The translations under genes were made by a program, and so were the position numbers. From Fructilactobacillus florum DSM 22689 = JCM 16035 (GTDB lineage Bacteria; Bacillota; Bacilli; Lactobacillales; Lactobacillaceae), in NCBI RefSeq assembly GCF_001436645.1, contig NZ_AYZI01000002.1, positions 62,001-126,000 of the forward strand: a DNA stretch of 64,000 nucleotides. Direction: 5' to 3'. Shown in pieces: positions 1 through 64,000 of this stretch. Position 1 is the first letter of the stretch; each line of letters starts with the position of its first letter. The notes under the pieces are model-generated. The model had not been told where the DNA came from and made no database searches. It saw nothing but the letters and a program-made list of their open reading frames with translations.

Positions 1-1
1 G

Positions 2-400
2 CAACAATTCATCGCCCAAAGTTCCGTACTTGGTAAGCGAGTTAAATTAGCAGGGTGGGTTGCGGATCCATTTGGTGAATTACAATCTGCAAATGCGTTG
101 TTATTAAATTCAAACTATGAAGGCTTTGGTCTGGTTTTAGCAGAAGCCATGAGTTATGGAATCCCTTGTTTGTCAACGGATTGCCCGGTTGGACCTAATG
201 ATATTATCAAGGATAATATTAACGGGTATTTGTACCCGATTTCTGATTATCAACAGTTTCAGCAAAAACTAGCGACCATCGTTAATGGGAAAAAAAGATT
301 CGTTCCAGCAGAAGTTAAGGCATCAATTGCTTTTTTATACGATGATCAATATGATCGTCGGTTTATTCAAGCATTACGGCGCATGTTATCTAATAGCTAA
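2..400 (+). CDS. Glycosyltransferase family 4, C-terminal part (cut by window start)
   Basis: The frame is open from the window edge, so the gene begins upstream and about 132 C-terminal residues are visible. The sequence has the GT-B nucleotide-sugar binding half of GT4 enzymes: the segment LAGWVADP, then EGFGLVLAEAMSYGIPCLST, with the paired glutamates of the E-x7-E motif. Such enzymes add a sugar from an NDP donor to a lipid-linked or surface glycan at the cytoplasmic membrane. A second glycosyltransferase starts 16 nt after the stop, so it belongs to the polysaccharide operon. Donor and acceptor cannot be told. Confidence 0.75.
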   Translation, partial: QQFIAQSSVLGKRVKLAGWVADPFGELQSANALLLNSNYEGFGLVLAEAMSYGIPCLSTDCPVGPNDIIKDNINGYLYPISDYQQFQQKLATIVNGKKRFVPAEVKASIAFLYDDQYDRRFIQALRRMLSNS

Positions 401-416
401 GAGAAGGGGGGACAAG

Positions 417-1403
417 ATGAGTACAGGGAAAGTTGATGTAATTATCCCGGTTTTTAATGGGTCCCAATATCTAAAAGAATGTTTAGACTCAATTGAATCA
501 CAAACATACCGAGAAATTCATTTGATTATCGTTGATGATTACTCAGATGATGATTCGATTGAGATTATTCATCAGTATCAGCAACGTTCAGCCTGTCAGG
601 TGACGTTGTTAAAAAATGATAAAAACATGGGAGTATCGTATTCAAGAAATCGGGCTTTAAAATACCTTGAAGGTCAGTACGTCACTTTTATCGATGCTGA
701 CGATGTCTTAAAGCCACACCATTTAGCAACCCTTGTGAACTGCCTAAAATCATCGCCGGCACGGATGGCTGTCACAGGCGGTGGGAGTCATTTAATTATT
801 AATCCCAAAAATATTAAGCGAACTAAAACATACGCTTTTTCAGATGGTCTTTGTGAAATTCTTGGTGCTCGCGGGGTTGAAGGTTACCTTTGGAACAAGA
901 TGTTTTACGCCGAGGATTTACAGCGTTCAGGGATTGAATTTGATAATGATATTTTTATGGGGGAAGACTTGCTGTTTGTTTGTGAGAACTTTTTGTTTTT
1001 GCGAGCACCACTAATTTATCATCCGCCGGTAACCTATTACTATCGACCTAACCAAGCAAGTGCAATGCGTAAGCAATTGGATAAAAAGGGAGTCATTGCC
1101 AAGGGAGATAATTGGTTAGTAACCTACCGAAAAATATTTAAATTATTACAACCGCAGCGTGCTAAGCTTGATCAGAAAGTGATTGATTTGGCGACAACTC
1201 AGTATTTAGCTTCAATTAACGATTTAATTAGCAATTTGGTTGAGGTGGGTGAACTGCAACGAGCGCGACAGTTTCAATCGGAGTATTTTAAATTTCGAAA
1301 GCACTTAGTGGCTAGAGTCATGTTAAGCCCCTATTTTTCAATCAAACGTAAGGTAAGCATTGCGCAAAAAGTGCGTAGAAATTATTTGTTGTTTAAAAAA
1401 TAG
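417..1403 (+). CDS. Glycosyltransferase family 2
   Basis: A protein of 328 aa with the GT-A fold signature of family 2. It has VDVIIPVFNG at residues 6-15, the nucleotide-binding VDD at about 39-41, and the metal-binding DADD near residue 92. A further acidic GEDLLF segment near residue 183 fits the catalytic region. The ATG at 417 is preceded by the strong site GAAGGGGGGA, so I prefer it to an in-frame ATG at 285 that lies inside the upstream gene. The basic C-terminal tail probably contacts the membrane. It likely adds a sugar to a surface polysaccharide repeat unit; specificity is unknown. Confidence 0.8.
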   Translation: MSTGKVDVIIPVFNGSQYLKECLDSIESQTYREIHLIIVDDYSDDDSIEIIHQYQQRSACQVTLLKNDKNMGVSYSRNRALKYLEGQYVTFIDADDVLKPHHLATLVNCLKSSPARMAVTGGGSHLIINPKNIKRTKTYAFSDGLCEILGARGVEGYLWNKMFYAEDLQRSGIEFDNDIFMGEDLLFVCENFLFLRAPLIYHPPVTYYYRPNQASAMRKQLDKKGVIAKGDNWLVTYRKIFKLLQPQRAKLDQKVIDLATTQYLASINDLISNLVEVGELQRARQFQSEYFKFRKHLVARVMLSPYFSIKRKVSIAQKVRRNYLLFKK

Positions 1404-1420
1404 AATTTTTGGTGAGGTTA

Positions 1421-2446
1421 ATGGCTAGATATATAATTGATGTGGCAAGAAGCGAATCAAATGACGGTGATCATAAGCCCAAACTCGATGTCAGCCGAAT
1501 TTTGCATAACCAGCTTGGTTTTACAACGATTTATTTAAAAAAATACCAACATAGTAAAATTGATCAACATTTTTTGATTGATCACCGAATTCATGCTAAA
1601 TTAGCTGGACTCAAACTAAATTCTAATGATGTAGTGTTAGTTAATTATCCGCTCTACAGTGGTGCTAAGTTTTCGACACATTTATTAAACTATTTAAAAG
1701 AGCATCGAGTCCGAACGATTGCCTTAATTCATGATTTAGATTCCCTCCGATTTGCATGGAGTATTTTTGGGACATTAGAGCAAGAAGCGGCATATTTGAA
1801 TCAGTATGATTACGTAATTACGCACAATCAACGGATGACTGCGAAACTCCAATCAGTTGGATTAACGACCGAGACGGTCGAGCTAGAATTATTTGATTAT
1901 TTAAGTAATGCCAAAAGCCAAACTAATTCGGAAAGCTATAAAAATAATTTAACCTTTGCTGGTAATTTAAATAAGGCAACTTTTTTACAGGATTTCCAAG
2001 TCCATGCTCCCCTGCATGTTGATTTATACGGTAAAACTAATAATCCCCAGCAGCTAGAAGCATCTTTAGATTATCATGGAAGCTGTTCACCAGAAGAACT
2101 AGCAAGCAAAATGGGCCATGGCTTTGGGCTAGTCTGGGATGGAAAGCAAACTAGTGAAATTTCTGGATTGTTTGGGAACTACTTAAAATATAATAATCCA
2201 TATAAAGTATCCTCATATTTCAGTGCTGGGATGCCTGTCATTGTCTGGGAACAAGCAGCAATTTGTGAGTTTGTTAGGAAAAATAATGTTGGTATTAGTG
2301 TTGCTGGTTTAGGGCAGCTCCAGGAAAAAGTTGCTCAAATCACTTCCTCTCAGTTTACTGATATGCTACGAAACGTGAAGCACATCAAGCAAAAAATTAA
2401 CGCTGGTGAATATATTACTACTGCAGTTAGTAAATGTATGGAATAG
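1421..2446 (+). CDS. Gtf3-like sugar transferase
   Basis: A protein of 341 aa, starting at an ATG behind GGTGAGG; an in-frame TTG 12 nt upstream is less likely. It begins with MARYIIDVARSESNDGD, contains LIHDLDSLRF near residue 105, and ends with a GT-B-like C-terminal half (GLVWDGK, then a PYKVSSYFSAGMPVIVW stretch). This pattern matches the Gtf3/galactofuranosyltransferase-like proteins that extend glycans on serine-rich glycoproteins or cell-wall polysaccharide. It is the last gene of this run and is followed directly by a terminator. The sugar transferred (glucose or galactofuranose) is not decidable here. Confidence 0.65.
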   Translation: MARYIIDVARSESNDGDHKPKLDVSRILHNQLGFTTIYLKKYQHSKIDQHFLIDHRIHAKLAGLKLNSNDVVLVNYPLYSGAKFSTHLLNYLKEHRVRTIALIHDLDSLRFAWSIFGTLEQEAAYLNQYDYVITHNQRMTAKLQSVGLTTETVELELFDYLSNAKSQTNSESYKNNLTFAGNLNKATFLQDFQVHAPLHVDLYGKTNNPQQLEASLDYHGSCSPEELASKMGHGFGLVWDGKQTSEISGLFGNYLKYNNPYKVSSYFSAGMPVIVWEQAAICEFVRKNNVGISVAGLGQLQEKVAQITSSQFTDMLRNVKHIKQKINAGEYITTAVSKCME

Positions 2447-2451
2447 TTGTG

Positions 2452-2487
2452 AAAAAAAGCTTGCATTAAAAATGCAAGCTTTTTTTG
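2452..2487. terminator. Bidirectional intrinsic terminator
   Basis: A short inverted repeat with arms AAGCTTGCAT and ATGCAAGCTT is flanked by an A-run on the left and a T-run on the right. It lies between converging genes and can end transcription from both sides. Confidence 0.85.
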
Positions 2488-2511
2488 TCAACGTAATGGT
2501 GGTAAAAGTGA

Positions 2512-3708
2512 TTAACTAAAGTACTGGTTAAATAGTTCGGTATAAATCTTAATGAAATTTAAATATACCCTCTTAGGAATTTGCTCATTGGGCATGTGCG
2601 AGCTACCATTTCCGGGACCAAAAATTAGAAAAGGAAAATCAGCTGGTTTATGACGCATCAGATTGGAGGCATCGGTAATTCCTGGGCAGGGTTTAATTGG
2701 AATTGTTTTCCCGCTAATGCGCTCGCCAATTGTTTGCGCTAGCTTAATTAAACTTGAATCGGCAGGAGCAATCACGGCGGGTTCATCCATCAGCACTTCC
2801 AAATCGATCAAGGGTTTGTTGGGATTTTTTGGAACGAGCTGGCTTAGCATTATATCAGTATTGTTGTTTTTAACAACACTTCGGTGAGCAATGATTGCTT
2901 GAATCTTTTTGATAGCATCGGCGCCCGTAAATTCTGGAATCGTCCGAATATTGATACCAGCTGTCGCTTCGTCAGGAAGGGAATTGATTTGAACGCCACC
3001 TTTGATGAGATTGTTATTAATGGTGACGCTCCCCAACGTGTCATTTTGGGGCAGCTCTGGGCTTCGAAGTTGTTGATTTGCTGCAACTAGAATGTCTAAG
3101 AGGGGATCAATTGCATTGAAGCCTAGGTCAGGAAAGGAACTGTGGGCGGCTTTGCCACGCGAAGTTAACTTGAGGTCTAATGACCCCTTTTCGGCATTGG
3201 AAATGTAGCCGGCAGATGGTTCCGCTACTAATAGCGCCGTAGCATCCTGCATATAACCGTCATGGTAGAAGTCATGTGACCCATTTTCTCCGATCTCTTC
3301 GCCATAGGTAGCCAGGAATCGGACGGTTCCGTGATTTGTGGGGAATTTCTCATGAAAGTTAATCAGGGCAATGGCTAACGCCGCTAATCCGCTTTTCATG
3401 TCAGAAACACCACGTCCATATAATATTTGGTTTTTTTCTGTAAGCTGAAAGGGGTTTGTTTTCCACTTAGTGCGGTCCCCGGGATCGACTACATCAAGAT
3501 GGCCAGTAACAACAAGCACTGGCTGCCCACTACCAACTTCTGCGACAAGGTTGGCTCGCTTTTCATCATGAGAGATAACTTTCGCAGGAATATCATATTC
3601 TTGAAAGAGATTGGCAAGCACCTCTGCAACCCGTTTCTCTTCGTTGTTAACCGAAGGAATTTGAACTAAATCGGCCAAAATTTGGCAAGCTCTTTGATTA
3701 GTAATCAT
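2512..3708 (-). CDS. M20 family metallopeptidase, DapE/ArgE-like
   Basis: A protein of 398 aa with the dinuclear zinc motifs of the M20 family: VTGHLDVVDPGD near residue 70, GRGVSDMKSG near 101, and ATYGEEIGENGS near 135. The dimerisation domain sits in the middle (about 180-290). Family members remove succinyl or acetyl groups from diaminopimelate or ornithine precursors, or act as dipeptidases. The DapE assignment rests on overall length and the ISNAEKGSLD region and is tentative. AAAGGAG lies about 12 nt before the ATG, which is rather far. The gene stands alone between a terminator and a divergent membrane protein. Confidence 0.75.
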   Translation of the reverse strand: MITNQRACQILADLVQIPSVNNEEKRVAEVLANLFQEYDIPAKVISHDEKRANLVAEVGSGQPVLVVTGHLDVVDPGDRTKWKTNPFQLTEKNQILYGRGVSDMKSGLAALAIALINFHEKFPTNHGTVRFLATYGEEIGENGSHDFYHDGYMQDATALLVAEPSAGYISNAEKGSLDLKLTSRGKAAHSSFPDLGFNAIDPLLDILVAANQQLRSPELPQNDTLGSVTINNNLIKGGVQINSLPDEATAGINIRTIPEFTGADAIKKIQAIIAHRSVVKNNNTDIMLSQLVPKNPNKPLIDLEVLMDEPAVIAPADSSLIKLAQTIGERISGKTIPIKPCPGITDASNLMRHKPADFPFLIFGPGNGSSHMPNEQIPKRVYLNFIKIYTELFNQYFS

Positions 3709-3897
3709 TGAAATAAGGCACTCCTTTATTTTTGGTATTTAATTAGACAACTTTATTTTACGCTTAAGGGGCTTGATTTGGATTAATAAGCGCCGGTATT
3801 TTTAAGCAGTTAATTCCTTGAATGATTAAGCTTAAACTAGTAGAATCTCTTTCTAGTTGTAATTTTCGACAATTCAAAATAGTAGGTGAGGGAAATT

Positions 3898-5190
3898 ATG
3901 AATTTTAAGGAGTTTTTAACCAGCAAATTAACGATTGCATCGATTATCTTTGTGATTATTTATCAGATCATTATGTCAATCGTGTATATTCCAGGCTATC
4001 AGCATGTTACTGATCACGTTGATCGAACTAAGGTGGCTTTGGTTAACCAGGATCATAGTTCACAGGGAAAAAAGATTGCGCAGGGCATCAAAACGGGGAT
4101 TGAAAAACAACACCAGAGCCCGACTGTAAAAAAATATGGTGATGTAGATCAGGCAACGAAAGATTTACGCAATAAAAAAAATTTAATGGTAATTAAAATC
4201 CCAGCGAACACCACTAAAAAGATTATGCAAGGTGAGCGAATTCCGCTGAAGTTTATTACCAACCCATATGATGACGAAACCAGCCTACGGATTGCGAGCG
4301 AAGTTCAGTCCGCCGTGGTAAATTCATTAAATACCGAATTAGCTCGCGCTGGGAACATCCAAGTGATTACGAAGATGTTGCTCCAAACGCAGGGGAAACA
4401 ATTAATTCAGGAAAAAATGCAACAGGTCGCTGCGCAAAATCCATCTGTGGTGGCTAATCAACAAGCTCGAGTAGCCACGCAACAGCAGATCACACAACAG
4501 GTCACGCAGGGGATTGAAAAACAGGCGGAAAAATATGTGCAGTCGAATCCAGTGCAGCCGAAAACTGATCATATTAGTAAAAAGGGTAGTGCTAATTTAG
4601 CAATTATTATTGGCGTTATGTTAATTTCTCTAGGTTGCTTTATTAGTGTGATGTCTGCGGCGATCTTAATGTTTTCTCAGTTTGAGAATGCTCTATTGAA
4701 GGGAAGTAGTCGGCTACAAGCCTTTTTGATGTATGAAGGAGCCTTTGTAATTATTTCAGTAGTGGGACCAATTATTGGATTGTTGATTTTTAAACAGTTG
4801 GTTCATGCTAGTACAGCGGTCTTTTTCCAAATGTATCTTCAAAATGTACTAATGACATTTATATCGGTTCAGTTTGTTAGTCTCTTTACTTTCTTATTGG
4901 GTCGGATTGGTATTTTAATTAATCTACCGCTGGCACTCGTTCAAACCTTGGTTTCTGGTGCCATTATGCCAGTACAGCTTTTACCTGCGCCATACCAATT
5001 TTTCTATTATATTTTGCCACTTCCTAATAGCTACCAGGCAAATATCAGTATTCTTTCGGGAGTTAACTTAGATAAAATTCCAGGGTATGATTTTAAATTA
5101 ATCATGATGGGAATTATCGTAGCCGGGCTAACTTTAATTGTGATTTATACGCGGAAATTTCACAACAAAATCAATGAAAATGTTAGTTAA
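3898..5190 (+). CDS. YhgE/Pip-like ABC-2 type membrane protein
   Basis: A protein of 430 aa. One membrane helix (about 13-33) is followed by an outward domain of about 200 residues that includes a long Gln-rich helical stretch (about 160-215). About five more membrane helices fill residues 230-425. This one-helix, large loop, helix-bundle plan is that of YhgE/Pip (phage infection protein) and ABC-2 permease relatives. Proposed roles in the family are export or envelope assembly; none is established for this protein. The ATG at 3898 follows GGTGAGGG. It sits inside the polysaccharide region, but no ATPase partner is adjacent. Confidence 0.6.
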   Translation: MNFKEFLTSKLTIASIIFVIIYQIIMSIVYIPGYQHVTDHVDRTKVALVNQDHSSQGKKIAQGIKTGIEKQHQSPTVKKYGDVDQATKDLRNKKNLMVIKIPANTTKKIMQGERIPLKFITNPYDDETSLRIASEVQSAVVNSLNTELARAGNIQVITKMLLQTQGKQLIQEKMQQVAAQNPSVVANQQARVATQQQITQQVTQGIEKQAEKYVQSNPVQPKTDHISKKGSANLAIIIGVMLISLGCFISVMSAAILMFSQFENALLKGSSRLQAFLMYEGAFVIISVVGPIIGLLIFKQLVHASTAVFFQMYLQNVLMTFISVQFVSLFTFLLGRIGILINLPLALVQTLVSGAIMPVQLLPAPYQFFYYILPLPNSYQANISILSGVNLDKIPGYDFKLIMMGIIVAGLTLIVIYTRKFHNKINENVS

Positions 5191-5199
5191 ATCTAGACC

Positions 5200-5237
5200 A
5201 AAAGCTGTTCTTCATGACATGGAGAACAGCTTTTTGC
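5200..5237 (+). terminator. Intrinsic terminator
   Basis: Arms AAAGCTGTTCT and AGAACAGCTTT surround a short loop and are followed by a T-run, just after the YhgE/Pip-like gene. Confidence 0.85.
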
Positions 5238-5296
5238 TTATAATTGGATTTTTGTTGCCAATTAAAGGAGGGTGGTTTTTAAAATTGGCTTGTTTT

Positions 5297-5305
5297 TGCT
5301 ATAAT
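5297..5305 (+). promoter_or_regulatory. Extended -10 promoter at the sugar-transferase start
   Basis: TGCTATAAT is a perfect extended -10 element (TG-N-TATAAT). No good -35 lies 16-18 nt upstream, as is usual for extended -10 promoters. The expected start point is near 5311-5313, essentially at the first possible ATG of the next gene. Confidence 0.6.
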
Positions 5306-5309
5306 TAGA

Positions 5310-6041
5310 ATGTTTAAACTTATAGCGACGGTGAAGACCGGGCAAAGCAATTTGACGAAAAGTATGGTGAAAATATTGGCAAATGGTAATTCCAAAAATG
5401 AAATTTGGCTAGATCGAAAAGCAGTCCAGCATCGTCCAGTATACTTTGGCATTAAACGAATTGCCGATATTGTTCTTAGTATTTTAGGATTGCTGGGATT
5501 GAGCCCGTTATTGTTAATTTTGATTATAATGGTTAAATTTGACGGCTCGCACGGTCGCGTATTCTATATTCAAAAACGAATTGGAAAAAACGGAAAAGCT
5601 TTTCATATGTATAAATTTAGGTCAATGATTCCTAATGCAGATGCCTATTTAGCAAAACTACAGCAGAAAAATGAAATCCATGGAGCTATGTTTAAAATGA
5701 AAGATGATCCGCGGATTACTCGGGTAGGTAAATTTATCCGCAAGTATAGTTTAGATGAACTACCGCAGTTACTAAATGTGATTGGTGGAAGCATGTCGTT
5801 AGTTGGACCCAGACCACCGCTTCCCAGTGAAGTCGCAAAATATAGTAAATATGATGCCCAACGTCTCTATGTAGTCCCAGGTTGTACGGGTTTATGGCAG
5901 GTCACAGCGCGTAATGATACAGATTTCGCCGGTGCGGTGCGCTTAGACTTGGAGTACATTCAAAAAAGTAGTTTGCTGTTTGATTTAAAGATTTTATTAG
6001 GTACCGTTAAGGTAATGATTAAACCGAATGCCGCCTACTGA
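5310..6041 (+). CDS. Priming phosphosugar transferase (polyprenyl-phosphate)
   Basis: A protein of up to 243 aa of the bacterial sugar transferase family (PF02397 type). It transfers a sugar-1-phosphate, often galactose or glucose, onto undecaprenyl phosphate and so starts a polysaccharide repeat unit. It shows a KRIADIVLSI entry into one membrane helix (about 48-73). The conserved catalytic blocks follow: FYIQKRIGKNGK, MYKFRSM, YSLDELPQLLNVIGG and SLVGPRPPLPSE. The ATG at 5310 has no ribosome binding site and coincides with the predicted transcription start. Translation may be leaderless, or may begin at ATG 5364 (225 aa). Its product presumably feeds the glycosyltransferases upstream. Confidence 0.85.
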   Translation: MFKLIATVKTGQSNLTKSMVKILANGNSKNEIWLDRKAVQHRPVYFGIKRIADIVLSILGLLGLSPLLLILIIMVKFDGSHGRVFYIQKRIGKNGKAFHMYKFRSMIPNADAYLAKLQQKNEIHGAMFKMKDDPRITRVGKFIRKYSLDELPQLLNVIGGSMSLVGPRPPLPSEVAKYSKYDAQRLYVVPGCTGLWQVTARNDTDFAGAVRLDLEYIQKSSLLFDLKILLGTVKVMIKPNAAY

Positions 6042-6063
6042 TACTAGGAGAGAGAATGGATTG

Positions 6064-7119
6064 ATGGAGAAACCAAAAAGATTAGTATACGTCGACTTAA
6101 TAAATGTGCTTGCCATTTTTGGGGTTCTAGTGATTCATTCCTCATGGAATAAGGGAAGCGCTTCGCTTGAGCTTAGTAGTGCGCTATTGCGTAACATTTT
6201 TGCTCCAGCGGTTTTCTTGTTTATCATGAATTCTGGAGCAACGCTGTTAGACTACCGAGAAAAATATTCTACTAAAACTTTTCTAAACAAAAGGATTCAC
6301 CGGGTAGTGCTTCCCTTCGTTTTTTGGAGCGTCATCTATTACTTGGTCGGGGGCTTTCTCAGGAATCCCTTGCCGAATGTGAATTTTACAGTAGCAAAAC
6401 CAAGTTTATTAAATTTTTTGACAACATTCTTATCAGGAGATATTAATGGAGCATTCTGGTTTTTTTACTGCATGATTACTTTGTATCTTATCACTCCAAT
6501 CCTGTCGGTATTGGTTAAAGATCATCTTAATTTAATGTTTTATTGGGTTTGTCTGGATTTTGTGGTAAGTTTTTTAATTATTTATCTTAATAATAACAGC
6601 TGGCATCTGACGCTTAATCAATATCTTTTTCCCCTAAATGCTACAAATTACGTTAGTTTTTTCATGATGGGTTATCTGCTTCGCGTAGGCTATTTTAAAC
6701 CGGTGACATTAAAATATTTGGCAGTATTTGGAGGAGTTTCCATTGGGATCATGTTGTTATTAGCAGGACTCGCTGTTAAATTTAATCTCGATCCACTCTT
6801 GGCAAATTTAGGTTCATACGGTGGTCCTTTACTGTTTGTTTATACCATCGGCGCAGCGGTGTTTTTACAAAAGCTAGGGACTAAATTAGGGTTCTTTCAA
6901 CGAAGACAAGTTCAAAAAGTCCTCGCGGCGCTATCGTCTTTAAGCTTGGGAGTCTATATTTTACATCCATTTTTCTTGAAATTGTTTTTTGTTTTAACGG
7001 GGACAGCATATACTAGCTGGTTAGATTTGTTGGTAATGCCAATTTTTACATATGTACTTTGTGGATTGGCGGTTTATTTACTGAAAAAAATTCCCTATGT
7101 AAAAACGATCTTGCCATAA
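6064..7119 (+). CDS. Acyltransferase 3 family membrane protein
   Basis: A protein of 351 aa with about ten membrane helices. The N-terminus, YVDLINVLAIFGVLVIHSSW, carries the conserved His of acyltransferase 3 proteins, and RIHRVVLPFVFWSVIYY follows near residue 80. These proteins move acetyl or succinyl groups onto surface polysaccharides. The ATG at 6064 (or TTG at 6061) follows AGGAGAGAG. The gene starts 22 nt after the priming transferase stop, so the two are probably co-transcribed and this enzyme may decorate the same glycan. Confidence 0.75.
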   Translation: MEKPKRLVYVDLINVLAIFGVLVIHSSWNKGSASLELSSALLRNIFAPAVFLFIMNSGATLLDYREKYSTKTFLNKRIHRVVLPFVFWSVIYYLVGGFLRNPLPNVNFTVAKPSLLNFLTTFLSGDINGAFWFFYCMITLYLITPILSVLVKDHLNLMFYWVCLDFVVSFLIIYLNNNSWHLTLNQYLFPLNATNYVSFFMMGYLLRVGYFKPVTLKYLAVFGGVSIGIMLLLAGLAVKFNLDPLLANLGSYGGPLLFVYTIGAAVFLQKLGTKLGFFQRRQVQKVLAALSSLSLGVYILHPFFLKLFFVLTGTAYTSWLDLLVMPIFTYVLCGLAVYLLKKIPYVKTILP

Positions 7120-7200
7120 AACGGGACTGCTAGGTTTTAATCAGTCGTACTTTGTAGCTTAACTGCAGACTCGCTGCGTGGGTAAGCATGGTTTTTTCTA

Positions 7201-7252
7201 AACGAAACCCTCGCCAATTATTCTAATTGTAATAATTGGCGAGGGTTTCGTT
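7201..7252. terminator. Perfect 22-bp hairpin, probable terminator
   Basis: Two perfectly complementary 22-nt arms (7201-7222 and 7231-7252) enclose an 8-nt loop. The 3' tail is TATATATTTAG-like, not a real U-run, so termination on the plus strand would be weak. It may also act in mRNA stability or as a protein site. Confidence 0.45.
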
Positions 7253-7383
7253 ATATATTTAGAGACTGAATTTGCCGGGAACCAAAAAAGAGCACCGTTG
7301 GGATTATCACAAGGATCGCTGAACTAGCTAAGGTTGTAGCGAAATTGTGAACAATTGATTTAGTGATGAGTTTCGGCAAATCC

Positions 7384-7413
7384 TTGCCATTCTCCCGCTA
7401 ACTAACCTATAAT
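7384..7413 (+). promoter_or_regulatory. Promoter of the dehydrogenase pair
   Basis: TTGCCA at 7384-7389 and TATAAT at 7408-7413 are separated by 18 nt, about 35 nt before the ATG. Confidence 0.65.
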
Positions 7414-7448
7414 TAAAGTAATAGTTATCACAATTAGGGAGAGTAAGC

Positions 7449-8456
7449 ATGTTTAAAATTACAGTTTATCACGTTCGTGAAGTCGAGCGACCTTTATTTG
7501 CTAAGCTCAATCAAAATAATTATGACATTAATCTGGTTGGAGATCGGCTTACCCCAGCCACGATTAGCAAAGCGGCTGATTCCGATGCGGTCCTACTTAC
7601 AGCAGGGGATGACGCCGATGAAAAAATCATTGCGCAGTTGCATGATTATGGGATTAAGTATGTGTTTACCAGAGTTGTTGGAGTTGATAACATTGATTTA
7701 GCAGCAACTGCTAAATACAACATGCAGGTTGCCAACGTCCCTTGTTATTCACCACGAGCCGTTGCTGAGTTAGCCTTTATTTTAGGGATGACGATGTTTC
7801 GTCGGGTTGCACAAGCGGTCGTTAATACACAGCAAGGTGATTTTCGCCGGCGGCAAAGTTATTTTGCTAATGAAATTCATGATGCCACGGTTGGAATTGT
7901 TGGCGCTGGGCAGCTGGGGACCGCCGAAGCAAAGCTTTATCGAACAATGGGAACCCGGGTCTTGGCATATCAGCGGCACCCTGATCCAGCTAATCAAGCA
8001 GTTGAATTCACGGATTTAGACACGTTGTTAAAAACGGCTGATATTGTTTCTTTGCACGTTCCTTTTATTCCGGGGAAAACCGAAAACATGATTGGTCGAC
8101 CGCAGTTAGATTTGATGAAGGACGATGCCATTTTGGTTAATACTGCTAGAGGTCCGGTAGTTGATAATCAAGCAGTGGCAACAGCTATTCAGGAACATCG
8201 CATTGGTGGTTATGCAACCGATGTTTTATTAGATGATAATGAGATTATGGATCATAAGTTCACCTCGTTAGCTGCCGTTCCTAATCAAATTGACCAAGCT
8301 TTGATGGCTAATTATCCCAATGTAATTGTGACGCCACATATGGGATTTTATACGGAAAAGGCGGTTGCTGATATGATTTCAATTAGCTTTACTAACTTTG
8401 AACAGACCTTAAAAACCGGACAACCGGTTTATTTAGTTGATAATAAGAGGGATTAA
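7449..8456 (+). CDS. D-2-hydroxyacid dehydrogenase (first of a tandem pair)
   Basis: A protein of 335 aa related to D-lactate dehydrogenases. It reduces 2-oxoacids to D-2-hydroxyacids with NADH in the cytoplasm. The Rossmann motif is VGIVGAGQLGTAEAK at about 146-160. The catalytic Arg is in NTARGPVV (about 233) and the catalytic His in TPHMGFYTEKA (about 297). AGGGAGAG precedes the ATG. A paralogue follows after 2 nt. The substrate could be pyruvate, phenylpyruvate or branched-chain oxoacids; nothing in the sequence decides it. Confidence 0.85.
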   Translation: MFKITVYHVREVERPLFAKLNQNNYDINLVGDRLTPATISKAADSDAVLLTAGDDADEKIIAQLHDYGIKYVFTRVVGVDNIDLAATAKYNMQVANVPCYSPRAVAELAFILGMTMFRRVAQAVVNTQQGDFRRRQSYFANEIHDATVGIVGAGQLGTAEAKLYRTMGTRVLAYQRHPDPANQAVEFTDLDTLLKTADIVSLHVPFIPGKTENMIGRPQLDLMKDDAILVNTARGPVVDNQAVATAIQEHRIGGYATDVLLDDNEIMDHKFTSLAAVPNQIDQALMANYPNVIVTPHMGFYTEKAVADMISISFTNFEQTLKTGQPVYLVDNKRD

Positions 8457-8458
8457 TT

Positions 8459-9451
8459 GTGGCTAAAATAACTGTTTATAATGTGCAAGAATCTGAAGAA
8501 CATTATTATACTGAACTGAATCATTATGATTTTGAATTGCAGCTAATTAACGAACCACTTACCAAGGAAACGGCAGGCTTTGCACAGGACTCAGTAGGAG
8601 TTCTAATCGATGGAACCACGCAGGCAGATGCTGATTTATTAGCAGTTTTAAAAAACATGGGCGTTAAGTATTTTTTTACGCGGTTTGCCGGATACAATAA
8701 CATCGATGTGGATGCTGCGAACGCACGTGGAATTATGGTTGCATATGTTCCCTCGTACTCCCCCTTTGCAGTTGCTGAATTAGCAATGACGTTAGGGTTG
8801 GATTTGACCAGACATATCTTTGCTGCTAGTAGTATGACTCAAAGTGGGGATTTTCGAATCACGCCAGAATATTTTTCTAAAGAAATTGATCAACTAACAG
8901 TTGGAATTATTGGAGTTGGTCACATTGGATCAGCAGAAGCGAAGCTCTATCATGATTTGGGTGCACGAGTTTTGGGTTATCAACGGCATAAAAATGAAAA
9001 TTCTAACGTGACGTTTGTAACTCTGGAAGAACTCTTAATGCAGTCAGACATTGTTTCTTTGCACGTACCATACGAACCGGGCGTCAATGATTTAATGATT
9101 GGTGCGACTGAATTAGGAAGAATGAAGTCCAACGCAGTTTTAGTTAATACGGCTCGCGGTGAATTAGTGGATACAGTTGCGGTTAACGGAGCCTTAGCAG
9201 ATCAGGCGATCGCTGGTTTTGGAACGGATGTGCTTCCGGCTGAAACCGGAGTTTCTGGTAAGCACTTCGATCGATTGGAACAAGTTGCAGATAAAAATCT
9301 GCTAGAGCTTATGAAAAATTATCCGAATGTAATTGTGACACCCCACGTTGGTTTTAACACCGAGCCAGCGATGAAAGATATGATTAAAACTAGTTTTGCA
9401 AACTTTCATGAGGCATTGACCACTGGCAAAACGATTAATCAACTTAAATAG
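8459..9451 (+). CDS. D-2-hydroxyacid dehydrogenase (second of a tandem pair)
   Basis: A protein of 330 aa with a GTG start and AAGAGGG upstream, beginning 2 nt after its paralogue. The two share the same plan: VGIIGVGHIGSAEAK for NAD binding, NTARGELVD with the catalytic Arg, and TPHVGFNTEPA with the catalytic His. They differ widely enough to suggest an old duplication with different substrates. It is probably co-translated with the first copy. The same family limits apply: a D-specific 2-oxoacid reductase of unknown preference. Confidence 0.83.
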   Translation: MAKITVYNVQESEEHYYTELNHYDFELQLINEPLTKETAGFAQDSVGVLIDGTTQADADLLAVLKNMGVKYFFTRFAGYNNIDVDAANARGIMVAYVPSYSPFAVAELAMTLGLDLTRHIFAASSMTQSGDFRITPEYFSKEIDQLTVGIIGVGHIGSAEAKLYHDLGARVLGYQRHKNENSNVTFVTLEELLMQSDIVSLHVPYEPGVNDLMIGATELGRMKSNAVLVNTARGELVDTVAVNGALADQAIAGFGTDVLPAETGVSGKHFDRLEQVADKNLLELMKNYPNVIVTPHVGFNTEPAMKDMIKTSFANFHEALTTGKTINQLK

Positions 9452-9462
9452 GAGTTGAAATT

Positions 9463-10068
9463 TTGGAAACGTCTTTTTTACAACTAATCAAACAACGACG
9501 GACGGTTTATGCTTTGGGAAAGCAGATTAATTTTTCTGAGGCAGAGATTTATGATTACATTAAGGACGTGATTCGGGCAGTTCCCTCGGCTTTTAATAGC
9601 CAGCCCGTGCGGGTCGCGGTTTTATTTAATCAATCCCACCAAGATTTATGGGAAATTGTTGCTACTGCATTAGCAGCGAAGATTCCGGCCGATTCATTTT
9701 TACGAACTAAAGCAAAAATCAGTACCTTTCAAAAAGCGTTTGGAACGATTTTGTTCTTTACCGATCTTGATGTTGTGCAAAAGCTCGTTAAGACACCTAA
9801 ATTAGCGACCTATCAATATCAAGAATACAATTGGTCAGAAGAGGCACAGGGAAATGCTCAGTTCGCTGTTTGGACGGGGCTAGAAGCAAATGGATTGGGA
9901 GTTAATTTGCAACACTATGATCCGCTGATTACGGCGACAGTTAAACAGCGGTTTGCTATTCCGGAGCACTGGCAGTTACGAGGCGAAATGGTTTTCGGCT
10001 CCATAGAGCAGCCGGGAAAAATAAAACCAATGATTGCTGATGACGCACGGTTTAAATTATTTAAGTAG
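9463..10068 (+). CDS. Nitroreductase family protein
   Basis: A protein of 201 aa with a TTG start 10-14 nt after TAGGAG, which overlaps the stop of the dehydrogenase gene. The start QLIKQRRTVYALG and AVPSAFNSQPVRVAVL are the FMN-binding blocks of the HBN1/Frm2-like nitroreductase branch. GLGVNLQHYDPLI and a C-terminal MVFGSIEQPG complete the fold. Such flavoproteins reduce nitro or quinone-like compounds with NAD(P)H. Being third in the dehydrogenase operon suggests a role in redox balance, which is inference. Confidence 0.8.
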   Translation: METSFLQLIKQRRTVYALGKQINFSEAEIYDYIKDVIRAVPSAFNSQPVRVAVLFNQSHQDLWEIVATALAAKIPADSFLRTKAKISTFQKAFGTILFFTDLDVVQKLVKTPKLATYQYQEYNWSEEAQGNAQFAVWTGLEANGLGVNLQHYDPLITATVKQRFAIPEHWQLRGEMVFGSIEQPGKIKPMIADDARFKLFK

Positions 10069-10085
10069 TCAGAGGATGGTTGGTA

Positions 10086-10313
10086 ATGAAGCAAAAAGCA
10101 ATTGAACAAAAACTACTTAAATTACGGCGGCTGGCTAATTTTTTGATTACGCCACTATGTCTAGCTCTCTTTGCTGCTTATTATTTTCAACGGCGCGCAT
10201 CACCACTCGTCATGATTTTGGCAGCATTGGTGGTGTTAACCTATGTTCCTTATGGAATTGTTGTCTTGTATTTTGTCATTAAAAGACAGCAAACAAGTCG
10301 CCATTCACGGTGA
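10086..10313 (+). CDS. Small two-helix membrane protein, unknown
   Basis: A protein of 75 aa with a charged N-terminus and two membrane helices (about 19-34 and 41-67), ending in a basic tail RQQTSRHSR. The ATG at 10086 follows AGAGGATGG. It begins 17 nt after the nitroreductase and is followed by a terminator, so it closes that operon. I do not recognise the family. Confidence 0.6.
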   Translation: MKQKAIEQKLLKLRRLANFLITPLCLALFAAYYFQRRASPLVMILAALVVLTYVPYGIVVLYFVIKRQQTSRHSR

Positions 10314-10340
10314 CCAGTAGCAGCTAAAAAGTATGCTATC

Positions 10341-10381
10341 AACGCTTAGCCTATCTAATTGATGGAGCTAGGCGTTTTTTT
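10341..10381 (+). terminator. Intrinsic terminator
   Basis: Arms AACGCTTAGC and GCTAGGCGTT (one G-U pair) are followed by seven T residues. It ends the dehydrogenase operon. Confidence 0.8.
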
Positions 10382-10429
10382 GTTGTACAATGGCAAACGT
10401 TGTTTATTTACATTAAAGGGGAAAAGAAT

Positions 10430-12226
10430 GTGAAAGTAGAGCGAAAAAATTGGCAGACGGGACTAGCGATTTTGATCATTATGGCAGCAGTTTTGATTAT
10501 GCTGTCACTTCAATTAGCAACAGGCGACGTCATCATTGGTTATGATACGTTCTTTCATTTTAATCGAATTTATGACACAGCAATGCAGTTTCAAACGCAC
10601 CATTTTAATTACTTTATGTCAAACTTTGGCTACCGACAGTCAGGTCAGATTGTTAATGCCTTGTATGGTCCTTATATGGCTTACCTGTTAGGATTTTTGT
10701 TATTTTTAACGAAAAGTTGGTTTTGGTTTGAAATTACAACGGCCTTTGGGATCCTCACAATTGCTGGTTTAGGGGCTTACGGTTTATTTCGGAAACTTCG
10801 AATTAATCAAGGGTTAGCTGTGGCTGGGGCGATTATTTATTTGTCACAGAATTTTATTACATACTGGATTACGAGCTCCGCCTTTTTAGATTGGGGGGCG
10901 ATGTTGCTACCCTTTGCATTAATGGTAGCAATTGATTTGTTGGCTGGTTCAGCAGCCAAGGTACACTTTACCCTGGCAATTGTGGTGGGACTACTGTTAG
11001 AAACGCATGTTTTAAGTGCGGTCATTACGGTTCTAATGTTCCTACCCTTTTTCATCGTCGGCTGGATTCGGTCATTAACCAAATGGGCATATTTCAAAAA
11101 GGTTGCTGCTAATGTAATTTTAGCTTGTTTACTAAGTGCCAATTACTTTGCAGCTTTCTATAACGTATTTATTAATAATCGTTTGATTCCTCCCTTTCGG
11201 GTAACCAATTTAGCCGATGGGGCGGTTCAATTCAGCACCACTAACTTAACTCAAAGCGGACTGGGAATTGTTTTGATGGTGATCATTAGCTTGCAGGGTC
11301 TGTTTATCATTTTTAATTTTAAGCTCAGCCGGTTAAATTTGATGCTAACTACGGTAGGATTTTTATTTTATTTAATCTCATCAACTTTGTTTCCTTGGAA
11401 TCAGATCGGAAAAATTCTTCCTGATTTTCAGGATTTCTTGCAGTTTCCCTCCCGCTTTTTGGCTTTTGCGGGTTTGTTATTGTTGACGGGCTTTTTACTG
11501 TCGCTAAATCAATTTATTGCAAATTGGTCACAGTCACTGTTGAAAAATTCTAGTTACGCGCTGGTTGGCTTGTTAGCGGTGATGGCACTGATGTTAGGAG
11601 TCAAGAACATAAAGATTCAACTTGATAACAACTGGCAAATGACAGCTCATGCTCCACAAGTTGGGGTTTATGGGGCTCATCTATTTCCCAATGGTTTTTA
11701 CCAGAGTGGGATTAGTAATCAGCGACTTAAACAAGATTTTCATGCTGCAAATTTGGTAACACCATTAAATGACGTGATTCGAGCAACTACGGACTATTTA
11801 CCCAATACAACTAAGCAGGCCACGGTTTCGGGGTTACAAGATCAATATCGAAAGCAAATTACAGATAATAATCGTAATTATCACAAACAAGTTTTGGCAA
11901 ATGGAAGCATGCAACTAACTTGGAAGAATAATCAAGCTGCTCGGGTCGTTCAGATTCCAATGGTAGCTTATCGAGACACCCAGGTGCGATTAAATGGCAA
12001 AGAACTGCACGAAACCAACACAGACGAGCATCTATCCCCTGATCAATATCGACGATCGGACATTGGAGCCATTCAAGTTCGGGCCGCCACGGGGAAAAAT
12101 CGAATGGTGGTAAGTTATCAGGCTCCCTGGTATTTTACAGGAGCTTTGTTCGTTTCACTGCTTGCATGGATTTTAACGCTGGGATTGGAATTGTTGCGTA
12201 AAATTCGGAAAAACCGGCTGGTTTAG
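10430..12226 (+). CDS. Large polytopic membrane protein, YfhO/PTPS-related type
   Basis: A protein of 598 aa with about 11-12 membrane helices up to residue 400, then an outward soluble domain (about 415-570) and a final helix. The first outside loop carries GYDTFFHFNRIYD, the acidic GD/D-H pattern of GT-C fold glycosyltransferases that use polyprenyl-linked sugars. The GTG at 10430 is chosen because AAAGGGGAAA lies 6-7 nt before it; the in-frame TTG at 10400 has no site. It is probably a glycosyltransferase acting on teichoic acid or a wall glycan; substrate unknown. A second YfhO protein lies at 15074-17674. Confidence 0.6.
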   Translation: MKVERKNWQTGLAILIIMAAVLIMLSLQLATGDVIIGYDTFFHFNRIYDTAMQFQTHHFNYFMSNFGYRQSGQIVNALYGPYMAYLLGFLLFLTKSWFWFEITTAFGILTIAGLGAYGLFRKLRINQGLAVAGAIIYLSQNFITYWITSSAFLDWGAMLLPFALMVAIDLLAGSAAKVHFTLAIVVGLLLETHVLSAVITVLMFLPFFIVGWIRSLTKWAYFKKVAANVILACLLSANYFAAFYNVFINNRLIPPFRVTNLADGAVQFSTTNLTQSGLGIVLMVIISLQGLFIIFNFKLSRLNLMLTTVGFLFYLISSTLFPWNQIGKILPDFQDFLQFPSRFLAFAGLLLLTGFLLSLNQFIANWSQSLLKNSSYALVGLLAVMALMLGVKNIKIQLDNNWQMTAHAPQVGVYGAHLFPNGFYQSGISNQRLKQDFHAANLVTPLNDVIRATTDYLPNTTKQATVSGLQDQYRKQITDNNRNYHKQVLANGSMQLTWKNNQAARVVQIPMVAYRDTQVRLNGKELHETNTDEHLSPDQYRRSDIGAIQVRAATGKNRMVVSYQAPWYFTGALFVSLLAWILTLGLELLRKIRKNRLV

Positions 12227-12295
12227 AATTATTTTGTTTTTTTCATTTAGGATGTGCTAAAATATTAAGCAACACTTAACGAAAGGAGGGGTTCC

Positions 12296-12814
12296 ATGCA
12301 ACGACTATACTGGGATGCAATAAATATTGATAGCCACAAAGTTTTCTATACTGTGAATGAACAGGGACTGAACTTCGTTAGTTCTCCTGAATGTGGGCTG
12401 TCGCAAGTTTTGAATTTTTACGCTCAATCCTTTGAGTATGTTCACGATCACGAAGTGACGGATGCTTATCGTAAATCCTTTAAACGTTACTTAAAGGGTA
12501 AAACCGGTGAATTTGTGGTAGATCGGGATAGCTTTGTTAATGGAACTCCCCAAGAAGAAGAGGTCTGGCAACGGATTGCGGCAATTCCCTACGGAAAAAC
12601 TCAGTCGGTTGCAGTTCTTGCTGCGGAAGCTAAGGTTTCACAGCAGGTAGTTTTACAGGCTCTTCAAGCTTCGCCAGTTTGGCTAGTATTGCCTCTTCAC
12701 CGGGTAACCGGTCGAGGAACCAAACAACTGAACTTTCGGACGAATCAGGCAATGCAGGATTACCTACTGCAGATTGAACAAAAACCAAAAGCTGAGTTTA
12801 AAGAATTACTGTAA
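12296..12814 (+). CDS. Alkyltransferase-like protein (Ogt fold, acceptor Cys replaced by Leu)
   Basis: A protein of 172 aa with the two-domain layout of O6-alkylguanine-DNA alkyltransferase: an N-terminal domain to about 85, then VWQRIAAIPYGKTQSVAVLA. In active enzymes the core is PCHRV; here it is PLHRV (residues 133-137, Leu codon at 12695-12697), so no methyl acceptor remains. The usual arginine finger (RAVG) is also replaced, by SQQVV, and the NP before the active site is SP. A repair reaction is therefore unlikely. Alkyltransferase-like proteins that bind lesions and recruit excision repair are the nearest known model. AAAGGAGGGG precedes the ATG. Confidence 0.75.
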   Translation: MQRLYWDAINIDSHKVFYTVNEQGLNFVSSPECGLSQVLNFYAQSFEYVHDHEVTDAYRKSFKRYLKGKTGEFVVDRDSFVNGTPQEEEVWQRIAAIPYGKTQSVAVLAAEAKVSQQVVLQALQASPVWLVLPLHRVTGRGTKQLNFRTNQAMQDYLLQIEQKPKAEFKELL

Positions 12815-12874
12815 CCAGTAACTAGCCGGTAAGTAAGATGCGGCTAACTTAACTTTTAGGAGAAAATTGAATAT

Positions 12875-14368
12875 ATGAAAACCAGACAGTTAACCCTCAT
12901 GTCGCTAGTTTTGATGGTCTTTACCTCGATCTTCAACTTTATCAACATTCCGCGGGCCTTTTATTTGATGGGCTATGCCTCGATCGGTTTTTACATCGTT
13001 GCGGCACTCTGCTTTTTTCTGCCATTTGCCTTTATGGTTGCGGAGTTAGGCTCGGCTTACCCCAATGCCCAAGGTGGCATTTATACGTGGATGGCGGAGG
13101 CGGTTAATCCCCGCTATGCCTTTGTTGGAATTGTAATTTGGTATACATCATTTATCACATGGATGTTAAATACCAGTTCAATTATTTGGATTCCGATTTC
13201 GACGGCAATATTCGGAGTCGATAAAACACAGACATGGCATTTACTGGGATTGAATGACGTGCAGACGCTTGGTATTTTAGCAGCCAGTTTAGTAATAGTA
13301 ATTACCATAATTGCGAGTCGGGGATTGGGACGCTTCAAACTAATTACGTCAATTGGTGGTTTAGCAATGTTACTAGCTAGCGCAATCTTAATTGGTGGTG
13401 GGGCGGTGATCTTGCTATTAAACGGACACCCACTAGAACCACTTAGCTTCTTGAGTTTGATTAAATCACCTAATCCGCAGTATGTAACCGGGATTTCCGT
13501 GCTAAGTTTTTCTGTCTATGCCATCTTTGCTTTTGGTGGAATTGAAATTATCAGTGGTTTAGTGGATCAAACTAAAAATCCTAAACGGACTTTTCCACGC
13601 GGAGTTGCAATTAGTGCTTTGTTAATTACAATTGTGTATTCATTGGGGATTTTTGTAACTGGGATGTTTACAAATTGGAATCAGGTGTTTAATCCTGCCG
13701 ATGGTTCGAAAGTTAATCTGGGGAACGAAGCCTTTATTGCGATGAATAATTTTGGCTACCAACTTGGATTAGCACTGCACTTTTCTCATTCCGTAGCCAT
13801 TCAGATGGGGTTGTGGTCAGCGCGCTATATTGGTTTTTCGATGTTTTTGGCGTTAATCGGTGCATTTACGACGGTCATCTTCTCTCCAATCAAACAATTA
13901 GTTGAGGGTACCCCCAAACAAATTTGGCCTACCTTTCTACGGAAACAACGAAATGGGTTGCCGGTTAATGCGATGAGGGTGCAAGCCATGATTGTGATAG
14001 TTTTTATTTTACTGGTAGCTTTTGGCGGTAAAAATGCCAAAATTTTTTTCCAAATGGTAATTTCAATGACAAATGTGGCGATGTCGTTACCCTATCTGTT
14101 TATTGCGTTTGCTTTTTGGCGGTTTCGCAAGCGTAAACCAGTTCCAACTGCTTTTGTATTTTTCAAGAAAGATTGGATGGCCTACGTAGCAACGATGATA
14201 GTCTTAGCAACAGTTGGATTAGCCATTAGCTTTACAGTGGTAGCACCTGTTCTTAAGGGGGACTGGTTAACCAGCGGATTGATGGTTTTGGGTCCAGTGA
14301 TTTTTGCAAGCTTAGCCTTGTTTTTTGAGGCTCGTTATCGTCAGCGAATCGAAAAAAATGGTAACTAA
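12875..14368 (+). CDS. APC superfamily amino acid permease, YjeM/GadC-like
   Basis: A protein of 497 aa with about 12 membrane helices. It starts MKTRQLTLMSLVLMVFTSIF followed by NIPRAFYLMGYAS, which is typical of the YjeM branch of the glutamate/GABA transporter group. It also shows AELGSAYPNAQGGIYTWM and a FGGIEIISGLVDQTKNPKRTFPRG helix-8 block. It probably exchanges or imports an amino acid with protons. Ribosome binding site TTAGGAG. Substrate is not deducible; no decarboxylase neighbour points to acid resistance. Confidence 0.75.
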   Translation: MKTRQLTLMSLVLMVFTSIFNFINIPRAFYLMGYASIGFYIVAALCFFLPFAFMVAELGSAYPNAQGGIYTWMAEAVNPRYAFVGIVIWYTSFITWMLNTSSIIWIPISTAIFGVDKTQTWHLLGLNDVQTLGILAASLVIVITIIASRGLGRFKLITSIGGLAMLLASAILIGGGAVILLLNGHPLEPLSFLSLIKSPNPQYVTGISVLSFSVYAIFAFGGIEIISGLVDQTKNPKRTFPRGVAISALLITIVYSLGIFVTGMFTNWNQVFNPADGSKVNLGNEAFIAMNNFGYQLGLALHFSHSVAIQMGLWSARYIGFSMFLALIGAFTTVIFSPIKQLVEGTPKQIWPTFLRKQRNGLPVNAMRVQAMIVIVFILLVAFGGKNAKIFFQMVISMTNVAMSLPYLFIAFAFWRFRKRKPVPTAFVFFKKDWMAYVATMIVLATVGLAISFTVVAPVLKGDWLTSGLMVLGPVIFASLALFFEARYRQRIEKNGN

Positions 14369-14400
14369 AAAGCCGAGCACTTTAAAGTGCTCGGCTTTTT
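14367..14400. terminator. Bidirectional intrinsic terminator
   Basis: A perfect inverted repeat with arms AAAAAGCCGAGCACTTT and its complement lies between converging genes and ends with a T-run on both strands. Confidence 0.9.
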
Positions 14401-14412
14401 AGCTTTAACTAT

Positions 14413-14934
14413 TTAAAACGAACGAACAATTAGTAAGATCCCAAAGAACATAAAGTAGAAAGATACTAGGAAAAGTGCGACGCTAATGGCCATTTCAGGA
14501 GCAAATAATAATGAAAAGCCTAGAATTACACCAATGACACCAAGAACGACATTAAACCAAAACAGTCCGCGGTGTTCCTTACCAATGAAACGACTTGCCC
14601 ATAAGGCGAAAAACGAATCAAAGATAAATGATAGTGAAATTAAAATCCAGATATAAACAGCACCAAAACTAGGCTGCATGAAAATTAAAATTCCAAGGAT
14701 GATATCAATAACACTACTAAAAATCGTCCAGCCACGGCTGAGACCGAGATCTCGTTGCAATACCGAAATATCAGCTAATTTGAAAACCCCTTCGACAATT
14801 AACAAAATGGCAATTAAAATGATCAAAGCACGTAGGGAACCAATGGGGTTACGTAACATCACCAGTGACATCACGGCGAATAAAATTCCGAGCACTAAAC
14901 TAAATGGATCAAATCTTCTTTCTGAACTAAACAT
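14413..14934 (-). CDS. HdeD/DUF308 family membrane protein
   Basis: A protein of 173 aa with six short hydrophobic helices arranged as repeated pairs, the usual HdeD (DUF308) plan, for example GILFAVMSLVMLRNP near the start and GVILGFSLLFAPEMA near the end. The start at 14934 is chosen because GAGGAGGG lies 5 nt upstream of that ATG. In E. coli HdeD is linked to acid tolerance; a similar role here is only a guess. Confidence 0.75.
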   Translation of the reverse strand: MFSSERRFDPFSLVLGILFAVMSLVMLRNPIGSLRALIILIAILLIVEGVFKLADISVLQRDLGLSRGWTIFSSVIDIILGILIFMQPSFGAVYIWILISLSFIFDSFFALWASRFIGKEHRGLFWFNVVLGVIGVILGFSLLFAPEMAISVALFLVSFYFMFFGILLIVRSF

Positions 14935-15073
14935 AGAATCCCTCCTCATAATTAAGTTTATCTTAACATAGTCAGTGATTAAACTTAAGTCATAACAATG
15001 AAATTTAAGGGTTTGTATAGTAGAATAAAAATATTATGAGTTTTTGAAACATGACAGAAAAGAGAAACTACCT

Positions 15074-17674
15074 ATGAAAAGAAAATGGGGCTTGTTCCTA
15101 TATCCGTTGGCGGCTTTCCTATTACCAATGGTAATTACAATTATTGCCTTCGGTCTACACGGAATTGCTCCGCTTGGTTCGAAAAATATTTTGGTCAGTG
15201 ATTTAGCCACTCAATATTTGCCATTTTTTAACTTTATGCGAACCCAGCTCGTACAGCATACTTACAGTGCTTATTCATTGTTATTATCCCTGGGAGATAA
15301 TACGCTTCCGGTTTATACGTACTATTTGATGAGCCCTTTAAACTGGTTAGTTCGCTTTGTTCCAGAAACGGCAGTTCCACTGTTAATGGAAGCAATTATT
15401 ATCATTAAAATTGGTCTAATTAGTTTATCGATGCAGCTCTTTTTGCAAGTTCGTTCGAAACAAGCGAACCTAATGCAACTTTTAGCTGGTTTATCATATG
15501 GACTGTGTGGCTTTGTTTCAATGTATTTTTATGATTTCATGTGGCTGGATGCACTAATCCTCCTTCCCCTGCTAACGTGGTCGCTTGACCGGCTCTTTTA
15601 TCGGGGAAAATGGGGCAGTTATCTACTGATTTTAGCGCTAACGATCGTGGTCAACTATTACATGGGATATATGTTGTGCCTTTATTCTGTGATTTACTTT
15701 GTCTATTTAATTTTGCTAAACCAACGCCCAGAAACTGGTTTTTTTCAGTTTTTTAAACAGCACCGCCGTTTGGTATGTAAGTATCTGGGAGCTTCGTTGT
15801 TGGCAGCTAGTTTGGCAGCCTTTTTGTTGGTTCCAACGGTAATTGGAATGCTGGCAACTTGTAAAAGTAGTTTGAACCCAGTGAGTTTTTTGCCAATTCC
15901 TCGGTTTCTACCGTCGGTATTTACAGCGTTAGGCGTGGGCGCTACCAATTTTGCCAGTCGGCTAAATCATGAGCCAGCGCTCTTTGTTGGCAGCTTATTT
16001 ACACTGGGCTTGTGGCTGTACTGGTTGTCGCCACTAATTACTCGCCAGAGAAAACGAGCCTCGTTTTGGTTAGTTGGTGCGATTTTCTTTGGGATGTTGA
16101 TTTCCACTTTTGATACGATGTGGCATATGTTTCAGATGCCAGCCGGGTTTCCTTTTCGCGAAGTTTACATGTTGAGTTTTGTCGTAATTTTGTTAGGATA
16201 TGATGCTTGGCAAGCAGGGGCTTTTTATGACCGTAGCTCGTTGATAAAGGCAATTACGCTGACGATTTCTTTGTTGTTAGCTGGTTATTTAACGGCCTAT
16301 TTAGAGAAAATTATCGTACGAGTAACGAATTGGAAGTTCACCTATGTTGGTGCCAACCACTGGCATTTATTAGTAGCCTTGCTACTGATAATTTTTATTG
16401 GGATGTTGTTGTGGTATCAGGCATCGCACCGCGCTTCGTTTTTGGTGAAATTGGCGTTGCTTTTCGGGGTCAGCCTGGAGCTGGGAACCAATTTTTCGAT
16501 GGCGCTGGGAGGAACAGATGAGTATGGCGAGCAGCACCGATTTGCAACTGCTTTTCAGCAATCTAAAAAAATTATTGACCGCCACACGGGTCATCAGAAA
16601 GATTTTGGGCGGACAAATTTAGATAATCGTTTATATAAAGCCAGTTTCAATATTAACTATAATCAATATAACGATGCGCTCTTGTTTAATTTTTTTGGAG
16701 TAAATAGCTATACCTCATCAATGAATAAGAACACTCATGATGCTTTGGCACAGCTAGGCTTGTATAGTCGCAATGAGCGAAGAATCAGTGTGAACGGTGT
16801 TACGCCCGTAACTGAGCAATTGCTGCGACTGGATCAGCGTTTGGTGATTGAACAGGATGGGAGCTATCGGGTCCACCATGATGCGCGTAATCGTGGATTA
16901 GGTTATGCCGTTTCTGAGCAAATCAATACCTATCATCCCGTTTCAAATCAGGTTTTTACTAATTTAAACCAGCTGGTGCAAAAAGAACAGGGGCGAACCA
17001 ACAACTATTTCTTAGCCAATCAAATTGAGTTGGCACAAGTTCAAAAACAAGCTGGAATTTATCGCTATACAGTTAAAACAACCCCTAGAATAACTGGGAA
17101 ACAGTACTTAGCTATTCCAACCAGTAGTCCTAATCAGCCTTTAGCTGTCAAAGTAAATGGACGCAGATTAAAAACGTCGGAACATCAACTAGGAGCTGAA
17201 ATCATTCCGGTTGGTAAGTTTGCCAAAGGGCAGACTTATACAATTCAATTTAATTCAAGTACGAAACTTGCGAACCTTCAGAATAATTTAGTTGGTTTTG
17301 ATGATGCAGGCTTTGATCGATATGTGACTGCAACAAATCCTTATCGGCTTAAAATCTCACATCCGGAGCGTTTGAAATTAAAAGGTCATGATTTTAAGGG
17401 GACGATTAAAACTACGACTAAGCGACCAGTAGTGCTGATTAGTTTGCCATATGATCGTGGGTGGCAGCTTACGGACGGGGGAAAACCTGTTAAAATAAAG
17501 AAAACAGTTGGTGGCTTGATGAGTGTTCACTTGACTCCTGGAAACCATGTACTTCATTTTAAGTATCAAACTCCAGGATTACGACTAGGAATGTTGATCA
17601 GTGCGCTCGGCCTTGTAGCCACTGCTGGCTTTTGGTGGTGGTTTAAAGATCAAAATAAGAGAGGAGTGGATTAG
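15074..17674 (+). CDS. YfhO family membrane protein
   Basis: A protein of 866 aa with about 13 membrane helices in the first 500 residues, an outward soluble part (about 520-840) and a C-terminal helix. The first outside loop has LVSDLATQYLPFFNFMR and LLLSLGDNTLPVYTYYLMSPLN, characteristic of YfhO. In Gram-positive bacteria YfhO proteins are GT-C type enzymes that glycosylate lipoteichoic or wall teichoic acid. The ATG at 15074 has a weak site (GAAAAGAGAAA); a TTG at 15044 is possible. The phosphatase gene starts 2 nt after its stop, so the two are co-transcribed. Confidence 0.8.
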   Translation: MKRKWGLFLYPLAAFLLPMVITIIAFGLHGIAPLGSKNILVSDLATQYLPFFNFMRTQLVQHTYSAYSLLLSLGDNTLPVYTYYLMSPLNWLVRFVPETAVPLLMEAIIIIKIGLISLSMQLFLQVRSKQANLMQLLAGLSYGLCGFVSMYFYDFMWLDALILLPLLTWSLDRLFYRGKWGSYLLILALTIVVNYYMGYMLCLYSVIYFVYLILLNQRPETGFFQFFKQHRRLVCKYLGASLLAASLAAFLLVPTVIGMLATCKSSLNPVSFLPIPRFLPSVFTALGVGATNFASRLNHEPALFVGSLFTLGLWLYWLSPLITRQRKRASFWLVGAIFFGMLISTFDTMWHMFQMPAGFPFREVYMLSFVVILLGYDAWQAGAFYDRSSLIKAITLTISLLLAGYLTAYLEKIIVRVTNWKFTYVGANHWHLLVALLLIIFIGMLLWYQASHRASFLVKLALLFGVSLELGTNFSMALGGTDEYGEQHRFATAFQQSKKIIDRHTGHQKDFGRTNLDNRLYKASFNINYNQYNDALLFNFFGVNSYTSSMNKNTHDALAQLGLYSRNERRISVNGVTPVTEQLLRLDQRLVIEQDGSYRVHHDARNRGLGYAVSEQINTYHPVSNQVFTNLNQLVQKEQGRTNNYFLANQIELAQVQKQAGIYRYTVKTTPRITGKQYLAIPTSSPNQPLAVKVNGRRLKTSEHQLGAEIIPVGKFAKGQTYTIQFNSSTKLANLQNNLVGFDDAGFDRYVTATNPYRLKISHPERLKLKGHDFKGTIKTTTKRPVVLISLPYDRGWQLTDGGKPVKIKKTVGGLMSVHLTPGNHVLHFKYQTPGLRLGMLISALGLVATAGFWWWFKDQNKRGVD

Positions 17675-17676
17675 AA

Positions 17677-18336
17677 ATGGCAGTTACAGCATATCTAGTA
17701 CGGCACGGACAAACGTATCTTAATCTCTACAATAAGGTTCAGGGGTGGATTGATTCACCGCTCACCGAAAAGGGGATTCAAGATGCACGTACGGCTGGGG
17801 ACCGACTAGCAACGATTAATTTTGATGCAGCTTTTACCAGTGACTCTGGGCGCGCGATCGCTACAGGACAAGAAATTCTAACTAAAAATCCAAACGGAAT
17901 CAACGTGATCACCTATCAATTCCCTGAATTACGAGAGCAGTTTCATGGGTACTTTGAGGGAGAGAACTTAGAACAAATGTGGCAATTTGTGGGTGAACAA
18001 GTCCAAATTACCAATGAATCAGGCGTGTTAAACCACTTTGGTTTGGAGCGAGCTCGGGATCTAATCGCTAAAGCTGATTTGTATAATAACGCCGAGGATA
18101 ATGCGCGGTTTTGGCAGCGATTGGATCGCGGCTTTGACCGGATCCGTTCGAATACAAAAGCGGGGCAACAAATTCTGATTGTTTCACATGGGATGACGAT
18201 TCGTTCGATTGTTGATCGGTATGCTCCAGAACTTGATCAAGGGGATGCGGCCAAGAACGGTAGCATCACTAAATTAATAATTGAACCTGATGATATTAAA
18301 GTAGAATATTACAATAATATCGTCGGTGAAATCTAA
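17677..18336 (+). CDS. Histidine phosphatase (phosphoglycerate mutase-like) family
   Basis: A protein of 219 aa. The N-terminal VRHGQTYLN holds the phospho-accepting His of the family, SDSGRAIATGQ holds a conserved Arg, and VSHGMTIR holds the second active-site His. Members include cofactor-dependent mutases and broad phosphatases; the length and the GWIDSPLTEKG block fit the phosphatase branch. The ribosome binding site GAGGAG lies in the last codons of the YfhO gene. The substrate is unknown. Confidence 0.8.
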   Translation: MAVTAYLVRHGQTYLNLYNKVQGWIDSPLTEKGIQDARTAGDRLATINFDAAFTSDSGRAIATGQEILTKNPNGINVITYQFPELREQFHGYFEGENLEQMWQFVGEQVQITNESGVLNHFGLERARDLIAKADLYNNAEDNARFWQRLDRGFDRIRSNTKAGQQILIVSHGMTIRSIVDRYAPELDQGDAAKNGSITKLIIEPDDIKVEYYNNIVGEI

Positions 18337-18382
18337 GGTTGTCTTGGGGGTAAAAATCGGTTAGACTGATGGTATTCAAATA

Positions 18383-18454
18383 AAAGTTGGGGTGCCACGA
18401 GCTGAGATTATACCCATTGAACCTGATATAGTTCGCACTATCGCAGGAAACTTT
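18383..18454 (+). promoter_or_regulatory. TPP (THI box) riboswitch aptamer
   Basis: The thi-box blocks are all present: GGGGTGCC, GCTGAGAT-ATACCC, GAACCTGATATAGTT and CGCAGGAAA. Helix P1 is closed by AAAGTT (18383-18388) with AACTTT (18449-18454). It precedes tenA-thiD-thiE-thiM, whose products make the ligand thiamine diphosphate. Confidence 0.95.
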
Positions 18455-18499
18455 CTTTAATTAGCCAATAATTCTGACTAGCTTTTGTCATCTTTATTA

Positions 18500-18527
18500 G
18501 CCTTCAGCTCGTGCTGAAGGCTTTTTT
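18500..18527 (+). terminator. Riboswitch-controlled terminator
   Basis: Hairpin GCCTTCAGC-TCGT-GCTGAAGGC is followed by six T residues. The segment at 18503-18513 can instead pair with 18396-18406 inside the aptamer (CACGAGCTGA with TCAGCTCGTG plus a G-U). This gives an antiterminator that forms only when the aptamer is not folded around TPP. High TPP should therefore stop transcription here. Confidence 0.9.
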
Positions 18528-18556
18528 ATTTGAACAAAATTAAGGGAGGAATTAAC

Positions 18557-19210
18557 ATGTCAAAACCAATCACTTCATTACAAAGACAATTGCAACAAAT
18601 TGTAGCAAAACAGTTAGTAGATATCAGTAGGAATCCATTTGTGCAAGGCATTGCGGCTGGATCATTGCCCAGCACAGCAGTAGCAACATATGTCCAACAA
18701 GATAATCTCTATCTGCAAAAGTACTTAACAAATTACCAACAAGTTTTAGGAATCCTTGCTCCAGACCTGTTAGCGACAACTATCCATGCGATTGACACTG
18801 AAAATCGGGCTCACCAAGTATTATTAGCATTTCTTCAGACTGATAATGCCCAATTGATGAAAGGGACGGTAATTGAATTACCGACAACTAGGGCCTACTT
18901 GCAGCATATTCAAACGGCGATTACAGCAAACGCTTGGCAGGGATTAGCGGCGTTGTTGGCATGTCCACTTATCTACACGCAGCTTGCGGTCGAACTGCAG
19001 CAGCAACAAGCTGTTGTGCACCGTAATCCTTTTGCTGCTTGGATTGATTTTTATTTACCAAAAGCTGATTATTTTACAAAACGAATGATTGAACTATTTG
19101 TGAATGAAGGACAAACCAAGTCTGACTACCAGCAGTTTCATGCTTTACAACGATTTGAAGCCAGTTGTAAATATGAAAATGCCTTTTTTACGCAAGCAAT
19201 GGAGGAGTAG
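18557..19210 (+). CDS. tenA: TenA family thiamine-salvage protein
   Basis: A protein of 217 aa. TenA enzymes hydrolyse amino-HMP from degraded thiamine to HMP (thiaminase II/aminopyrimidine aminohydrolase). Seen here are the YVQQD acidic residue near 50, Cys136 in LLACPLIYTQLA (the family nucleophile position) and a C-terminal KYENAFFTQAME with the conserved Glu. AAGGGAGG precedes the ATG at 18557. First gene of the TPP-controlled operon; it ends 1 nt before thiD. Confidence 0.88.
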   Translation: MSKPITSLQRQLQQIVAKQLVDISRNPFVQGIAAGSLPSTAVATYVQQDNLYLQKYLTNYQQVLGILAPDLLATTIHAIDTENRAHQVLLAFLQTDNAQLMKGTVIELPTTRAYLQHIQTAITANAWQGLAALLACPLIYTQLAVELQQQQAVVHRNPFAAWIDFYLPKADYFTKRMIELFVNEGQTKSDYQQFHALQRFEASCKYENAFFTQAMEE

Positions 19211-19211
19211 C

Positions 19212-20024
19212 ATGATACAGCAATATCCAACGGCATTGACAATTGCCGGTAGTGATTCTGGTGGTGGGGCCGGATTACAAGCAGATTTAAAAACGATGCA
19301 GGCATGTCAGACGTTTAGCACCAACGTTATAGTTGGGATAACGGCCCAGAATACTTTGGGAGTCCAGGGGCAGTATCCCTTACCAAAGCAGGTTGTTACG
19401 CGCCAGTTTGCTTCGATTTTAGCCGACTTTCATATTCAAGCCGTTAAGACAGGAGCTTTGTTTGATGCGGAACATGTACAAATGGTCGCTGACGAACTGC
19501 AGTGGAGCCGATTACCCAATCTAACGGTCGATCCGGTCATGATTGCTAAAGGCGGAGCGCACTTATTGACACCAGCGGGGATTAGAAAGATAAAAAGCCA
19601 GTTGCTACCGCAAGCGACGATCGTTACGCCTAATTTACCAGAAGCAGAGTTGTTAGCAGAACAACAGATTATTTCTGAGGCTGACCGGTTAAGTGCGGCT
19701 AAGAAGATTCAGCAGTTAGGAGCAAAAAATGTGATTATTAAGGGCGGACACGGATCAGGTCCGCTGGTTAAGGACTATGTAAGGTTAGCTAACGGGGATG
19801 ATTTTTGGTTGACCGCTCCACGAGTCAAAACTAAGCGAACGCACGGAACGGGAGATACTTTGTCTGCCTCGATAACAGCATTTTTAGCTCAAGGATTGGG
19901 AATTTCAACAGCCATTCAACGAGCCCACGCTTATTTGGAAATGATCATCGAGAAACCATTAGTGCTTGGTCATGGGCACGGTCCATTAAATCATGGGGGA
20001 TGGAGTGCGCATGATGAAATTTAA
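19212..20024 (+). CDS. thiD: Hydroxymethylpyrimidine/phosphomethylpyrimidine kinase
   Basis: A protein of 270 aa of the ribokinase-like ThiD family. It phosphorylates HMP and then HMP-P to HMP-PP. The N-terminal ALTIAGSDSGGGAGLQADLKT is the substrate/ATP block, DPVMIAKGG sits mid-protein, and KTKRTHGTGDTLSA near residue 215 carries the catalytic Asp of the GTGD motif. GGAGGAG in the tenA tail precedes the ATG at 19212. The stop overlaps the thiE start. Confidence 0.92.
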   Translation: MIQQYPTALTIAGSDSGGGAGLQADLKTMQACQTFSTNVIVGITAQNTLGVQGQYPLPKQVVTRQFASILADFHIQAVKTGALFDAEHVQMVADELQWSRLPNLTVDPVMIAKGGAHLLTPAGIRKIKSQLLPQATIVTPNLPEAELLAEQQIISEADRLSAAKKIQQLGAKNVIIKGGHGSGPLVKDYVRLANGDDFWLTAPRVKTKRTHGTGDTLSASITAFLAQGLGISTAIQRAHAYLEMIIEKPLVLGHGHGPLNHGGWSAHDEI

Positions 20025-20673
20025 ACCAGAAATGTTGCAAGTTTATCTAGTGATTGGGACGGCGAACGTGGATTATCGAGTAGATCGGTTGTTGGCGGTG
20101 GTCGCTGCAGCCGTTCGTTTGGGGGTCACGGCGGTCCAGTTTCGCGAAAAGGATCAAAGTCGCTTGACTTTTGCTGAACAGGTTCAACTCGGGCGGGCGG
20201 TACATCGTTTGACAGCTGCCCAGCAAGTTCCACTTTTTGTCGATGATAATTTTAAGTTGGCACAAGCCGTTGGGGCTGAGGGACTGCATCTTGGTCAAAC
20301 TGATCCTTGGCCCGCATTGAAGCAGAAACAACAAGCTAATTTAATGGTTGGCCTATCAGTTCATGATTTTACTGAACTAAATCAGAGTCGCTCGTTGTTA
20401 CCATACATTGACTATCTTGGGGTCGGACCAGTTTTTGCGACTAAAACAAAGTCAGATGCTAAAGCTCCCATTGGGACGTCAGGGCTAATGGATATGGTTC
20501 AACAGACTGATTTACCACTCGTGGCAATTGGTGGGATTAGTGAACGCAATGTTTGGAAACTTAAAACAATCCCAATTGCTGGGGTAGCAGTGATTTCAGC
20601 AATTACGACCAGTTCAAAGTTAGCGACGACCATCAGAACTTTAAAACTCCAAGGAGGTTTTCATGACCAGTAA
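20011..20673 (+). CDS. thiE: Thiamine-phosphate synthase
   Basis: A protein of 220 aa with a TIM-barrel fold. It joins HMP-PP and THZ-P to thiamine phosphate. It shows AVQFREKDQS (pyrophosphate/HMP site), VPLFVDDNFKLA, GLHLGQTDP and VGPVFATKTKSDAKAPIG (phosphate-binding region), then LPLVAIGGI. ATG 20011 or 20014 follows GGAG; the reading frame overlaps thiD by 14 nt, so translation is probably coupled. Confidence 0.92.
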   Translation: MMKFKPEMLQVYLVIGTANVDYRVDRLLAVVAAAVRLGVTAVQFREKDQSRLTFAEQVQLGRAVHRLTAAQQVPLFVDDNFKLAQAVGAEGLHLGQTDPWPALKQKQQANLMVGLSVHDFTELNQSRSLLPYIDYLGVGPVFATKTKSDAKAPIGTSGLMDMVQQTDLPLVAIGGISERNVWKLKTIPIAGVAVISAITTSSKLATTIRTLKLQGGFHDQ

Positions 20674-21451
20674 TCTAATCGCACAAATTAGACAGCATAA
20701 TCCAATTGTTTTGAATATTGCTAATCAAGTTACGCCGCAACGGGTTGCTGATGGAATTAATTTCTTAGGGGGTTCCCCCATGATGGTCTCCGATCCACTC
20801 GAGGTAGCTGAGTTGGCTAAGTTGGCTCAGGCCGTTACTCTTAATTTGGGCTCGACCAGTCCCACGGCACAATTAGATATGCTTACAGCGGGTCGAAGCG
20901 CTAATCAACATCAACTTCCGGTAGTTTTTGATCCAGTGGCGGTGGGGGCTTCATCCGTTCGAACAGAGCGTACCCAGCAGCTTTTGCAACAAGTCAAGGT
21001 AGATACGATACGTGGCAATGCCGCGGAAATTGCTCAGCTAGCGGGAATTGCTTGGCAAATTCATGGAATCGATGCGGGAGCTGGTGAGGTTAAGGTTTCA
21101 ACCATTGCCAAACAAGCCGCCCAGAAGCTACGGTGTCGAGTCGTATTATCAGGCGCTCATGACATCATTACTGATGGAGTCAATGGGTATGAAGTGCACA
21201 ATGATGTAAGTTTGTTAGCAACTAATGTTGGAATGGGTGATGTGCTAGATGGTATTTTAGCCACTGCAATTTCACAAGCAACGAGTCTTTATGACCTAGC
21301 CTTGGCAACGGGAATCCTGCCGGTAGCCGCCGAACGAGCACTTGTTAAAACTGGCACTCGGCCGGCATCATTTTTAGTCGAAACTTACAACCAACTGGCA
21401 GCCTTGGATGATACCCAGCTGGATGATAGACTGCAACTATCAACAATCTAA
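20663..21451 (+). CDS. thiM: Hydroxyethylthiazole kinase
   Basis: A protein of 262 aa. ThiM phosphorylates hydroxyethylthiazole for thiamine salvage. It contains NIANQVTPQRVADGINFLGGSP-type substrate residues near the start, PVVFDPVAVGAS, RGNAAEIAQLAG, and a GMGDVLDGILA anion hole where the family usually has GCGCML-like residues. AAGGAGG precedes the ATG and the frame overlaps thiE by 11 nt. No thiC or thiazole synthesis genes follow, so the operon is built for salvage. Confidence 0.9.
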   Translation: MTSNLIAQIRQHNPIVLNIANQVTPQRVADGINFLGGSPMMVSDPLEVAELAKLAQAVTLNLGSTSPTAQLDMLTAGRSANQHQLPVVFDPVAVGASSVRTERTQQLLQQVKVDTIRGNAAEIAQLAGIAWQIHGIDAGAGEVKVSTIAKQAAQKLRCRVVLSGAHDIITDGVNGYEVHNDVSLLATNVGMGDVLDGILATAISQATSLYDLALATGILPVAAERALVKTGTRPASFLVETYNQLAALDDTQLDDRLQLSTI

Positions 21452-21534
21452 TTTTACAAATTGTTTTTTTGTTGGAAAGGGTTAAGATGGGATTACGATA
21501 CTTGAAGCTAACTTAGCAAACAGCAAGGAGTCCT

Positions 21535-24303
21535 ATGATGAGTCAACCAACTAATGATGTAGCTGCGCAATTGGAAATCCCCCAGTTGGAACAACAGTTG
21601 CAAACATCGGTAACGACCGGTTTGGATACGCAAACGGCACAAAAACGATTTCAAACTGATGGTGCCAATGTAATCGAAAGTGGTCAGCATACTAACCGAC
21701 TGCTTGATTTTCTACAAAATTTCACTTCGCTCATGGCTTGCCTATTATGGGTTTCGGGGTTAATTGCCATGGTATCAGGAACCGTTGAATTAGGAATAGC
21801 AATTTGGGCAGTTAATATTATCAACGGTCTGTTTTCATACTGGGAAGCGCATGCAGCTAAAAAAGCAACGGATGCTTTGAGTAAGATGCTGCCAACCACT
21901 GTTAACGTCCTTCGTGATGGCCACCAACAAGCTATTCTAGTACAAAACGTGGTTCCAGGTGATGTGGTAGAAATTCAGGCAGGGGATGCAGTTCCTGCTG
22001 ATGCGCGGGTTTTATCAGCTGCCAATTTACAAATTGATGAATCTTCATTGACGGGCGAGTCTGTGCCCGTTGCTAAAAAATCTACCTATCAACATGGGGA
22101 TGGGAAGTTTTCGATTACAAACATTATCTACGCAGGCACGGTGGTTACCACTGGAACAGCTCAAGCGGTAGTTCTTGCTACAGGAATGCAGACGGAGTTT
22201 GGTAAAATTGCCCATTTGACCGAATCACAAAGTTCAATGGTTTCACCACTGACAAACGAACTTAATCGTTTAACGCGGCAGCTATCTGTAATTGCATTGC
22301 TAATTGGACTTGGATTTTTTATTCTTGCAATTTTCTTTGTTCATTATCCCGTTGCAAAAGCCTTTATCTTTGCGCTTGGGATGATTGTTGCTTTTATTCC
22401 CGAGGGCTTGCTACCAACGGTGACGCTCTCGTTAGCGCGTGGGACCCAGGAGATGGCAAAAAAACACGCACTCTTAAAGAGTTTAAACAGTGTTGAAACG
22501 TTGGGAGAAACGAGTGTGATCTGTTCTGATAAAACAGGGACGCTAACGCAAAATCAAATGACCGTTACCCATCTCTGGTTGCCAGCAGAGGAGTTTACGG
22601 TGACCGGGACGGGTTATTTTAACAATGGTCAAATTCAATTCCAAAAAGAACCGATGAAGTTAGCGCAGCACCCTGATTTAAATCGGTTACTAGACATTGC
22701 GTTGCTAAATAATGATACGCAGGTCGTCAGTGAAGCTGATGGTAAGCAAGCCCCCAAAATTTTAGGAACACCGACGGAGGCAGGACTTTGTATTGTAACT
22801 GCGAAGGCTGGATTAAATTTACCTGAGCGACAACAGGCAGCACCGCGTTTGACGGAATTGCCATTTGATTCAGATCGAAAAAGAATGACGACGATCCAAA
22901 AACAGACCAACGCGCCTGACTTGATTTATGTTAAGGGAGCTTTGTCAACCATGCTTTCGGTTTGTGATCGGATTTTAGATGGCAATCAAGTTCGCCCACT
23001 AACAGCTGCCGATCAGCAACGACTACAACAGGCCAATCAGGATTACGCGGCTCAAGGGCTTCGTTCTCTGGCCTTTGCTTATCGAGAAGCAACTGACTCT
23101 GATCAGGGGAAGTATGCGATTTCCACCGCTGAACAGCATTTGATTTTTGTTGGCTTAGCGGTAATGCAAGATCCTCCTCGACCAGAAATCTATCAGGCCG
23201 TCCAAAAATGTCAAAATGCTCACATTAAAATCATCATGGTTACTGGTGATAGCGCTCTGACGGCGAAAAGTATTGCTGTAAAAATCGGCATTGTTTCGGA
23301 TCAAGCCCGAGTGATTACTGGAGAAGAACTGGCCCAGTTGAGTGATGCCCAATTACAAGCTGCGGTTAAAAACGAAGTTATTTTTGCAAGAGTGGCACCG
23401 GCAGATAAGTATCGCATTGTTTCGATGTGTCAAGCTAACGGTGAGATTGTTGCCTCAACTGGTGACGGGGTTAATGATGCCCCCGCCTTAAAGCGAGCTA
23501 ACATTGGAATTGCAATGGGATTGAACGGGACGGATGTTGCCAAACAAGCTGCGGATATGATTTTGACGGATGATAACTTTGCTTCGATTGTTGCTGCCAT
23601 TGAAGTAGGACGCACCGTTTATAAAAACATTCAAAAATTTCTGACGTATATTTTCACTAGTAACGTCGGCGAAGCCTTTCCTTCACTGCTCTTCTTGGCT
23701 TCCGGAGGCTTGATTCCTTTGCCACTAACAGTGATGCAGATTTTAACGGTTGATTTAGGGACGGATATGCTGCCGGCCCTTGGTTTGGGCGCTGAGCCAA
23801 GTGAACCGGGGGTAATGAACCAACCACCCCGAGCACGGACGGCCCACTTGTTAACTCCGGGAATTATATGGAAAAGTTTTGGATATTATGGTTTGCTGGG
23901 GGCGTTGATTTCAATGGGAGGGTATTTCTTTGTTAATTGGCAATTTGGTTTTCCACAGGTACCCCTAGCTAGCACCGGAAAAGTTTATGCAATGGCTACG
24001 ACCATGACCCTAGCGGCAATTGTCTTTTCACAAATTGCCAATGTTCTAAATTGCCGAACTGAAACGACGTCGCTGTTTCGAGTCGGGGTGTTCTCAAACC
24101 ATCGGATTATCAGTGGAATTATTTTTGAAATTTTGCTGTTAGCATTTTTGGCATACACACCAGGAGTTCAGAGCCTCTTTGGCACTGCTCCATTGAATGG
24201 ACTTGACTGGTTGTTCTTAGCCTGCATTCCGGTTCCTTTGGTGCTATTAGAGGAAGCACGGAAATGGTTCGTTCGAAGACGAGTAGCCCGGATAAAGAAT
24301 TAA
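21535..24303 (+). CDS. P-type cation ATPase, P2 class
   Basis: A protein of 922 aa with the full P2-ATPase order: N-terminal cation-ATPase domain, actuator loop with LTGESVPV, phosphorylation motif SDKTGTLTQNQM (Asp332), nucleotide domain with KGALSTML, GDGVNDAPALKRANIGIAMG, and six C-terminal helices. Helix 4 reads FIPEGLLPTVTLSLA, closer to the PEGLL motif of Na/K and H/K pumps than to the PEGLPA of calcium pumps. The ion is therefore uncertain. AAGGAG precedes the ATG. It is monocistronic, ending at a strong terminator. Confidence 0.88.
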   Translation: MMSQPTNDVAAQLEIPQLEQQLQTSVTTGLDTQTAQKRFQTDGANVIESGQHTNRLLDFLQNFTSLMACLLWVSGLIAMVSGTVELGIAIWAVNIINGLFSYWEAHAAKKATDALSKMLPTTVNVLRDGHQQAILVQNVVPGDVVEIQAGDAVPADARVLSAANLQIDESSLTGESVPVAKKSTYQHGDGKFSITNIIYAGTVVTTGTAQAVVLATGMQTEFGKIAHLTESQSSMVSPLTNELNRLTRQLSVIALLIGLGFFILAIFFVHYPVAKAFIFALGMIVAFIPEGLLPTVTLSLARGTQEMAKKHALLKSLNSVETLGETSVICSDKTGTLTQNQMTVTHLWLPAEEFTVTGTGYFNNGQIQFQKEPMKLAQHPDLNRLLDIALLNNDTQVVSEADGKQAPKILGTPTEAGLCIVTAKAGLNLPERQQAAPRLTELPFDSDRKRMTTIQKQTNAPDLIYVKGALSTMLSVCDRILDGNQVRPLTAADQQRLQQANQDYAAQGLRSLAFAYREATDSDQGKYAISTAEQHLIFVGLAVMQDPPRPEIYQAVQKCQNAHIKIIMVTGDSALTAKSIAVKIGIVSDQARVITGEELAQLSDAQLQAAVKNEVIFARVAPADKYRIVSMCQANGEIVASTGDGVNDAPALKRANIGIAMGLNGTDVAKQAADMILTDDNFASIVAAIEVGRTVYKNIQKFLTYIFTSNVGEAFPSLLFLASGGLIPLPLTVMQILTVDLGTDMLPALGLGAEPSEPGVMNQPPRARTAHLLTPGIIWKSFGYYGLLGALISMGGYFFVNWQFGFPQVPLASTGKVYAMATTMTLAAIVFSQIANVLNCRTETTSLFRVGVFSNHRIISGIIFEILLLAFLAYTPGVQSLFGTAPLNGLDWLFLACIPVPLVLLEEARKWFVRRRVARIKN

Positions 24304-24323
24304 TTGAATAGATTAGGATTTAT

Positions 24324-24366
24324 AAAAAAAGGGTAATTAGTTTGAACAACTAATTACCCTTTTTTA
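24324..24366. terminator. Bidirectional intrinsic terminator
   Basis: Arms AAAAGGGTAATTAGTT and AACTAATTACCCTTTT enclose a 5-nt loop between the ATPase gene and the converging proC. Confidence 0.92.
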
Positions 24367-24387
24367 TATTGACAATGATAAAATCAA

Positions 24388-25149
24388 CTATTCGTTAGCT
24401 GCGTTGATAGCCTCATTGACAGCATTACTAAATCCGTGTCGATCTAAGGCTAGCACCCCTTTAATGGTCGATCCACCGGGAGAAGTAACCTGATCTTTTA
24501 AAATTGCTGGATTGGTACCAGTGGTTAAGGCCATTTTAGCACTGCCGGCAACCATACTAGCAGCGACCTGATAGGCAGTTTTACGATCTAAGCCGTTTTG
24601 TACGGCTGAGTCTGCGAGGGCGCTTAAAAAGATATCGACAAAGGCTGGACCGCAGCCCGCAACTGTCCCTAAAATTCCAAGCTGTTCTGCGGCAACGGTG
24701 TTTACCGAACCTAGGCTGGACAACACTTTCATAGCCGTTTGCTGGTCTTTGGGGGTAACCGTTTGGGATCTTTCTAAGGCAATCGTCCCCGCATTGACGG
24801 CGACCGGAATGTTAGGAATAATGGCTAGCACGGAGTTTTGAGGAAACAGTTTTTGAATCTCTGCTGGAGCCACTCCCTGAGCGGCGGAAATGATGATTGT
24901 GTGCGATGCAAGGGGAAGATCCTTTAAAATTGTCAGCGTAGTTGGTGCTGGCGTTGCCACAAATAAAATGTCTACCTCACTCAAAGTAGCTGTTTCTGCA
25001 AAGTGAAAGCCAAGTTCTTTTTGAAAAGAGGCTAGCGCAGCTGATTCGTGATGGATCTTAACAAAAATATGATCGGCATCGTAGTTAGTAGTTAGCCCGC
25101 GAATAATGGCACTACCCATACTACCGGCACCTAAAATTCCAATTTTCAT
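24388..25149 (-). CDS. proC: Pyrroline-5-carboxylate reductase
   Basis: A protein of 253 aa that reduces pyrroline-5-carboxylate to proline with NAD(P)H. It shows MKIGILGAGSMGSAIIRGL (Rossmann), DILFVATPAP, IIPNIPVAVNAGTIAL, GCGPAFVDIFLSALADSAV and the C-terminal SPGGSTIKGVLAL block with Thr/Ser that binds substrate. AAAAAGGAG precedes the ATG. It lies 54 nt downstream of the AAA ATPase gene on the same strand and is probably read with it. No proA/proB is nearby. Confidence 0.93.
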   Translation of the reverse strand: MKIGILGAGSMGSAIIRGLTTNYDADHIFVKIHHESAALASFQKELGFHFAETATLSEVDILFVATPAPTTLTILKDLPLASHTIIISAAQGVAPAEIQKLFPQNSVLAIIPNIPVAVNAGTIALERSQTVTPKDQQTAMKVLSSLGSVNTVAAEQLGILGTVAGCGPAFVDIFLSALADSAVQNGLDRKTAYQVAASMVAGSAKMALTTGTNPAILKDQVTSPGGSTIKGVLALDRHGFSNAVNEAINAANE

Positions 25150-25203
25150 GGTGAACTCCTTTTTGTAAGTAGTGGATAATATTTAATTATAACAGATTTC
25201 TGG

Positions 25204-26562
25204 TTAATCAGCTGGAGTAGCAGCGAGAGCCTGGTTAAGATCATCATTTGTAATGGTTTCCAGCGTTTTTTTGGTTGGATTTTTTTGAAAGGCCACTCGC
25301 CGAGCTTGCATTTGCAACATTGCCTGATACAGATTACGTGCCCACCGTGCATTTCCACTAGGATGATGGTTAGTAATATAGGCAGTGACGGTAGTTTCCA
25401 AATAAACTGGATCCTCCAATTTAACAATGCCCTCATGTTTAATCATGTTGAACAAAATTTGAACCAGTTCCTCGACCTGATAGTCGGCAAAGTAAATCCG
25501 GTTAGGAATTCGGGAACGAAGTCCAGGATTATCATTCAGAAATTCTTCCATTTTATCGGTATAGCCAGCCAGAATCACAATCAGATCTTTGCGATGATTC
25601 TCCATTCCAATGATGAGCTGATCAATAGCTTCATGACCAAAATCAGTGGGGCTGTCTGGATGGGAGAGCTGATAGGCTTCATCGATGAATAGCACGCCTC
25701 CAAGCGAATTTTCGATAACGCGCTTAGTTCGGTCGGCAGTAGTCCCGGTATAGTGTCCGACTAAATCCGAGCGATCGGTATTAACTAATTTATTATCACT
25801 AATAATCCCATTTTGAAAGAGGATGGCGGCAAATAGTTTGGCTACCGTGGTTTTTCCGGTTCCGGGATTACCCACGAACACCATGTGTTTACTGATTCCC
25901 GTTGGGGTTTTTAAGCCATGTTTTTCGCGTAGTTGGTTCATTTTAGCAATGGCAATCATGTCAATAATCTGTTTTTTGGCTTCCTCTAGTCCCGTTAAAT
26001 CATTTAATTCTTGCATTGCATCAATCGAGGTATCGATAGTTTCAATGTTGAGATTGAGATCATTATTGGCTTCTGCTGGTTCATGATTCTCAGCTTTTGG
26101 GTTCTTTTTGGCATCCTCATCTAGGTTGCTTAGATCAAGATCTGCAAGCGGATTTTCAGCAAACAGCTTTGCCGCATAGTCATAGCGATCATTTGCTTTA
26201 GCGATATTAATCGTAGCCAGATAAGAACTGTCATCGGCAACGATCGTTTCTACATCAACAAGGGGTAAATGCGCCTGCAAATCAGCAACCGTTGTTTTTT
26301 GATCGAGTGGAAAGTATAGATACATTTTGCGGTTTTTAAAATCAAACTGATAACCAAACGTTTTGCCAATGACGGGACTTAATTGGTGCAAAAGAACGAC
26401 CATGTTATCAGTCCAGTCGGTAGTATTACCATCATCATTTTTGACATGTTGGTAGGATTTAATGTTTTTAATTCGAAAAGTTTGCGTCTGGAGTTGCTGA
26501 TCCAGCTGATGATTTTCTCGATAAAATAATTGTGCATACGTTTTTAATTCTTCGAAGGTCAT
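25204..26562 (-). CDS. AAA ATPase, CbxX/SpoVK-like
   Basis: A protein of 452 aa. The first 190 residues are an unrecognised, acidic domain. After that comes a single CbxX/SpoVK-type AAA module: LNDLTGLEEAKKQI, Walker A GNPGTGKTTVAKLFA, GGVLFIDEAYQL (Walker B), ILAGYTDKMEEFLNDNPGLRSRIPN (pore/sensor and arginine finger). Relatives remodel protein complexes, for example Rubisco activase CbbX and sporulation SpoVK; no substrate is known in lactobacilli. AAAGGAAG precedes the ATG. Confidence 0.8.
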   Translation of the reverse strand: MTFEELKTYAQLFYRENHQLDQQLQTQTFRIKNIKSYQHVKNDDGNTTDWTDNMVVLLHQLSPVIGKTFGYQFDFKNRKMYLYFPLDQKTTVADLQAHLPLVDVETIVADDSSYLATINIAKANDRYDYAAKLFAENPLADLDLSNLDEDAKKNPKAENHEPAEANNDLNLNIETIDTSIDAMQELNDLTGLEEAKKQIIDMIAIAKMNQLREKHGLKTPTGISKHMVFVGNPGTGKTTVAKLFAAILFQNGIISDNKLVNTDRSDLVGHYTGTTADRTKRVIENSLGGVLFIDEAYQLSHPDSPTDFGHEAIDQLIIGMENHRKDLIVILAGYTDKMEEFLNDNPGLRSRIPNRIYFADYQVEELVQILFNMIKHEGIVKLEDPVYLETTVTAYITNHHPSGNARWARNLYQAMLQMQARRVAFQKNPTKKTLETITNDDLNQALAATPAD

Positions 26563-26743
26563 GCTTCCACTTCCTTTGCTGGATGTTTAACCTGTTTATT
26601 TTAGCTGTTAGTCGATGAAAAGTAAACCAGAAATGCCTGAAAAGATGGGTGCTCCTTACAAGTAGGTGGGGTAGTCACGCTGAACTAAATTAGTATTTTG
26701 TAACTATAAAGATTACCAACTTCATGAAAAGATAAAAAAATTG

Positions 26744-26771
26744 TTGACAAAGGCTAATAAATACGTAAAAT
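26744..26771 (+). promoter_or_regulatory. Promoter of the brnQ T-box leader
   Basis: TTGACA (26744-26749) and TAAAAT (26766-26771) with 16-nt spacing lie about 35 nt before the first T-box helix. Confidence 0.7.
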
Positions 26772-26794
26772 CATAGATAATTATAAAGAAATAA

Positions 26795-27020
26795 AACAAA
26801 AACGAAGCTCAGTCAAGTATTTTGTTCGTGATTCCCAGAGAGTTCTAGCTTGGTGCAATAGAATGTTTTGCGACAAAAGAAAATCAACTGTAAGTTGCAA
26901 TTGCGAAAGGTTTAATAGTGATTGCTGGGATTGCCCATTATCGCAAACGAGTATCGTTATTGAACTGTACTTAGAGCCGTTTTCTAAAGGAAACGGAAAG
27001 ATGGGTGGTAACACGTGTGA
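26795..27020 (+). promoter_or_regulatory. T-box riboswitch, isoleucine specifier likely
   Basis: Stem I is clear. CAGT pairs with ACTG, and an internal loop has AGTA on the left and GAAA-ATC-A on the right. TTTTGTTCG pairs with CGACAAAA, and AGAGAG (26837-26842) is followed by GGTG in the apical part. The specifier reads ATC (26883-26885, Ile). Stem III is CCGTTT/AAACGG. The T-box core at 27002-27015 is TGGGTGGTAACACG, with AAC in place of the usual ACC. TGGT fits a tRNA with discriminator A. Uncharged tRNA would favour antitermination. Confidence 0.88.
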
Positions 27021-27021
27021 G

Positions 27022-27064
27022 AACGTCCCTGATTGTGTCATTGACACAGTTAGGGACGTTTTTT
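27022..27064 (+). terminator. First T-box terminator
   Basis: AACGTCCCT/AGGGACGTT with an inner TGTGTC/GACACA helix and a T-run, directly after the first T-box core. Confidence 0.9.
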
Positions 27065-27160
27065 GTTTGCAAGCCACGTCACAAAGTGCAGGGAAATAGC
27101 CGTATTTAGTAAGATGATCGGTGGGTTAGTTAGCATCGATTTTAACGAGGTGGTACCGCG
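27065..27160 (+). promoter_or_regulatory. Second T-box antiterminator module without its own Stem I
   Basis: GAGGTGGTACCGCG (27147-27160) is a fully canonical T-box core, about 130 nt after the first. A small stem (GATG/CATC) precedes it. In the 80 nt between the first terminator and this core I find no AGAGAG, GGTG or specifier-loop pattern. It looks like a duplicated antiterminator domain sharing the upstream Stem I, or a degenerate second T-box. Confidence 0.75.
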
Positions 27161-27165
27161 TTTTT

Positions 27166-27203
27166 AACGTCCTTGTTCGCTTAGCGAATGAGGACGTTTT
27201 TTA
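27166..27203 (+). terminator. Second T-box terminator
   Basis: A 15-bp hairpin with arms AACGTCCTTGTTCGC and GCGAATGAGGACGTT (two G-U pairs), followed by a T-run. It lies 40 nt before brnQ and starts with the same AACGTCC as the first terminator. Confidence 0.9.
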
Positions 27204-27242
27204 TTTCATTATAATAAATTCAAAACTTAAAGGAGTTTGATT

Positions 27243-28616
27243 ATGAAGCAGGAAACAAAAAATGCACGACTTACCTGGAAACAGCATCTTGTTTTAGCTT
27301 CACTGTTGTTTGGACTGTTTTTCGGAGCTGGTAATCTGATTTTTCCAATCCATTTAGGTCAAATTGCTGGACCAAATTGGTTTCCGGCGGCCATTGGTTT
27401 CTTATTATCAGCCATCTTGCTACCATTGTTTTCAATTTTTGCACTCAGTCTCACTAAGAGCAGTAGCATGTACGAACTGGTTTTGCCGGTGGGTCGCATC
27501 TTTTCACTGTTATTTTTAATGGCGGCCCACGGTTCGATGGGATTGCTAATTGGGTCTCCGCGGCTTGCCACGGTAACTTTTACCATGGGGGTGCAGCCGT
27601 TTGTTCCTAAAACGTGGCTTCCGATAGCGTTGTTTTTGTTTTCTGGATGTTTCTTTGCGTTAATCATTGCCTTAGCATATCGACAGACCAGTATCATTAA
27701 AAGTGTTGGTCAAATTCTAAATCCGTTATTTGTTACATTACTGATTCTGTTATTTTTTGTAGCTTTCATTATCAATGGTGACTTGACCAAACTACCCTTG
27801 GTTTCTCAACCGGGACAGGGAACGCCGTCTCTAATTAGTGGATTCTTGGAAGGTTATAATACCATGGACGCTCTAGCGGGACTGGGATTTGGGGTGACTA
27901 TTATTGCGGCAATGCGCGTTTATTTGAAACAGAAACAGCCGCCTGCGCTTGAGGTTGTCAAAGTTGGAATGAGTGCAATGGGCTTTGAAGCATTGATTTA
28001 TGTAAGTTTAATTGCCCTGGGAGCCTTAAGTTTAAGCTATGGAAAGGTTAGTCCTGATGGGGGAACCGCCTTTACGCAAATTATGCAGCATTACACTGGT
28101 TTTTTGGGAGCTGCTCTGTTAGCTGCCCTGACCTTTTTAGCTTGTTTGACGACCGCCGTAGGAGTATTGACTTCCTTTGCTCAGGATTTAGGCAATCGCT
28201 TTCCTAACATCGGTTATCACAAATTTTTGCTAGGGGCTAATTTGATTGCCTTTATAATTGCAAACTTTGGTTTGGAACAGATTATTGCTTTTTCAGCCCC
28301 CATCCTCAGTTTGCTCTATCCGATCGCAATTACGGTAATCTTGTTAGGGCTTTTGAATCGCTGGATTGGTCAGAACGTGGTTTTCTATCGAGTGACGGTA
28401 ACTTTAGTGATGGGACCGGCTTGTCTGGATTTCTTTCACACCTTACCCCCGGTTTTACATCAGTTTAAGTTGGTGCAATCATTGGATAGGTGGAGTTTAC
28501 TCCACATTCCATGGTTTAGTATTGGACTTGATTTCATTCCCTTCATGGTGGGCGGGCTAGCGCTGAGTGCCCTAATTGTCGTGGGACAACATTGCCTTGC
28601 TAACCAGCACAATTAA
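27243..28616 (+). CDS. brnQ: Branched-chain amino acid carrier BrnQ
   Basis: A protein of 457 aa with 12 membrane helices. The N-terminal LLFGLFFGAGNLIFPIHLGQ is the signature of the LIVCS (BrnQ) family, which imports Ile, Leu and Val with sodium or protons. The LSYGKVSPDGGTAFTQIMQHY and TTAVGVLTSFAQDL blocks are also typical. AAAGGAG precedes the ATG at 27243. The T-box leader with an apparent Ile specifier predicts induction when charged tRNA-Ile is scarce. Confidence 0.93.
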   Translation: MKQETKNARLTWKQHLVLASLLFGLFFGAGNLIFPIHLGQIAGPNWFPAAIGFLLSAILLPLFSIFALSLTKSSSMYELVLPVGRIFSLLFLMAAHGSMGLLIGSPRLATVTFTMGVQPFVPKTWLPIALFLFSGCFFALIIALAYRQTSIIKSVGQILNPLFVTLLILLFFVAFIINGDLTKLPLVSQPGQGTPSLISGFLEGYNTMDALAGLGFGVTIIAAMRVYLKQKQPPALEVVKVGMSAMGFEALIYVSLIALGALSLSYGKVSPDGGTAFTQIMQHYTGFLGAALLAALTFLACLTTAVGVLTSFAQDLGNRFPNIGYHKFLLGANLIAFIIANFGLEQIIAFSAPILSLLYPIAITVILLGLLNRWIGQNVVFYRVTVTLVMGPACLDFFHTLPPVLHQFKLVQSLDRWSLLHIPWFSIGLDFIPFMVGGLALSALIVVGQHCLANQHN

Positions 28617-28632
28617 TTAGTGATAAAAAGCT

Positions 28633-28660
28633 TTGACAATTAATTCGAACGATATATAAT
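28633..28660 (+). promoter_or_regulatory. Consensus promoter of the cysteine-leader transcript
   Basis: TTGACA (28633-28638) and TATAAT (28655-28660) with 16 nt between them. Transcription should begin near 28667, about 390 nt before the MetQ-like start codon. No terminator separates it from brnQ, so some read-through is possible. Confidence 0.85.
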
Positions 28661-28754
28661 ATTCACAACTATTAAATATTAATTAAGCTAACTAGGTTTT
28701 TATAACGATTATGACCATTAAGAACGGGAATTTGATTTGAAAAGAGGGTTTTCC

Positions 28755-28787
28755 ATGGCTTGTTGTTGTTCATCTTTTTTGAGTTAA
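28755..28787 (+). CDS. Leader mini-ORF 1, peptide MACCCSSFLS
   Basis: A ten-codon frame whose third to fifth codons are TGT TGT TGT (Cys-Cys-Cys). AAAGAGGG lies 6 nt before the ATG. The stop is followed after 1 nt by a region able to form several alternative stems, and a terminator begins 100 nt later. Runs of the regulatory amino acid near the start of a tiny ORF are the classic sign of a transcription-attenuation leader peptide. The natural reading is a sensor of charged tRNA-Cys. That it is translated is inferred. Confidence 0.7.
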   Translation: MACCCSSFLS

Positions 28788-28886
28788 GCATGAGAAATGC
28801 AGGGATGTTTTTCTCATGAATTAGTATTCTGAAGTTATGAGAAATTCATCAATGATCAACAGCGTAAGGGATGAGAAAAATTCCTT

Positions 28887-28924
28887 AAAAAAACCGTGAT
28901 CTAGGTGATAGAGCACGGTTTTTT
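28887..28924 (+). terminator. Attenuator terminator in the cysteine leader
   Basis: AAAAAACCGTG pairs with CACGGTTTTTT, with an inner TCT/AGA, then a T-run. It lies between mini-ORF 1 and mini-ORF 2, so the downstream genes need read-through. Confidence 0.85.
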
Positions 28925-28948
28925 GCTACCGATGAGAAGGAGCTTCTT

Positions 28949-29026
28949 GTGAATCAACTTTTAGTGGCACTATTTGGTAAATATCGTGGTGGACGCTCCT
29001 GTTGTGGCGACAATTTATGTAATTAG
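28949..29026 (+). CDS. Leader mini-ORF 2, 25-residue Cys-rich peptide
   Basis: GTG start 6 nt after a near-perfect AAGGAG, 25 codons. It begins with a hydrophobic NQLLVALFGKY and ends RGGRSCCGDNLCN, with Cys at positions 18, 19 and 24. It stops 29 nt before the MetQ-like gene. The Ser-Cys-Cys codons overlap CTCCTGTTGT, which can pair with the ribosome binding site of that gene (see hairpin entry). I infer a second leader peptide that acts at the level of translation. Alternatively it is a small Cys-rich functional peptide. I do not recognise it from any named family. Confidence 0.72.
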   Translation: MNQLLVALFGKYRGGRSCCGDNLCN

Positions 29027-29045
29027 CAAGTTGACAACGTAGGAG
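28996..29045 (+). promoter_or_regulatory. Hairpin hiding the MetQ-like Shine-Dalgarno
   Basis: CTCCT-GTTGT (28996-29005) pairs with ACAAC-gt-AGGAG (29034-29045): ten base pairs with a 2-nt bulge. The right arm contains the AGGAG used to start the gene at 29056. The left arm is the Ser-Cys-Cys codon stretch of mini-ORF 2. A ribosome held at those Cys codons would open the hairpin and free the start site, as in erm-type translational attenuators. Confidence 0.6.
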
Positions 29046-29055
29046 GATTGCAATC

Positions 29056-29877
29056 ATGAAAAAGAAGTTTATTTATTTAGCATTACTAGCAGCACTTGGA
29101 ATCGGATTTATCTATACGTTTGTGTTAAAACCACAGCAGTCCGAAACCAACACCATTCGGTTGGCTTCCTCGCCAGGACCGTACAGTGATTTATTTTTAA
29201 ATGGAATCAAGCCAATTTTGGAAAAAGAAGGATACAAAGTAAAGAATCAATCCTTTAGTGATTTGTCATTGGCGGATGTGGCGATTAATAATGGGGAAGC
29301 TGATCTTAATGTCGACCAGCACACTGCTTATATGAAGAATTTTAATCAGGAAAAGCACGCTAATTTGGTCGCACTAACTAAAATTCCAACGGTTCCAACT
29401 GGAATTTATCCGGCTCGAAAGCAACAACTGCGAGCAGTAGCTAAGGGAGATTCGGTTGCAATTCCAAATGACCCTTCTAACATGGCTCGTGCCTATAATG
29501 TGATGGTCAAGGCGGGATGGATTACCTTAAAACCGGGCGTTAATCCAATCAAAGCGACTAGTAAGGATATTGCTACGAACAAGTATGATTTAAAAATTCA
29601 AGAGATGCAGGACGTTCAAATCCCACGTTCTCGTCAAGATTTTGATTACGTGATCTTGCCAGGATCAACGGCATATCCAGCCAAGATTTCAACTAAGACA
29701 ATGTTGTTACCAGAAAACATTAAACCTGACTATTATTTAGTGGCGGCTATTAATAAGCAGGATCAAAATAAGAAGTGGGCTAAAGCAGTTCGGAAAGCCT
29801 ACCATTCTAAGGAATTTAAACAATATTTAGCAAAGCATAATCGAGATAGTTTTTGGAAGGTACCTAAAGAAGCGTGA
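29056..29877 (+). CDS. MetQ/NlpA-like substrate-binding protein, no lipobox
   Basis: A protein of 273 aa of the MetQ (NLPA) family, which binds methionine or related amino acids for ABC import. Family blocks: IRLASSPGPYSDLF, VDQHTAYMKNFN, VAIPNDPSNMARAYNVM and DFDYVILPGSTAYPA. The N-terminal helix (about 5-23) lacks the lipobox Cys; indeed the whole protein has no Cys. It is therefore probably anchored by an uncleaved signal helix. No MetN ATPase or MetI permease is adjacent, so it must use a system elsewhere. The Cys-coding leader points to cysteine, cystine or a related sulfur compound as ligand, by inference. Confidence 0.8.
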   Translation: MKKKFIYLALLAALGIGFIYTFVLKPQQSETNTIRLASSPGPYSDLFLNGIKPILEKEGYKVKNQSFSDLSLADVAINNGEADLNVDQHTAYMKNFNQEKHANLVALTKIPTVPTGIYPARKQQLRAVAKGDSVAIPNDPSNMARAYNVMVKAGWITLKPGVNPIKATSKDIATNKYDLKIQEMQDVQIPRSRQDFDYVILPGSTAYPAKISTKTMLLPENIKPDYYLVAAINKQDQNKKWAKAVRKAYHSKEFKQYLAKHNRDSFWKVPKEA

Positions 29878-29912
29878 TCGGCAATTAACTGGGTTAAATA
29901 GAAACTATATTT

Positions 29913-29970
29913 TTAAATCAAAAACGGGACGAAAAATCAGTTTAGATTTTTCGTCCCGTTTTTGATTTAA
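29913..29970. terminator. Long perfect bidirectional terminator
   Basis: Two perfectly complementary 26-nt arms (29913-29938 and 29945-29970) with a 6-nt loop, core CGGGACG/CGTCCCG flanked by A and T runs, between converging genes. Confidence 0.92.
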
Positions 29971-29973
29971 TTA

Positions 29974-31716
29974 TTATGCTTGTGGTAATTGTTGCTGTAA
30001 AGCAGCTTCATATTGGGTCAAGCGCTCAGTAGCCTCCGCCTCAGTGGGAGCTTTAACCCCCAGATAAAATTTGATTTTAGGTTCGGTTCCTGAAGGTCGA
30101 ATTGCCAACCACGTATCGTCTGCAAACCAATACTTTAAGACATCTGAAGTTGGTAAATCGAGTTTGGTTTTTTGACCGTCGGCAGTACGGCGAATGCCAG
30201 TTTTGAAATCATCAAGTGCGGTAACTGGTTGACCGTTTAGGTTCTGGAGCGGAGTGGCACGAAACTCACTCATTAGTTTGCTCATCGTGGCTTGCCCGTC
30301 AAGGCCGGGGAAATCTTTGGCAATTGTTTTTTCACGATAGTAACCATATTCCTGATAGAGCTGGTTGAGACCATCGTATAAGGTGAGTTGCTGTTGTTTA
30401 TAAAAGGCAGCCACCTCGGCAAGAAGCATGGTTGATTGAACAGCATCTTTATCGCGGACAAATGGTTTGATCAAGTAGCCAAAACTTTCTTCAAATCCAA
30501 AGAGGAAGGTGTGATCATGGTTGGTTTCAAAATTCTTGATTTGTTCGGCAATGAATTTGAAACCGGTCAACACGTTTTTCATTTTTACGCCATAATGATC
30601 AGCAATGGCGGTGGCTAACTCTGTTGAAACAATTGACTTTACAACGACTCCATTTTCAGGAAGATCATGAAGGCGCTGCTTGGCTTTTAGAAGGTAATCC
30701 AACAGCACGCTGGCAATTTGGTTACCGGTCATTAACTGGTATTCACCATTAGGTTGGCGCACAGCGGCCCCTAATCGGTCGGCATCAGGGTCGGTCGCAA
30801 TTAGCACATCAGCAGCTTCTTGCTTGCCCAGTTGAATGGCTAAGTCAAATGTTTGAGCAAATTCCGGATTTGGAAACGGTGTGGTGGGAAACTCCGGATC
30901 AGCAATGGTTTGAGCCACTACGGTGTCATAGTTTTGAAAGCCCGCCTGATTTAACGCCCGCCGCGTGATGATTTTTCCGGTTCCATGAAGGGGCGTATAG
31001 ACAAACTTAAGTTGTTTACCGACATCTCGAATTAAATCGTGATTAATGTTGACGGTTTTAATTTTATCAAGGTAAGCTACATCAACATCTTCACCGATCA
31101 CTTGAACAAGCCCCTTGTGGCGGAGTTCTGGTTCAGAAACAGTTTTGATGGCGAACAAGTCAGCAACCTGCCGAACGTAACTTGTCATGAGATCTGATTC
31201 TTGGGGTGGCATTTGTCCGCCATCAGGACCATAAATCTTATAACCGTTGTATTGTTTTGGGTTGTGGCTGGCAGTAATCATAATGCCCGCATAGGTGTGT
31301 AAATGACGGACGGCAAATGAAAGCTCTGGAGTTGGACGCAAGTCATCAAAAATAAAGCTTTTAATGCCGTGGGCACCGAGCACTCCAGCTGCTTCGTGAG
31401 CAAAATCACAGGAATGGTAGCGGGAATCAAAACTAATTGCCACGCCACGTTCTCGTTCTGCTGCCGGGAGGGTTTCCATCATCTTGGCTAATCCTTCGGT
31501 AGCTTGGCGGACCGTATAGATATTCATTCGGTTCGTACCCGCACCCAAAATGCCCCGCATGCCAGCGGTTCCAAATGATAATGAAGTTCCAAATGCATCT
31601 GCGAGAAGCTGTTGATTATCCTTCATTTGAACCAGCTCGCGATGTAAATCAACTGGTAAATGTGGTGCGGTTAGCCAGGTTGAATAGCGGCTGTCAAGTT
31701 CTGCTTGATTTATCAT
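29974..31716 (-). CDS. pgcA: Phospho-sugar mutase (alpha-phosphoglucomutase type)
   Basis: A protein of 580 aa, usual for the PgcA/PGM2-like branch. It interconverts glucose-6-phosphate and glucose-1-phosphate. The phosphoserine loop is GIMITASHNPKQYNGYKIYG near residue 145, the metal loop is DPDADRLG near 315, and the C-terminal phosphate-binding loop is IRPSGTEPKIKFY near 535. AAAGGAGTC precedes the ATG. It supplies glucose-1-phosphate for UDP-glucose and thus for the polysaccharide genes and galE of this window. Confidence 0.9.
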   Translation of the reverse strand: MINQAELDSRYSTWLTAPHLPVDLHRELVQMKDNQQLLADAFGTSLSFGTAGMRGILGAGTNRMNIYTVRQATEGLAKMMETLPAAERERGVAISFDSRYHSCDFAHEAAGVLGAHGIKSFIFDDLRPTPELSFAVRHLHTYAGIMITASHNPKQYNGYKIYGPDGGQMPPQESDLMTSYVRQVADLFAIKTVSEPELRHKGLVQVIGEDVDVAYLDKIKTVNINHDLIRDVGKQLKFVYTPLHGTGKIITRRALNQAGFQNYDTVVAQTIADPEFPTTPFPNPEFAQTFDLAIQLGKQEAADVLIATDPDADRLGAAVRQPNGEYQLMTGNQIASVLLDYLLKAKQRLHDLPENGVVVKSIVSTELATAIADHYGVKMKNVLTGFKFIAEQIKNFETNHDHTFLFGFEESFGYLIKPFVRDKDAVQSTMLLAEVAAFYKQQQLTLYDGLNQLYQEYGYYREKTIAKDFPGLDGQATMSKLMSEFRATPLQNLNGQPVTALDDFKTGIRRTADGQKTKLDLPTSDVLKYWFADDTWLAIRPSGTEPKIKFYLGVKAPTEAEATERLTQYEAALQQQLPQA

Positions 31717-31887
31717 TAATAAGACTCCTTTGATTGATTGAAACGGTTCCTCTTTTAAGGCAAATTATAGTTATTAATCGACAACCAGTCAATTTTGGTT
31801 GTAAAACCACGGGCATTAACCAGCGGTTGGTCTATTCTGTGGATATGCTATAATTCAAGACAAAATGTTTAATTGGAGGATCTGGCG

Positions 31888-32160
31888 ATGGAATTTTCTA
31901 ATGCACCCGGGCGTATCTATCGGTTAGCAGCAGATGGCAGCTTGCAAGCCGAACTGACGTATCATCTAGATCAAGGAGCCATGGTGATTACGAAGACTTT
32001 TGTTGCTCCGGCAGCCCGTGGACAAGGATTAGCCGGTAAGTTGATGTTGGCAGCGATTGCTTTGGCGCGCAGCCATCAGTATCAGATTAAGCCAGTTTGT
32101 TCGTATGCGCAGGAATTTTTTAATAAGAAGAAAGAATATCAAGATTTGTTGAAGGGGTAG
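31888..32160 (+). CDS. GNAT-like acetyltransferase, YjdJ type
   Basis: A protein of 90 aa of the small single-domain group. It has [24 protein letters not shown], the acetyl-CoA binding R/Q-x-x-G-x-G/A loop, then a C-terminal [17 protein letters not shown] with the CSYAQ-type motif found in YjdJ-like proteins. TTGGAGG precedes the ATG at 31888. The substrate is unknown. It starts the run that continues with galE 4 nt after its stop. Confidence 0.78.
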
Positions 32161-32164
32161 TGAG

Positions 32165-33154
32165 ATGTCAATTTTAGTTGCCGGCGGAGCTGGCTATATT
32201 GGTTCACATATGGTTGATCGGTTAATTGAGCAAGGATATGAAGTAGTGGTGGCCGACAATCTTTCAACTGGTCATCGGCAGGCGGTTTCTCCTGCGGCTA
32301 AATTTTATCAGGGGGATACGCGTGATCGTGAATTTCTGGATCAGCTGTTTGCTACTGAGTCAATTGATGCGGTTATCCATATGGATGCATTCTCGTTAGT
32401 ATCGGAATCGATGGAAAAACCGCTGAAGTATTTTGATAATAATGTGATTGGTATGATTGTATTGTTAGAAGCAATGCACAAGGCTGAGATTAAAAAAATT
32501 GTTTTCTCATCAACAGCGGCGACCTACGGTAACCCAGCCAGAGTTCCCATCCAAGAAGATGATCAAACGCAACCGATCAATCCTTACGGCGAGAGCAAAC
32601 TGATGATGGAACACATTATGAAATGGATGGAGGCTGCCTACGGAATCCGTGGGGTGGCATTGCGTTACTTTAATGCGGCGGGCGCTAAGGAAGATGGTTC
32701 AATCGGAGAAGACCATCATCCAGAAACGCATTTGATTCCAATGGTTTTGAAAGTAGCGGCAGGGCAACAGGATGAGCTAAAGATTTTTGGCGATGATTAT
32801 GACACGGTTGATGGAACTAATGTTCGTGACTACATTCATATCCTAGATCTAGCTGATGCACACATTCTGGCTCTCAACTATCTGCAAGCGGGCAAGCCCA
32901 CTGCCAGCTTTAATCTAGGGTCTTCCACTGGTTTTTCGAACCAAGAGATTTTAGCAGCAGCACGCCGGGTTACTGGTCAACCGATTCCAGCAAAGATTGC
33001 TCCTCGGCGCCCTGGCGATCCAGATACGTTAGTTGCCGATAGTCAGAAGGCTCGGCAGATTTTGGGCTGGCAACCTCGATACGATGATATTGAGGCAATT
33101 ATCGCCACGGCTTGGACTTGGAAACAAAGACATCCACATGGATTCGAGGACTAG
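32165..33154 (+). CDS. galE: UDP-glucose 4-epimerase
   Basis: A protein of 329 aa of the extended SDR class. It interconverts UDP-glucose and UDP-galactose. [16 protein letters not shown] binds NAD. The catalytic set is SSTAATYG (Ser) and [11 protein letters not shown] (YxxxK). [11 protein letters not shown] and [17 protein letters not shown] follow. It has no galK/galT neighbours, so it more likely supplies UDP-galactose for surface glycans than galactose breakdown. Confidence 0.92.
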
Positions 33155-33157
33155 ATT

Positions 33158-34069
33158 TTGCAAAAAAGACTATCAATGTTTCGGGGTGCTTTTTTAGCAA
33201 TCGCCGGCGCTCTAATGTGGGGAATCCAGGGACCGGTAGCTCAGTTTTTGTTTCAAGATACCAAGTTTTCCACAACGTGGCTGATGGGCATTAAAATGTT
33301 GCTTGCAGGGGTCGGGCTTCTGCTTTTGGCAAAGTATGGATTGCATCAGTCACTAAGAACTATTTGGCAACGTCCACAAAATGCTGGTCAGTTGCTACTT
33401 TATGCGGTTTTAGGATTGTGTGGAGTACAATATTTTTTTCTATTAACGGTTCAAGCCAGTAACTCAGCAACTGCCACAATTATGCAGAGCTTGGGGACGG
33501 TTGTGATTGTCATAATTACAATCATAGTAACCAAAAAAGCACCGACGAGTTTAGAAGGGCTGGCGGTGGTGGTTGCATTGCTGGGAGCCTGGTTGCTGGT
33601 CACGAAAGGTAATTTAACGGTCTTAGCAATTAGTCCGAAGACATTGTGGTTGGGGCTAGCAGTGGCGGTAGCGGGAGCCTTACAAACACTGTTGCCAGTC
33701 CGCTTAATTCAGCACTTTAGCACCGTGATGGTGGTTGGTTGGGCAATGCTATTAGGAGGCATCTTATTTACGGTTATCCATCCCTTTTGGGTGCAGGTTC
33801 CGCGATTGACCCTAGCTGGTTGGCTAGGAGTGGCTTTCATTGTAGTTTTTGGGACAATGTTGTCATTTCTCTGTTTTATTTCAAGTCTGCATTACATTTC
33901 GCCCACTACAGCAGGATTGTTAGATACTTTTGAGCCCCTTTCAGCGACGATTGGGACCGTCTGGTTCTTTCAGACTAGCTTTAATATGTATGAAGTCATG
34001 GGAGCAGGGTTGATTTTAAGCACAGTTTTTATCTTGGCCTTGCAAACTAGATTTCCCAACAACCAGTAG
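33158..34069 (+). CDS. EamA family (DMT) transporter
   Basis: A protein of 303 aa with ten membrane helices in two EamA halves (about 10-145 and 155-295). The start is TTG at 33158 with GAGGA 7 nt upstream; ATG 33176 would also work. EamA proteins are metabolite exporters or importers of unknown ligand. It follows galE after 3 nt and is the first of three EamA genes here, only distantly similar to the other two. Confidence 0.82.
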   Translation: MQKRLSMFRGAFLAIAGALMWGIQGPVAQFLFQDTKFSTTWLMGIKMLLAGVGLLLLAKYGLHQSLRTIWQRPQNAGQLLLYAVLGLCGVQYFFLLTVQASNSATATIMQSLGTVVIVIITIIVTKKAPTSLEGLAVVVALLGAWLLVTKGNLTVLAISPKTLWLGLAVAVAGALQTLLPVRLIQHFSTVMVVGWAMLLGGILFTVIHPFWVQVPRLTLAGWLGVAFIVVFGTMLSFLCFISSLHYISPTTAGLLDTFEPLSATIGTVWFFQTSFNMYEVMGAGLILSTVFILALQTRFPNNQ

Positions 34070-34091
34070 GAAGCCTAAATTAAATTTACTT

Positions 34092-34135
34092 GAAAATTGC
34101 AGTCGGATCTTATGAAGGATCGGACGCTTTTTTTC
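34092..34135 (+). terminator. Imperfect intrinsic terminator
   Basis: GTCGGATC and GATCGGAC pair with one mismatch and are followed by a run of seven T residues. Confidence 0.6.
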
Positions 34136-34202
34136 GCTTAATAGGACAACGTGTTGATTTAATAAGTGAAATGGCGTATTCTAAAAGTGAAAGTGAGATG
34201 AA

Positions 34203-34835
34203 GTGCTAGTGGGACAGATCCGCAAGACCAACACAGTTGCTGCCATTAAGCAGGCCTTTATTAGTCTGCTGGGTTCTAAGGGACTCCAGGCGATGAATGT
34301 TTCTGATATTACCAGACAGGCTCAGGTGGGGCGTGGAACTTTTTACACCCATTTTCAGGATAAAAAGGCGTTGTTGCTCGAAGTAGAGAATGATTTGTTA
34401 CAGCAATTACATTCCGATTTAGATCAGATGATGCCAGATGCAGTTAGTTGGTTTTTAAATGATCAGCAACATCTCCAGCCCGCCCCCTTTTTGTTGGAAA
34501 CACTTAAGAGTTTTTACCATAATCACGTGGTAGTTGCACAGTTGTTTAGTGAACAAGGGGATCCTTATTTTTTAGGTAAGGTACGGCGCGTGATTTTTGC
34601 TGATTTGTTGCCACTATTTGACCATCCCAAGCAAGTGGTTCCAGTTGTAGGAATTTCTTTAGAGTATGCTCGCGAAGCAATTATTGATCAGGTGTTAGGA
34701 CTGATTGTGTACTGGATTTCAAAACCGGTTCCGGAACCACCCGAACAGATTTTACAAGTGATTGTGACCGTTTTGAATCATGCTCCGGCTAGTTTGTTGA
34801 TTTGGAAAGCACAACCAGAGGAGAACAAGAAATGA
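34203..34835 (+). CDS. TetR family transcriptional regulator
   Basis: A protein of 210 aa. The first 60 residues are a TetR helix-turn-helix: AIKQAFISLLGSKGLQAMN, then DITRQAQVGRGTFYTHFQDK. The C-terminal ligand domain is not recognisable. GTG start at 34203 or 34209 with a modest AGTGAG site. It overlaps the MMPL gene by ATGA, so it probably represses its own operon, the usual arrangement for TetR-efflux pairs. Confidence 0.85.
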   Translation: MLVGQIRKTNTVAAIKQAFISLLGSKGLQAMNVSDITRQAQVGRGTFYTHFQDKKALLLEVENDLLQQLHSDLDQMMPDAVSWFLNDQQHLQPAPFLLETLKSFYHNHVVVAQLFSEQGDPYFLGKVRRVIFADLLPLFDHPKQVVPVVGISLEYAREAIIDQVLGLIVYWISKPVPEPPEQILQVIVTVLNHAPASLLIWKAQPEENKK

Positions 34836-37522
34836 ATCGATTTATAAAGAAATATTCAGGTGTAGCGTTTTTGTGGTTGTTGGCAGTGATTGCAGCAGTT
34901 GTCTTTTTGCCCAATATTGGTAAATTGGAAGCGCAAAAGGGGCAAACCACTATCCCTAGTAACATGCAGAGTCAAGTTGCTGATAATATTCAAAAACATT
35001 GGGGTCATCGGATTGGGAACACTAACCAAGTAGTGGTGGTCTATAGTAATGGCGACCGCCCCATTACCAGTGCGCAACAAAAAAAGATTGATCAAAATAT
35101 CAAACATCTGGATCAGAATAAGGATAAATATGATATTAAAGCCATGACGTCTGTTCAAAACACGCCAGCGGCACGTAACCAATTGCTTTCTAAGGATAAA
35201 TCAACGGAGTTAGTTCAACTAAATGTGTCTAAGAAACAGTCGGTAGAAGCAGTTAATAATCAGCTGAAACGAGCGACTAAGCTTGATGGGGTAAACAGTT
35301 ACGTTACTGGCTCTGAAATTTTAAATGATGACATGCGGCTGTCGATGGTGACAGGGATTCAGAAAACAGAAATAATTGCGGCGATATTCATTTTAATCGT
35401 ATTAATTATCGTTTTTAGATCGCCAATTGTTCCAGTGATTTCATTGTTAACGGTCGGAGTTTCTTTTATTATCTCGCTGAGTTTGGTGATGAACCTGGTT
35501 AAATTTTTTGGTTTTCCGCTGTCAAACTTTACGCAGGTCTTTATGGTGGTAGTCCTCTTTGGGATTGGAACAGATTATAATATCCTGCTATATAACCAAT
35601 TTAAGGATAATTTGGCTAAGGGAATGGAGAAAACAGCGGCCACTATTGCAGCACGTAAAGTCGCTGGGCAAACCATTCGGTATAGTGGAATTTCAGTATT
35701 AATTGGTTTTTCGGCCCTTGGCCTAGCCAATTTTTCGATTTATCGTTCTGGTTTAGCCGTTGCAGTGGCAGTCGCAGTTCTTTTGTTAGTGCTGCTATCG
35801 TTGAATCCCTTTTTCATGGCCATTTTAGGAAGCAAACTGTATTGGCCTAGTAAAAATTTGGCGGATCAGGCGCAGGAAAGTCGGCTATGGGGGTTTCTAT
35901 CCAGTAAATCTGTTCGGTTTGCCATTCCAGCAATCGTGCTGGTCTTGTTGTTAACGCTGCCGTTAATGTTAATGGGAAAAGGGACTTTGAATTACGATAG
36001 TGCCGTCGAACTAAGCAACGGATTACCTTCGAAACAAGGTCTCAACGTGGTTGAAAAACATTTTTCCAAGGGAACAGCAGAACCATCAACGGTTTATATT
36101 AAAACTGACCATCGGCTCGATAACCAAGTAAGTATGGCAGAAATTGATCGCATTACTCGACAATTAAAACAACGAGATGATGTTGAAACCGTTGCTTCGT
36201 TAACGCAACCAGCGGGAATGAGTATTAACCAGTTTTATATAACGGATCAGCTGAACGGATTGAACCGAGGATTATCACAAGCACAGCAAGGGATTCAGCG
36301 CTCACAGACGACTGCCAATCAGCAGGGTTTCAATCAAGCACAATTAGCGGCAATTGGAACTTCGGCGCAATCGATTGGAGAACGTCTCCAACGAATTCAA
36401 CAAACGTCAGGGCAGACTAATGTTTCCGGGCAACAAATTTTAGGAGGCATTCAACAACGAGCCACCAGCGTGGGAGCACCATTGAATGCAGCGCAGCTTC
36501 AGGTGATTGCAGGAACGCTGCAACAGCTCCAGGCTCAGCAAAGTGGAGTTACTAATGAATTAAATGGGATTGCGAGTGACACGCAGTCGATTGGAAATAA
36601 TTTGCAAGCCACAGTTTCCCAGCTTAAAGCTTTACAACAACAGGCGGAACAAGCCAAGCAAGGACTCGGGCAACTCGATTCTGGTCTGGGTCAGGCCAGC
36701 CAGTATTTAACTGGTTTACAAAATTCCGCCATTGGGGCCAATACATTTTATTTACCGGCCCAATTACTAACTGATCCTAAATTAAAGCCAGCCTTTGATA
36801 ATTACTTGTCTGAGGATCGCAAAGCAACCAGACTAGTCATTGTTTTAAAATCTGATCCTTCGAGCGAAGCGGCAATGAAGAGTGCTAATCAGATTCGCAA
36901 TCAAATTCAGCAGAATTTGAAGGGAACAAAACTAGATCATGCGACGGTTGCAATGAACGGGCAAAGTGCCTTGATTTCTGATACACAGGCAAGTGCTTCA
37001 AATGATTTCTTCAGAACTTCGGTAATTATGTTGATAGGTATTTTAATTGCGCTCATGTTTGTAACCAAGTCAATTTTACAGCCACTCTTTATTGAGGGGA
37101 CACTGCTATTAGCTTATTTATCTTCATTAACGCTTGCTCGGCTATTTAGTTCGTTGTTCTTAGGACAAACGATGCTGACTTGGAATACACCGTTCTTCAG
37201 TTTTATTATGATTATTGCTTTAGGAGTTGATTATAGTATCTTCTTAATGAGGCGTTATCAAGAAGTTGATCAAGGGGATGAACCAGCAGTTAAAATAGTA
37301 GCAGCATCGAAGTTTATCGGAGTTGTTGTTCTATCGGCAGCGGTAATTTTGGGAGGGACGTTTGCCGCTTTGATTCCATCAGGAGTCTTAACGCTAATTC
37401 AAGTTGCCATTGCCGTTATCATTGGCTTGTTAATTCTGGTATTGATTCTGCCTGTGATTTTGCCGGCTGCAATTAAGCTAACTTATTCTCAGGGCGATTC
37501 CATCGATTCAGCGAAGAAGTAA
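34832..37522 (+). CDS. MMPL/RND-type membrane transporter
   Basis: A protein of 896 aa with two halves, each with one helix, an outside domain and five more helices. Typical MMPL blocks: VVVLFGIGTDYNILLYNQFKD near 245 and MIIALGVDYSIFLMRRYQE near 800, both with the central acidic residue of the proton relay. The second outside loop is very long (about 420-690), rich in Gln and probably coiled coil. It exports lipids, peptides or drugs. GAGGAG precedes the ATG at 34832, which overlaps the TetR stop. Confidence 0.87.
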   Translation: MNRFIKKYSGVAFLWLLAVIAAVVFLPNIGKLEAQKGQTTIPSNMQSQVADNIQKHWGHRIGNTNQVVVVYSNGDRPITSAQQKKIDQNIKHLDQNKDKYDIKAMTSVQNTPAARNQLLSKDKSTELVQLNVSKKQSVEAVNNQLKRATKLDGVNSYVTGSEILNDDMRLSMVTGIQKTEIIAAIFILIVLIIVFRSPIVPVISLLTVGVSFIISLSLVMNLVKFFGFPLSNFTQVFMVVVLFGIGTDYNILLYNQFKDNLAKGMEKTAATIAARKVAGQTIRYSGISVLIGFSALGLANFSIYRSGLAVAVAVAVLLLVLLSLNPFFMAILGSKLYWPSKNLADQAQESRLWGFLSSKSVRFAIPAIVLVLLLTLPLMLMGKGTLNYDSAVELSNGLPSKQGLNVVEKHFSKGTAEPSTVYIKTDHRLDNQVSMAEIDRITRQLKQRDDVETVASLTQPAGMSINQFYITDQLNGLNRGLSQAQQGIQRSQTTANQQGFNQAQLAAIGTSAQSIGERLQRIQQTSGQTNVSGQQILGGIQQRATSVGAPLNAAQLQVIAGTLQQLQAQQSGVTNELNGIASDTQSIGNNLQATVSQLKALQQQAEQAKQGLGQLDSGLGQASQYLTGLQNSAIGANTFYLPAQLLTDPKLKPAFDNYLSEDRKATRLVIVLKSDPSSEAAMKSANQIRNQIQQNLKGTKLDHATVAMNGQSALISDTQASASNDFFRTSVIMLIGILIALMFVTKSILQPLFIEGTLLLAYLSSLTLARLFSSLFLGQTMLTWNTPFFSFIMIIALGVDYSIFLMRRYQEVDQGDEPAVKIVAASKFIGVVVLSAAVILGGTFAALIPSGVLTLIQVAIAVIIGLLILVLILPVILPAAIKLTYSQGDSIDSAKK

Positions 37523-37535
37523 TCAGTCATTGACC

Positions 37536-37567
37536 TAAAAAGGGTTCGGTTTTCCGAACCTTTTTTT
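37536..37567 (+). terminator. Intrinsic terminator
   Basis: GGTTCGG-TTTT-CCGAACC flanked by an A-run and seven T residues. Confidence 0.88.
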
Positions 37568-37659
37568 GTGGAGTTTTGTTTGACAAATGCTGGCGATTGT
37601 TAGTAGTCTTAACAAGATTGGTTAATTTTAATAAATTATAAGTACGAGGGGTAAGTAGC

Positions 37660-38598
37660 ATGCAAACGCAGAGTTCGGGGAAACGCGCTAACATTGTCAA
37701 GGGAATTCTATGGGCAACTTTAGCCTCAACTTTTTGGGGAATTTCTGGCACTATCTTGCAGTTTGTATCGCAGAATGCAAAAATTCCAGCCGGCTGGTTT
37801 CTATCAGTTCGGACCTTATTATCAGGAATCATCCTGTTACTGATTAGTACGGTTTTATTTCGTGGTCGCATTTTTCAGGTTTTCAAGACTTGGCGCTCAT
37901 TATTTTTAATTGTTGCGTATGCGATTTTTGGTTTGGGAGGCAATTTGTTGTCTTTCTTTTTGAGTGTTCAAACCGGGAATGCGGCTTCAGCTACAATTTT
38001 GCAGTACTTGGCGCCGCTTTTTATTCTACTGGGAGGCTTGTTGTTTTTTCATCGTCGGCCCAATCGACATGAATTACTGGTGTTTGCAATCGCTCTGATT
38101 GGAGTGGTGCTCTCGATCACCAAGGGCGACATTAGTCAGTTATCAATCCCAGCGGTATCCTTATTTTGGGGAATTATTTCTGGGATTACGGCGGCTTTCT
38201 ATGTGGTGATTCCGCGTCCTTTAATGATTGACAACTCGCCCCTGACAGTTTTAGGTTGGGGGACCTTGATTGCTGGAATTGGTTTTAATTTACATCAGCC
38301 GGTCTGGGTGGGGGTTCCCACCTTAACGATGGGAAGTATCATTGGAATTATTGCAATTGTAATTATCGGGACGGTACTGCCATTTGCATGTTTGCTACAT
38401 AGCATGCGCTATGCTAGTTCGGCTGATGTTAGTCTAGTTGATGCCGTTCAGCCGGTGGTAACGTTTTTGTTAAGTGTCATTTTTTTAAAGACACCACTTA
38501 GCTTGATGGAATTGGTGGGCTCGGCACTAGTTATTTTAGCAATTTATTTGTTACAAAGTTACAAACGCCATGATCAACAGTTAGTTGAGCGGTCCTAA
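37660..38598 (+). CDS. EamA family transporter (paralogue A)
   Basis: A protein of 312 aa with ten helices in two EamA repeats. It has GNAASATILQYLAPLFILLGG and ITKGDISQLSIP, segments shared almost word for word with the EamA protein at 38932, so the two are recent duplicates. ACGAGGGG precedes the ATG. The ligand is unknown. A small gene starts 2 nt later. Confidence 0.84.
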   Translation: MQTQSSGKRANIVKGILWATLASTFWGISGTILQFVSQNAKIPAGWFLSVRTLLSGIILLLISTVLFRGRIFQVFKTWRSLFLIVAYAIFGLGGNLLSFFLSVQTGNAASATILQYLAPLFILLGGLLFFHRRPNRHELLVFAIALIGVVLSITKGDISQLSIPAVSLFWGIISGITAAFYVVIPRPLMIDNSPLTVLGWGTLIAGIGFNLHQPVWVGVPTLTMGSIIGIIAIVIIGTVLPFACLLHSMRYASSADVSLVDAVQPVVTFLLSVIFLKTPLSLMELVGSALVILAIYLLQSYKRHDQQLVERS

Positions 38599-38600
38599 CG

Positions 38601-38945
38601 ATGGGAGCTAAATATCATGTTTTACAGTTTTGGGGTGCACCCGTCTTTCAAGATGCTTCCGGTGACTATCAGCTGAAACTGGATCAAAACCAACACTGTA
38701 AACTGCATCAGTGGCGAATTGGTAAGCATACGAAGGGGACTTACCGACGACCGGGGCAAGTTTTTTTGACAGAAAATCATCTTGCCGTTGTCATTGTGAC
38801 AGCAAGCCCGTTACCTTTCCAACAACGGCACCGCTTGGTTCCTATGGCACGGTTTTTGCAGACTCAAGTGAAAGATATAGTATTAGAAACGGCTCACCAG
38901 CAGTTGGTGGTGCAGGAAGATAAGAGGGAAAATGATGATCAATAG
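38601..38945 (+). CDS. Uncharacterised 114-aa protein between two EamA duplicates
   Basis: A soluble, basic protein of 114 aa with no membrane helix and no signal peptide. It starts GAKYHVLQFWGAPVF and has a central VFLTENHLAVVIVTASPLPF strand-rich part and a charged C-terminus EDKREND. I do not recognise it. It begins 2 nt after one EamA gene and overlaps the next by 14 nt, so the three are co-translated. A role tied to the transporters is possible, by position only. Confidence 0.65.
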   Translation: MGAKYHVLQFWGAPVFQDASGDYQLKLDQNQHCKLHQWRIGKHTKGTYRRPGQVFLTENHLAVVIVTASPLPFQQRHRLVPMARFLQTQVKDIVLETAHQQLVVQEDKRENDDQ

Positions 38946-39858
38946 CTTAAAAAAAATCAACTCGGGAACTAAGGGAATCATTCTCGCTGGGTTGGCTTCT
39001 GTTTCGTGGGGAGTTGCCGGAGTAATTACTCAGTTTGTTTCTCAGAATGAAGCAATCCCAGCAGATTGGTTTTTGGCAGCCCGAACAACTGGAGCCGCGT
39101 TAGTACTGCTCTTGGTAAGTGCAATTATCTACCGCGGTCGTATTTTTCATGTTTTTCATAGTTGGAAGTCAGTAGCCCTGTTAGTTTGTTATGGGCTATT
39201 TGGACTTGCTGCTAACATGGGAAGTTTTTATGTTAGCATCCAAACTGGGAATGCTGCTGCCACAACGATTCTGCAATACCTAGCACCGCTTTTTATTTTG
39301 TTAGGGTCGTTTGTATTTCAACATAAAAAGCCCCTTAAAATTGACCTAGTAATCTTTGTAATTGCAATTGTGGGAGTCTTTCTTTCAATTACCAAGGGTG
39401 ATATTAGTCAGCTATCGATTCCGTTGGATTCATTTTTATGGGGATTGGTTACGGGAGTTACGGCAGCACTATATGTGGTTTTGCCACGCCCCCTGGGTAA
39501 AGAAAATCCTCCCATCGTGGTAATGGGTTGGGGGACGTTAATTGCTAGTTTAGCTTTTAACTTAAACCATCCAGTTTGGACGAAGGTTCCGCCATTGTCA
39601 CCAGCCGCCGTATTGGGAATTTTAGGAGTAATATTTTTTGGAACGCTTTTGACCTTTTCAACTTTAATTTATGCTTCACGATTTACGTCATCTGCCAACA
39701 TTAGCTTGATGGATGCGCTACAGCCAGTATCGACGTTTATCTTAAGTGTAATTTTCTTTCAGGATAAACTGTCATTAGCTGAAATTGCTGGGGCGATTTT
39801 AGTAATTGTTGCAATTTATCTATTGCAATATTCGCAACGCGAACCGAACTTAAATTAA
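38932..39858 (+). CDS. EamA family transporter (paralogue B)
   Basis: A protein of 308 aa with the same two-repeat ten-helix plan as the gene at 37660, sharing FVSQNEAIPADWFLAARTT-like, ILQYLAPLFILLG and ITKGDISQLSIP segments. ATG 38932 or 38935 follows AAGAGGG. It overlaps the small upstream gene by 14 nt and is closed by a terminator. Confidence 0.84.
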   Translation: MMINSLKKINSGTKGIILAGLASVSWGVAGVITQFVSQNEAIPADWFLAARTTGAALVLLLVSAIIYRGRIFHVFHSWKSVALLVCYGLFGLAANMGSFYVSIQTGNAAATTILQYLAPLFILLGSFVFQHKKPLKIDLVIFVIAIVGVFLSITKGDISQLSIPLDSFLWGLVTGVTAALYVVLPRPLGKENPPIVVMGWGTLIASLAFNLNHPVWTKVPPLSPAAVLGILGVIFFGTLLTFSTLIYASRFTSSANISLMDALQPVSTFILSVIFFQDKLSLAEIAGAILVIVAIYLLQYSQREPNLN

Positions 39859-39861
39859 AAG

Positions 39862-39910
39862 AAATCCAGTTCCATAGTCTGTTACTTAGACCATAGAACT
39901 GGATTTTTTT
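39862..39910. terminator. Bidirectional intrinsic terminator
   Basis: AAATCCAGTTC...GTCT pairs with AGAC...GAACTGGATTT (two G-U pairs), then a T-run, between converging genes. Confidence 0.88.
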
Positions 39911-39920
39911 ATTTGTAATA

Positions 39921-41144
39921 TTAGTGATTATAAGTTTTAAAACCAGGTAGCGTGATCATTACGATAAAACTGATCAAATATAGCGTGGAGAGAAAGAGCA
40001 TCACTACTAGAAGGTTGAAATGTTCCATTAAAATGCCAATAACTACTGATGAAAGACCACCAACAGCACGGCCAGTTCCCATGATAATGTTATTGGCACT
40101 AGCGCGGACAGCGGTCGGATATAGTTGGCTTACGATGGCTCCATAACCGCCGTACATACCGTTAGCAAAAAATCCAATAACTGCTCCTAAAATAATTAGT
40201 ACCACGATGGAGTGAGCAAGCGTAATCGTGTACACAAGTCCTGCCGCAGCGATCAGAAAAATCCCAAACGTTCGACGGGGACCGTAGTGGTCTAATAGGG
40301 TTCCAAATGTTAGCATGCCAATGCTCATTCCAATGATGGTAGCAATCATCCACAGAGAAGAGCCAGCAACTTGCAAATGGCTTTGCTGTTGAACGATGGT
40401 TGGTAGCCAATTCATTAAACCAAAATAGCCCGCAATTTGAACAGTAACCATCGTCATGAGACCGAAGGTATTTCTGCGGAGAGTTCTTGTCCCAAATAAA
40501 TCTTGGCGTAAACGGTGCCAAAGGTTGTTTCGTGAAGCGGGTTTTTCGTTGATAAAGCTGGGAGATTCAGTGAGCTTGTTGCGAACAAGGAAAATTAATA
40601 GTAGTGGGAGGAGTGCCATGAGGTATAGTGCTCGCCATCCCCAGGCAGGGATGATTAAGGCAGCGCAAATGGCAGCCAGTGCCGCCCCGACCTGTCCGCC
40701 TAAAGCGGTTAATGACGACAAGCGTCCGAGCATTTTTTGTGGGAACGTCTCTGCAACCAGCGTAATGCCAAGCCCGTACTCGCCACCGGCGCCAATGCCG
40801 GCAAGTAGTCGAAGAAAATAGATTTGGGTTAGATTAGTAGTAACGCTCATGAGAACGGTTGGAATTGCAAAAAATAAGATGGTAACTGAAAAGATGCGAA
40901 CCCTGCCAAAACGGTCACCCAGCCAGCCAAATAAAATTCCACCAAGTAGCATGCCCCAGTTAGTAATGGTACCAATTAGTCCAGCAGCTCCAGTTGTAAG
41001 ATGAAATTCAGCAATCAGTGAGCTGAGGGTAAAAGACAAGAAGAGGACGTCCATATTTTCAAGACCAAAGCCAGAACTAGCTGAAAAAAGCACTAGTTTT
41101 TGGCGCTTGGTCATAGGAAAATGCTGGCTAGAATGATTTTTCAT
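39921..41144 (-). CDS. MFS transporter
   Basis: A protein of 407 aa with 12 helices. GWLGDRFGRVRIFSVT between helices 2 and 3 is the MFS signature, with a related GTLLDHYGPRRTFG in the second half. GIGAGGEYGLGITLVAETFPQKMLGRLSS is typical of the metabolite-proton symporter group that takes up aromatic or organic acids. GGGAGG precedes the ATG. The ligand is not deducible. Confidence 0.84.
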   Translation of the reverse strand: MKNHSSQHFPMTKRQKLVLFSASSGFGLENMDVLFLSFTLSSLIAEFHLTTGAAGLIGTITNWGMLLGGILFGWLGDRFGRVRIFSVTILFFAIPTVLMSVTTNLTQIYFLRLLAGIGAGGEYGLGITLVAETFPQKMLGRLSSLTALGGQVGAALAAICAALIIPAWGWRALYLMALLPLLLIFLVRNKLTESPSFINEKPASRNNLWHRLRQDLFGTRTLRRNTFGLMTMVTVQIAGYFGLMNWLPTIVQQQSHLQVAGSSLWMIATIIGMSIGMLTFGTLLDHYGPRRTFGIFLIAAAGLVYTITLAHSIVVLIILGAVIGFFANGMYGGYGAIVSQLYPTAVRASANNIIMGTGRAVGGLSSVVIGILMEHFNLLVVMLFLSTLYLISFIVMITLPGFKTYNH

Positions 41145-41670
41145 GAGGAACCTCCCAAATTAAACTTTCTGACCGGGTGGTACAATTCACAGCCACCGAT
41201 CAATCGAACAATAAATCTGACTACTAGGTTCTTTTCTTAGCCTGCCTAGGTCATGACGGCTGAGATAACAGACTCGGTTGATTTACTATCATCGTACGTA
41301 TTTCTGGGGATTTTACATGGAATCTGGTTATAACACAGCGATAGGCTAGTTAACCAATCAAGTAGGGAAAATGTTAGGTTTTAGTGGCTCTTTTTTATTG
41401 ATTCTGATTTATTGCTAAATTAAACTAATATAAAATTATGTGCAAGGGAAACTTTGTGGTGATATTTTCAGTTTGTGTTTAAAGATTATAAATAAGGTGG
41501 CTATTTAGAATTACGTTTTAATTTAAAAAATAAGAGAAATTGATGAATTTTTTTGATCGAGGTCATCTTATTATCAGTTGTCCTACCTGATTGGTCACTG
41601 TCTGGGATTAATAGATTACCTAAAAGCAAGGATAGAACCACTGCACAACTCAAGAGCATTAAAATGTAAT
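41145..41670. other. Intergenic region without recognised gene
   Basis: AT-rich stretch between divergent MFS and pyrF. A reverse-strand frame of 52 codons (41501-41659) has a hydrophobic start but no ribosome binding site, and I do not call it. No tRNA, riboswitch or repeat was recognised. Confidence 0.4.
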
Positions 41671-41699
41671 TTGTACAACTACCGATTTTATAATATAAT
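41671..41699 (+). promoter_or_regulatory. Promoter of pyrFE
   Basis: TTGTAC (41671-41676) and TATAAT (41694-41699) with 17-nt spacing; a second TATAAT overlaps at 41689. Confidence 0.65.
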
Positions 41700-41719
41700 T
41701 TTGATAATCTAAAAATTAA

Positions 41720-41795
41720 TTGGTTCAGAGAAGCCAAATTAGCAATAATAGCGCGATGGGTAGGCACTTCTCTGGAATTTGAGAAGTGCCTTTTG
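41720..41795 (+). promoter_or_regulatory. PyrR-type attenuator of pyrFE
   Basis: A small hairpin TTGG-TTCAGAGAAG-CCAA (41720-41737) shows the CAGAGA-containing loop bound by PyrR. The terminator GGCACTTCTC/GAGAAGTGCC plus T-run is at 41763-41794. CAGAGAAG (41726-41733) is exactly complementary to CTTCTCTG (41767-41774) in the terminator, giving the antiterminator. UMP-PyrR bound to the hairpin would block it and stop transcription. Confidence 0.8.
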
Positions 41796-41814
41796 ATTTG
41801 AGAGGTGATTGATA

Positions 41815-42546
41815 ATGAGCAAACCGCTGATGGTAGCATTAGATTTTTCTGAATTAGCAGATGCCACTACTTTTCTCCAGAGCTTTACAGCTAACGTACC
41901 TGCAAACGTTAAAGTCGGAATGGAATTATTTTATCGTTATGGACCACAGGTTGTGACCGAAATTCAAGAGCTAGGGTCAGCCGTTTTTTTAGATTTAAAG
42001 TTATTTGATATCCCGCATACCGTTGAAAAAGCACTGGAACAACTAGGTCGCTTGGGAGTTGCCCAAGTAACGGTCCATGCTTTAGGGGGAACGACCATGA
42101 TGCAAGCTGCTCGCCGCGGACTGGACCGGGGAGCCAAGGCAGCGCAAAAACCTCGTCCACAGCTGTTGGCGGTGACAGAATTGACATCGATTTCAGCGAC
42201 TGACCTAGCTAGCGAGCAGCATTGTCAGTTGCCAATGACGGAACAGGTAATCGCATTGGCTCAACTGGCAGTTCGGGCTGGTTGTGATGGGGTAATTACT
42301 TCAGCTTTGGAAGTCAAAGCTTTGCGAGCCCATGTTCCCAATGATTTTAAATTGGTCGTTCCTGGAATAAGACTAGCAAGTGATGCCGTGGCAGACCAGC
42401 AACGGGTGGCGACTCCCATGCAAGCGTCGCAAGCAGGAGCTGATGCGATCGTAGTGGGTCGACCCATTACGCAAAGTGATAACCCAGTTGTTGCTTACCA
42501 ACGTTACCAACAAGCATGGCAAGACCAGGGAGGGGAAAATGTCTGA
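41815..42546 (+). CDS. pyrF: Orotidine-5'-phosphate decarboxylase
   Basis: A protein of 243 aa that converts OMP to UMP. LMVALDF at the N-terminus, KVGMELF, and the catalytic FLDLKLFDIPHTV (Asp-x-Lys-x-x-Asp) are present, as is the C-terminal VVPGIRL and GADAIVVGRPIT phosphate site. GAGAGGTG precedes the ATG at 41815. The end overlaps pyrE by 8 nt. Confidence 0.95.
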   Translation: MSKPLMVALDFSELADATTFLQSFTANVPANVKVGMELFYRYGPQVVTEIQELGSAVFLDLKLFDIPHTVEKALEQLGRLGVAQVTVHALGGTTMMQAARRGLDRGAKAAQKPRPQLLAVTELTSISATDLASEQHCQLPMTEQVIALAQLAVRAGCDGVITSALEVKALRAHVPNDFKLVVPGIRLASDAVADQQRVATPMQASQAGADAIVVGRPITQSDNPVVAYQRYQQAWQDQGGENV

Positions 42547-43174
42547 TTTAAAATCACGAATTTTGCAGCAGTTAGTAGAGGACCAAATTATAAAAATTAA
42601 TCCGAATCAGCCTTTTCATTTTGCTAGCGGGATTCAATCGCCAGTTTATACGGATCTTCGCTTAACCATTTCAAATCCAAGCTTACGAACTAATTTAGCA
42701 CAAGCACTCACAGAATTAGTTCAAAAAAAATTCCCAGCAGTTTCAGTTGTGGGTGGGGTTGCAACGGCCGGGATTCCACAAGCAGCTTTAATTGCTGATC
42801 GGCTCCAGTTGCCATTAATTTACGTGCGGTCTAAGCCCAAAGATCATGGAACCGGGAAAATGATTGAAGGACGGGTGCAGCCGACGGATCAGGTAGTTCT
42901 CTTAGATGATTTAATTTCAACTGGTGGTAGCGTTTTGCGTGCCACTCAAGCGGTACAACAAGCTGGCATGAACGTTTTAGGAGTGGTATCGATTTTTTCG
43001 TACGGTTTTCCTGATGCCCACCAGAATTTTACTAAAGCAAAAACACCATTTTATCCATTATTGACTTATCCAGAATTAATAAAGCAGGCAACAGCTGATC
43101 AGTTACTTACTACTGAAGAAGCACAAAAGTTACAACGGTGGCACCAAAATCCGTGGGACTGGCCGCTGACATAA
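42539..43174 (+). CDS. pyrE: Orotate phosphoribosyltransferase
   Basis: A protein of 211 aa that joins orotate and PRPP to OMP. It has FHFASGIQSPVYTDLR, VVGGVATAGIPQAAL and the PRPP loop VVLLDDLISTGGSVL. AGGGAGGGG precedes the ATG at 42539 inside the end of pyrF. The rest of the pyr pathway is not in the window. Confidence 0.95.
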   Translation: MSDLKSRILQQLVEDQIIKINPNQPFHFASGIQSPVYTDLRLTISNPSLRTNLAQALTELVQKKFPAVSVVGGVATAGIPQAALIADRLQLPLIYVRSKPKDHGTGKMIEGRVQPTDQVVLLDDLISTGGSVLRATQAVQQAGMNVLGVVSIFSYGFPDAHQNFTKAKTPFYPLLTYPELIKQATADQLLTTEEAQKLQRWHQNPWDWPLT

Positions 43175-43190
43175 TGATGTTCTCTTTTCC

Positions 43191-43222
43191 AACAACCGAT
43201 TTTAAAATTGCGGTTGTTTTTT
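43191..43222 (+). terminator. Intrinsic terminator
   Basis: AACAACCG and CGGTTGTT with an AT-rich centre, then seven T residues, after pyrE. Confidence 0.82.
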
Positions 43223-43312
43223 TGTAAAAAATTCGTAATGTTTATGTGATAATGTTTTAAGCTACAATAAGGTAGTTAGAATAGATAGATTTATTGTTTA
43301 AAGGGGACACAT

Positions 43313-46300
43313 ATGGATAAGTATACAAAAGCACACAATAAAATGGTATTTGCCACTGGTGAACATAAAACCAGAGCAAAGTTAGCCAAGTCAAAGCATG
43401 GTTGGCTAAAAATTGCAATGGGAGTGACCTTCGCATCTACTTCTTTATTCGCAGTTAGTCATCCCACGCACGCTGAAACACAAACACCAGTTAAGGATGC
43501 AGCGGTTTCAGCCCCAGCTAACCACCAGGAAGCAGGAACGACGGAAACTCCAACGGACAACGGTTCGAATCAAACTGATTCTACCACTGAGCAGGAAGCC
43601 GTCGCTCCGACTGACCAGACAAAGTCAGTTACCGAGCAAACCAATAAGCAGCCTTCAGATGAACCAGCTGCGACGACGGATTCGAAAAAGGACCAGCAAC
43701 CGAACGTTGCAACGGAGCCGTCACAGCCTAGCGCTACTAAAGAACAAGATCTTACCGATCAGTCAGTGGGCACAGATGGCACTGCAACTGCTGAAACTAA
43801 TCAGTTGGCGGATCAGCCAACAACTTCTGATGCAGCCACAAACACGGTCGCACCAAACGAGGAAAAACAAACATCAGTGGTAGAACCAACCAAAACTGAA
43901 ACCAATACCAATTCGACAGATCCTAACACCACTGACCAACAGGTAAAAACGAATGATCAGTCTACAGTTACGACGGATGAACACCCGGTTACTTCCAATC
44001 AAGCTGACGTAAAGTCAACGGATCACCAGCAAACGGAACCAGTTACTCAGCAGACGGCAACTCCAGTGATTAGTCTAGCAGCAGCTGACACAAATTCTGT
44101 TAGCGGTACGTACACGGTTAGTGGAACGCAAAATGTGCGTGATGGAGCTGGACTGGGCTATAACGTGACCGGACAGTTAAATGCTGGTGACACGATTAAT
44201 TACGATGGACAACAAAGTGCTGATGGTTATACGTGGTTGCACTACACCAATTATGCTGGTCAGGATCGCTGGGTAGCTCAGTTGGTTAGTGCTACAAATA
44301 ATCATTCTGCGTTCATTGATTCATTGGCCGCTGGGGCAATTGAAACTTGGAACCGATATGGTGTACTACCAAGTGTGTCGATTGCCCAAGCAATTGTTGA
44401 AAGTGGTTGGGGTGGTTCTGCACCTGGAAACAACCTCTTTGGAATTAAGGGTGAATACAACGGGCAGTATACAATTCAAAAAACACAAGAATTTGTGAAT
44501 GGCCGTTATATTACGATTTATGACAAATTCCGTGCCTATCCAAGCTTTGCTGAAAGTATTATGGATCATGGAAATTTCTTATATGTGAACTCGCGGTATG
44601 CTAATTTGCTTGGGGTTCGGGATGCTTACCAAGTTACCCAGATGTTGCAACGGGATGGATATGCAACCTCACCAACATATGCTAGCACGCTAATGAGTGT
44701 TATTAATGCTAATAATTTAACTAGGTTTGATCAAAATCTGGGCACGCCAACTGGCGGAGCCACTAATAATAATCAGGGTGACAGTACAGTTACTAATGAT
44801 GTTAGCGGTAGCTATACACTTCCTGGTGCGCAAAACGTACGTGATGGAGCTAGTCTAAATGCCGGGATCACAGGACAGCTAGAAGCTGGTTACACGGTTA
44901 ATTACCAGGGAACTAAGGATGCCGATGGCTATACGTGGTTGCATTACACGAACTACGCGGGTCAAAATCGTTGGGTAGCTCAACTGGGTACGGCTACAGA
45001 TACACCAAGTACACCATCTGACAATGGTAATCAGCCACAACCAGGGACAGAAGATCAAGGAAGCTACACGCTTTCTGGCGCTCAAAACGTACGTGATGGA
45101 GCTAGTCTGAATGCTGGAATCACGGGGCAGCTAGAAGCTGGTTACACGGTTAATTATCAGGGAACCAAGGATGCTGATGGTTATACGTGGTTGCATTACA
45201 CCAACTATGCTGGTCAGGATCGCTGGGTAGCTCAACTGGGTACAGCTACTGACACACCAAGTACGCCATCTGACAATGGTAATCAGTCACAACCAGGGAC
45301 AGAAGATCAAGGAAGCTACACGCTTTCTGGCGCTCAAAACGTACGTGATGGAGCCAGTCTGAATGCTGGAATCACGGGACAGTTAGAAGCTGGTTACACG
45401 GTTAATTACCAGGGAACTAAGGATGCTGATGGCTATACGTGGTTGCATTACACCAACTATGCTGGTCAGGATCGTTGGGTAGCTAAAATTGGAACGGCTA
45501 CAGATACACCAAGTACACCATCTGACAATGGCAATCAGCCACAACCAGGGACAGAAGATCAAGGAAGCTACACGCTTTCTGGTGCGCAAAACGTACGTGA
45601 TGGAGCTAGTCTGAATGCTGGAATCACGGGACAGTTAGAAGCTGGTTACACGGTTAATTATCAGGGAACCAAGGATGCTGATGGCTATACGTGGTTGCAT
45701 TACACTAACTATGCTGGTCAAGATCGCTGGGTGGCCAAAATTGGAGGAACTAGTGGGACCTCAGTTGCTAATCCGGAAGCAACTAACAACCAGAGTGGTT
45801 CTTATACAGTGTCCAGCCCACAAAATGTTCGCAATGATGCTACTACCAGTGCGTCGATTACGGGACAGTTAAATGTTGGCGATACGATTTCTTATGATAA
45901 GACTAGAGCAGCTGACGGTTATACGTGGTTGCATTACACTAATTATGCTGGTCAGGATCGCTGGATTGCTCAATTAAATAGTAGTTATGCAGTGCAGCAA
46001 TCAAATAATAGTAATACTGCCCAAACGGCTTTACGAGTTGCTAGTGCACAGGCCGGGAACTCCTATGCGTGGGGTGGTAGCAGCCCAGCAAGTGGTTTTG
46101 ACTGTTCTGGTTTGATTTATTATGCTTACCAACAGGCAGGAAAAACGGTTCCACGAACAGCTGCCGGACAGTTGGCTGCTTCACAACGAATTTCGCAACA
46201 GCAAGCCCAAACTGGTGATTTGGTATTTTTCCAAAATGGAAGCGGAGTTTACCATTCAGGATTTTATCTGGGTAATGGGCGGATGTTGGATGCCCAAAAT

Positions 46301-46369
46301 CGAGGCGTGATTTACAATGATTTAATGGCTTATTTTCCTGGTCAAGTTTTCTTTGGTCGGCTAAGCTAA
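43313..46369 (+). CDS. Secreted wall hydrolase: glucosaminidase, six SH3b domains, NlpC/P60
   Basis: A protein of 1018 aa. A long signal peptide (about 1-54, cleavage likely after SHPTHA) is followed by a Thr/Gln/Asp-rich linker (about 55-255). Next come one SH3b domain (about 262-322), a glucosaminidase domain (about 330-475, SIAQAIVESGWGGSAPGNNLFGIKG with the catalytic Glu) and five more SH3b domains (about 498-890). The C-terminal NlpC/P60 endopeptidase has Cys931 in FDCSGL and His981 in VYHSGFYLG. It would cut both the glycan and the peptide of peptidoglycan outside the cell. AAAGGGGA precedes the ATG. Monocistronic. Confidence 0.9.
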   Translation: MDKYTKAHNKMVFATGEHKTRAKLAKSKHGWLKIAMGVTFASTSLFAVSHPTHAETQTPVKDAAVSAPANHQEAGTTETPTDNGSNQTDSTTEQEAVAPTDQTKSVTEQTNKQPSDEPAATTDSKKDQQPNVATEPSQPSATKEQDLTDQSVGTDGTATAETNQLADQPTTSDAATNTVAPNEEKQTSVVEPTKTETNTNSTDPNTTDQQVKTNDQSTVTTDEHPVTSNQADVKSTDHQQTEPVTQQTATPVISLAAADTNSVSGTYTVSGTQNVRDGAGLGYNVTGQLNAGDTINYDGQQSADGYTWLHYTNYAGQDRWVAQLVSATNNHSAFIDSLAAGAIETWNRYGVLPSVSIAQAIVESGWGGSAPGNNLFGIKGEYNGQYTIQKTQEFVNGRYITIYDKFRAYPSFAESIMDHGNFLYVNSRYANLLGVRDAYQVTQMLQRDGYATSPTYASTLMSVINANNLTRFDQNLGTPTGGATNNNQGDSTVTNDVSGSYTLPGAQNVRDGASLNAGITGQLEAGYTVNYQGTKDADGYTWLHYTNYAGQNRWVAQLGTATDTPSTPSDNGNQPQPGTEDQGSYTLSGAQNVRDGASLNAGITGQLEAGYTVNYQGTKDADGYTWLHYTNYAGQDRWVAQLGTATDTPSTPSDNGNQSQPGTEDQGSYTLSGAQNVRDGASLNAGITGQLEAGYTVNYQGTKDADGYTWLHYTNYAGQDRWVAKIGTATDTPSTPSDNGNQPQPGTEDQGSYTLSGAQNVRDGASLNAGITGQLEAGYTVNYQGTKDADGYTWLHYTNYAGQDRWVAKIGGTSGTSVANPEATNNQSGSYTVSSPQNVRNDATTSASITGQLNVGDTISYDKTRAADGYTWLHYTNYAGQDRWIAQLNSSYAVQQSNNSNTAQTALRVASAQAGNSYAWGGSSPASGFDCSGLIYYAYQQAGKTVPRTAAGQLAASQRISQQQAQTGDLVFFQNGSGVYHSGFYLGNGRMLDAQNRGVIYNDLMAYFPGQVFFGRLS
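44810..45745 (+). repeat. Four tandem 252-bp repeats coding SH3b domains
   Basis: Units begin at 44810, 45062, 45314 and 45566, exactly 252 bp (84 codons) apart. They are nearly identical in sequence, including the linker DTPSTPSDNGNQ. The last three are the closest. Expansion or loss by recombination is likely, and assemblies may collapse here. Confidence 0.92.
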
Positions 46370-46380
46370 CGATAATAATA

Positions 46381-46417
46381 AAAAGGCTCTCACTGATAAC
46401 AGTGGGAACCTTTTTTG
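46381..46417 (+). terminator. Intrinsic terminator
   Basis: AAAAGGCTCTCACTG pairs with CAGTGGGAACCTTTT (mismatched in the middle), then a T-run. Confidence 0.75.
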
Positions 46418-46531
46418 TTAGCTCTAATTGTGAAAATAATAGACGGTGGAAGCACTCCTGCGGTAGACTTAGAAAAGCTTGACCTACCGAGTTACTGGGA
46501 AACTTAAGATAAATCAAAGTTGAGGGTGTGT

Positions 46532-47719
46532 ATGAATAAGTCGATGGATAAAATTGAAATTTCCACGGAATTAGCGAAAAAATTACAATTGAATCAGAAT
46601 GATCAACTCCAAGGTAATATCGATCATAATGGAATCATGCTTAGAAAAACCATGAAATCTAATCCTGATACGGAAATTTCAACATGGTGGAATGTCTTAA
46701 TGACCATATTAGCTGGGGTGGTTTTTTGGGGGTATTTCCGCTGGCAACGGGTTACTACAATCTCTCTGACGGGTACGAACTCAATTGCGTCATTGACAAT
46801 TACATTGGGATTGTTGATGGGAATGCTGCTTTTTACAATTTGTTTGATAAAAACACGGAAGACAGCACAGCACCTCGTCTATCACAACGTTTATTGGCGA
46901 AATTTTCCCACGTTGATTATTTCCTGTGCTGCTGTCTTGTTAATTTGCTTGCTAGGACTTTTTTGGGTTTTAACGCGGGTTTTTTACGGAGTTTCATTTG
47001 GGATTTTTACCGCCACGTTGATTTTTTTACTGTTTCAATTGGGCATTAATACCATTATGAATATGATCGCCGCCAATCTAACCCCTAATATGCTGGTCGG
47101 CATGTTGGGGATTACCATCATTGGGGGGCTGTTGATTTCAATGGTTTCAAATGGAAATCGTCAGTGGTGGCGTCACAATATTAGTTTTCTAGGAACTAAT
47201 CGAGCGGTCGATAGTTGGCAGTTTAGTTTGACATTTATTCTTGCTGCTTTTTTATTTTTGGCACTGGTTGACTACTTGTTTGTCTCACTACAACCCCTTC
47301 AAAGACCGTGGTTGCCCACCATTTGCCTACGAATTTTATTGACCGTTATGGCGATTAGTGCCCTAGTGGTGGGCTTGTTGCCAAATAATCGTCATATTCC
47401 TTGGCAACATTTTTGGCATGATCAGTTTGCGTGGTTGATGGCGTTAGACATTATTGTTTTAATTATCGGAATCCGCTGGCTTTGGCCGGGAATTTCAGCC
47501 AGTTTTTTGCGGCTTTCTGATTTGATGGGGGTACTATTAGTCATCAGTAGTTGGTTATTTGCCGGGATTCATTATTTTTCGTTAACGGCTTATGAAATTG
47601 TTGCGTCACTATTAGCGTTTTCTTGGCTAATGATGTTATTTCAGTACATGCTAACTGCGATTAACGTGGGGACGCGTCAAGTTTCACTCCGAGTTCTAAT
47701 CCGAAAACAAAAAGCATGA
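46532..47719 (+). CDS. AbrB-like N-terminus fused to DUF998-type membrane protein
   Basis: A protein of 395 aa. Residues 1-38 (KIEISTELAKKLQLNQNDQL, then GIMLRK) look like the swapped-hairpin fold of AbrB/MazE antitoxins: pattern ELxxKLxLxxxDxxxxxxxxxGIxLRK. The rest has about ten membrane helices; NISFLGTNRAVDSWQFSLTF is the DUF998 signature. Function unknown. GAGGG precedes the ATG at 46532; a TTG at 46520 is less likely. The aldo-keto reductase gene begins 44 nt later with its own strong site. Confidence 0.65.
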   Translation: MNKSMDKIEISTELAKKLQLNQNDQLQGNIDHNGIMLRKTMKSNPDTEISTWWNVLMTILAGVVFWGYFRWQRVTTISLTGTNSIASLTITLGLLMGMLLFTICLIKTRKTAQHLVYHNVYWRNFPTLIISCAAVLLICLLGLFWVLTRVFYGVSFGIFTATLIFLLFQLGINTIMNMIAANLTPNMLVGMLGITIIGGLLISMVSNGNRQWWRHNISFLGTNRAVDSWQFSLTFILAAFLFLALVDYLFVSLQPLQRPWLPTICLRILLTVMAISALVVGLLPNNRHIPWQHFWHDQFAWLMALDIIVLIIGIRWLWPGISASFLRLSDLMGVLLVISSWLFAGIHYFSLTAYEIVASLLAFSWLMMLFQYMLTAINVGTRQVSLRVLIRKQKA

Positions 47720-47763
47720 AATCAGTTTCAATGAGCCGTATACTAGAATCGGAGGTGTATATT

Positions 47764-48648
47764 ATGAATTTGAGTTTAACTTCAACGGTGACTTTAAATA
47801 ACGGTGTTAAAATGCCCCAGTTAGGACTAGGAGTTTGGAAAAGTGATAATCAAACTGCTTCACAATCTGTTCAATGGGCTTTAAAACATGGTTATCGAGC
47901 CATTGATACTGCTAAGCAGTACGGTAATGAAGCGGGGGTTGGAACTGGTCTGAAACAAGGACTGGAAGCTAATCATTTACAACGTTCAGATGTCTTCTTA
48001 ACAACTAAGATTTTTAATGGAGATGCTGGTTATCAAAGCACCTTGGACGCCTTCGACGATCAATTACAACGACTGCAAACAGATTATGTAGATTTGGTCA
48101 TCATTCATTGGCCAGTAACTGGAAAATACTTGGATACATGGCGAGCATTGGAACAGTTGTATCGTGATGGAAAAACTCGGGCGATTGGAGTTTCTAACTT
48201 TGATATTGAACGATTGCGTGATTTGTTGGAGCATACTTCGATCAAACCAGTGTTGAACCAAATGGAGTTTAATCCGCTGGAGCAAGAAACGGATATTAAA
48301 AATTATTGTGATGAAAATCAGATTATTTTGGAAGCTTGGTCGCCGTTGGGACACGGTGAAACATTGCATAACCCACAAATTAAACGGTTGGCAACTAAGT
48401 ACCAAAAAACGCCGGCTCAACTCATTTTACGATGGGAGTTACAGCGCGGAGTAATTACAATTCCCAAGTCAACGCACGAACAGTACATTCAAGAAAATGC
48501 AGATTTATATGATTTTGAAATTGAAGCGGCTGACATGCGCTTGATTAATAGTCTAGATCTAGATCAACGAACCATTTGGTATGGTAATTTTCAGTGGAAT
48601 GGTAATCCCGATGGCTTCGGTGATACGATTGATCAGTGGAAGAACTAG
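47764..48648 (+). CDS. Aldo/keto reductase
   Basis: A protein of 294 aa with the AKR barrel signatures: GYRAIDTAKQYGNEAGVG (catalytic Asp and Tyr), VDLVIIHWP (His), KTRAIGVSNF, and ITIPKSTHEQYIQEN (Lys-Ser NADPH site). It is of the 2,5-diketo-gluconate/methylglyoxal reductase type. The ATG at 47764 is chosen for the GGAGGTG 7 nt upstream. The substrate is broad or unknown. Confidence 0.88.
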   Translation: MNLSLTSTVTLNNGVKMPQLGLGVWKSDNQTASQSVQWALKHGYRAIDTAKQYGNEAGVGTGLKQGLEANHLQRSDVFLTTKIFNGDAGYQSTLDAFDDQLQRLQTDYVDLVIIHWPVTGKYLDTWRALEQLYRDGKTRAIGVSNFDIERLRDLLEHTSIKPVLNQMEFNPLEQETDIKNYCDENQIILEAWSPLGHGETLHNPQIKRLATKYQKTPAQLILRWELQRGVITIPKSTHEQYIQENADLYDFEIEAADMRLINSLDLDQRTIWYGNFQWNGNPDGFGDTIDQWKN

Positions 48649-48988
48649 TAGCTAAAAAGTAGTTGCCATTGATTAGGCACTTAAAAATAAACATGAGAAT
48701 ATTTTTCTAGGAGATGAGTTTTCGAGATTCAATCGGAGACTGGTCTCCTAGTTTTAGTTTAATGTGAAAATGATGATTGTAATGAAGCTACTTTAGTATG
48801 TAATTGGTTTCTTTTTTCGGAGCAAAAAGGAATAATTCTTTAAGTCGCTTAGGGGATTAAATAATGAAGTGATAGTCAGAGGTACTTTTGGTTTTGCTCG
48901 AATAGCTCGAATATTTTTGGTAACTGTAGAATAATGTGATAAAATGAACCTATCATTGTTAATTATTTTTAAAAATGGAGTGAATAAT
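48649..48988. other. Intergenic region before acyl carrier protein
   Basis: It holds a terminator (48707-48758) and a possible promoter for the acyl carrier gene: TTGGTA (48917-48922) and TAAAAT (48940-48945), 17 nt apart. No gene or palindromic FabT-like box was recognised. Confidence 0.5.
48707..48758 (+). terminator. Intrinsic terminator
   Basis: CTAGGAGA pairs with TCTCCTAG across a 29-nt loop, followed by TTTTAGTTT. Confidence 0.65.
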
Positions 48989-49243
48989 ATGGCTGAAAAA
49001 GCAGACCAAAACCAGATTTTACAAGAAATTAAAGATATCGTAGTTGATCAAACGGACCTTGATGCTGACAAAATTACGTTAGACGCTAATTTTAAAGATA
49101 ACTTGGAACTTGACAGTCTTGATATTTTTGAAATTGTGGATGCGTTAGAAGACAAATACGACATTGAAATTGATGGCGATGAAGGAATGGAAACCGTTCA
49201 AGACTTAGTAACTTATGTTGCCAATAAACTTGACGAAAAGTAA
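48989..49243 (+). CDS. Acyl carrier protein (stand-alone copy)
   Basis: A protein of 84 aa, strongly acidic. LELDSLDIFEIVDALED holds Ser43, the attachment site for 4'-phosphopantetheine. ATGGAG precedes the ATG at 48989. It differs from the copy in the fatty-acid cluster (58470) at many positions but keeps helix 2 almost unchanged. A phosphopantetheinyl transferase follows after 20 nt, so the pair makes a carrier and its activating enzyme. Whether it serves fatty-acid, lipoteichoic or another pathway is open. Confidence 0.9.
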   Translation: MAEKADQNQILQEIKDIVVDQTDLDADKITLDANFKDNLELDSLDIFEIVDALEDKYDIEIDGDEGMETVQDLVTYVANKLDEK

Positions 49244-49263
49244 GTAATACAGGAGCTGATGGC

Positions 49264-49848
49264 TTGTTTAAATATCGCAGCGGATGGTTGTCAGATGTTC
49301 GATATCAGTCATATTATCAGCAACTGGGAATTATTAAGCAACCCAAGCGCCAACAAACGGTCGTGGGCAAAATATTGTTAGCTGAGCTGCTCGGGCTTCC
49401 CGAGCAGCAATTTTTGACTAACCCGGAATTTGAAATCGGTCCAGCTGGAAAACCATTCTTTAGCCACCGACCAGAATATTTTAATATTTCCCATTCCAAT
49501 CAACTAGTGGTGGCGGCCATTGCTGACGTTGAGATTGGGATTGATGTTGAGAAACAGCGGTCGATGACTTTATCAAAATATCAACGTGCGTTTACAGCTG
49601 CAGAATTGAGTTATTTACGGAGTCTTACTCCAACGCGACAGGCAGTTGAACTGTTGCGGCTCTGGACAGTGAAGGAAGCGGTGATCAAGCAGCAGGGACT
49701 GGGCTTGTTTTCAGCTGGGCCACGGTCAGTAGCAGTTACGGTTCCGCGCATGGAAGCTGCTACTTATAAGCAGCACTGCTTTGCAATCCATTTTTTAGGG
49801 ATTGATACGGCATATGTTGGCAGCTTAGCACTCAATGAAATTAAATGA
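49264..49848 (+). CDS. 4'-phosphopantetheinyl transferase, Sfp type
   Basis: A protein of 194 aa with a TTG start 8 nt after CAGGAG. Sfp-type motifs: GKPFF, FNISHSNQLVVAAIA, IGIDVEKQR (metal-binding Asp and Glu) and LWTVKEAVIKQQGLGL (Trp-x-x-Lys-Glu-x-x-x-Lys). It transfers phosphopantetheine from CoA to carrier-protein serine. Typical AcpS is about 120 aa; this longer enzyme next to an ACP gene may be the main activator of both ACPs here. Confidence 0.88.
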   Translation: MFKYRSGWLSDVRYQSYYQQLGIIKQPKRQQTVVGKILLAELLGLPEQQFLTNPEFEIGPAGKPFFSHRPEYFNISHSNQLVVAAIADVEIGIDVEKQRSMTLSKYQRAFTAAELSYLRSLTPTRQAVELLRLWTVKEAVIKQQGLGLFSAGPRSVAVTVPRMEAATYKQHCFAIHFLGIDTAYVGSLALNEIK

Positions 49849-49877
49849 TCCTGCTTGGAGGCAAGCAGGATTTTTTG
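49848..49877 (+). terminator. Intrinsic terminator
   Basis: ATCCTGCTTG-GAG-GCAAGCAGGAT with a run of six T, overlapping the stop codon. Confidence 0.88.
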
Positions 49878-49923
49878 TAACTAAAAAAGCCACTAACAGA
49901 AGACTGCAAGTGACTTTGCTTAA

Positions 49924-51186
49924 TTAACGACGATGGGTTTGTGTTCGATCGGGACCAACCGAGTACCATTCAATTGGAACTTCAACCAAATTTTCGATGG
50001 TTTTAAGATAATTTTGGGCGTTTTTAGGCAGTTCTGCAAACGTAGTGCAGGCAGTTGTATCTGACAGCCAACCAGGCAAGGTTTGATAAACAGGCTCACA
50101 GCGATCCAGTTCGTTTAAACTAGCTGGATAATAATCAATTAGCTCCCCATTTAAACGGTAGCCCGTACAGATTTTGATGGTTGGCAACTGATCTAAAACG
50201 TCGACACAGTTGACGGCAAGGCTAGTTAGTCCAGAAACCCGGGCGGCATGCCGGAGGGCAACGGTATCCAACCAACCGATTCGTCGAGGACGGTGGGTAA
50301 CCGTTCCATATTCGTGGGCAGTATCTCGAATCAGATCCCCAATTTCGTTGACTAATTCAGTTGGAAATGGACCTTCCCCAACTCGAGAAGTGTAGGCCTT
50401 GCAGACTCCGACGACTTTCTTGATCTCAGTAGGACCAATTCCACCACCGACAGCTGCTCCGCCGGCGACTGGATTAGACGAGGTGACATAGGGGTATGTC
50501 CCTTGGTCAATGTCTAACATGATGCCTTGCGCACCTTCAAATAGGATGTTTTTGTCCAGATAATGATGCAATAATTCGGCTGTGTCAGTAACAAACGGAC
50601 GGAGCCGTTCTCCTAACAGCTGGTATTTTTCATAAATTGAGTCAAAATCAAGAGGGTCAACCCCGTAGAGTTTGGTTAATAATTGATTTTTTTGGTTTAG
50701 ATTTTCCTTAAGTAACGGTTTGAAACTTTCCGGATCAATCAGGTCAGCTACTCGAATCCCGGTTCGTGCGATTTTATCCATATAGGCCGGTCCGATACCT
50801 TTTTTAGTAGTGCCAATCTTGTGGGCGCGGTTTTGTTCACTTAATTGATCGAGGACCAGATGGTAGGGCATGATGACTTCGGCTCGACTTGAAATCCGCA
50901 GGTTATCTGTCGTGACACCATTTTCATGTAGGTAGTTAAGTTCTGAAAAAAGGGCGACGGGATTTAAAACCACACCGTTGCCAATGACAGCCAGTTTATC
51001 AGAATAAAAAATCCCCGACGGCAACAACTGCAAGCTAAACTTATGGTTGTTAAAAACAATCGTGTGACCAGCATTGTCACCACCTTGATATCTGGCAATG
51101 ACATCGGCTGTTTGACTGAGGTAGTCGACAATTTTTCCTTTGCCTTCGTCGCCCCATTGACTTCCAACTACTACTGTTACTGACAT
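49924..51186 (-). CDS. purA: Adenylosuccinate synthetase
   Basis: A protein of 420 aa. It joins IMP and aspartate with GTP to adenylosuccinate. [18 protein letters not shown] (P-loop), [42 protein letters not shown] and [10 protein letters not shown] are all family signatures. GAGGTG precedes the ATG. It is divergent from purB, which makes the next step. Confidence 0.95.
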
Positions 51187-51326
51187 ATAAACACCTCATT
51201 AATTATTCTACCAGTAGCCATTTTAACAAGCTTAAATTACTAAATCAAGAACTTAAAAAAATTACATTATTAAAAAGTTCGTGTTTTTTCCGATAGTAAA
51301 CTACCCCAGTTTATCAATGAGATTGA

Positions 51327-51356
51327 TTGACAAGAAAACCGAACAATATGTAAACT
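51327..51356 (+). promoter_or_regulatory. Promoter of purB with PurBox inside
   Basis: TTGACA (51327-51332) and TAAACT (51351-51356), 18 nt apart. Between them AAAACCGAACAAT (51335-51347) matches the Bacillus PurR box AWWWCCGAACWWT in full. A weaker inverted relative (AAAGTTCGTGTTT, one mismatch) lies at 51274-51286. Binding over the core promoter would repress purB. Confidence 0.6.
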
Positions 51357-51385
51357 AAGCGTAGTTAATGATGGAGGAAAAAATA

Positions 51386-52681
51386 ATGCTTGAACGATAT
51401 ACGCGCGCTCCAATGGCTCAGATTTGGAGTAAACAAAATCAATACCAAACGTGGTTAACGGTTGAAATTGCGATTGATGAAGCTTGGAATCGATTAGGTG
51501 TCATCCCGGATGCTGATCTAGCAGCGATTCAGGAGAAGGCTCGCTTTGATACTAAGGAAATCGATCGAATCGAGGCGGTGACTCATCATGATGTGGTTGC
51601 ATTTACTCGGGATGTGTCCGAAAGTTTGGGTCCGGAAAAACGTTGGATACATTATGGGGTTACTAGTACAGATGTAGTAGACACGGCTCAAGGCTTGCGA
51701 CTTCAGCAGGCCAACGTGGTGCTCCAAGACGATTTAGACCAGCTGTTGTCGACCATTAAACGCCAAGCAGGTCGCTATAAAGATACCGTAATGATGGGGA
51801 GAACGCATGGAGTGCAAGCCGAACCCACGACGTTTGGGTTGAAATTAGCACGGTGGTATTCTGAACTTAAACGTGATATTGAGCGGTTCCAACATGCCGC
51901 TCGTGGGGTTGAAGCTGGCAAAATTTCTGGAGCAGTTGGGACGTTTGCAAATATCGATCCGAGCGTGGAACGCTATGTTTGTGACAAACTAGACTTGCGA
52001 GCTCAAGAAATTACTAGTCAGGTGCTTCCCCGAGATTTACATGCGGAATACTTAGCTGCGTTGGCGCTAATTGCGACTAGCCTAGAGAATTTTGCCACTG
52101 AAATTCGTAGTTTACAGCGCTCAGAAATTCATGAAGTTGAGGAACACTTCAATCCTGGACAAAAGGGATCGTCAGCGATGCCCCACAAACGCAATCCGAT
52201 TGGTTCAGAGAATATTTGTGGATTGGCGCGGACGGTGCGCGGTTTGATCGTACCTGCGTATGAAAACGTTACTTTGTGGCATGAACGCGACATTTCGCAT
52301 TCTTCAGCAGAGCGGATTATACTACCAGAGAGTACGACGCTGGTTGATTATATGTTACATCGGTTTAATCGGATTCTAACTGAACTGGACGTTTTTCCAG
52401 AGCAAATGCGGGCTAATTTGAAGGTAACCTACGGGTTGATTTATAGTCAGCGAGTTTTATTGAAACTGATTGATAAAGGCATGAGTCGTGAAGCAGCTTA
52501 TGATTTAATTCAGCCCTTGACCACCCAAGCTTGGGAGCAACATCGCCAATTTAAAACTTTGGTTAGTGACAATGAACGCATTAAAGCATTGTTAAGTCCG
52601 GCTGAAATTGATGATGCTTTTGATTACCATTATCATTTGCGCCACGTCGATGAAATCTTTCGGCGGGTCGGATTAGCATAG
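51386..52681 (+). CDS. purB: Adenylosuccinate lyase
   Basis: A protein of 431 aa of the fumarase/aspartase superfamily. It splits adenylosuccinate to AMP and fumarate and also acts on SAICAR. MLERYTRAPMAQIWS, VTSTDVVDTAQ, MGRTHGVQAEPTTFG (catalytic His) and GSSAMPHKRNPIGSENI (the signature loop with the catalytic Ser) are present. GATGGAGG precedes the ATG at 51386; an in-frame ATG 18 nt earlier lies at that site. Confidence 0.95.
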   Translation: MLERYTRAPMAQIWSKQNQYQTWLTVEIAIDEAWNRLGVIPDADLAAIQEKARFDTKEIDRIEAVTHHDVVAFTRDVSESLGPEKRWIHYGVTSTDVVDTAQGLRLQQANVVLQDDLDQLLSTIKRQAGRYKDTVMMGRTHGVQAEPTTFGLKLARWYSELKRDIERFQHAARGVEAGKISGAVGTFANIDPSVERYVCDKLDLRAQEITSQVLPRDLHAEYLAALALIATSLENFATEIRSLQRSEIHEVEEHFNPGQKGSSAMPHKRNPIGSENICGLARTVRGLIVPAYENVTLWHERDISHSSAERIILPESTTLVDYMLHRFNRILTELDVFPEQMRANLKVTYGLIYSQRVLLKLIDKGMSREAAYDLIQPLTTQAWEQHRQFKTLVSDNERIKALLSPAEIDDAFDYHYHLRHVDEIFRRVGLA

Positions 52682-52689
52682 CTAGATGG

Positions 52690-52722
52690 TCCGCATTTAT
52701 TATGTAAATGCGGATCTTTTAT
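52690..52722 (+). terminator. Intrinsic terminator after purB
   Basis: TCCGCATTTA-TTATG-TAAATGCGGA then TCTTTT. It lies directly before the codA-like gene, so that gene depends on read-through or a hidden promoter. Confidence 0.75.
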
Positions 52723-52740
52723 TAAAAGGAGAAATTGAGA

Positions 52741-53991
52741 ATGTTGTTGATTAGACAAATTCAGATTGAAGACCGAGAAGCGCCCCAAGATGTGCTAATC
52801 AAGGATGGTAAAATTACGGCGCTGGCACCCCATTTAGAAGCCCCCACAGCGACTAAAATCATTGATGGACGGCAAAAACTAATGTTACCGCCGTTTGTTG
52901 ATTCGCACGTCCACTTAGACACGGCACTAACTGCCGGTGAGCCAGAGTTTAATGAATCTGGAACTTTATTTGATGGGATTCGGATCTGGTCAAAACGAAA
53001 ACAAACTCTTACTAAGCAGGATGTTAAACAACGAGCATTGGCCGCTTTAAAACTACAAGCCGAACATGGAATTCAATTTGTAAGAAGTCATGTTGACACT
53101 ACTGATCCTCAACTGACGGCCTTACAGGCGTTGTTAGAGGTTCGAGATGAAGTAGCCGATTTTATGGAATTGCAATTAGTAGCCTTTCCGCAAGAAGGAA
53201 TTTTGTCGTATCCAAATGGGAAAGCACTAATGAAAACGGCAGTGGAGCTAGGTGTTGATGCGGTCGGCGGAATTCCGCATTATGAGTTTAACCAAGTTTA
53301 CGGCAGAAAATCGTTAGAGTTTTTAGTTGATTTAGCCGAAAAAAATAACCGATTAGTTGATGTTCACTGTGATGAGATTGATGATCCACAGTCGCGAAAT
53401 CTGGAAATTTTAGCAACGCTTGCTTATGAAACGGGACTTCAACAGCGGGTAACTGCTAGTCATACGGTTTCGTTGGCAGCAGTTAACGATGCCTACGCCT
53501 ATAAGTTAATGCGTTTATTGCGCCTTTCTCGGATTAATTTCGTTGCGAACCCCCTAGTGAATATGCATTTAGGTGGGCGGTTTGATACCTATCCTAAACG
53601 TCGCGGATTGACTCGGGTAAAAGAATTATTACAGCAGCAGGTTAACGTTTCGTTTGGAGAAGATGATCTTCAAGACCCATGGTACCCGATGGGAAACGGA
53701 AATCTCCTTGACAGCTTATATGTCGGGGTGTTAGCTAGCGGATTGATGGGTCATCGCCAGTTACAACAAGCGTATCGATTGATTACGAGCAATGCCGCTA
53801 AAACATTACAGATCGAAGATCATTATGGGATTGAGGTTGGCAAACCAGCTAGTTTTCTGATTTTTGCGGCACCTGATTTTTACACTGTCCTGAATCAGCG
53901 AGCTCCCTTATTAGGGTCGTTTCATAACGGACGGCAGGTAGTCCAAACGCAGCCGGCTGTCACTAAGCTAAACTTATCAACTAAAGATTAA
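52741..53991 (+). CDS. Cytosine deaminase-like amidohydrolase
   Basis: A protein of 416 aa of the amidohydrolase superfamily, CodA branch. PFVDSHVHLDTALTAGEP (metal-binding H-x-H), LVDVHCDEIDDP, TASHTVSL and FGEDDLQDPWYPMGNGNLLDSLYVG match cytosine/isoguanine deaminases (the last block contains the catalytic Asp). It would release uracil and ammonia from cytosine, or act on another heterocycle. AAAGGAG precedes the ATG at 52741. It sits between purB and fumC. Confidence 0.82.
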   Translation: MLLIRQIQIEDREAPQDVLIKDGKITALAPHLEAPTATKIIDGRQKLMLPPFVDSHVHLDTALTAGEPEFNESGTLFDGIRIWSKRKQTLTKQDVKQRALAALKLQAEHGIQFVRSHVDTTDPQLTALQALLEVRDEVADFMELQLVAFPQEGILSYPNGKALMKTAVELGVDAVGGIPHYEFNQVYGRKSLEFLVDLAEKNNRLVDVHCDEIDDPQSRNLEILATLAYETGLQQRVTASHTVSLAAVNDAYAYKLMRLLRLSRINFVANPLVNMHLGGRFDTYPKRRGLTRVKELLQQQVNVSFGEDDLQDPWYPMGNGNLLDSLYVGVLASGLMGHRQLQQAYRLITSNAAKTLQIEDHYGIEVGKPASFLIFAAPDFYTVLNQRAPLLGSFHNGRQVVQTQPAVTKLNLSTKD

Positions 53992-54019
53992 AACGGCAGA
54001 ATAGAAAGGCACCAGTAAA

Positions 54020-55399
54020 ATGTCAAAATATCGAGAAGAAACTGACACATTAGGAAAAGTGCGGATTCCACAGACCGCCTGGTGGGGACCACAAACCGAA
54101 CGGAGTCGCCAAAACTTTGTTGCCGGTCCAACGATGCCATTAGCAGTGATCCGGGCATTGCTAACCATCAAACAGTGTGCTGCAATTGTGAATGCGCGGC
54201 AGAAAAAATTGCCACTTGCAAAAAAAACAGCGATTGTGGTGGCAGTTTCACAATTACTGGAGCTGTCAGATGCTGACTTGCGGCAACACTTTCCCCTCCG
54301 AGTCTATCAAACGGGTTCAGGAACACAGACTAATATGAACGTGAACGAGGTGATTTGTTATCTTTCAAACCACCAATCCCACCCCGTGGCATTACAGCCC
54401 AATGATGATGTTAATCAATCACAAAGCTCTAATGATACGTTTCCTACGGCGATGAATATTGCAGCACTACAAGCACTGCCCCCGCTGCTGGAACGGTTAA
54501 CCGAACTGATTAAGACCTTTCAAAGGCTTGAAAATAAGTATCGGCAAACGGTTAAAATCGGGCGTACCCATTTGCAGGATGCTACGCCAATGACCTTTGG
54601 CCAAGAAGTTTCGGGGTGGCGGACGATCGTAGAGCAGGATCTAGAGGCTCTGCGTCAAACTATGCCGGCTCTACAACAGGTTCCAATTGGGGGAACGGCA
54701 GTTGGGACGGGCTTGAATACGCCACCGGCTTTCACCGCCGAGATCGTGTTAGAGTTGCAAAAACAGACCGGGCTACCACTACAAACCATGAATCAATTTG
54801 GTGGATTAACCAGTCATACCGCCCTTGTAACGTTACACGGGGCAGTTAGTGCCTTAGCAAGTGATTTGATGAAAATTGCAAATGACATCCGATTTTTAGC
54901 AAGCGGTCCACGGGCGGGATACGGTGAGTTGCGGATTCCTGCTAATGAACCAGGTTCTTCAATTATGCCAGGAAAGGTTAATCCAACACAGGCAGAGGCC
55001 ATGACCATGGCAGCTACGCGGGTAATGGGAAATCAGACGACGATGACCGTGGCCAATAGTCAAGGCAATTTTGAGCTAAATGTATATAAACCGGTACTAA
55101 TTGCTACCTTTTTAGAGTCGGTTAATTTAATTTCCGAATTACTACCAAATTTCACCACAAAGTTAGTGGCTGGAATTACGGTTAATCAGGAACGGATGAC
55201 TCAGTTAGTTGATCGGTCTTTGATGACGGTAACTGCATTAGCACCACATATTGGGTACCATCAAGCGGCACGTCTAGCGCAACAAGCCCTGGATGAAGAT
55301 CAGGATTTACGAACCGTAGTTTTAGCGTCTGGTTTGGTTAATTCAGCTGAATTTGACCGTTGGGTTGATCCAATGAAAATGACTAATTCACAATCATAA
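54020..55399 (+). CDS. fumC: Class II fumarate hydratase
   Basis: A protein of 459 aa. TDTLGKVRIPQTAWWGPQTERSR-type N-terminus, TGSGTQTNMNVNEVI, QSSNDTFPTAMNI, GRTHLQDATPMTFG and GSSIMPGKVNPTQ are all fumarase signatures. It interconverts fumarate and malate. Fumarate is a by-product of purA/purB, so the neighbourhood could recycle it to malate. A ribosome binding site is weak (AAAGGCACC). Confidence 0.93.
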   Translation: MSKYREETDTLGKVRIPQTAWWGPQTERSRQNFVAGPTMPLAVIRALLTIKQCAAIVNARQKKLPLAKKTAIVVAVSQLLELSDADLRQHFPLRVYQTGSGTQTNMNVNEVICYLSNHQSHPVALQPNDDVNQSQSSNDTFPTAMNIAALQALPPLLERLTELIKTFQRLENKYRQTVKIGRTHLQDATPMTFGQEVSGWRTIVEQDLEALRQTMPALQQVPIGGTAVGTGLNTPPAFTAEIVLELQKQTGLPLQTMNQFGGLTSHTALVTLHGAVSALASDLMKIANDIRFLASGPRAGYGELRIPANEPGSSIMPGKVNPTQAEAMTMAATRVMGNQTTMTVANSQGNFELNVYKPVLIATFLESVNLISELLPNFTTKLVAGITVNQERMTQLVDRSLMTVTALAPHIGYHQAARLAQQALDEDQDLRTVVLASGLVNSAEFDRWVDPMKMTNSQS

Positions 55400-55441
55400 T
55401 TAAAAAGCTGTTGATCCATTTAGGATCAGCAGCTTTTAATT
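55398..55441. terminator. Bidirectional intrinsic terminator
   Basis: TTAAAAAGCTGTTGATCC pairs with GGATCAGCAGCTTTTAA around a short loop, between converging fumC and the YczE-like gene. Confidence 0.88.
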
Positions 55442-55443
55442 AT

Positions 55444-56439
55444 TTAAGATTTTGGGGATTCATTTGTGTCTGAATCATTGTTGGAATTTGGTAATTGCCC
55501 ACGTTTGTCACGTTTGACCATTTCCGCAATCAGCATCCGATATTCTGTTCGGTAACTATTGTACTTGCGTTGAGATTCTTGCATTTGATATTGGGTATCT
55601 TGAATCTTCGTTGCTAGTTCTTTATTAGTATAACCGGCAAGGTGCATTTGAAAATCAAGGGTGGAATTGTAAGCGTTTGAAAGTGATTTGTAACCGGAGC
55701 GAGTAACCTGGCGAACTCCTTGAGCCAAATTCTTAGCGGTTGGATTACCACTAAAGTCATTGATATAACCCAAGACGGGGGTACTAACGGTTCGATTCCA
55801 AAATGAAATCAGAGGACCGGCAAAGAAGGCAACCACAATTGAAGCGAACCCCACTGGACCATGAACTAACACGGCTGCTGTTAAGAAACAGATGTCTTGG
55901 ACAACCCGAGCCGTTTTATATTGACAGTGAAGTCGACTTGAAGCAATTGGTGCAATTGCATCGTAAGGGGCAACCCCAAGTGACGGTGCCATGTAAAGCG
56001 AGCTTCCGGCGGTAAAGAGAAGTAATCCGATGATTAAGTTAGCAATTAGGATGAGAGCAGTTGCCTTGCCGGGCAACAGTTGGTGGTATAGCGAAGAGAA
56101 CCATTGAATTTCAAAACCAACTAAAACCATATTCATAATGGTTCCAATCCCAATCATTTTCCGATTTAACAGCACCACAAAGACGAAAATAATCAAGTTA
56201 GCGATTAATTGATAAACTCCTAAACTAGTATGAAGTTTAGCAGCAATCCCAATATTGACGGCCGTGAAGGGATCGAGTCCTAAAATAGGGGATGACTTTA
56301 AAAGTGCGGCCCCCGTTGATAGAATTGCAATTCCAACAAATGACATCAACGTTCGCAAAAAGACATTAATAATTTTACCCCAAGTTGTAAAACTAGGGTT
56401 TTTTTGAGCTTCGTTGGCACTATCTGACTGATTATCCAT
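55444..56439 (-). CDS. YczE/YitT-like membrane protein
   Basis: A protein of 331 aa. About five to six membrane helices to residue 200, with GLDPFTAVNIGIA and LGVAPYDAIAPIAS, repeats typical of the YczE family. A hydrophilic, partly helical tail of about 100 residues (about 230-331) ends in a Ser/Asp/Asn-rich stretch. Most YczE proteins end near residue 215, so the tail is unusual. AAAGGA lies about 11 nt before the ATG at 56439; an in-frame ATG at 56460 has no clear site. Function unknown. Confidence 0.68.
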   Translation of the reverse strand: MDNQSDSANEAQKNPSFTTWGKIINVFLRTLMSFVGIAILSTGAALLKSSPILGLDPFTAVNIGIAAKLHTSLGVYQLIANLIIFVFVVLLNRKMIGIGTIMNMVLVGFEIQWFSSLYHQLLPGKATALILIANLIIGLLLFTAGSSLYMAPSLGVAPYDAIAPIASSRLHCQYKTARVVQDICFLTAAVLVHGPVGFASIVVAFFAGPLISFWNRTVSTPVLGYINDFSGNPTAKNLAQGVRQVTRSGYKSLSNAYNSTLDFQMHLAGYTNKELATKIQDTQYQMQESQRKYNSYRTEYRMLIAEMVKRDKRGQLPNSNNDSDTNESPKS

Positions 56440-56610
56440 ATAAATGTTAATCCTTTCCATTCGAAAAATTTATCACAGTTAATATTCTAACATACCTAGA
56501 CCCAATCGTTCGCACACTTATTTTAATTCTACTAGTGATTAGTTAGTGACTTTATATTACAATGTTGATAGGTTTAATTTTTGCCCATCTTTAATTATTG
56601 AGGAGGAGTT

Positions 56611-56778
56611 ATGAAATTAAAAGCACTCACCCAAAAACAACATGCTGCTTTTACAAGCTGGCAGTTACGGGAACAACAACTGGCTCAATTACGTTTATTA
56701 TTACAGTTAAAGAGACAGGCGCACGGTGAATTATTTTCCCCAAAGCTACTTGCTTGCCCAATTGTGAAATTAAAATAG
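56611..56778 (+). CDS. Orphan 55-aa protein
   Basis: An open frame of 55 codons directly after GAGGAGGAG and with a terminator 12 nt after its stop. The product starts MKLKALTQKQHAAFTSWQLR, is basic, and has a Leu/Gln-rich helical centre (QQLAQLRLLLQLKRQ) that may be amphipathic. No signal peptide or membrane helix is obvious. I do not recognise it. The clean signals at both ends argue that it is real. Confidence 0.62.
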   Translation: MKLKALTQKQHAAFTSWQLREQQLAQLRLLLQLKRQAHGELFSPKLLACPIVKLK

Positions 56779-56789
56779 TAATCTTAGGT

Positions 56790-56820
56790 AAAAGAAGTAA
56801 CTTTTTTGTTACTTCTTTTT
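56790..56820 (+). terminator. Intrinsic terminator
   Basis: AAAAGAAGTAAC-TTTTTT-GTTACTTCTTTTT, right after the 55-codon gene. Confidence 0.85.
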
Positions 56821-57011
56821 ATATGAGAGGGCGGCTAGGTTACTCATCATTTAATTTGTAACCGCTACTCAAAGAGGTTTGAATCACTACTAGAACAAGC
56901 TTTTCAATGATTATGCGGTTATAAAATAGTACCTGAGATTGAAATTGGTAGTGGTTTTCTTGAGAATGGAAAGCAGTTCTCGAAGTTAACTAACCACAAA
57001 GGAGTAGTCTA

Positions 57012-57455
57012 ATGGCTGTAATGAATGCAAGGGAAATTATGGATTTAATTCCAAATCGGTATCCGATTCTATTTATTGATCGGGTTGATGAGATGGTTCC
57101 TGATGAATCAATCGTGGCTACTAAAAATGTTACGATTAATGAACAGTATTTTCAGGGACATTTTCCTGGAAATCCAGTGATGCCAGGGGTTTTAATCATT
57201 GAATCAATGGCACAAGTTGCTTCGATTCTAATCTTGAGTTCGCCAGCCTTTGAACATAAGACGGCTTATCTAGGGAGCATAAAAAACGCAAAATTTCGTC
57301 GGATGGTTGAACCAGGCGATGTTATAACCTTTAAGATTAAAATGGAAAAAGTACGAGACCACGCTGGTCTAGTGGCTTGTGAAGCATGGGTTGGCGATGA
57401 AAAAGCCTGCGAAACCAAGTTAACCTTTATTGTGGACGAAAAAGAACGAGAATAA
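57012..57455 (+). CDS. fabZ: 3-hydroxyacyl-ACP dehydratase FabZ
   Basis: A protein of 147 aa with the hotdog fold. LIPNRYPILFIDRVDE and INEQYFQGHFPGNPVMPGVLIIESMAQ give the catalytic His (in GHFP) and Glu. It dehydrates 3-hydroxyacyl-ACP in fatty-acid elongation. AAAGGAG precedes the ATG. It is the first gene of the fab-acc cluster; fabH follows after 6 nt, where many lactobacilli have the MarR-type regulator gene fabT. Confidence 0.93.
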   Translation: MAVMNAREIMDLIPNRYPILFIDRVDEMVPDESIVATKNVTINEQYFQGHFPGNPVMPGVLIIESMAQVASILILSSPAFEHKTAYLGSIKNAKFRRMVEPGDVITFKIKMEKVRDHAGLVACEAWVGDEKACETKLTFIVDEKERE

Positions 57456-57461
57456 ATAATT

Positions 57462-58436
57462 ATGGACAGTTTTAAAATTAAAGCAGTTGCCAAACAAGTT
57501 CCTGAAAAAGTAGTTACCAATGACGATTTGGCTGAAATTCTTGACACTTCTGATGATTGGATCAGGCGACGAACAGGGATTCGTCGTCGCCACGTCGCAA
57601 GTGGATTGCAAAATACCAACTTGTGTACGGCAGTTGCTAATCGACTGTTAGCTAAGGCTGGGGTTGCTGCAACTGATTTGGACTTTATTATTGTAGCTAC
57701 TATGTCTCCTGATTATCAAACTCCTGCCACTGCCGCTCAGGTACAGGGGCGGCTGGGAGCGAAGCGGGCGGTGGCATTTGATATTAATGCGGCTTGTGCT
57801 GGATTTGTATATGGAACCGTAACTTTGCACCGATTGCTGCAACAGACCCCTCATGGGATGGGGCTAATCATTGGCAGCGAACAATTGTCTAAACTGTTGG
57901 ACTGGCATGATCGTAGTACGGCGGTGCTCTTTGGTGATGGTGCAAGTGGGATGTTGGTTGCTAATGATGCTTCCGAATCGCGGATGCTCGCAACTGATCT
58001 ACAGACGTTTGGAGAAGACAGTCAAGCTATTACTGCGGGGCAGTTTGGGGTTTGTTCCCCATTTAGCGCCGAAAAGGTTCCGGCACAGCCCGCATTTCAG
58101 ATGGATGGGCACCGGGTTTACAATTTTGCAAAACAACAAGTTCCAGCTTCAATTCGGCGGGCGCTGATCAAGGCTAACTTAACCACCGACCAGATTAAAT
58201 ATTTTGTTCTGCATCAGGCCAATGCGCGAATCATTGATCGCATTGCTAAGCAATTAGATGTTCCATCCGAGCGGTTCCCCCAAAATATCGCTGAATATGG
58301 AAATACCGCTGCTGCCAGTGAACCATTGGTACTCAATGATTTAGTCGAACAGCAGTGCCTTAAGCGAGGAGACCTTTTGGTACTGAGTGGTTTTGGTGGG
58401 GGATTAACCGTCGGAACGATTATTTTACGATACTAA
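57462..58436 (+). CDS. fabH: 3-oxoacyl-ACP synthase III (FabH)
   Basis: A protein of 324 aa that starts fatty-acid synthesis by joining acetyl-CoA and malonyl-ACP. DDWIRRRTGIRRRHVA, FDINAACAGFVYG (catalytic Cys), VLHQANARIIDRIA (His) and EYGNTAAASEPL (Asn) give the Cys-His-Asn triad. The ribosome binding site is weak, so coupling from fabZ 6 nt upstream is likely. Confidence 0.95.
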   Translation: MDSFKIKAVAKQVPEKVVTNDDLAEILDTSDDWIRRRTGIRRRHVASGLQNTNLCTAVANRLLAKAGVAATDLDFIIVATMSPDYQTPATAAQVQGRLGAKRAVAFDINAACAGFVYGTVTLHRLLQQTPHGMGLIIGSEQLSKLLDWHDRSTAVLFGDGASGMLVANDASESRMLATDLQTFGEDSQAITAGQFGVCSPFSAEKVPAQPAFQMDGHRVYNFAKQQVPASIRRALIKANLTTDQIKYFVLHQANARIIDRIAKQLDVPSERFPQNIAEYGNTAAASEPLVLNDLVEQQCLKRGDLLVLSGFGGGLTVGTIILRY

Positions 58437-58469
58437 GATGATATTAACTTTTCAAAGGAGATTTTTACC

Positions 58470-58724
58470 ATGGCAGACCAGCAAGCAGAAATTTTAACTA
58501 AGATTCAAGAAATTGTCGCTAATCAAACTGACGATCTCAATGTTGATGACATTCAATTAACCACTAGTTTAAAGGATGGTCTGAATTTAGACAGTTTGGA
58601 CATCTTTGAAATTGTGGATGCGTTAGAGGATGAGTATGATATTGAAATTGATAGTGACGAGGGGATTGAAACGGTGCAACAATTGGTAGATTTTGTACAA
58701 CAAAAAATCAATTCCAAAGACTAA
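58470..58724 (+). CDS. acpP: Acyl carrier protein (fatty-acid cluster copy)
   Basis: A protein of 84 aa with LNLDSLDIFEIVDALEDEYDI; Ser42 takes the phosphopantetheine arm. AAAGGAG precedes the ATG. It lies between fabH and fabD as in other lactobacillar clusters. Its paralogue is at 48989. Confidence 0.95.
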   Translation: MADQQAEILTKIQEIVANQTDDLNVDDIQLTTSLKDGLNLDSLDIFEIVDALEDEYDIEIDSDEGIETVQQLVDFVQQKINSKD

Positions 58725-58741
58725 CGTCGGAGAACTTACAA

Positions 58742-59656
58742 ATGAAACTAGCTTATTTATTTAGTGGGCAAGGCAGTCAATTTGCCCAGATGGGAATGGA
58801 CTTATATCGGACTAATGCTACTTATCGAGCAACAATTGACGAAGCAGCGACCGCTTTGCAGGTTGATTTAACCGAGCCCACGGTCTGGGATGATCCAGCA
58901 CAAGTTCAAGTGGTAATTTTAGCAATGAGCTATGCAATTTATCGGCAGTTAACTACCCAACTCCCTGCTCCAGTAGCAGCAGTCGGTTTGAGTTTGGGGG
59001 AGTACAGTGCGCTAGTTGCCAGTGGAGCATTAGATTTTGCGGCAGCGTTACGGTTGGTACGAGATCGTTCGCAATATATGGCAACTGCAGGCAAACAGCA
59101 TCCGGGGAAGCTGGCAGCGGTGTTAAAACTGAACCCTCAGCGAGTTACAGAATTATGTGAGGATTATGCGGGGGTTTACCCCGCAAATTATAATACGGCA
59201 CGACAAACGGTAATTGGTGGGACAAGTGAAGCTGTCACGGCCATTCAACCCCAGTTACTTGCTGCTGGAGCCAAACGAGTGGTTCCCTTAGCAGTTGCCG
59301 TGGCCTCCCATACGCCACTGATGGAATCAGCCAGCAAAGCACTTTTTAAACGCCTCCAAGCGGAACGGTTCGCAGCGCCGGCTTTTCCAGTGATTAGCAA
59401 TACAACGAACCGGCCCTTTACGGTGGAACAGTTGCCAACGACGCTGGCTAACCAACTAGTTAAGCCAACTCATTTCCAGCAAAACTTGCTGCAATTAGTA
59501 CAAAATTATCACGTGGATACAGTGGTAGAGCTTGGACCGGGAACCACCCTCAGCAAGTTTGCTAAGCAAACGGTGCCGAACCTAGTGACTTATCACGTGG
59601 ATACGGTGGAAACCTTGCAGCAGGTTCAAGCTGCTTTACAAGTCAGGAGTGAATAA
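58742..59656 (+). CDS. fabD: Malonyl-CoA:ACP transacylase
   Basis: A protein of 304 aa that moves malonyl from CoA to ACP. LAYLFSGQGSQFAQMGMDLY, VGLSLGEYSALVASGAL (catalytic Ser), VASHTPLM (His region) and ELGPGTTLSKFAKQ are family blocks. A CGGAG site precedes the ATG, 17 nt after acpP. Confidence 0.94.
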   Translation: MKLAYLFSGQGSQFAQMGMDLYRTNATYRATIDEAATALQVDLTEPTVWDDPAQVQVVILAMSYAIYRQLTTQLPAPVAAVGLSLGEYSALVASGALDFAAALRLVRDRSQYMATAGKQHPGKLAAVLKLNPQRVTELCEDYAGVYPANYNTARQTVIGGTSEAVTAIQPQLLAAGAKRVVPLAVAVASHTPLMESASKALFKRLQAERFAAPAFPVISNTTNRPFTVEQLPTTLANQLVKPTHFQQNLLQLVQNYHVDTVVELGPGTTLSKFAKQTVPNLVTYHVDTVETLQQVQAALQVRSE

Positions 59657-59659
59657 AAC

Positions 59660-60394
59660 ATGGCAGAAAAACGCGTAATTTTAATAACGGGAGCCACTAA
59701 GGGGATCGGGCTGGCGACCGCTCAGTTTTTGGCAGCCAATCCGCAAAATCAAGTCGTAGTTAACTCGCACCGGCAGCTGAGTGAAACAGAACAAGCTACC
59801 TTAATGCGTCAATTTGAAGTTCCTGTGCTAGTAGTGTCCGGTGATGTTGCTGTTGAGGCGGACGCACAGCAGATGATGGCTCAGATTGTTGAGCAATTTG
59901 GTCGCCTAGATGGGCTAGTTAACAACGCGGGACAAACGCAGGATAAGTTGTTAACACGAATGAGTGAAGCCAGTTTTAAGAGTGTTTTGGAAACGAACTT
60001 GCTGGGAACTTTTAATATGACAAAGGTAGCTTTAAAGTTGATGCAGAAGCAACGCCAAGGGGCTATCGTCAACATGTCCAGTATTGCTGGTTTACACGGG
60101 AATTTAGGACAAGCGAATTACGCTGCTAGTAAAGCTGGGATTGTTGGCCTAACGAAGACTACCGCACAAGAGGGAGCTTTGCGCGGGGTTCGCTGCAATG
60201 CAGTTGCTCCTGGAATGGTAAAAACTGCCATGACTGATAAATTAAGTGATAAAATCAAACAACAATGGGAAAGTCGAATCCCACTACAAAGATTCGGTGA
60301 CCCGACTGAAATTTCAATGACAGTGGCATTTTTACTCGACAATCCTTATGTGACCGGGCAAGTAATTACTGTTGACGGCGGATTGACGATGTAA
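59660..60394 (+). CDS. fabG: 3-oxoacyl-ACP reductase
   Basis: A protein of 244 aa, classical SDR. ILITGATKGIGLATAQ binds NADPH; VNNAGQTQDKLL, NMSSIAGLHGN (Ser) and QANYAASKAGIVG (Tyr-x-x-x-Lys) form the active site. It starts 3 nt after fabD. Confidence 0.94.
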   Translation: MAEKRVILITGATKGIGLATAQFLAANPQNQVVVNSHRQLSETEQATLMRQFEVPVLVVSGDVAVEADAQQMMAQIVEQFGRLDGLVNNAGQTQDKLLTRMSEASFKSVLETNLLGTFNMTKVALKLMQKQRQGAIVNMSSIAGLHGNLGQANYAASKAGIVGLTKTTAQEGALRGVRCNAVAPGMVKTAMTDKLSDKIKQQWESRIPLQRFGDPTEISMTVAFLLDNPYVTGQVITVDGGLTM

Positions 60395-60414
60395 GGATTA
60401 TTAAGGAGGAAGTA

Positions 60415-61656
60415 TTGAGTAATCGAGTGGTAGTAACAGGAATCGGAGCAGTTTCTCCTGTGGGTAATACAGCAGCTGATTTTATTGATAACATCTTAGC
60501 GTCTAAATCCGGGGTGGCTCCCATCACCAAGTTTGATGCTGCCTCAACCGGCATCACTTTAGCTTGCGAGGTCAAGGACTTTGATCCGGGGAAACGACTT
60601 TCCAAAAGAGATTATAAGCGCCTAGATGCTTATGCACAGTACGGACTCTATTCAGCGGTTGAAGCGATGGAACAAGCAGGTTTACATGCTAATGAAAACT
60701 ATCAACCAGAGGATCTAGGAGTAATTTACGGTACTGGAATTGGTGGCATTCAGACGATTGAGGAACAGACTAAGAAGGCTTATTTAAAGGGACCCAAACG
60801 AGTTTCCCCGCTCTTTGTTCCAAAATCAATTTCTAACATGGCTGCTGGAAATATTTCTATGTACTTTGATGCTCGAAATACGTCACAGACAATTGTTAAT
60901 GCCTGTGCTTCTGGAACCAATGCCATTGGTGATGCCTTTGATTATATTAAGGCCGGTCGTGCCAAAGTTATGATTACTGGTGGAACGGAAGCTGCAGTTA
61001 CTACGATGGGAATTGCTGGATTTGCGGCGTTGACAGCGTTGTCAACTCAGACGGATCCCGAGCAGGCTTCGTTGCCGTTTGATGAGGATCGAAACGGATT
61101 TGTGATGGGGGAAGGCGCCGGAACCTTAGTATTAGAAGACTATGAACATGCCAAAGCCCGGGGTGCTAAAATTTTAGCGGAACTAGTTGGATATGGTACG
61201 ACTAGTGATGCTTACCACCTAACTGCTCCAGAACCAGATGGGCGTGGGGCAATTAGTGCGATGCGCCAAGCATTAGCTGAGGGGCACATTGATTTGACTG
61301 AGCTTGATTATGTCAATGCACACGGAACCGCTACACATGCCAATGATGTCTCTGAGGCAGGAGCAATTGAAAAATTGTTTGCTGATAACGATCATCTTAA
61401 AACTAGTTCGATTAAAGGGATGGTTGGTCATTCATTAGGAGCTGCTGGTGGTCTGGAAGGAGTTGCATTGGTAGGAGCACTCCAGCACGGACAGATGCCG
61501 GTAAACGTTGGTTTGCACCACCAGGATCCAGAAATTCATATTCAATTAGTTAATGAAGAAAATAATCGCGGGCCACTCAAGACAGCGATCAGTAATTCCT
61601 TTGGTTTTGGTGGTCACAATGCCGTTATTGCAATGAGAAAGTGGGAAGATGCTTAA
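60415..61656 (+). CDS. fabF: 3-oxoacyl-ACP synthase II (FabF)
   Basis: A protein of 413 aa with a TTG start preceded by AAGGAGG. VVVTGIGAVSPVGN, IVNACASGTNAIGDA (catalytic Cys), VNAHGTATHANDVSEAG and KGMVGHSLGAAGGLEG (two catalytic His) mark FabF. It extends acyl-ACP with malonyl-ACP. The stop overlaps the accB start (TAATG). Confidence 0.95.
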   Translation: MSNRVVVTGIGAVSPVGNTAADFIDNILASKSGVAPITKFDAASTGITLACEVKDFDPGKRLSKRDYKRLDAYAQYGLYSAVEAMEQAGLHANENYQPEDLGVIYGTGIGGIQTIEEQTKKAYLKGPKRVSPLFVPKSISNMAAGNISMYFDARNTSQTIVNACASGTNAIGDAFDYIKAGRAKVMITGGTEAAVTTMGIAGFAALTALSTQTDPEQASLPFDEDRNGFVMGEGAGTLVLEDYEHAKARGAKILAELVGYGTTSDAYHLTAPEPDGRGAISAMRQALAEGHIDLTELDYVNAHGTATHANDVSEAGAIEKLFADNDHLKTSSIKGMVGHSLGAAGGLEGVALVGALQHGQMPVNVGLHHQDPEIHIQLVNEENNRGPLKTAISNSFGFGGHNAVIAMRKWEDA

Positions 61657-62081
61657 TGGATGAAGCAGCACTCGAACGCCTCTTGGATAAATTTGATAAA
61701 TCAAGTCTACAAGAATTGAAATTAAATGGCGATGGGATTGATGTTTACTTTAGTAAGTGCAGTCAGCCACAAGGTAATCCACCAGCTCCTGCCGCTGAGC
61801 AGACTGATGATGCTGCTAGTCGGACAGCAACGCCACCTTCCAACTTTCAGTTGCCCGCTCCAATGGTTGGGTTAGTGTATTTCGCACCAAGCCCTGACAA
61901 ACCGCCTTATCGAGAAGTCGGCGCACATGTTAAAAAGGGAGATACGGTTTGTGCCATCGAGGCCATGAAACTCATTAATGAAGTTAAAAGTCCAGTTAGT
62001 GGCACGCTTGTGAAACGATTGGTCCAGGATGGTGAAATGGTGGAGTATCAGCAGCCATTGTTTGAGATCAAGGAGGACTAA
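61656..62081 (+). CDS. accB: Biotin carboxyl carrier protein of acetyl-CoA carboxylase
   Basis: A protein of 141 aa. An Ala/Pro-rich linker (about 45-65) leads to the biotinyl domain with CAIEAMKLINEV; Lys105 carries biotin. It starts in the TAATG overlap with fabF. It hands carboxybiotin from AccC to AccA/AccD. Confidence 0.93.
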   Translation: MDEAALERLLDKFDKSSLQELKLNGDGIDVYFSKCSQPQGNPPAPAAEQTDDAASRTATPPSNFQLPAPMVGLVYFAPSPDKPPYREVGAHVKKGDTVCAIEAMKLINEVKSPVSGTLVKRLVQDGEMVEYQQPLFEIKED

Positions 62082-62083
62082 GG

Positions 62084-62506
62084 ATGAAATTTGAGGTGAA
62101 CCAGTTGATTCCCCAACGCTATCCGTTCGAAATGATCGATCAGATTATTTCTGTAGTACCAGGCGAATCAGCAATTGCTCGAAAAAATATAACGGTGAAT
62201 GAGTGGTACTTTGCTAATGGTAACCGTTTGGAACTACCTCGTCCCCTGATTCTTGAATCATTAGCGCAGACGGGAGTAGTAGCCATTTTGTCGATGCCAG
62301 AACACGCTGGAGCCAATGTCTTCTTCGGTGGGATTAAACAGGCTGATTTTTATGGATCGATGCGACCGGGAGCTGAGTTAGAGCTGCGAGTACAGCTAAC
62401 AAAATTAAAGCGCAACATTGGAGTTGGTCATGGCGAGGTTTATTGTGGTGATCAGCGGTTGGTCGCGGCAGACCTGATGTTTGCGATTGAAGCACAGGGT
62501 GAGTAA
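62084..62506 (+). CDS. FabZ-like hotdog protein lacking the catalytic His
   Basis: A protein of 140 aa, clearly a FabZ homologue: LIPQRYPFEMIDQIISVVPGE, NITVNE, LILESLAQTG (with the catalytic Glu) and a C-terminal VAADLMFAIE. The GHFPxxPxxPG block that carries the catalytic His is replaced by ANGNRLELPRP (residues 44-54). It lies where lactobacilli have their second fabZ, 2 nt after accB and 3 nt before accC. It may be a partner subunit of active FabZ or have lost dehydratase activity; which is unknown. Confidence 0.8.
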   Translation: MKFEVNQLIPQRYPFEMIDQIISVVPGESAIARKNITVNEWYFANGNRLELPRPLILESLAQTGVVAILSMPEHAGANVFFGGIKQADFYGSMRPGAELELRVQLTKLKRNIGVGHGEVYCGDQRLVAADLMFAIEAQGE

Positions 62507-62509
62507 TAG

Positions 62510-63883
62510 ATGATAAAAAAAGTTTTAGTTGCAAATCGCGGTGAAATCGCAGTCCAGGCAATTCGAAATTTACAGGAGTTATCGCTTGCGACAGTGGCAG
62601 TTCATTCCACAGTTGATGCCAACGAACTCTTTGTCAAACTTGCTGATCAGTCGGTTTGTATTGGCGGTCCGTTGCCAACCGAATCGTATTTGAACATGGG
62701 AGCAATTCTTGATGCAGCGGTTTTGACGGGGGCGGATGCCATTTTTCCAGGCTACGGCTTCTTGTCAGAAAATGCTCACTTTGCTAAGCTTTGCGAATTA
62801 TACGGAATCAAATTTATCGGTCCTAGTGCAGCTGTAATCGAGTTGATGGGCAATAAATCCCATGCAAAAGCAGCCATGGAAAAATTTGGGGTTCCGACGA
62901 TTCCTGGGTCAACTGGGTTTGTTGCAGATGTGGACGCAGCATACCAGGTGGCTGCAGAAATTGGCTATCCCGTGATGTTGAAGGCAGCGGCTGGTGGGGG
63001 TGGCAAGGGAATTCGCAAGGTTAAGAACCGCGCGGAAATGACCCAGGCCTTTTTAGAAACCAAACGAGAGGCAAAATTGTCTTACGACGATGATCACCTG
63101 TACTTAGAAAAAGATTTGTCGGATGCCAAGCATATCGAAATGCAGGCAATTGCTGATCAGCATGGTCAGGTGGTTTATTTTCCGGAACGAGATTGTTCGC
63201 TGCAACGAAACCATCAGAAATTGATTGAAGAATCTCCCTGCGCACTGATCACCGAATCAGAACGAGCCCAGCTTGGTCAAATAGTTAAACAGGCCATGCA
63301 GGGGATAAAGTACGAAAACACCGGGACGTTTGAATTTTTAATGGATCAAGACCATCATTTTTATTTTATGGAAATGAATACTCGGTTGCAGGTCGAACAT
63401 ACGGTAACTGAAGAAGTTGCGGGAGTTGAGTTGATCAAAGCGATGGTCAAAGTTGCAGATGGTCAGCGTTTACCATTTTCCCAAGCGGATTGTGGTGTAC
63501 ACGGCACGGCGATTGAGACTCGGATTAATGCAGAAAATCCAGCTGCCGGATTTCAGCCGGAACCGGGTCGCATTTCCCAATTACATTTTCCAATGGGTAC
63601 CATGGGGGTTCGCATTGATGCAGGAATTGAAGCGGGGAGTGTGATTTCTCCTTACTACGATTCGATGATTGCCAAGATCATTGTACATTTACCCACGCGG
63701 TCTGAAACGTTGCTGAAACTTGAACGAGTATTAAGCGAATTTCAACTGCAAGGGGTGCAAACCAATCGAAAGTTTCTTGTCGATCTGTTGCATGATCCGG
63801 CGATGACAGCGGGGGACTTTAATAATCGCTATGTTGAAGATGTATTTTTGAAGAACTGGATGGAGCGGTATGACAGAGGATAA
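62510..63883 (+). CDS. accC: Biotin carboxylase subunit of acetyl-CoA carboxylase
   Basis: A protein of 457 aa. VLVANRGEIAVQAIRNLQEL, FPGYGFLSENAHFAKLCE, KAAAGGGGKGIRKV (ATP loop), FLMDQDHHFYFMEMNTRLQVEHTVTEE and the GTAIETRINAE block are the biotin carboxylase signatures. It carboxylates biotin on AccB with ATP and bicarbonate. It overlaps accD by 14 nt. Confidence 0.96.
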   Translation: MIKKVLVANRGEIAVQAIRNLQELSLATVAVHSTVDANELFVKLADQSVCIGGPLPTESYLNMGAILDAAVLTGADAIFPGYGFLSENAHFAKLCELYGIKFIGPSAAVIELMGNKSHAKAAMEKFGVPTIPGSTGFVADVDAAYQVAAEIGYPVMLKAAAGGGGKGIRKVKNRAEMTQAFLETKREAKLSYDDDHLYLEKDLSDAKHIEMQAIADQHGQVVYFPERDCSLQRNHQKLIEESPCALITESERAQLGQIVKQAMQGIKYENTGTFEFLMDQDHHFYFMEMNTRLQVEHTVTEEVAGVELIKAMVKVADGQRLPFSQADCGVHGTAIETRINAENPAAGFQPEPGRISQLHFPMGTMGVRIDAGIEAGSVISPYYDSMIAKIIVHLPTRSETLLKLERVLSEFQLQGVQTNRKFLVDLLHDPAMTAGDFNNRYVEDVFLKNWMERYDRG

Positions 63884-64000
63884 TCAATCACAACCAACCC
63901 GAGAAGAGTTACAACATCGCATGGACCAAATCCCAGATGTCTGGGTTAAGTGTCCTTTTTGTGGGAAGACGATTTATAAACAACAGCTCGGTCAGTTTAA
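63870..64000 (+). CDS. accD: Acetyl-CoA carboxylase carboxyltransferase beta (cut by window end)
   Basis: Only 43 codons are visible. After a hydrophilic N-terminus comes DVWVKCPFCGKTIYKQQL, the first CPxC half of the AccD zinc finger. GATGGAG lies upstream in accC. Its position after accC agrees with accB-fabZ-accC-accD-accA clusters. Confidence 0.88.
   Translation, partial: MTEDNQSQPTREELQHRMDQIPDVWVKCPFCGKTIYKQQLGQF

What the first reader, a model, noticed from the sequence alone, without database searches (positions are those of the whole stretch)
28949..29058. Second Cys-rich mini-ORF whose Cys codons can sequester the Shine-Dalgarno of the MetQ-like gene
A 25-codon ORF with an excellent AAGGAG site ends RSCCGDNLCN. 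The mRNA for Ser-Cys-Cys (CTCCTGTTGT, 28996-29005) can pair with ACAAC-gt-AGGAG (29034-29045), the ribosome site of the next gene. A ribosome stalled at the Cys pair would open the hairpin, an erm-like translational attenuator sensing tRNA-Cys. I know of no named family for it.
Basis: partly seen in the sequence, partly recalled or inferred. Interest (0 to 1): 0.85.

Follow-up and report, generated by a model that had tools for sequence, protein, structure and literature searches.

The report
Two-peptide cysteine switch before transporter genes
Before a transporter gene, some lactic acid bacteria carry two tiny genes in a row that probably let translating ribosomes gauge cysteine supply, and the second one makes a conserved 18-residue peptide that matched no protein family we searched.

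Summary
The mini-ORF (28949-29026, GTG start) and its Cys-codon/Shine-Dalgarno complementarity are real, but on the window alone that hairpin is no better than chance (duplex shuffle p 0.21; fold z -0.7). Comparison shows that it is ORF2 of a two-ORF leader. ORF1 (28755-28787, MACCCSSFLS) and a terminator (28887-28924) form a Cys-codon transcription attenuator whose pairings 1:2, 2:3 and 3:4 covary across species, while control pairings 1:3 and 2:4 do not. ORF2 recurs in 7 of 10 genomes of the genus and 3 of 387 others of the family; in those three the leader precedes an L-cystine-transporter-like gene. ORF2 encodes a conserved peptide, MNxxLVxLxGK[YFH]RGGx[SAT]C, kept through synonymous changes. 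The Cys-Cys pair is unique to the window. Footprint folding suggests that a ribosome at codons 13-18 opens the transporter's SD: 0 of 200 shuffles over seven loci, but 17 of 200 without one locus and 15 of 200 within the genus. Verdict: a two-layer cysteine leader, new variant of a known kind; the translational layer is plausible, not proven.

The parts
28633..28660 (+). Likely promoter: TTGACA (28633-28638), 16 bases, TATAAT (28655-28660)
   Evidence: Read from the sequence; coordinates. No promoter scan was run.
28755..28787 (+). ORF1, leader peptide MACCCSSFLS with three Cys codons (28761-28769); ribosome site AGAGGG at 28743-28748
   Evidence: poly-Cys counterpart in the 10 other leaders aligned (two to four Cys codons)
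28788..28797 (+). Segment 1, directly behind the ORF1 stop; pairs with segment 2
   Evidence: 1:2 own-arm p < 5e-5 over nine loci; window alone shuffle p 0.053; coordinates
28804..28818 (+). Segment 2; pairs with 1 or with 3
   Evidence: 2:3 own-arm p 0.0024; window alone p 0.007; coordinates
28837..28858 (+). Segment 3; pairs with 2, or with 4 as antiterminator
   Evidence: 3:4 own-arm p 0.044; window alone p 0.18; coordinates
28887..28924 (+). Intrinsic terminator; segment 4 is 28897-28908 in its 5' arm and loop
   Evidence: 28888-28925: -17.0 kcal/mol, z -6.8
28936..28942 (+). Shine-Dalgarno site of ORF2, GAAGGAG
28949..29026 (+). ORF2, VNQLLVALFGKYRGGRSCCGDNLCN (GTG start); conserved part is codons 1-18, Cys-18 at 29000-29002
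28996..29005 (+). 5' arm of the proposed SD hairpin, in the Ser-Cys-Cys codons
   Evidence: not significant in the window alone
29034..29045 (+). 3' arm, ACAACgtAGGAG, including the SD of the transporter gene
29056..29877 (+). Regulated gene: NlpA/MetQ-family substrate-binding protein, 273 aa
   Evidence: PF03180, E 3.1e-54; below the NCBIfam cut-offs of the MetQ models

Best explanation
A two-layer cysteine-responsive leader. Layer 1 (well supported by comparison): ribosomes translate poly-Cys ORF1 while RNA polymerase copies the leader. If charged tRNA-Cys is scarce, the ribosome stalls at the first Cys codons, segment 1 behind the stop codon pairs with 2, segment 3 is free to pair with 4, the terminator is disrupted and transcription goes on. 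If cysteine is plentiful, the ribosome reaches the stop codon and covers segment 1, 2 pairs with 3, and the terminator forms. Layer 2 (inferred): on read-through transcripts ORF2 is translated; a ribosome that pauses in its conserved RGGx(S/A/T)C end, through the nascent peptide and/or slow Cys decoding, holds open the region that otherwise pairs at or beside the SD of the transporter gene, so the transporter is made mainly while ORF2 ribosomes pause. Shown by computation: anatomy, recurrence, covariation of layer 1, peptide-level selection on ORF2. Inferred: translation of both ORFs, any arrest, the cysteine signal for ORF2, and the direction of both switches.
For: Same order ORF1-terminator-ORF2-transporter gene in 10 loci. 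Covariation of 1:2, 2:3 and 3:4 but not of controls 1:3 and 2:4; RNAalifold: 17 of 30 pairs with double changes; leader 28758-28925 z -6.7. More 1:2 pairing with the ribosome at the first Cys codon than at the stop in 9 of 13 loci. Downstream gene related to L-cystine transporters in G134. Peptide-level selection on ORF2. Own-arm preference of the ORF2-end/SD pairing and SD opening by a ribosome at codons 14-18 beyond shuffled spacers.
Against: No expression or ribosome data. Window hairpin alone not significant. G006 changes in the wrong direction and G226 hardly changes. The SD-opening signal rests largely on G134: 17 of 200 shuffles reach it without that locus and 15 of 200 within the genus. 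The second choice of loci gives p 0.053, and an unplanned combination, codons 1-9 with the SD region, scored as well (p 0.0058; 20 combinations per set). F. sanfranciscensis, which lacks ORF2, has an SD that costs 3.0 kcal/mol to open, within the range of the others. 3:4 is not significant by shuffling in the window, G226 or G134; 1:2 does not rise at the first Cys codon in G002, G006, G134 and G080.
Confidence: 0.55

Rival explanations
1. Only ORF1 regulates. ORF2 encodes a small functional peptide (for example one acting on cystine uptake or thiol/metal handling) that is simply co-expressed with the transporter.
For: Peptide conserved through synonymous changes; SD opening is inconsistent across loci.
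Against: The same peptide stands before two unrelated transporter types, NlpA/MetQ-family and SDF symporter; its end tends to pair with the SD region; it sits between terminator and gene in all 10 loci.
Confidence: 0.2
2. ORF2 only couples translation: ribosomes finishing it unfold the spacer or re-initiate at the transporter gene, without sensing cysteine.
For: Stop-to-start gaps of 29-71 nt; SD opening whenever a ribosome is at about codons 13-18.
Against: Does not explain the conserved peptide or the invariant Cys at codon 18.
Confidence: 0.13
3. ORF2 is a simple tRNA-Cys counter: only the Cys codon and the hairpin matter, the peptide does not.
For: Cys-18 invariant in 10 of 10 loci; hairpin tendency.
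Against: A single Cys in 9 of 10 loci; strong selection on the rest of the peptide.
Confidence: 0.08

Closest known systems
Cys-run leader ORFs of actinobacterial cys operons (PMC1262725, passages read; mycobacterial poly-Cys leader ORFs of Canestrari et al. 2020 seen only as a reference entry in PMC13236596)
   Same: Short upstream ORF with a run of Cys codons before sulfur genes, read as cysteine-responsive attenuation
   Different: The passages say those lack conserved terminator hairpins; here there is an intrinsic terminator, three covarying alternative pairings and a second conserved ORF
uORFC-8-2 motif before cysS in Rhodobacterales (PMC8632094, passages read)
   Same: Cys codons in a uORF followed by an intrinsic terminator
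   Different: Other gene, other bacteria, Cys codons at positions 14-15, one ORF only
erm-type translational attenuators, including ermB with two leader peptides (PMC8274638, seen in the search listing; the rest recalled)
   Same: Leader ORF whose stalled ribosome is thought to open a hairpin that hides the SD; two leader peptides in one leader
   Different: Antibiotic as the signal there; here the proposed signal is cysteine and the first ORF acts on transcription
Leader-peptide attenuators predicted in Firmicutes for hisS/hisZ (PMC2965389, passages read)
   Same: Codon-run leader peptide with terminator in Firmicutes
   Different: Histidine, one ORF, other genes
RAPP/RGPP-type bacterial arrest peptides (PMC12992588, PMC10987492, search listing only)
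   Same: Conserved Arg-Gly-containing C-terminal end in an upstream ORF
   Different: No Pro-Pro here; those are linked to protein localization. The RGG resemblance is a lead only

Membership tests
Leader-peptide transcription attenuator (trp/his type), ORF1 | Short ORF with tandem codons of the regulating amino acid | tested here: met
   CCC in the window; two to four Cys codons in 13 of 13 leaders
Leader-peptide transcription attenuator (trp/his type), ORF1 | Intrinsic terminator between leader ORF and gene | tested here: met
   28887-28924
Leader-peptide transcription attenuator (trp/his type), ORF1 | Mutually exclusive antiterminator pairing | tested here: met
   1:2, 2:3 and 3:4 covary, controls do not; 3:4 is the weakest, p 0.044
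Leader-peptide transcription attenuator (trp/his type), ORF1 | Gene belongs to the pathway of that amino acid | tested here: inconclusive
   L-cystine-transporter-like gene in G134, same family in G226; substrate of the window's MetQ-like protein unknown
Leader-peptide transcription attenuator (trp/his type), ORF1 | Read-through changes with the amino acid in vivo | not testable with these tools
   Needs experiment
erm-type translational attenuator, ORF2 | SD of the gene is hidden in a hairpin that a ribosome at a set place in the leader ORF opens | tested here: inconclusive
   0 of 200 over seven loci, 17 of 200 without G134, window alone p 0.22; 5 of 10 loci open by 1.6 kcal/mol or more relative to empty RNA
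erm-type translational attenuator, ORF2 | Ribosome arrests at a defined codon in response to an inducer | not testable with these tools
   Conserved peptide is suggestive only
T-box leader | Match to the T-box covariance model at the gathering score | tested here: not met
   13 bits against a gathering score of 93; none of 8 loci at gathering
uORFC-8-2 motif | Lies upstream of cysS, with Cys codons at positions 14-15 | tested here: not met
   Different genes; Cys codons at positions 3-5 in the window's ORF1

The most novel reading that the evidence does not exclude
ORF2 is the first of a new class of cysteine-sensing nascent-chain arrest peptide (MNxxLVxLxGK[YFH]RGGx[SAT]C), wired in series behind a Cys-codon transcription attenuator, so that one leader gates the same transporter gene twice, at transcription and at translation, with two different readings of cysteine (tRNA charging, and possibly the free amino acid).
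Probability: 0.33. Interest if true: 0.82.

Novelty: new variant of a known kind. Interest (0 to 1): 0.62.

Why it matters
Cys-codon attenuators are known, but a serial transcription-plus-translation gate with a conserved second peptide would be a new architecture. It offers a compact, testable candidate for a peptide that senses cysteine inside the ribosome, and a predicted control point for cystine uptake in lactic acid bacteria, including the sourdough genus Fructilactobacillus.

Tried and rejected
Rfam for the leader: no match at gathering in the window's leader or in 8 loci; permissive search gives only sub-threshold matches. NCBIfam and Pfam for ORF2: none. PHROGs and PADLOC were not searched. 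Wider searches for ORF2 at E <= 0.01: phylum 2 of 398 (own genome, and G675 at E 0.007 inside a 123-aa open frame, not inspected), order 2 of 395 (own genome and G226), genus of G134 2 of 12, genus of G226 1 of 75, relatives 9 of 298, all nine already known. In one search, at E <= 0.1, 19 of 397 genomes matched: 7 of the genus, 3 strong outside it, and 9 at E 0.018-0.092 that I did not count; I looked at three of those nine (L051-L053) and saw no such leader; six were not inspected. In one search, of 30 genomes hit, 8 are in the genus, 3 are strong outside it, 2 (G080, G106) are a one-ORF relative and 17 are weaker; I looked at seven of the 17 and saw no convincing poly-Cys leader with attenuator; ten were not inspected. 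Plasmid search with 401 bases of the G134 leader: no match.

Considered and dropped: T-box; whole-region fold energy as evidence for the ORF2 hairpin (z from -1.86 to +0.8 over 10 loci); no structure prediction was made for an 18-residue peptide.

Eight paper searches returned no description of this element in the titles and abstract beginnings listed or in the passages read; the library holds open-licence papers only, so this is not proof of absence.

Full report
Observation. The ORF at 28949-29026 has a GAAGGAG site at 28936-28942, a GTG start and the sequence VNQLLVALFGKYRGGRSCCGDNLCN. The complementarity claimed between 28996-29005 and 29034-29045 is exact apart from the two-base bulge. 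As a single-sequence claim it is weak: z -0.7 for 28980-29060, and 21% of 500 shuffled Cys-codon regions pair as well with the SD region. The SD belongs to an NlpA/MetQ-family gene at 29056-29877 (PF03180, E 3.1e-54) whose scores fall below the cut-offs of the NCBIfam MetQ models, so methionine as substrate is not established.

Where it lies. The window is part of a 1.35-Mb genome. Genome G008 of the same genus carries its copy of the gene on a contig of the same length and at the same place as a contig of Fructilactobacillus sanfranciscensis DSM 20451, so the genus is taken to be Fructilactobacillus.

Recurrence. All 10 genomes of the genus that were searched have a MetQ-family match; a close copy (79% identity or more, or the window itself) is in 8, G003 has one at 60% and G009 nothing above 31%. 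Seven of 10 carry ORF2 and eight of 10 the leader RNA; F. sanfranciscensis (G008) keeps ORF1 and the attenuator but not ORF2. Outside the genus, 3 of 387 family genomes have ORF2 at E < 1e-6: G134 and G157 of one genus and G226 of another. All three show the same order: MKMCCC-type ORF1, terminator, ORF2, then a gene of about 460 aa. The G226 and G134 proteins are of the SDF symporter family, and the G134 protein is 54% identical to Enterococcus faecium proteins annotated L-cystine transporter; the G157 protein was likened to them by eye only. Two further genomes (G080, G106) have an ORF1 with two Cys codons and a related attenuator before an M20 amidohydrolase gene, without an ORF2.

Layer 1. 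The ORF1-to-terminator RNA of 11 loci aligns, and RNAalifold finds the terminator and a 2:3 helix, with double changes at 17 of 30 pairs. I tested each alternative pairing by asking whether a species' own arms pair better than arms swapped among nine distinct loci: 1:2, p < 5e-5; 2:3, p 0.0024; 3:4, p 0.044; control pairings 1:3, p 0.44, and 2:4, p 0.49. The segments were chosen by eye from the alignment, so these values are not blind. Locus by locus the 3:4 pairing is not significant in the window (0.18), G226 (0.63) or G134 (0.50). In the window 28758-28925 has z -6.7. Footprint folding of RNA cut inside the terminator gives clearly more 1:2 pairing with the ribosome at the first Cys codon than at the stop in 9 of 13 loci, not in G002, G006, G134 and G080; 3:4 is higher at the first Cys codon in 7 of 13, lower in G005 and near zero in both states in the other five. 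This favours the logic: stall at Cys, antitermination; finish ORF1, termination. The direction is inferred.

Layer 2. ORF2 is under peptide-level selection: N2, L5, L8, G10, K11, R13, G14, G15 and C18 are invariant over 10 loci although G10, R13 and G15 each use four codons; the BLOSUM sum over seven distinct loci is 1406 against 392 +/- 173 for shuffled columns, 0 of 2000, and shifted frames score 194 and 334. Nine of 10 ORF2s hold a single Cys; the window's CGDNLCN tail occurs in none of the other nine. The end of ORF2 tends to pair with the stretch at or just before the SD, for example in G134 (-17.6 kcal/mol) and G157 (-15.7), each of which prefers its own partner. Over seven distinct loci 63 of 5040 permutations reach the observed own-arm sum; a second choice of seven gives p 0.053, and all ten loci, some closely related, p 0.0004. 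Narrowed to the SD itself (-24 to -4) the values are 0.032, 0.27 and 0.065. Of 20 arm combinations per set, one that I had not expected, codons 1-9 with the SD region, scored as well (p 0.0058, 0.0060 and 0.0008 in the three sets), so other pairings may exist or the test may be catching something else. Masking a ribosome footprint codon by codon shows the SD becoming cheaper to open once the ribosome is at about codon 12-13 in eight of 10 loci, not in G006 and G226. Compared with RNA without a ribosome, however, only five (window, G007, G005, G134, G157) open by 1.6 kcal/mol or more at the Cys codon, and G006 closes. Against shuffled spacers the summed drop over seven loci is 12.4 versus 3.0 +/- 2.7 kcal/mol, 0 of 200; without G134 17 of 200; within the genus 15 of 200; window alone p 0.22. 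F. sanfranciscensis, without ORF2, has an SD opening cost of 3.0 kcal/mol, within the range of the others, so it does not help.

Interpretation. The best account is a serial leader: Cys-codon transcription attenuation by ORF1, then a translational step at ORF2 in which a ribosome pausing in the RGGx(S/A/T)C end frees the transporter's SD. I give the two-layer account 0.55; the first layer taken alone I would rate about 0.85.

Known relatives. Cys-run leader ORFs without conserved terminator hairpins were described before actinobacterial cys operons (PMC1262725, passages). A Cys-codon attenuator precedes cysS in Rhodobacterales (PMC8632094, passages). Mycobacterial poly-Cys leader ORFs are cited in PMC13236596 (passages; the original paper was not held). 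Leader-peptide attenuators in Firmicutes were predicted for hisS/hisZ (PMC2965389, passages). Two leader peptides are reported for ermB (PMC8274638, listing). Arrest peptides with RAPP/RGPP-like ends are in the listing. None of the passages or listings seen describes this two-ORF leader.

Noticed in passing
window 26796-27033: T-box leader (110.6 bits) upstream of a BrnQ-type branched-chain amino acid carrier gene, 27243-28616.
   Followed up: no
window 18378-18466: TPP riboswitch (65.1 bits).
   Followed up: no
window 29056-29877: The MetQ-like protein has no Cys near its N-terminus (no lipobox by eye), so it may be membrane-anchored rather than a lipoprotein; the next gene is on the other strand and no ABC permease or ATPase gene follows it directly.
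   Followed up: no
L071 and L072, reverse strand from about 1719: The M20 amidohydrolase gene behind the one-ORF leader appears as two separate open pieces in both loci: a broken gene or sequencing errors.
   Followed up: partly
L010 and L033: Near relatives of the MetQ-like gene without this leader (G003, Liquorilactobacillus sicerae) lie directly behind what reads by eye as an amidohydrolase-type gene.
   Followed up: no
L088, reverse strand near 1500: Weak model hit (E 0.07) with a TTG-started CCCCMS mini-ORF beside what looks by eye like a tRNA gene; probably chance.
   Followed up: no
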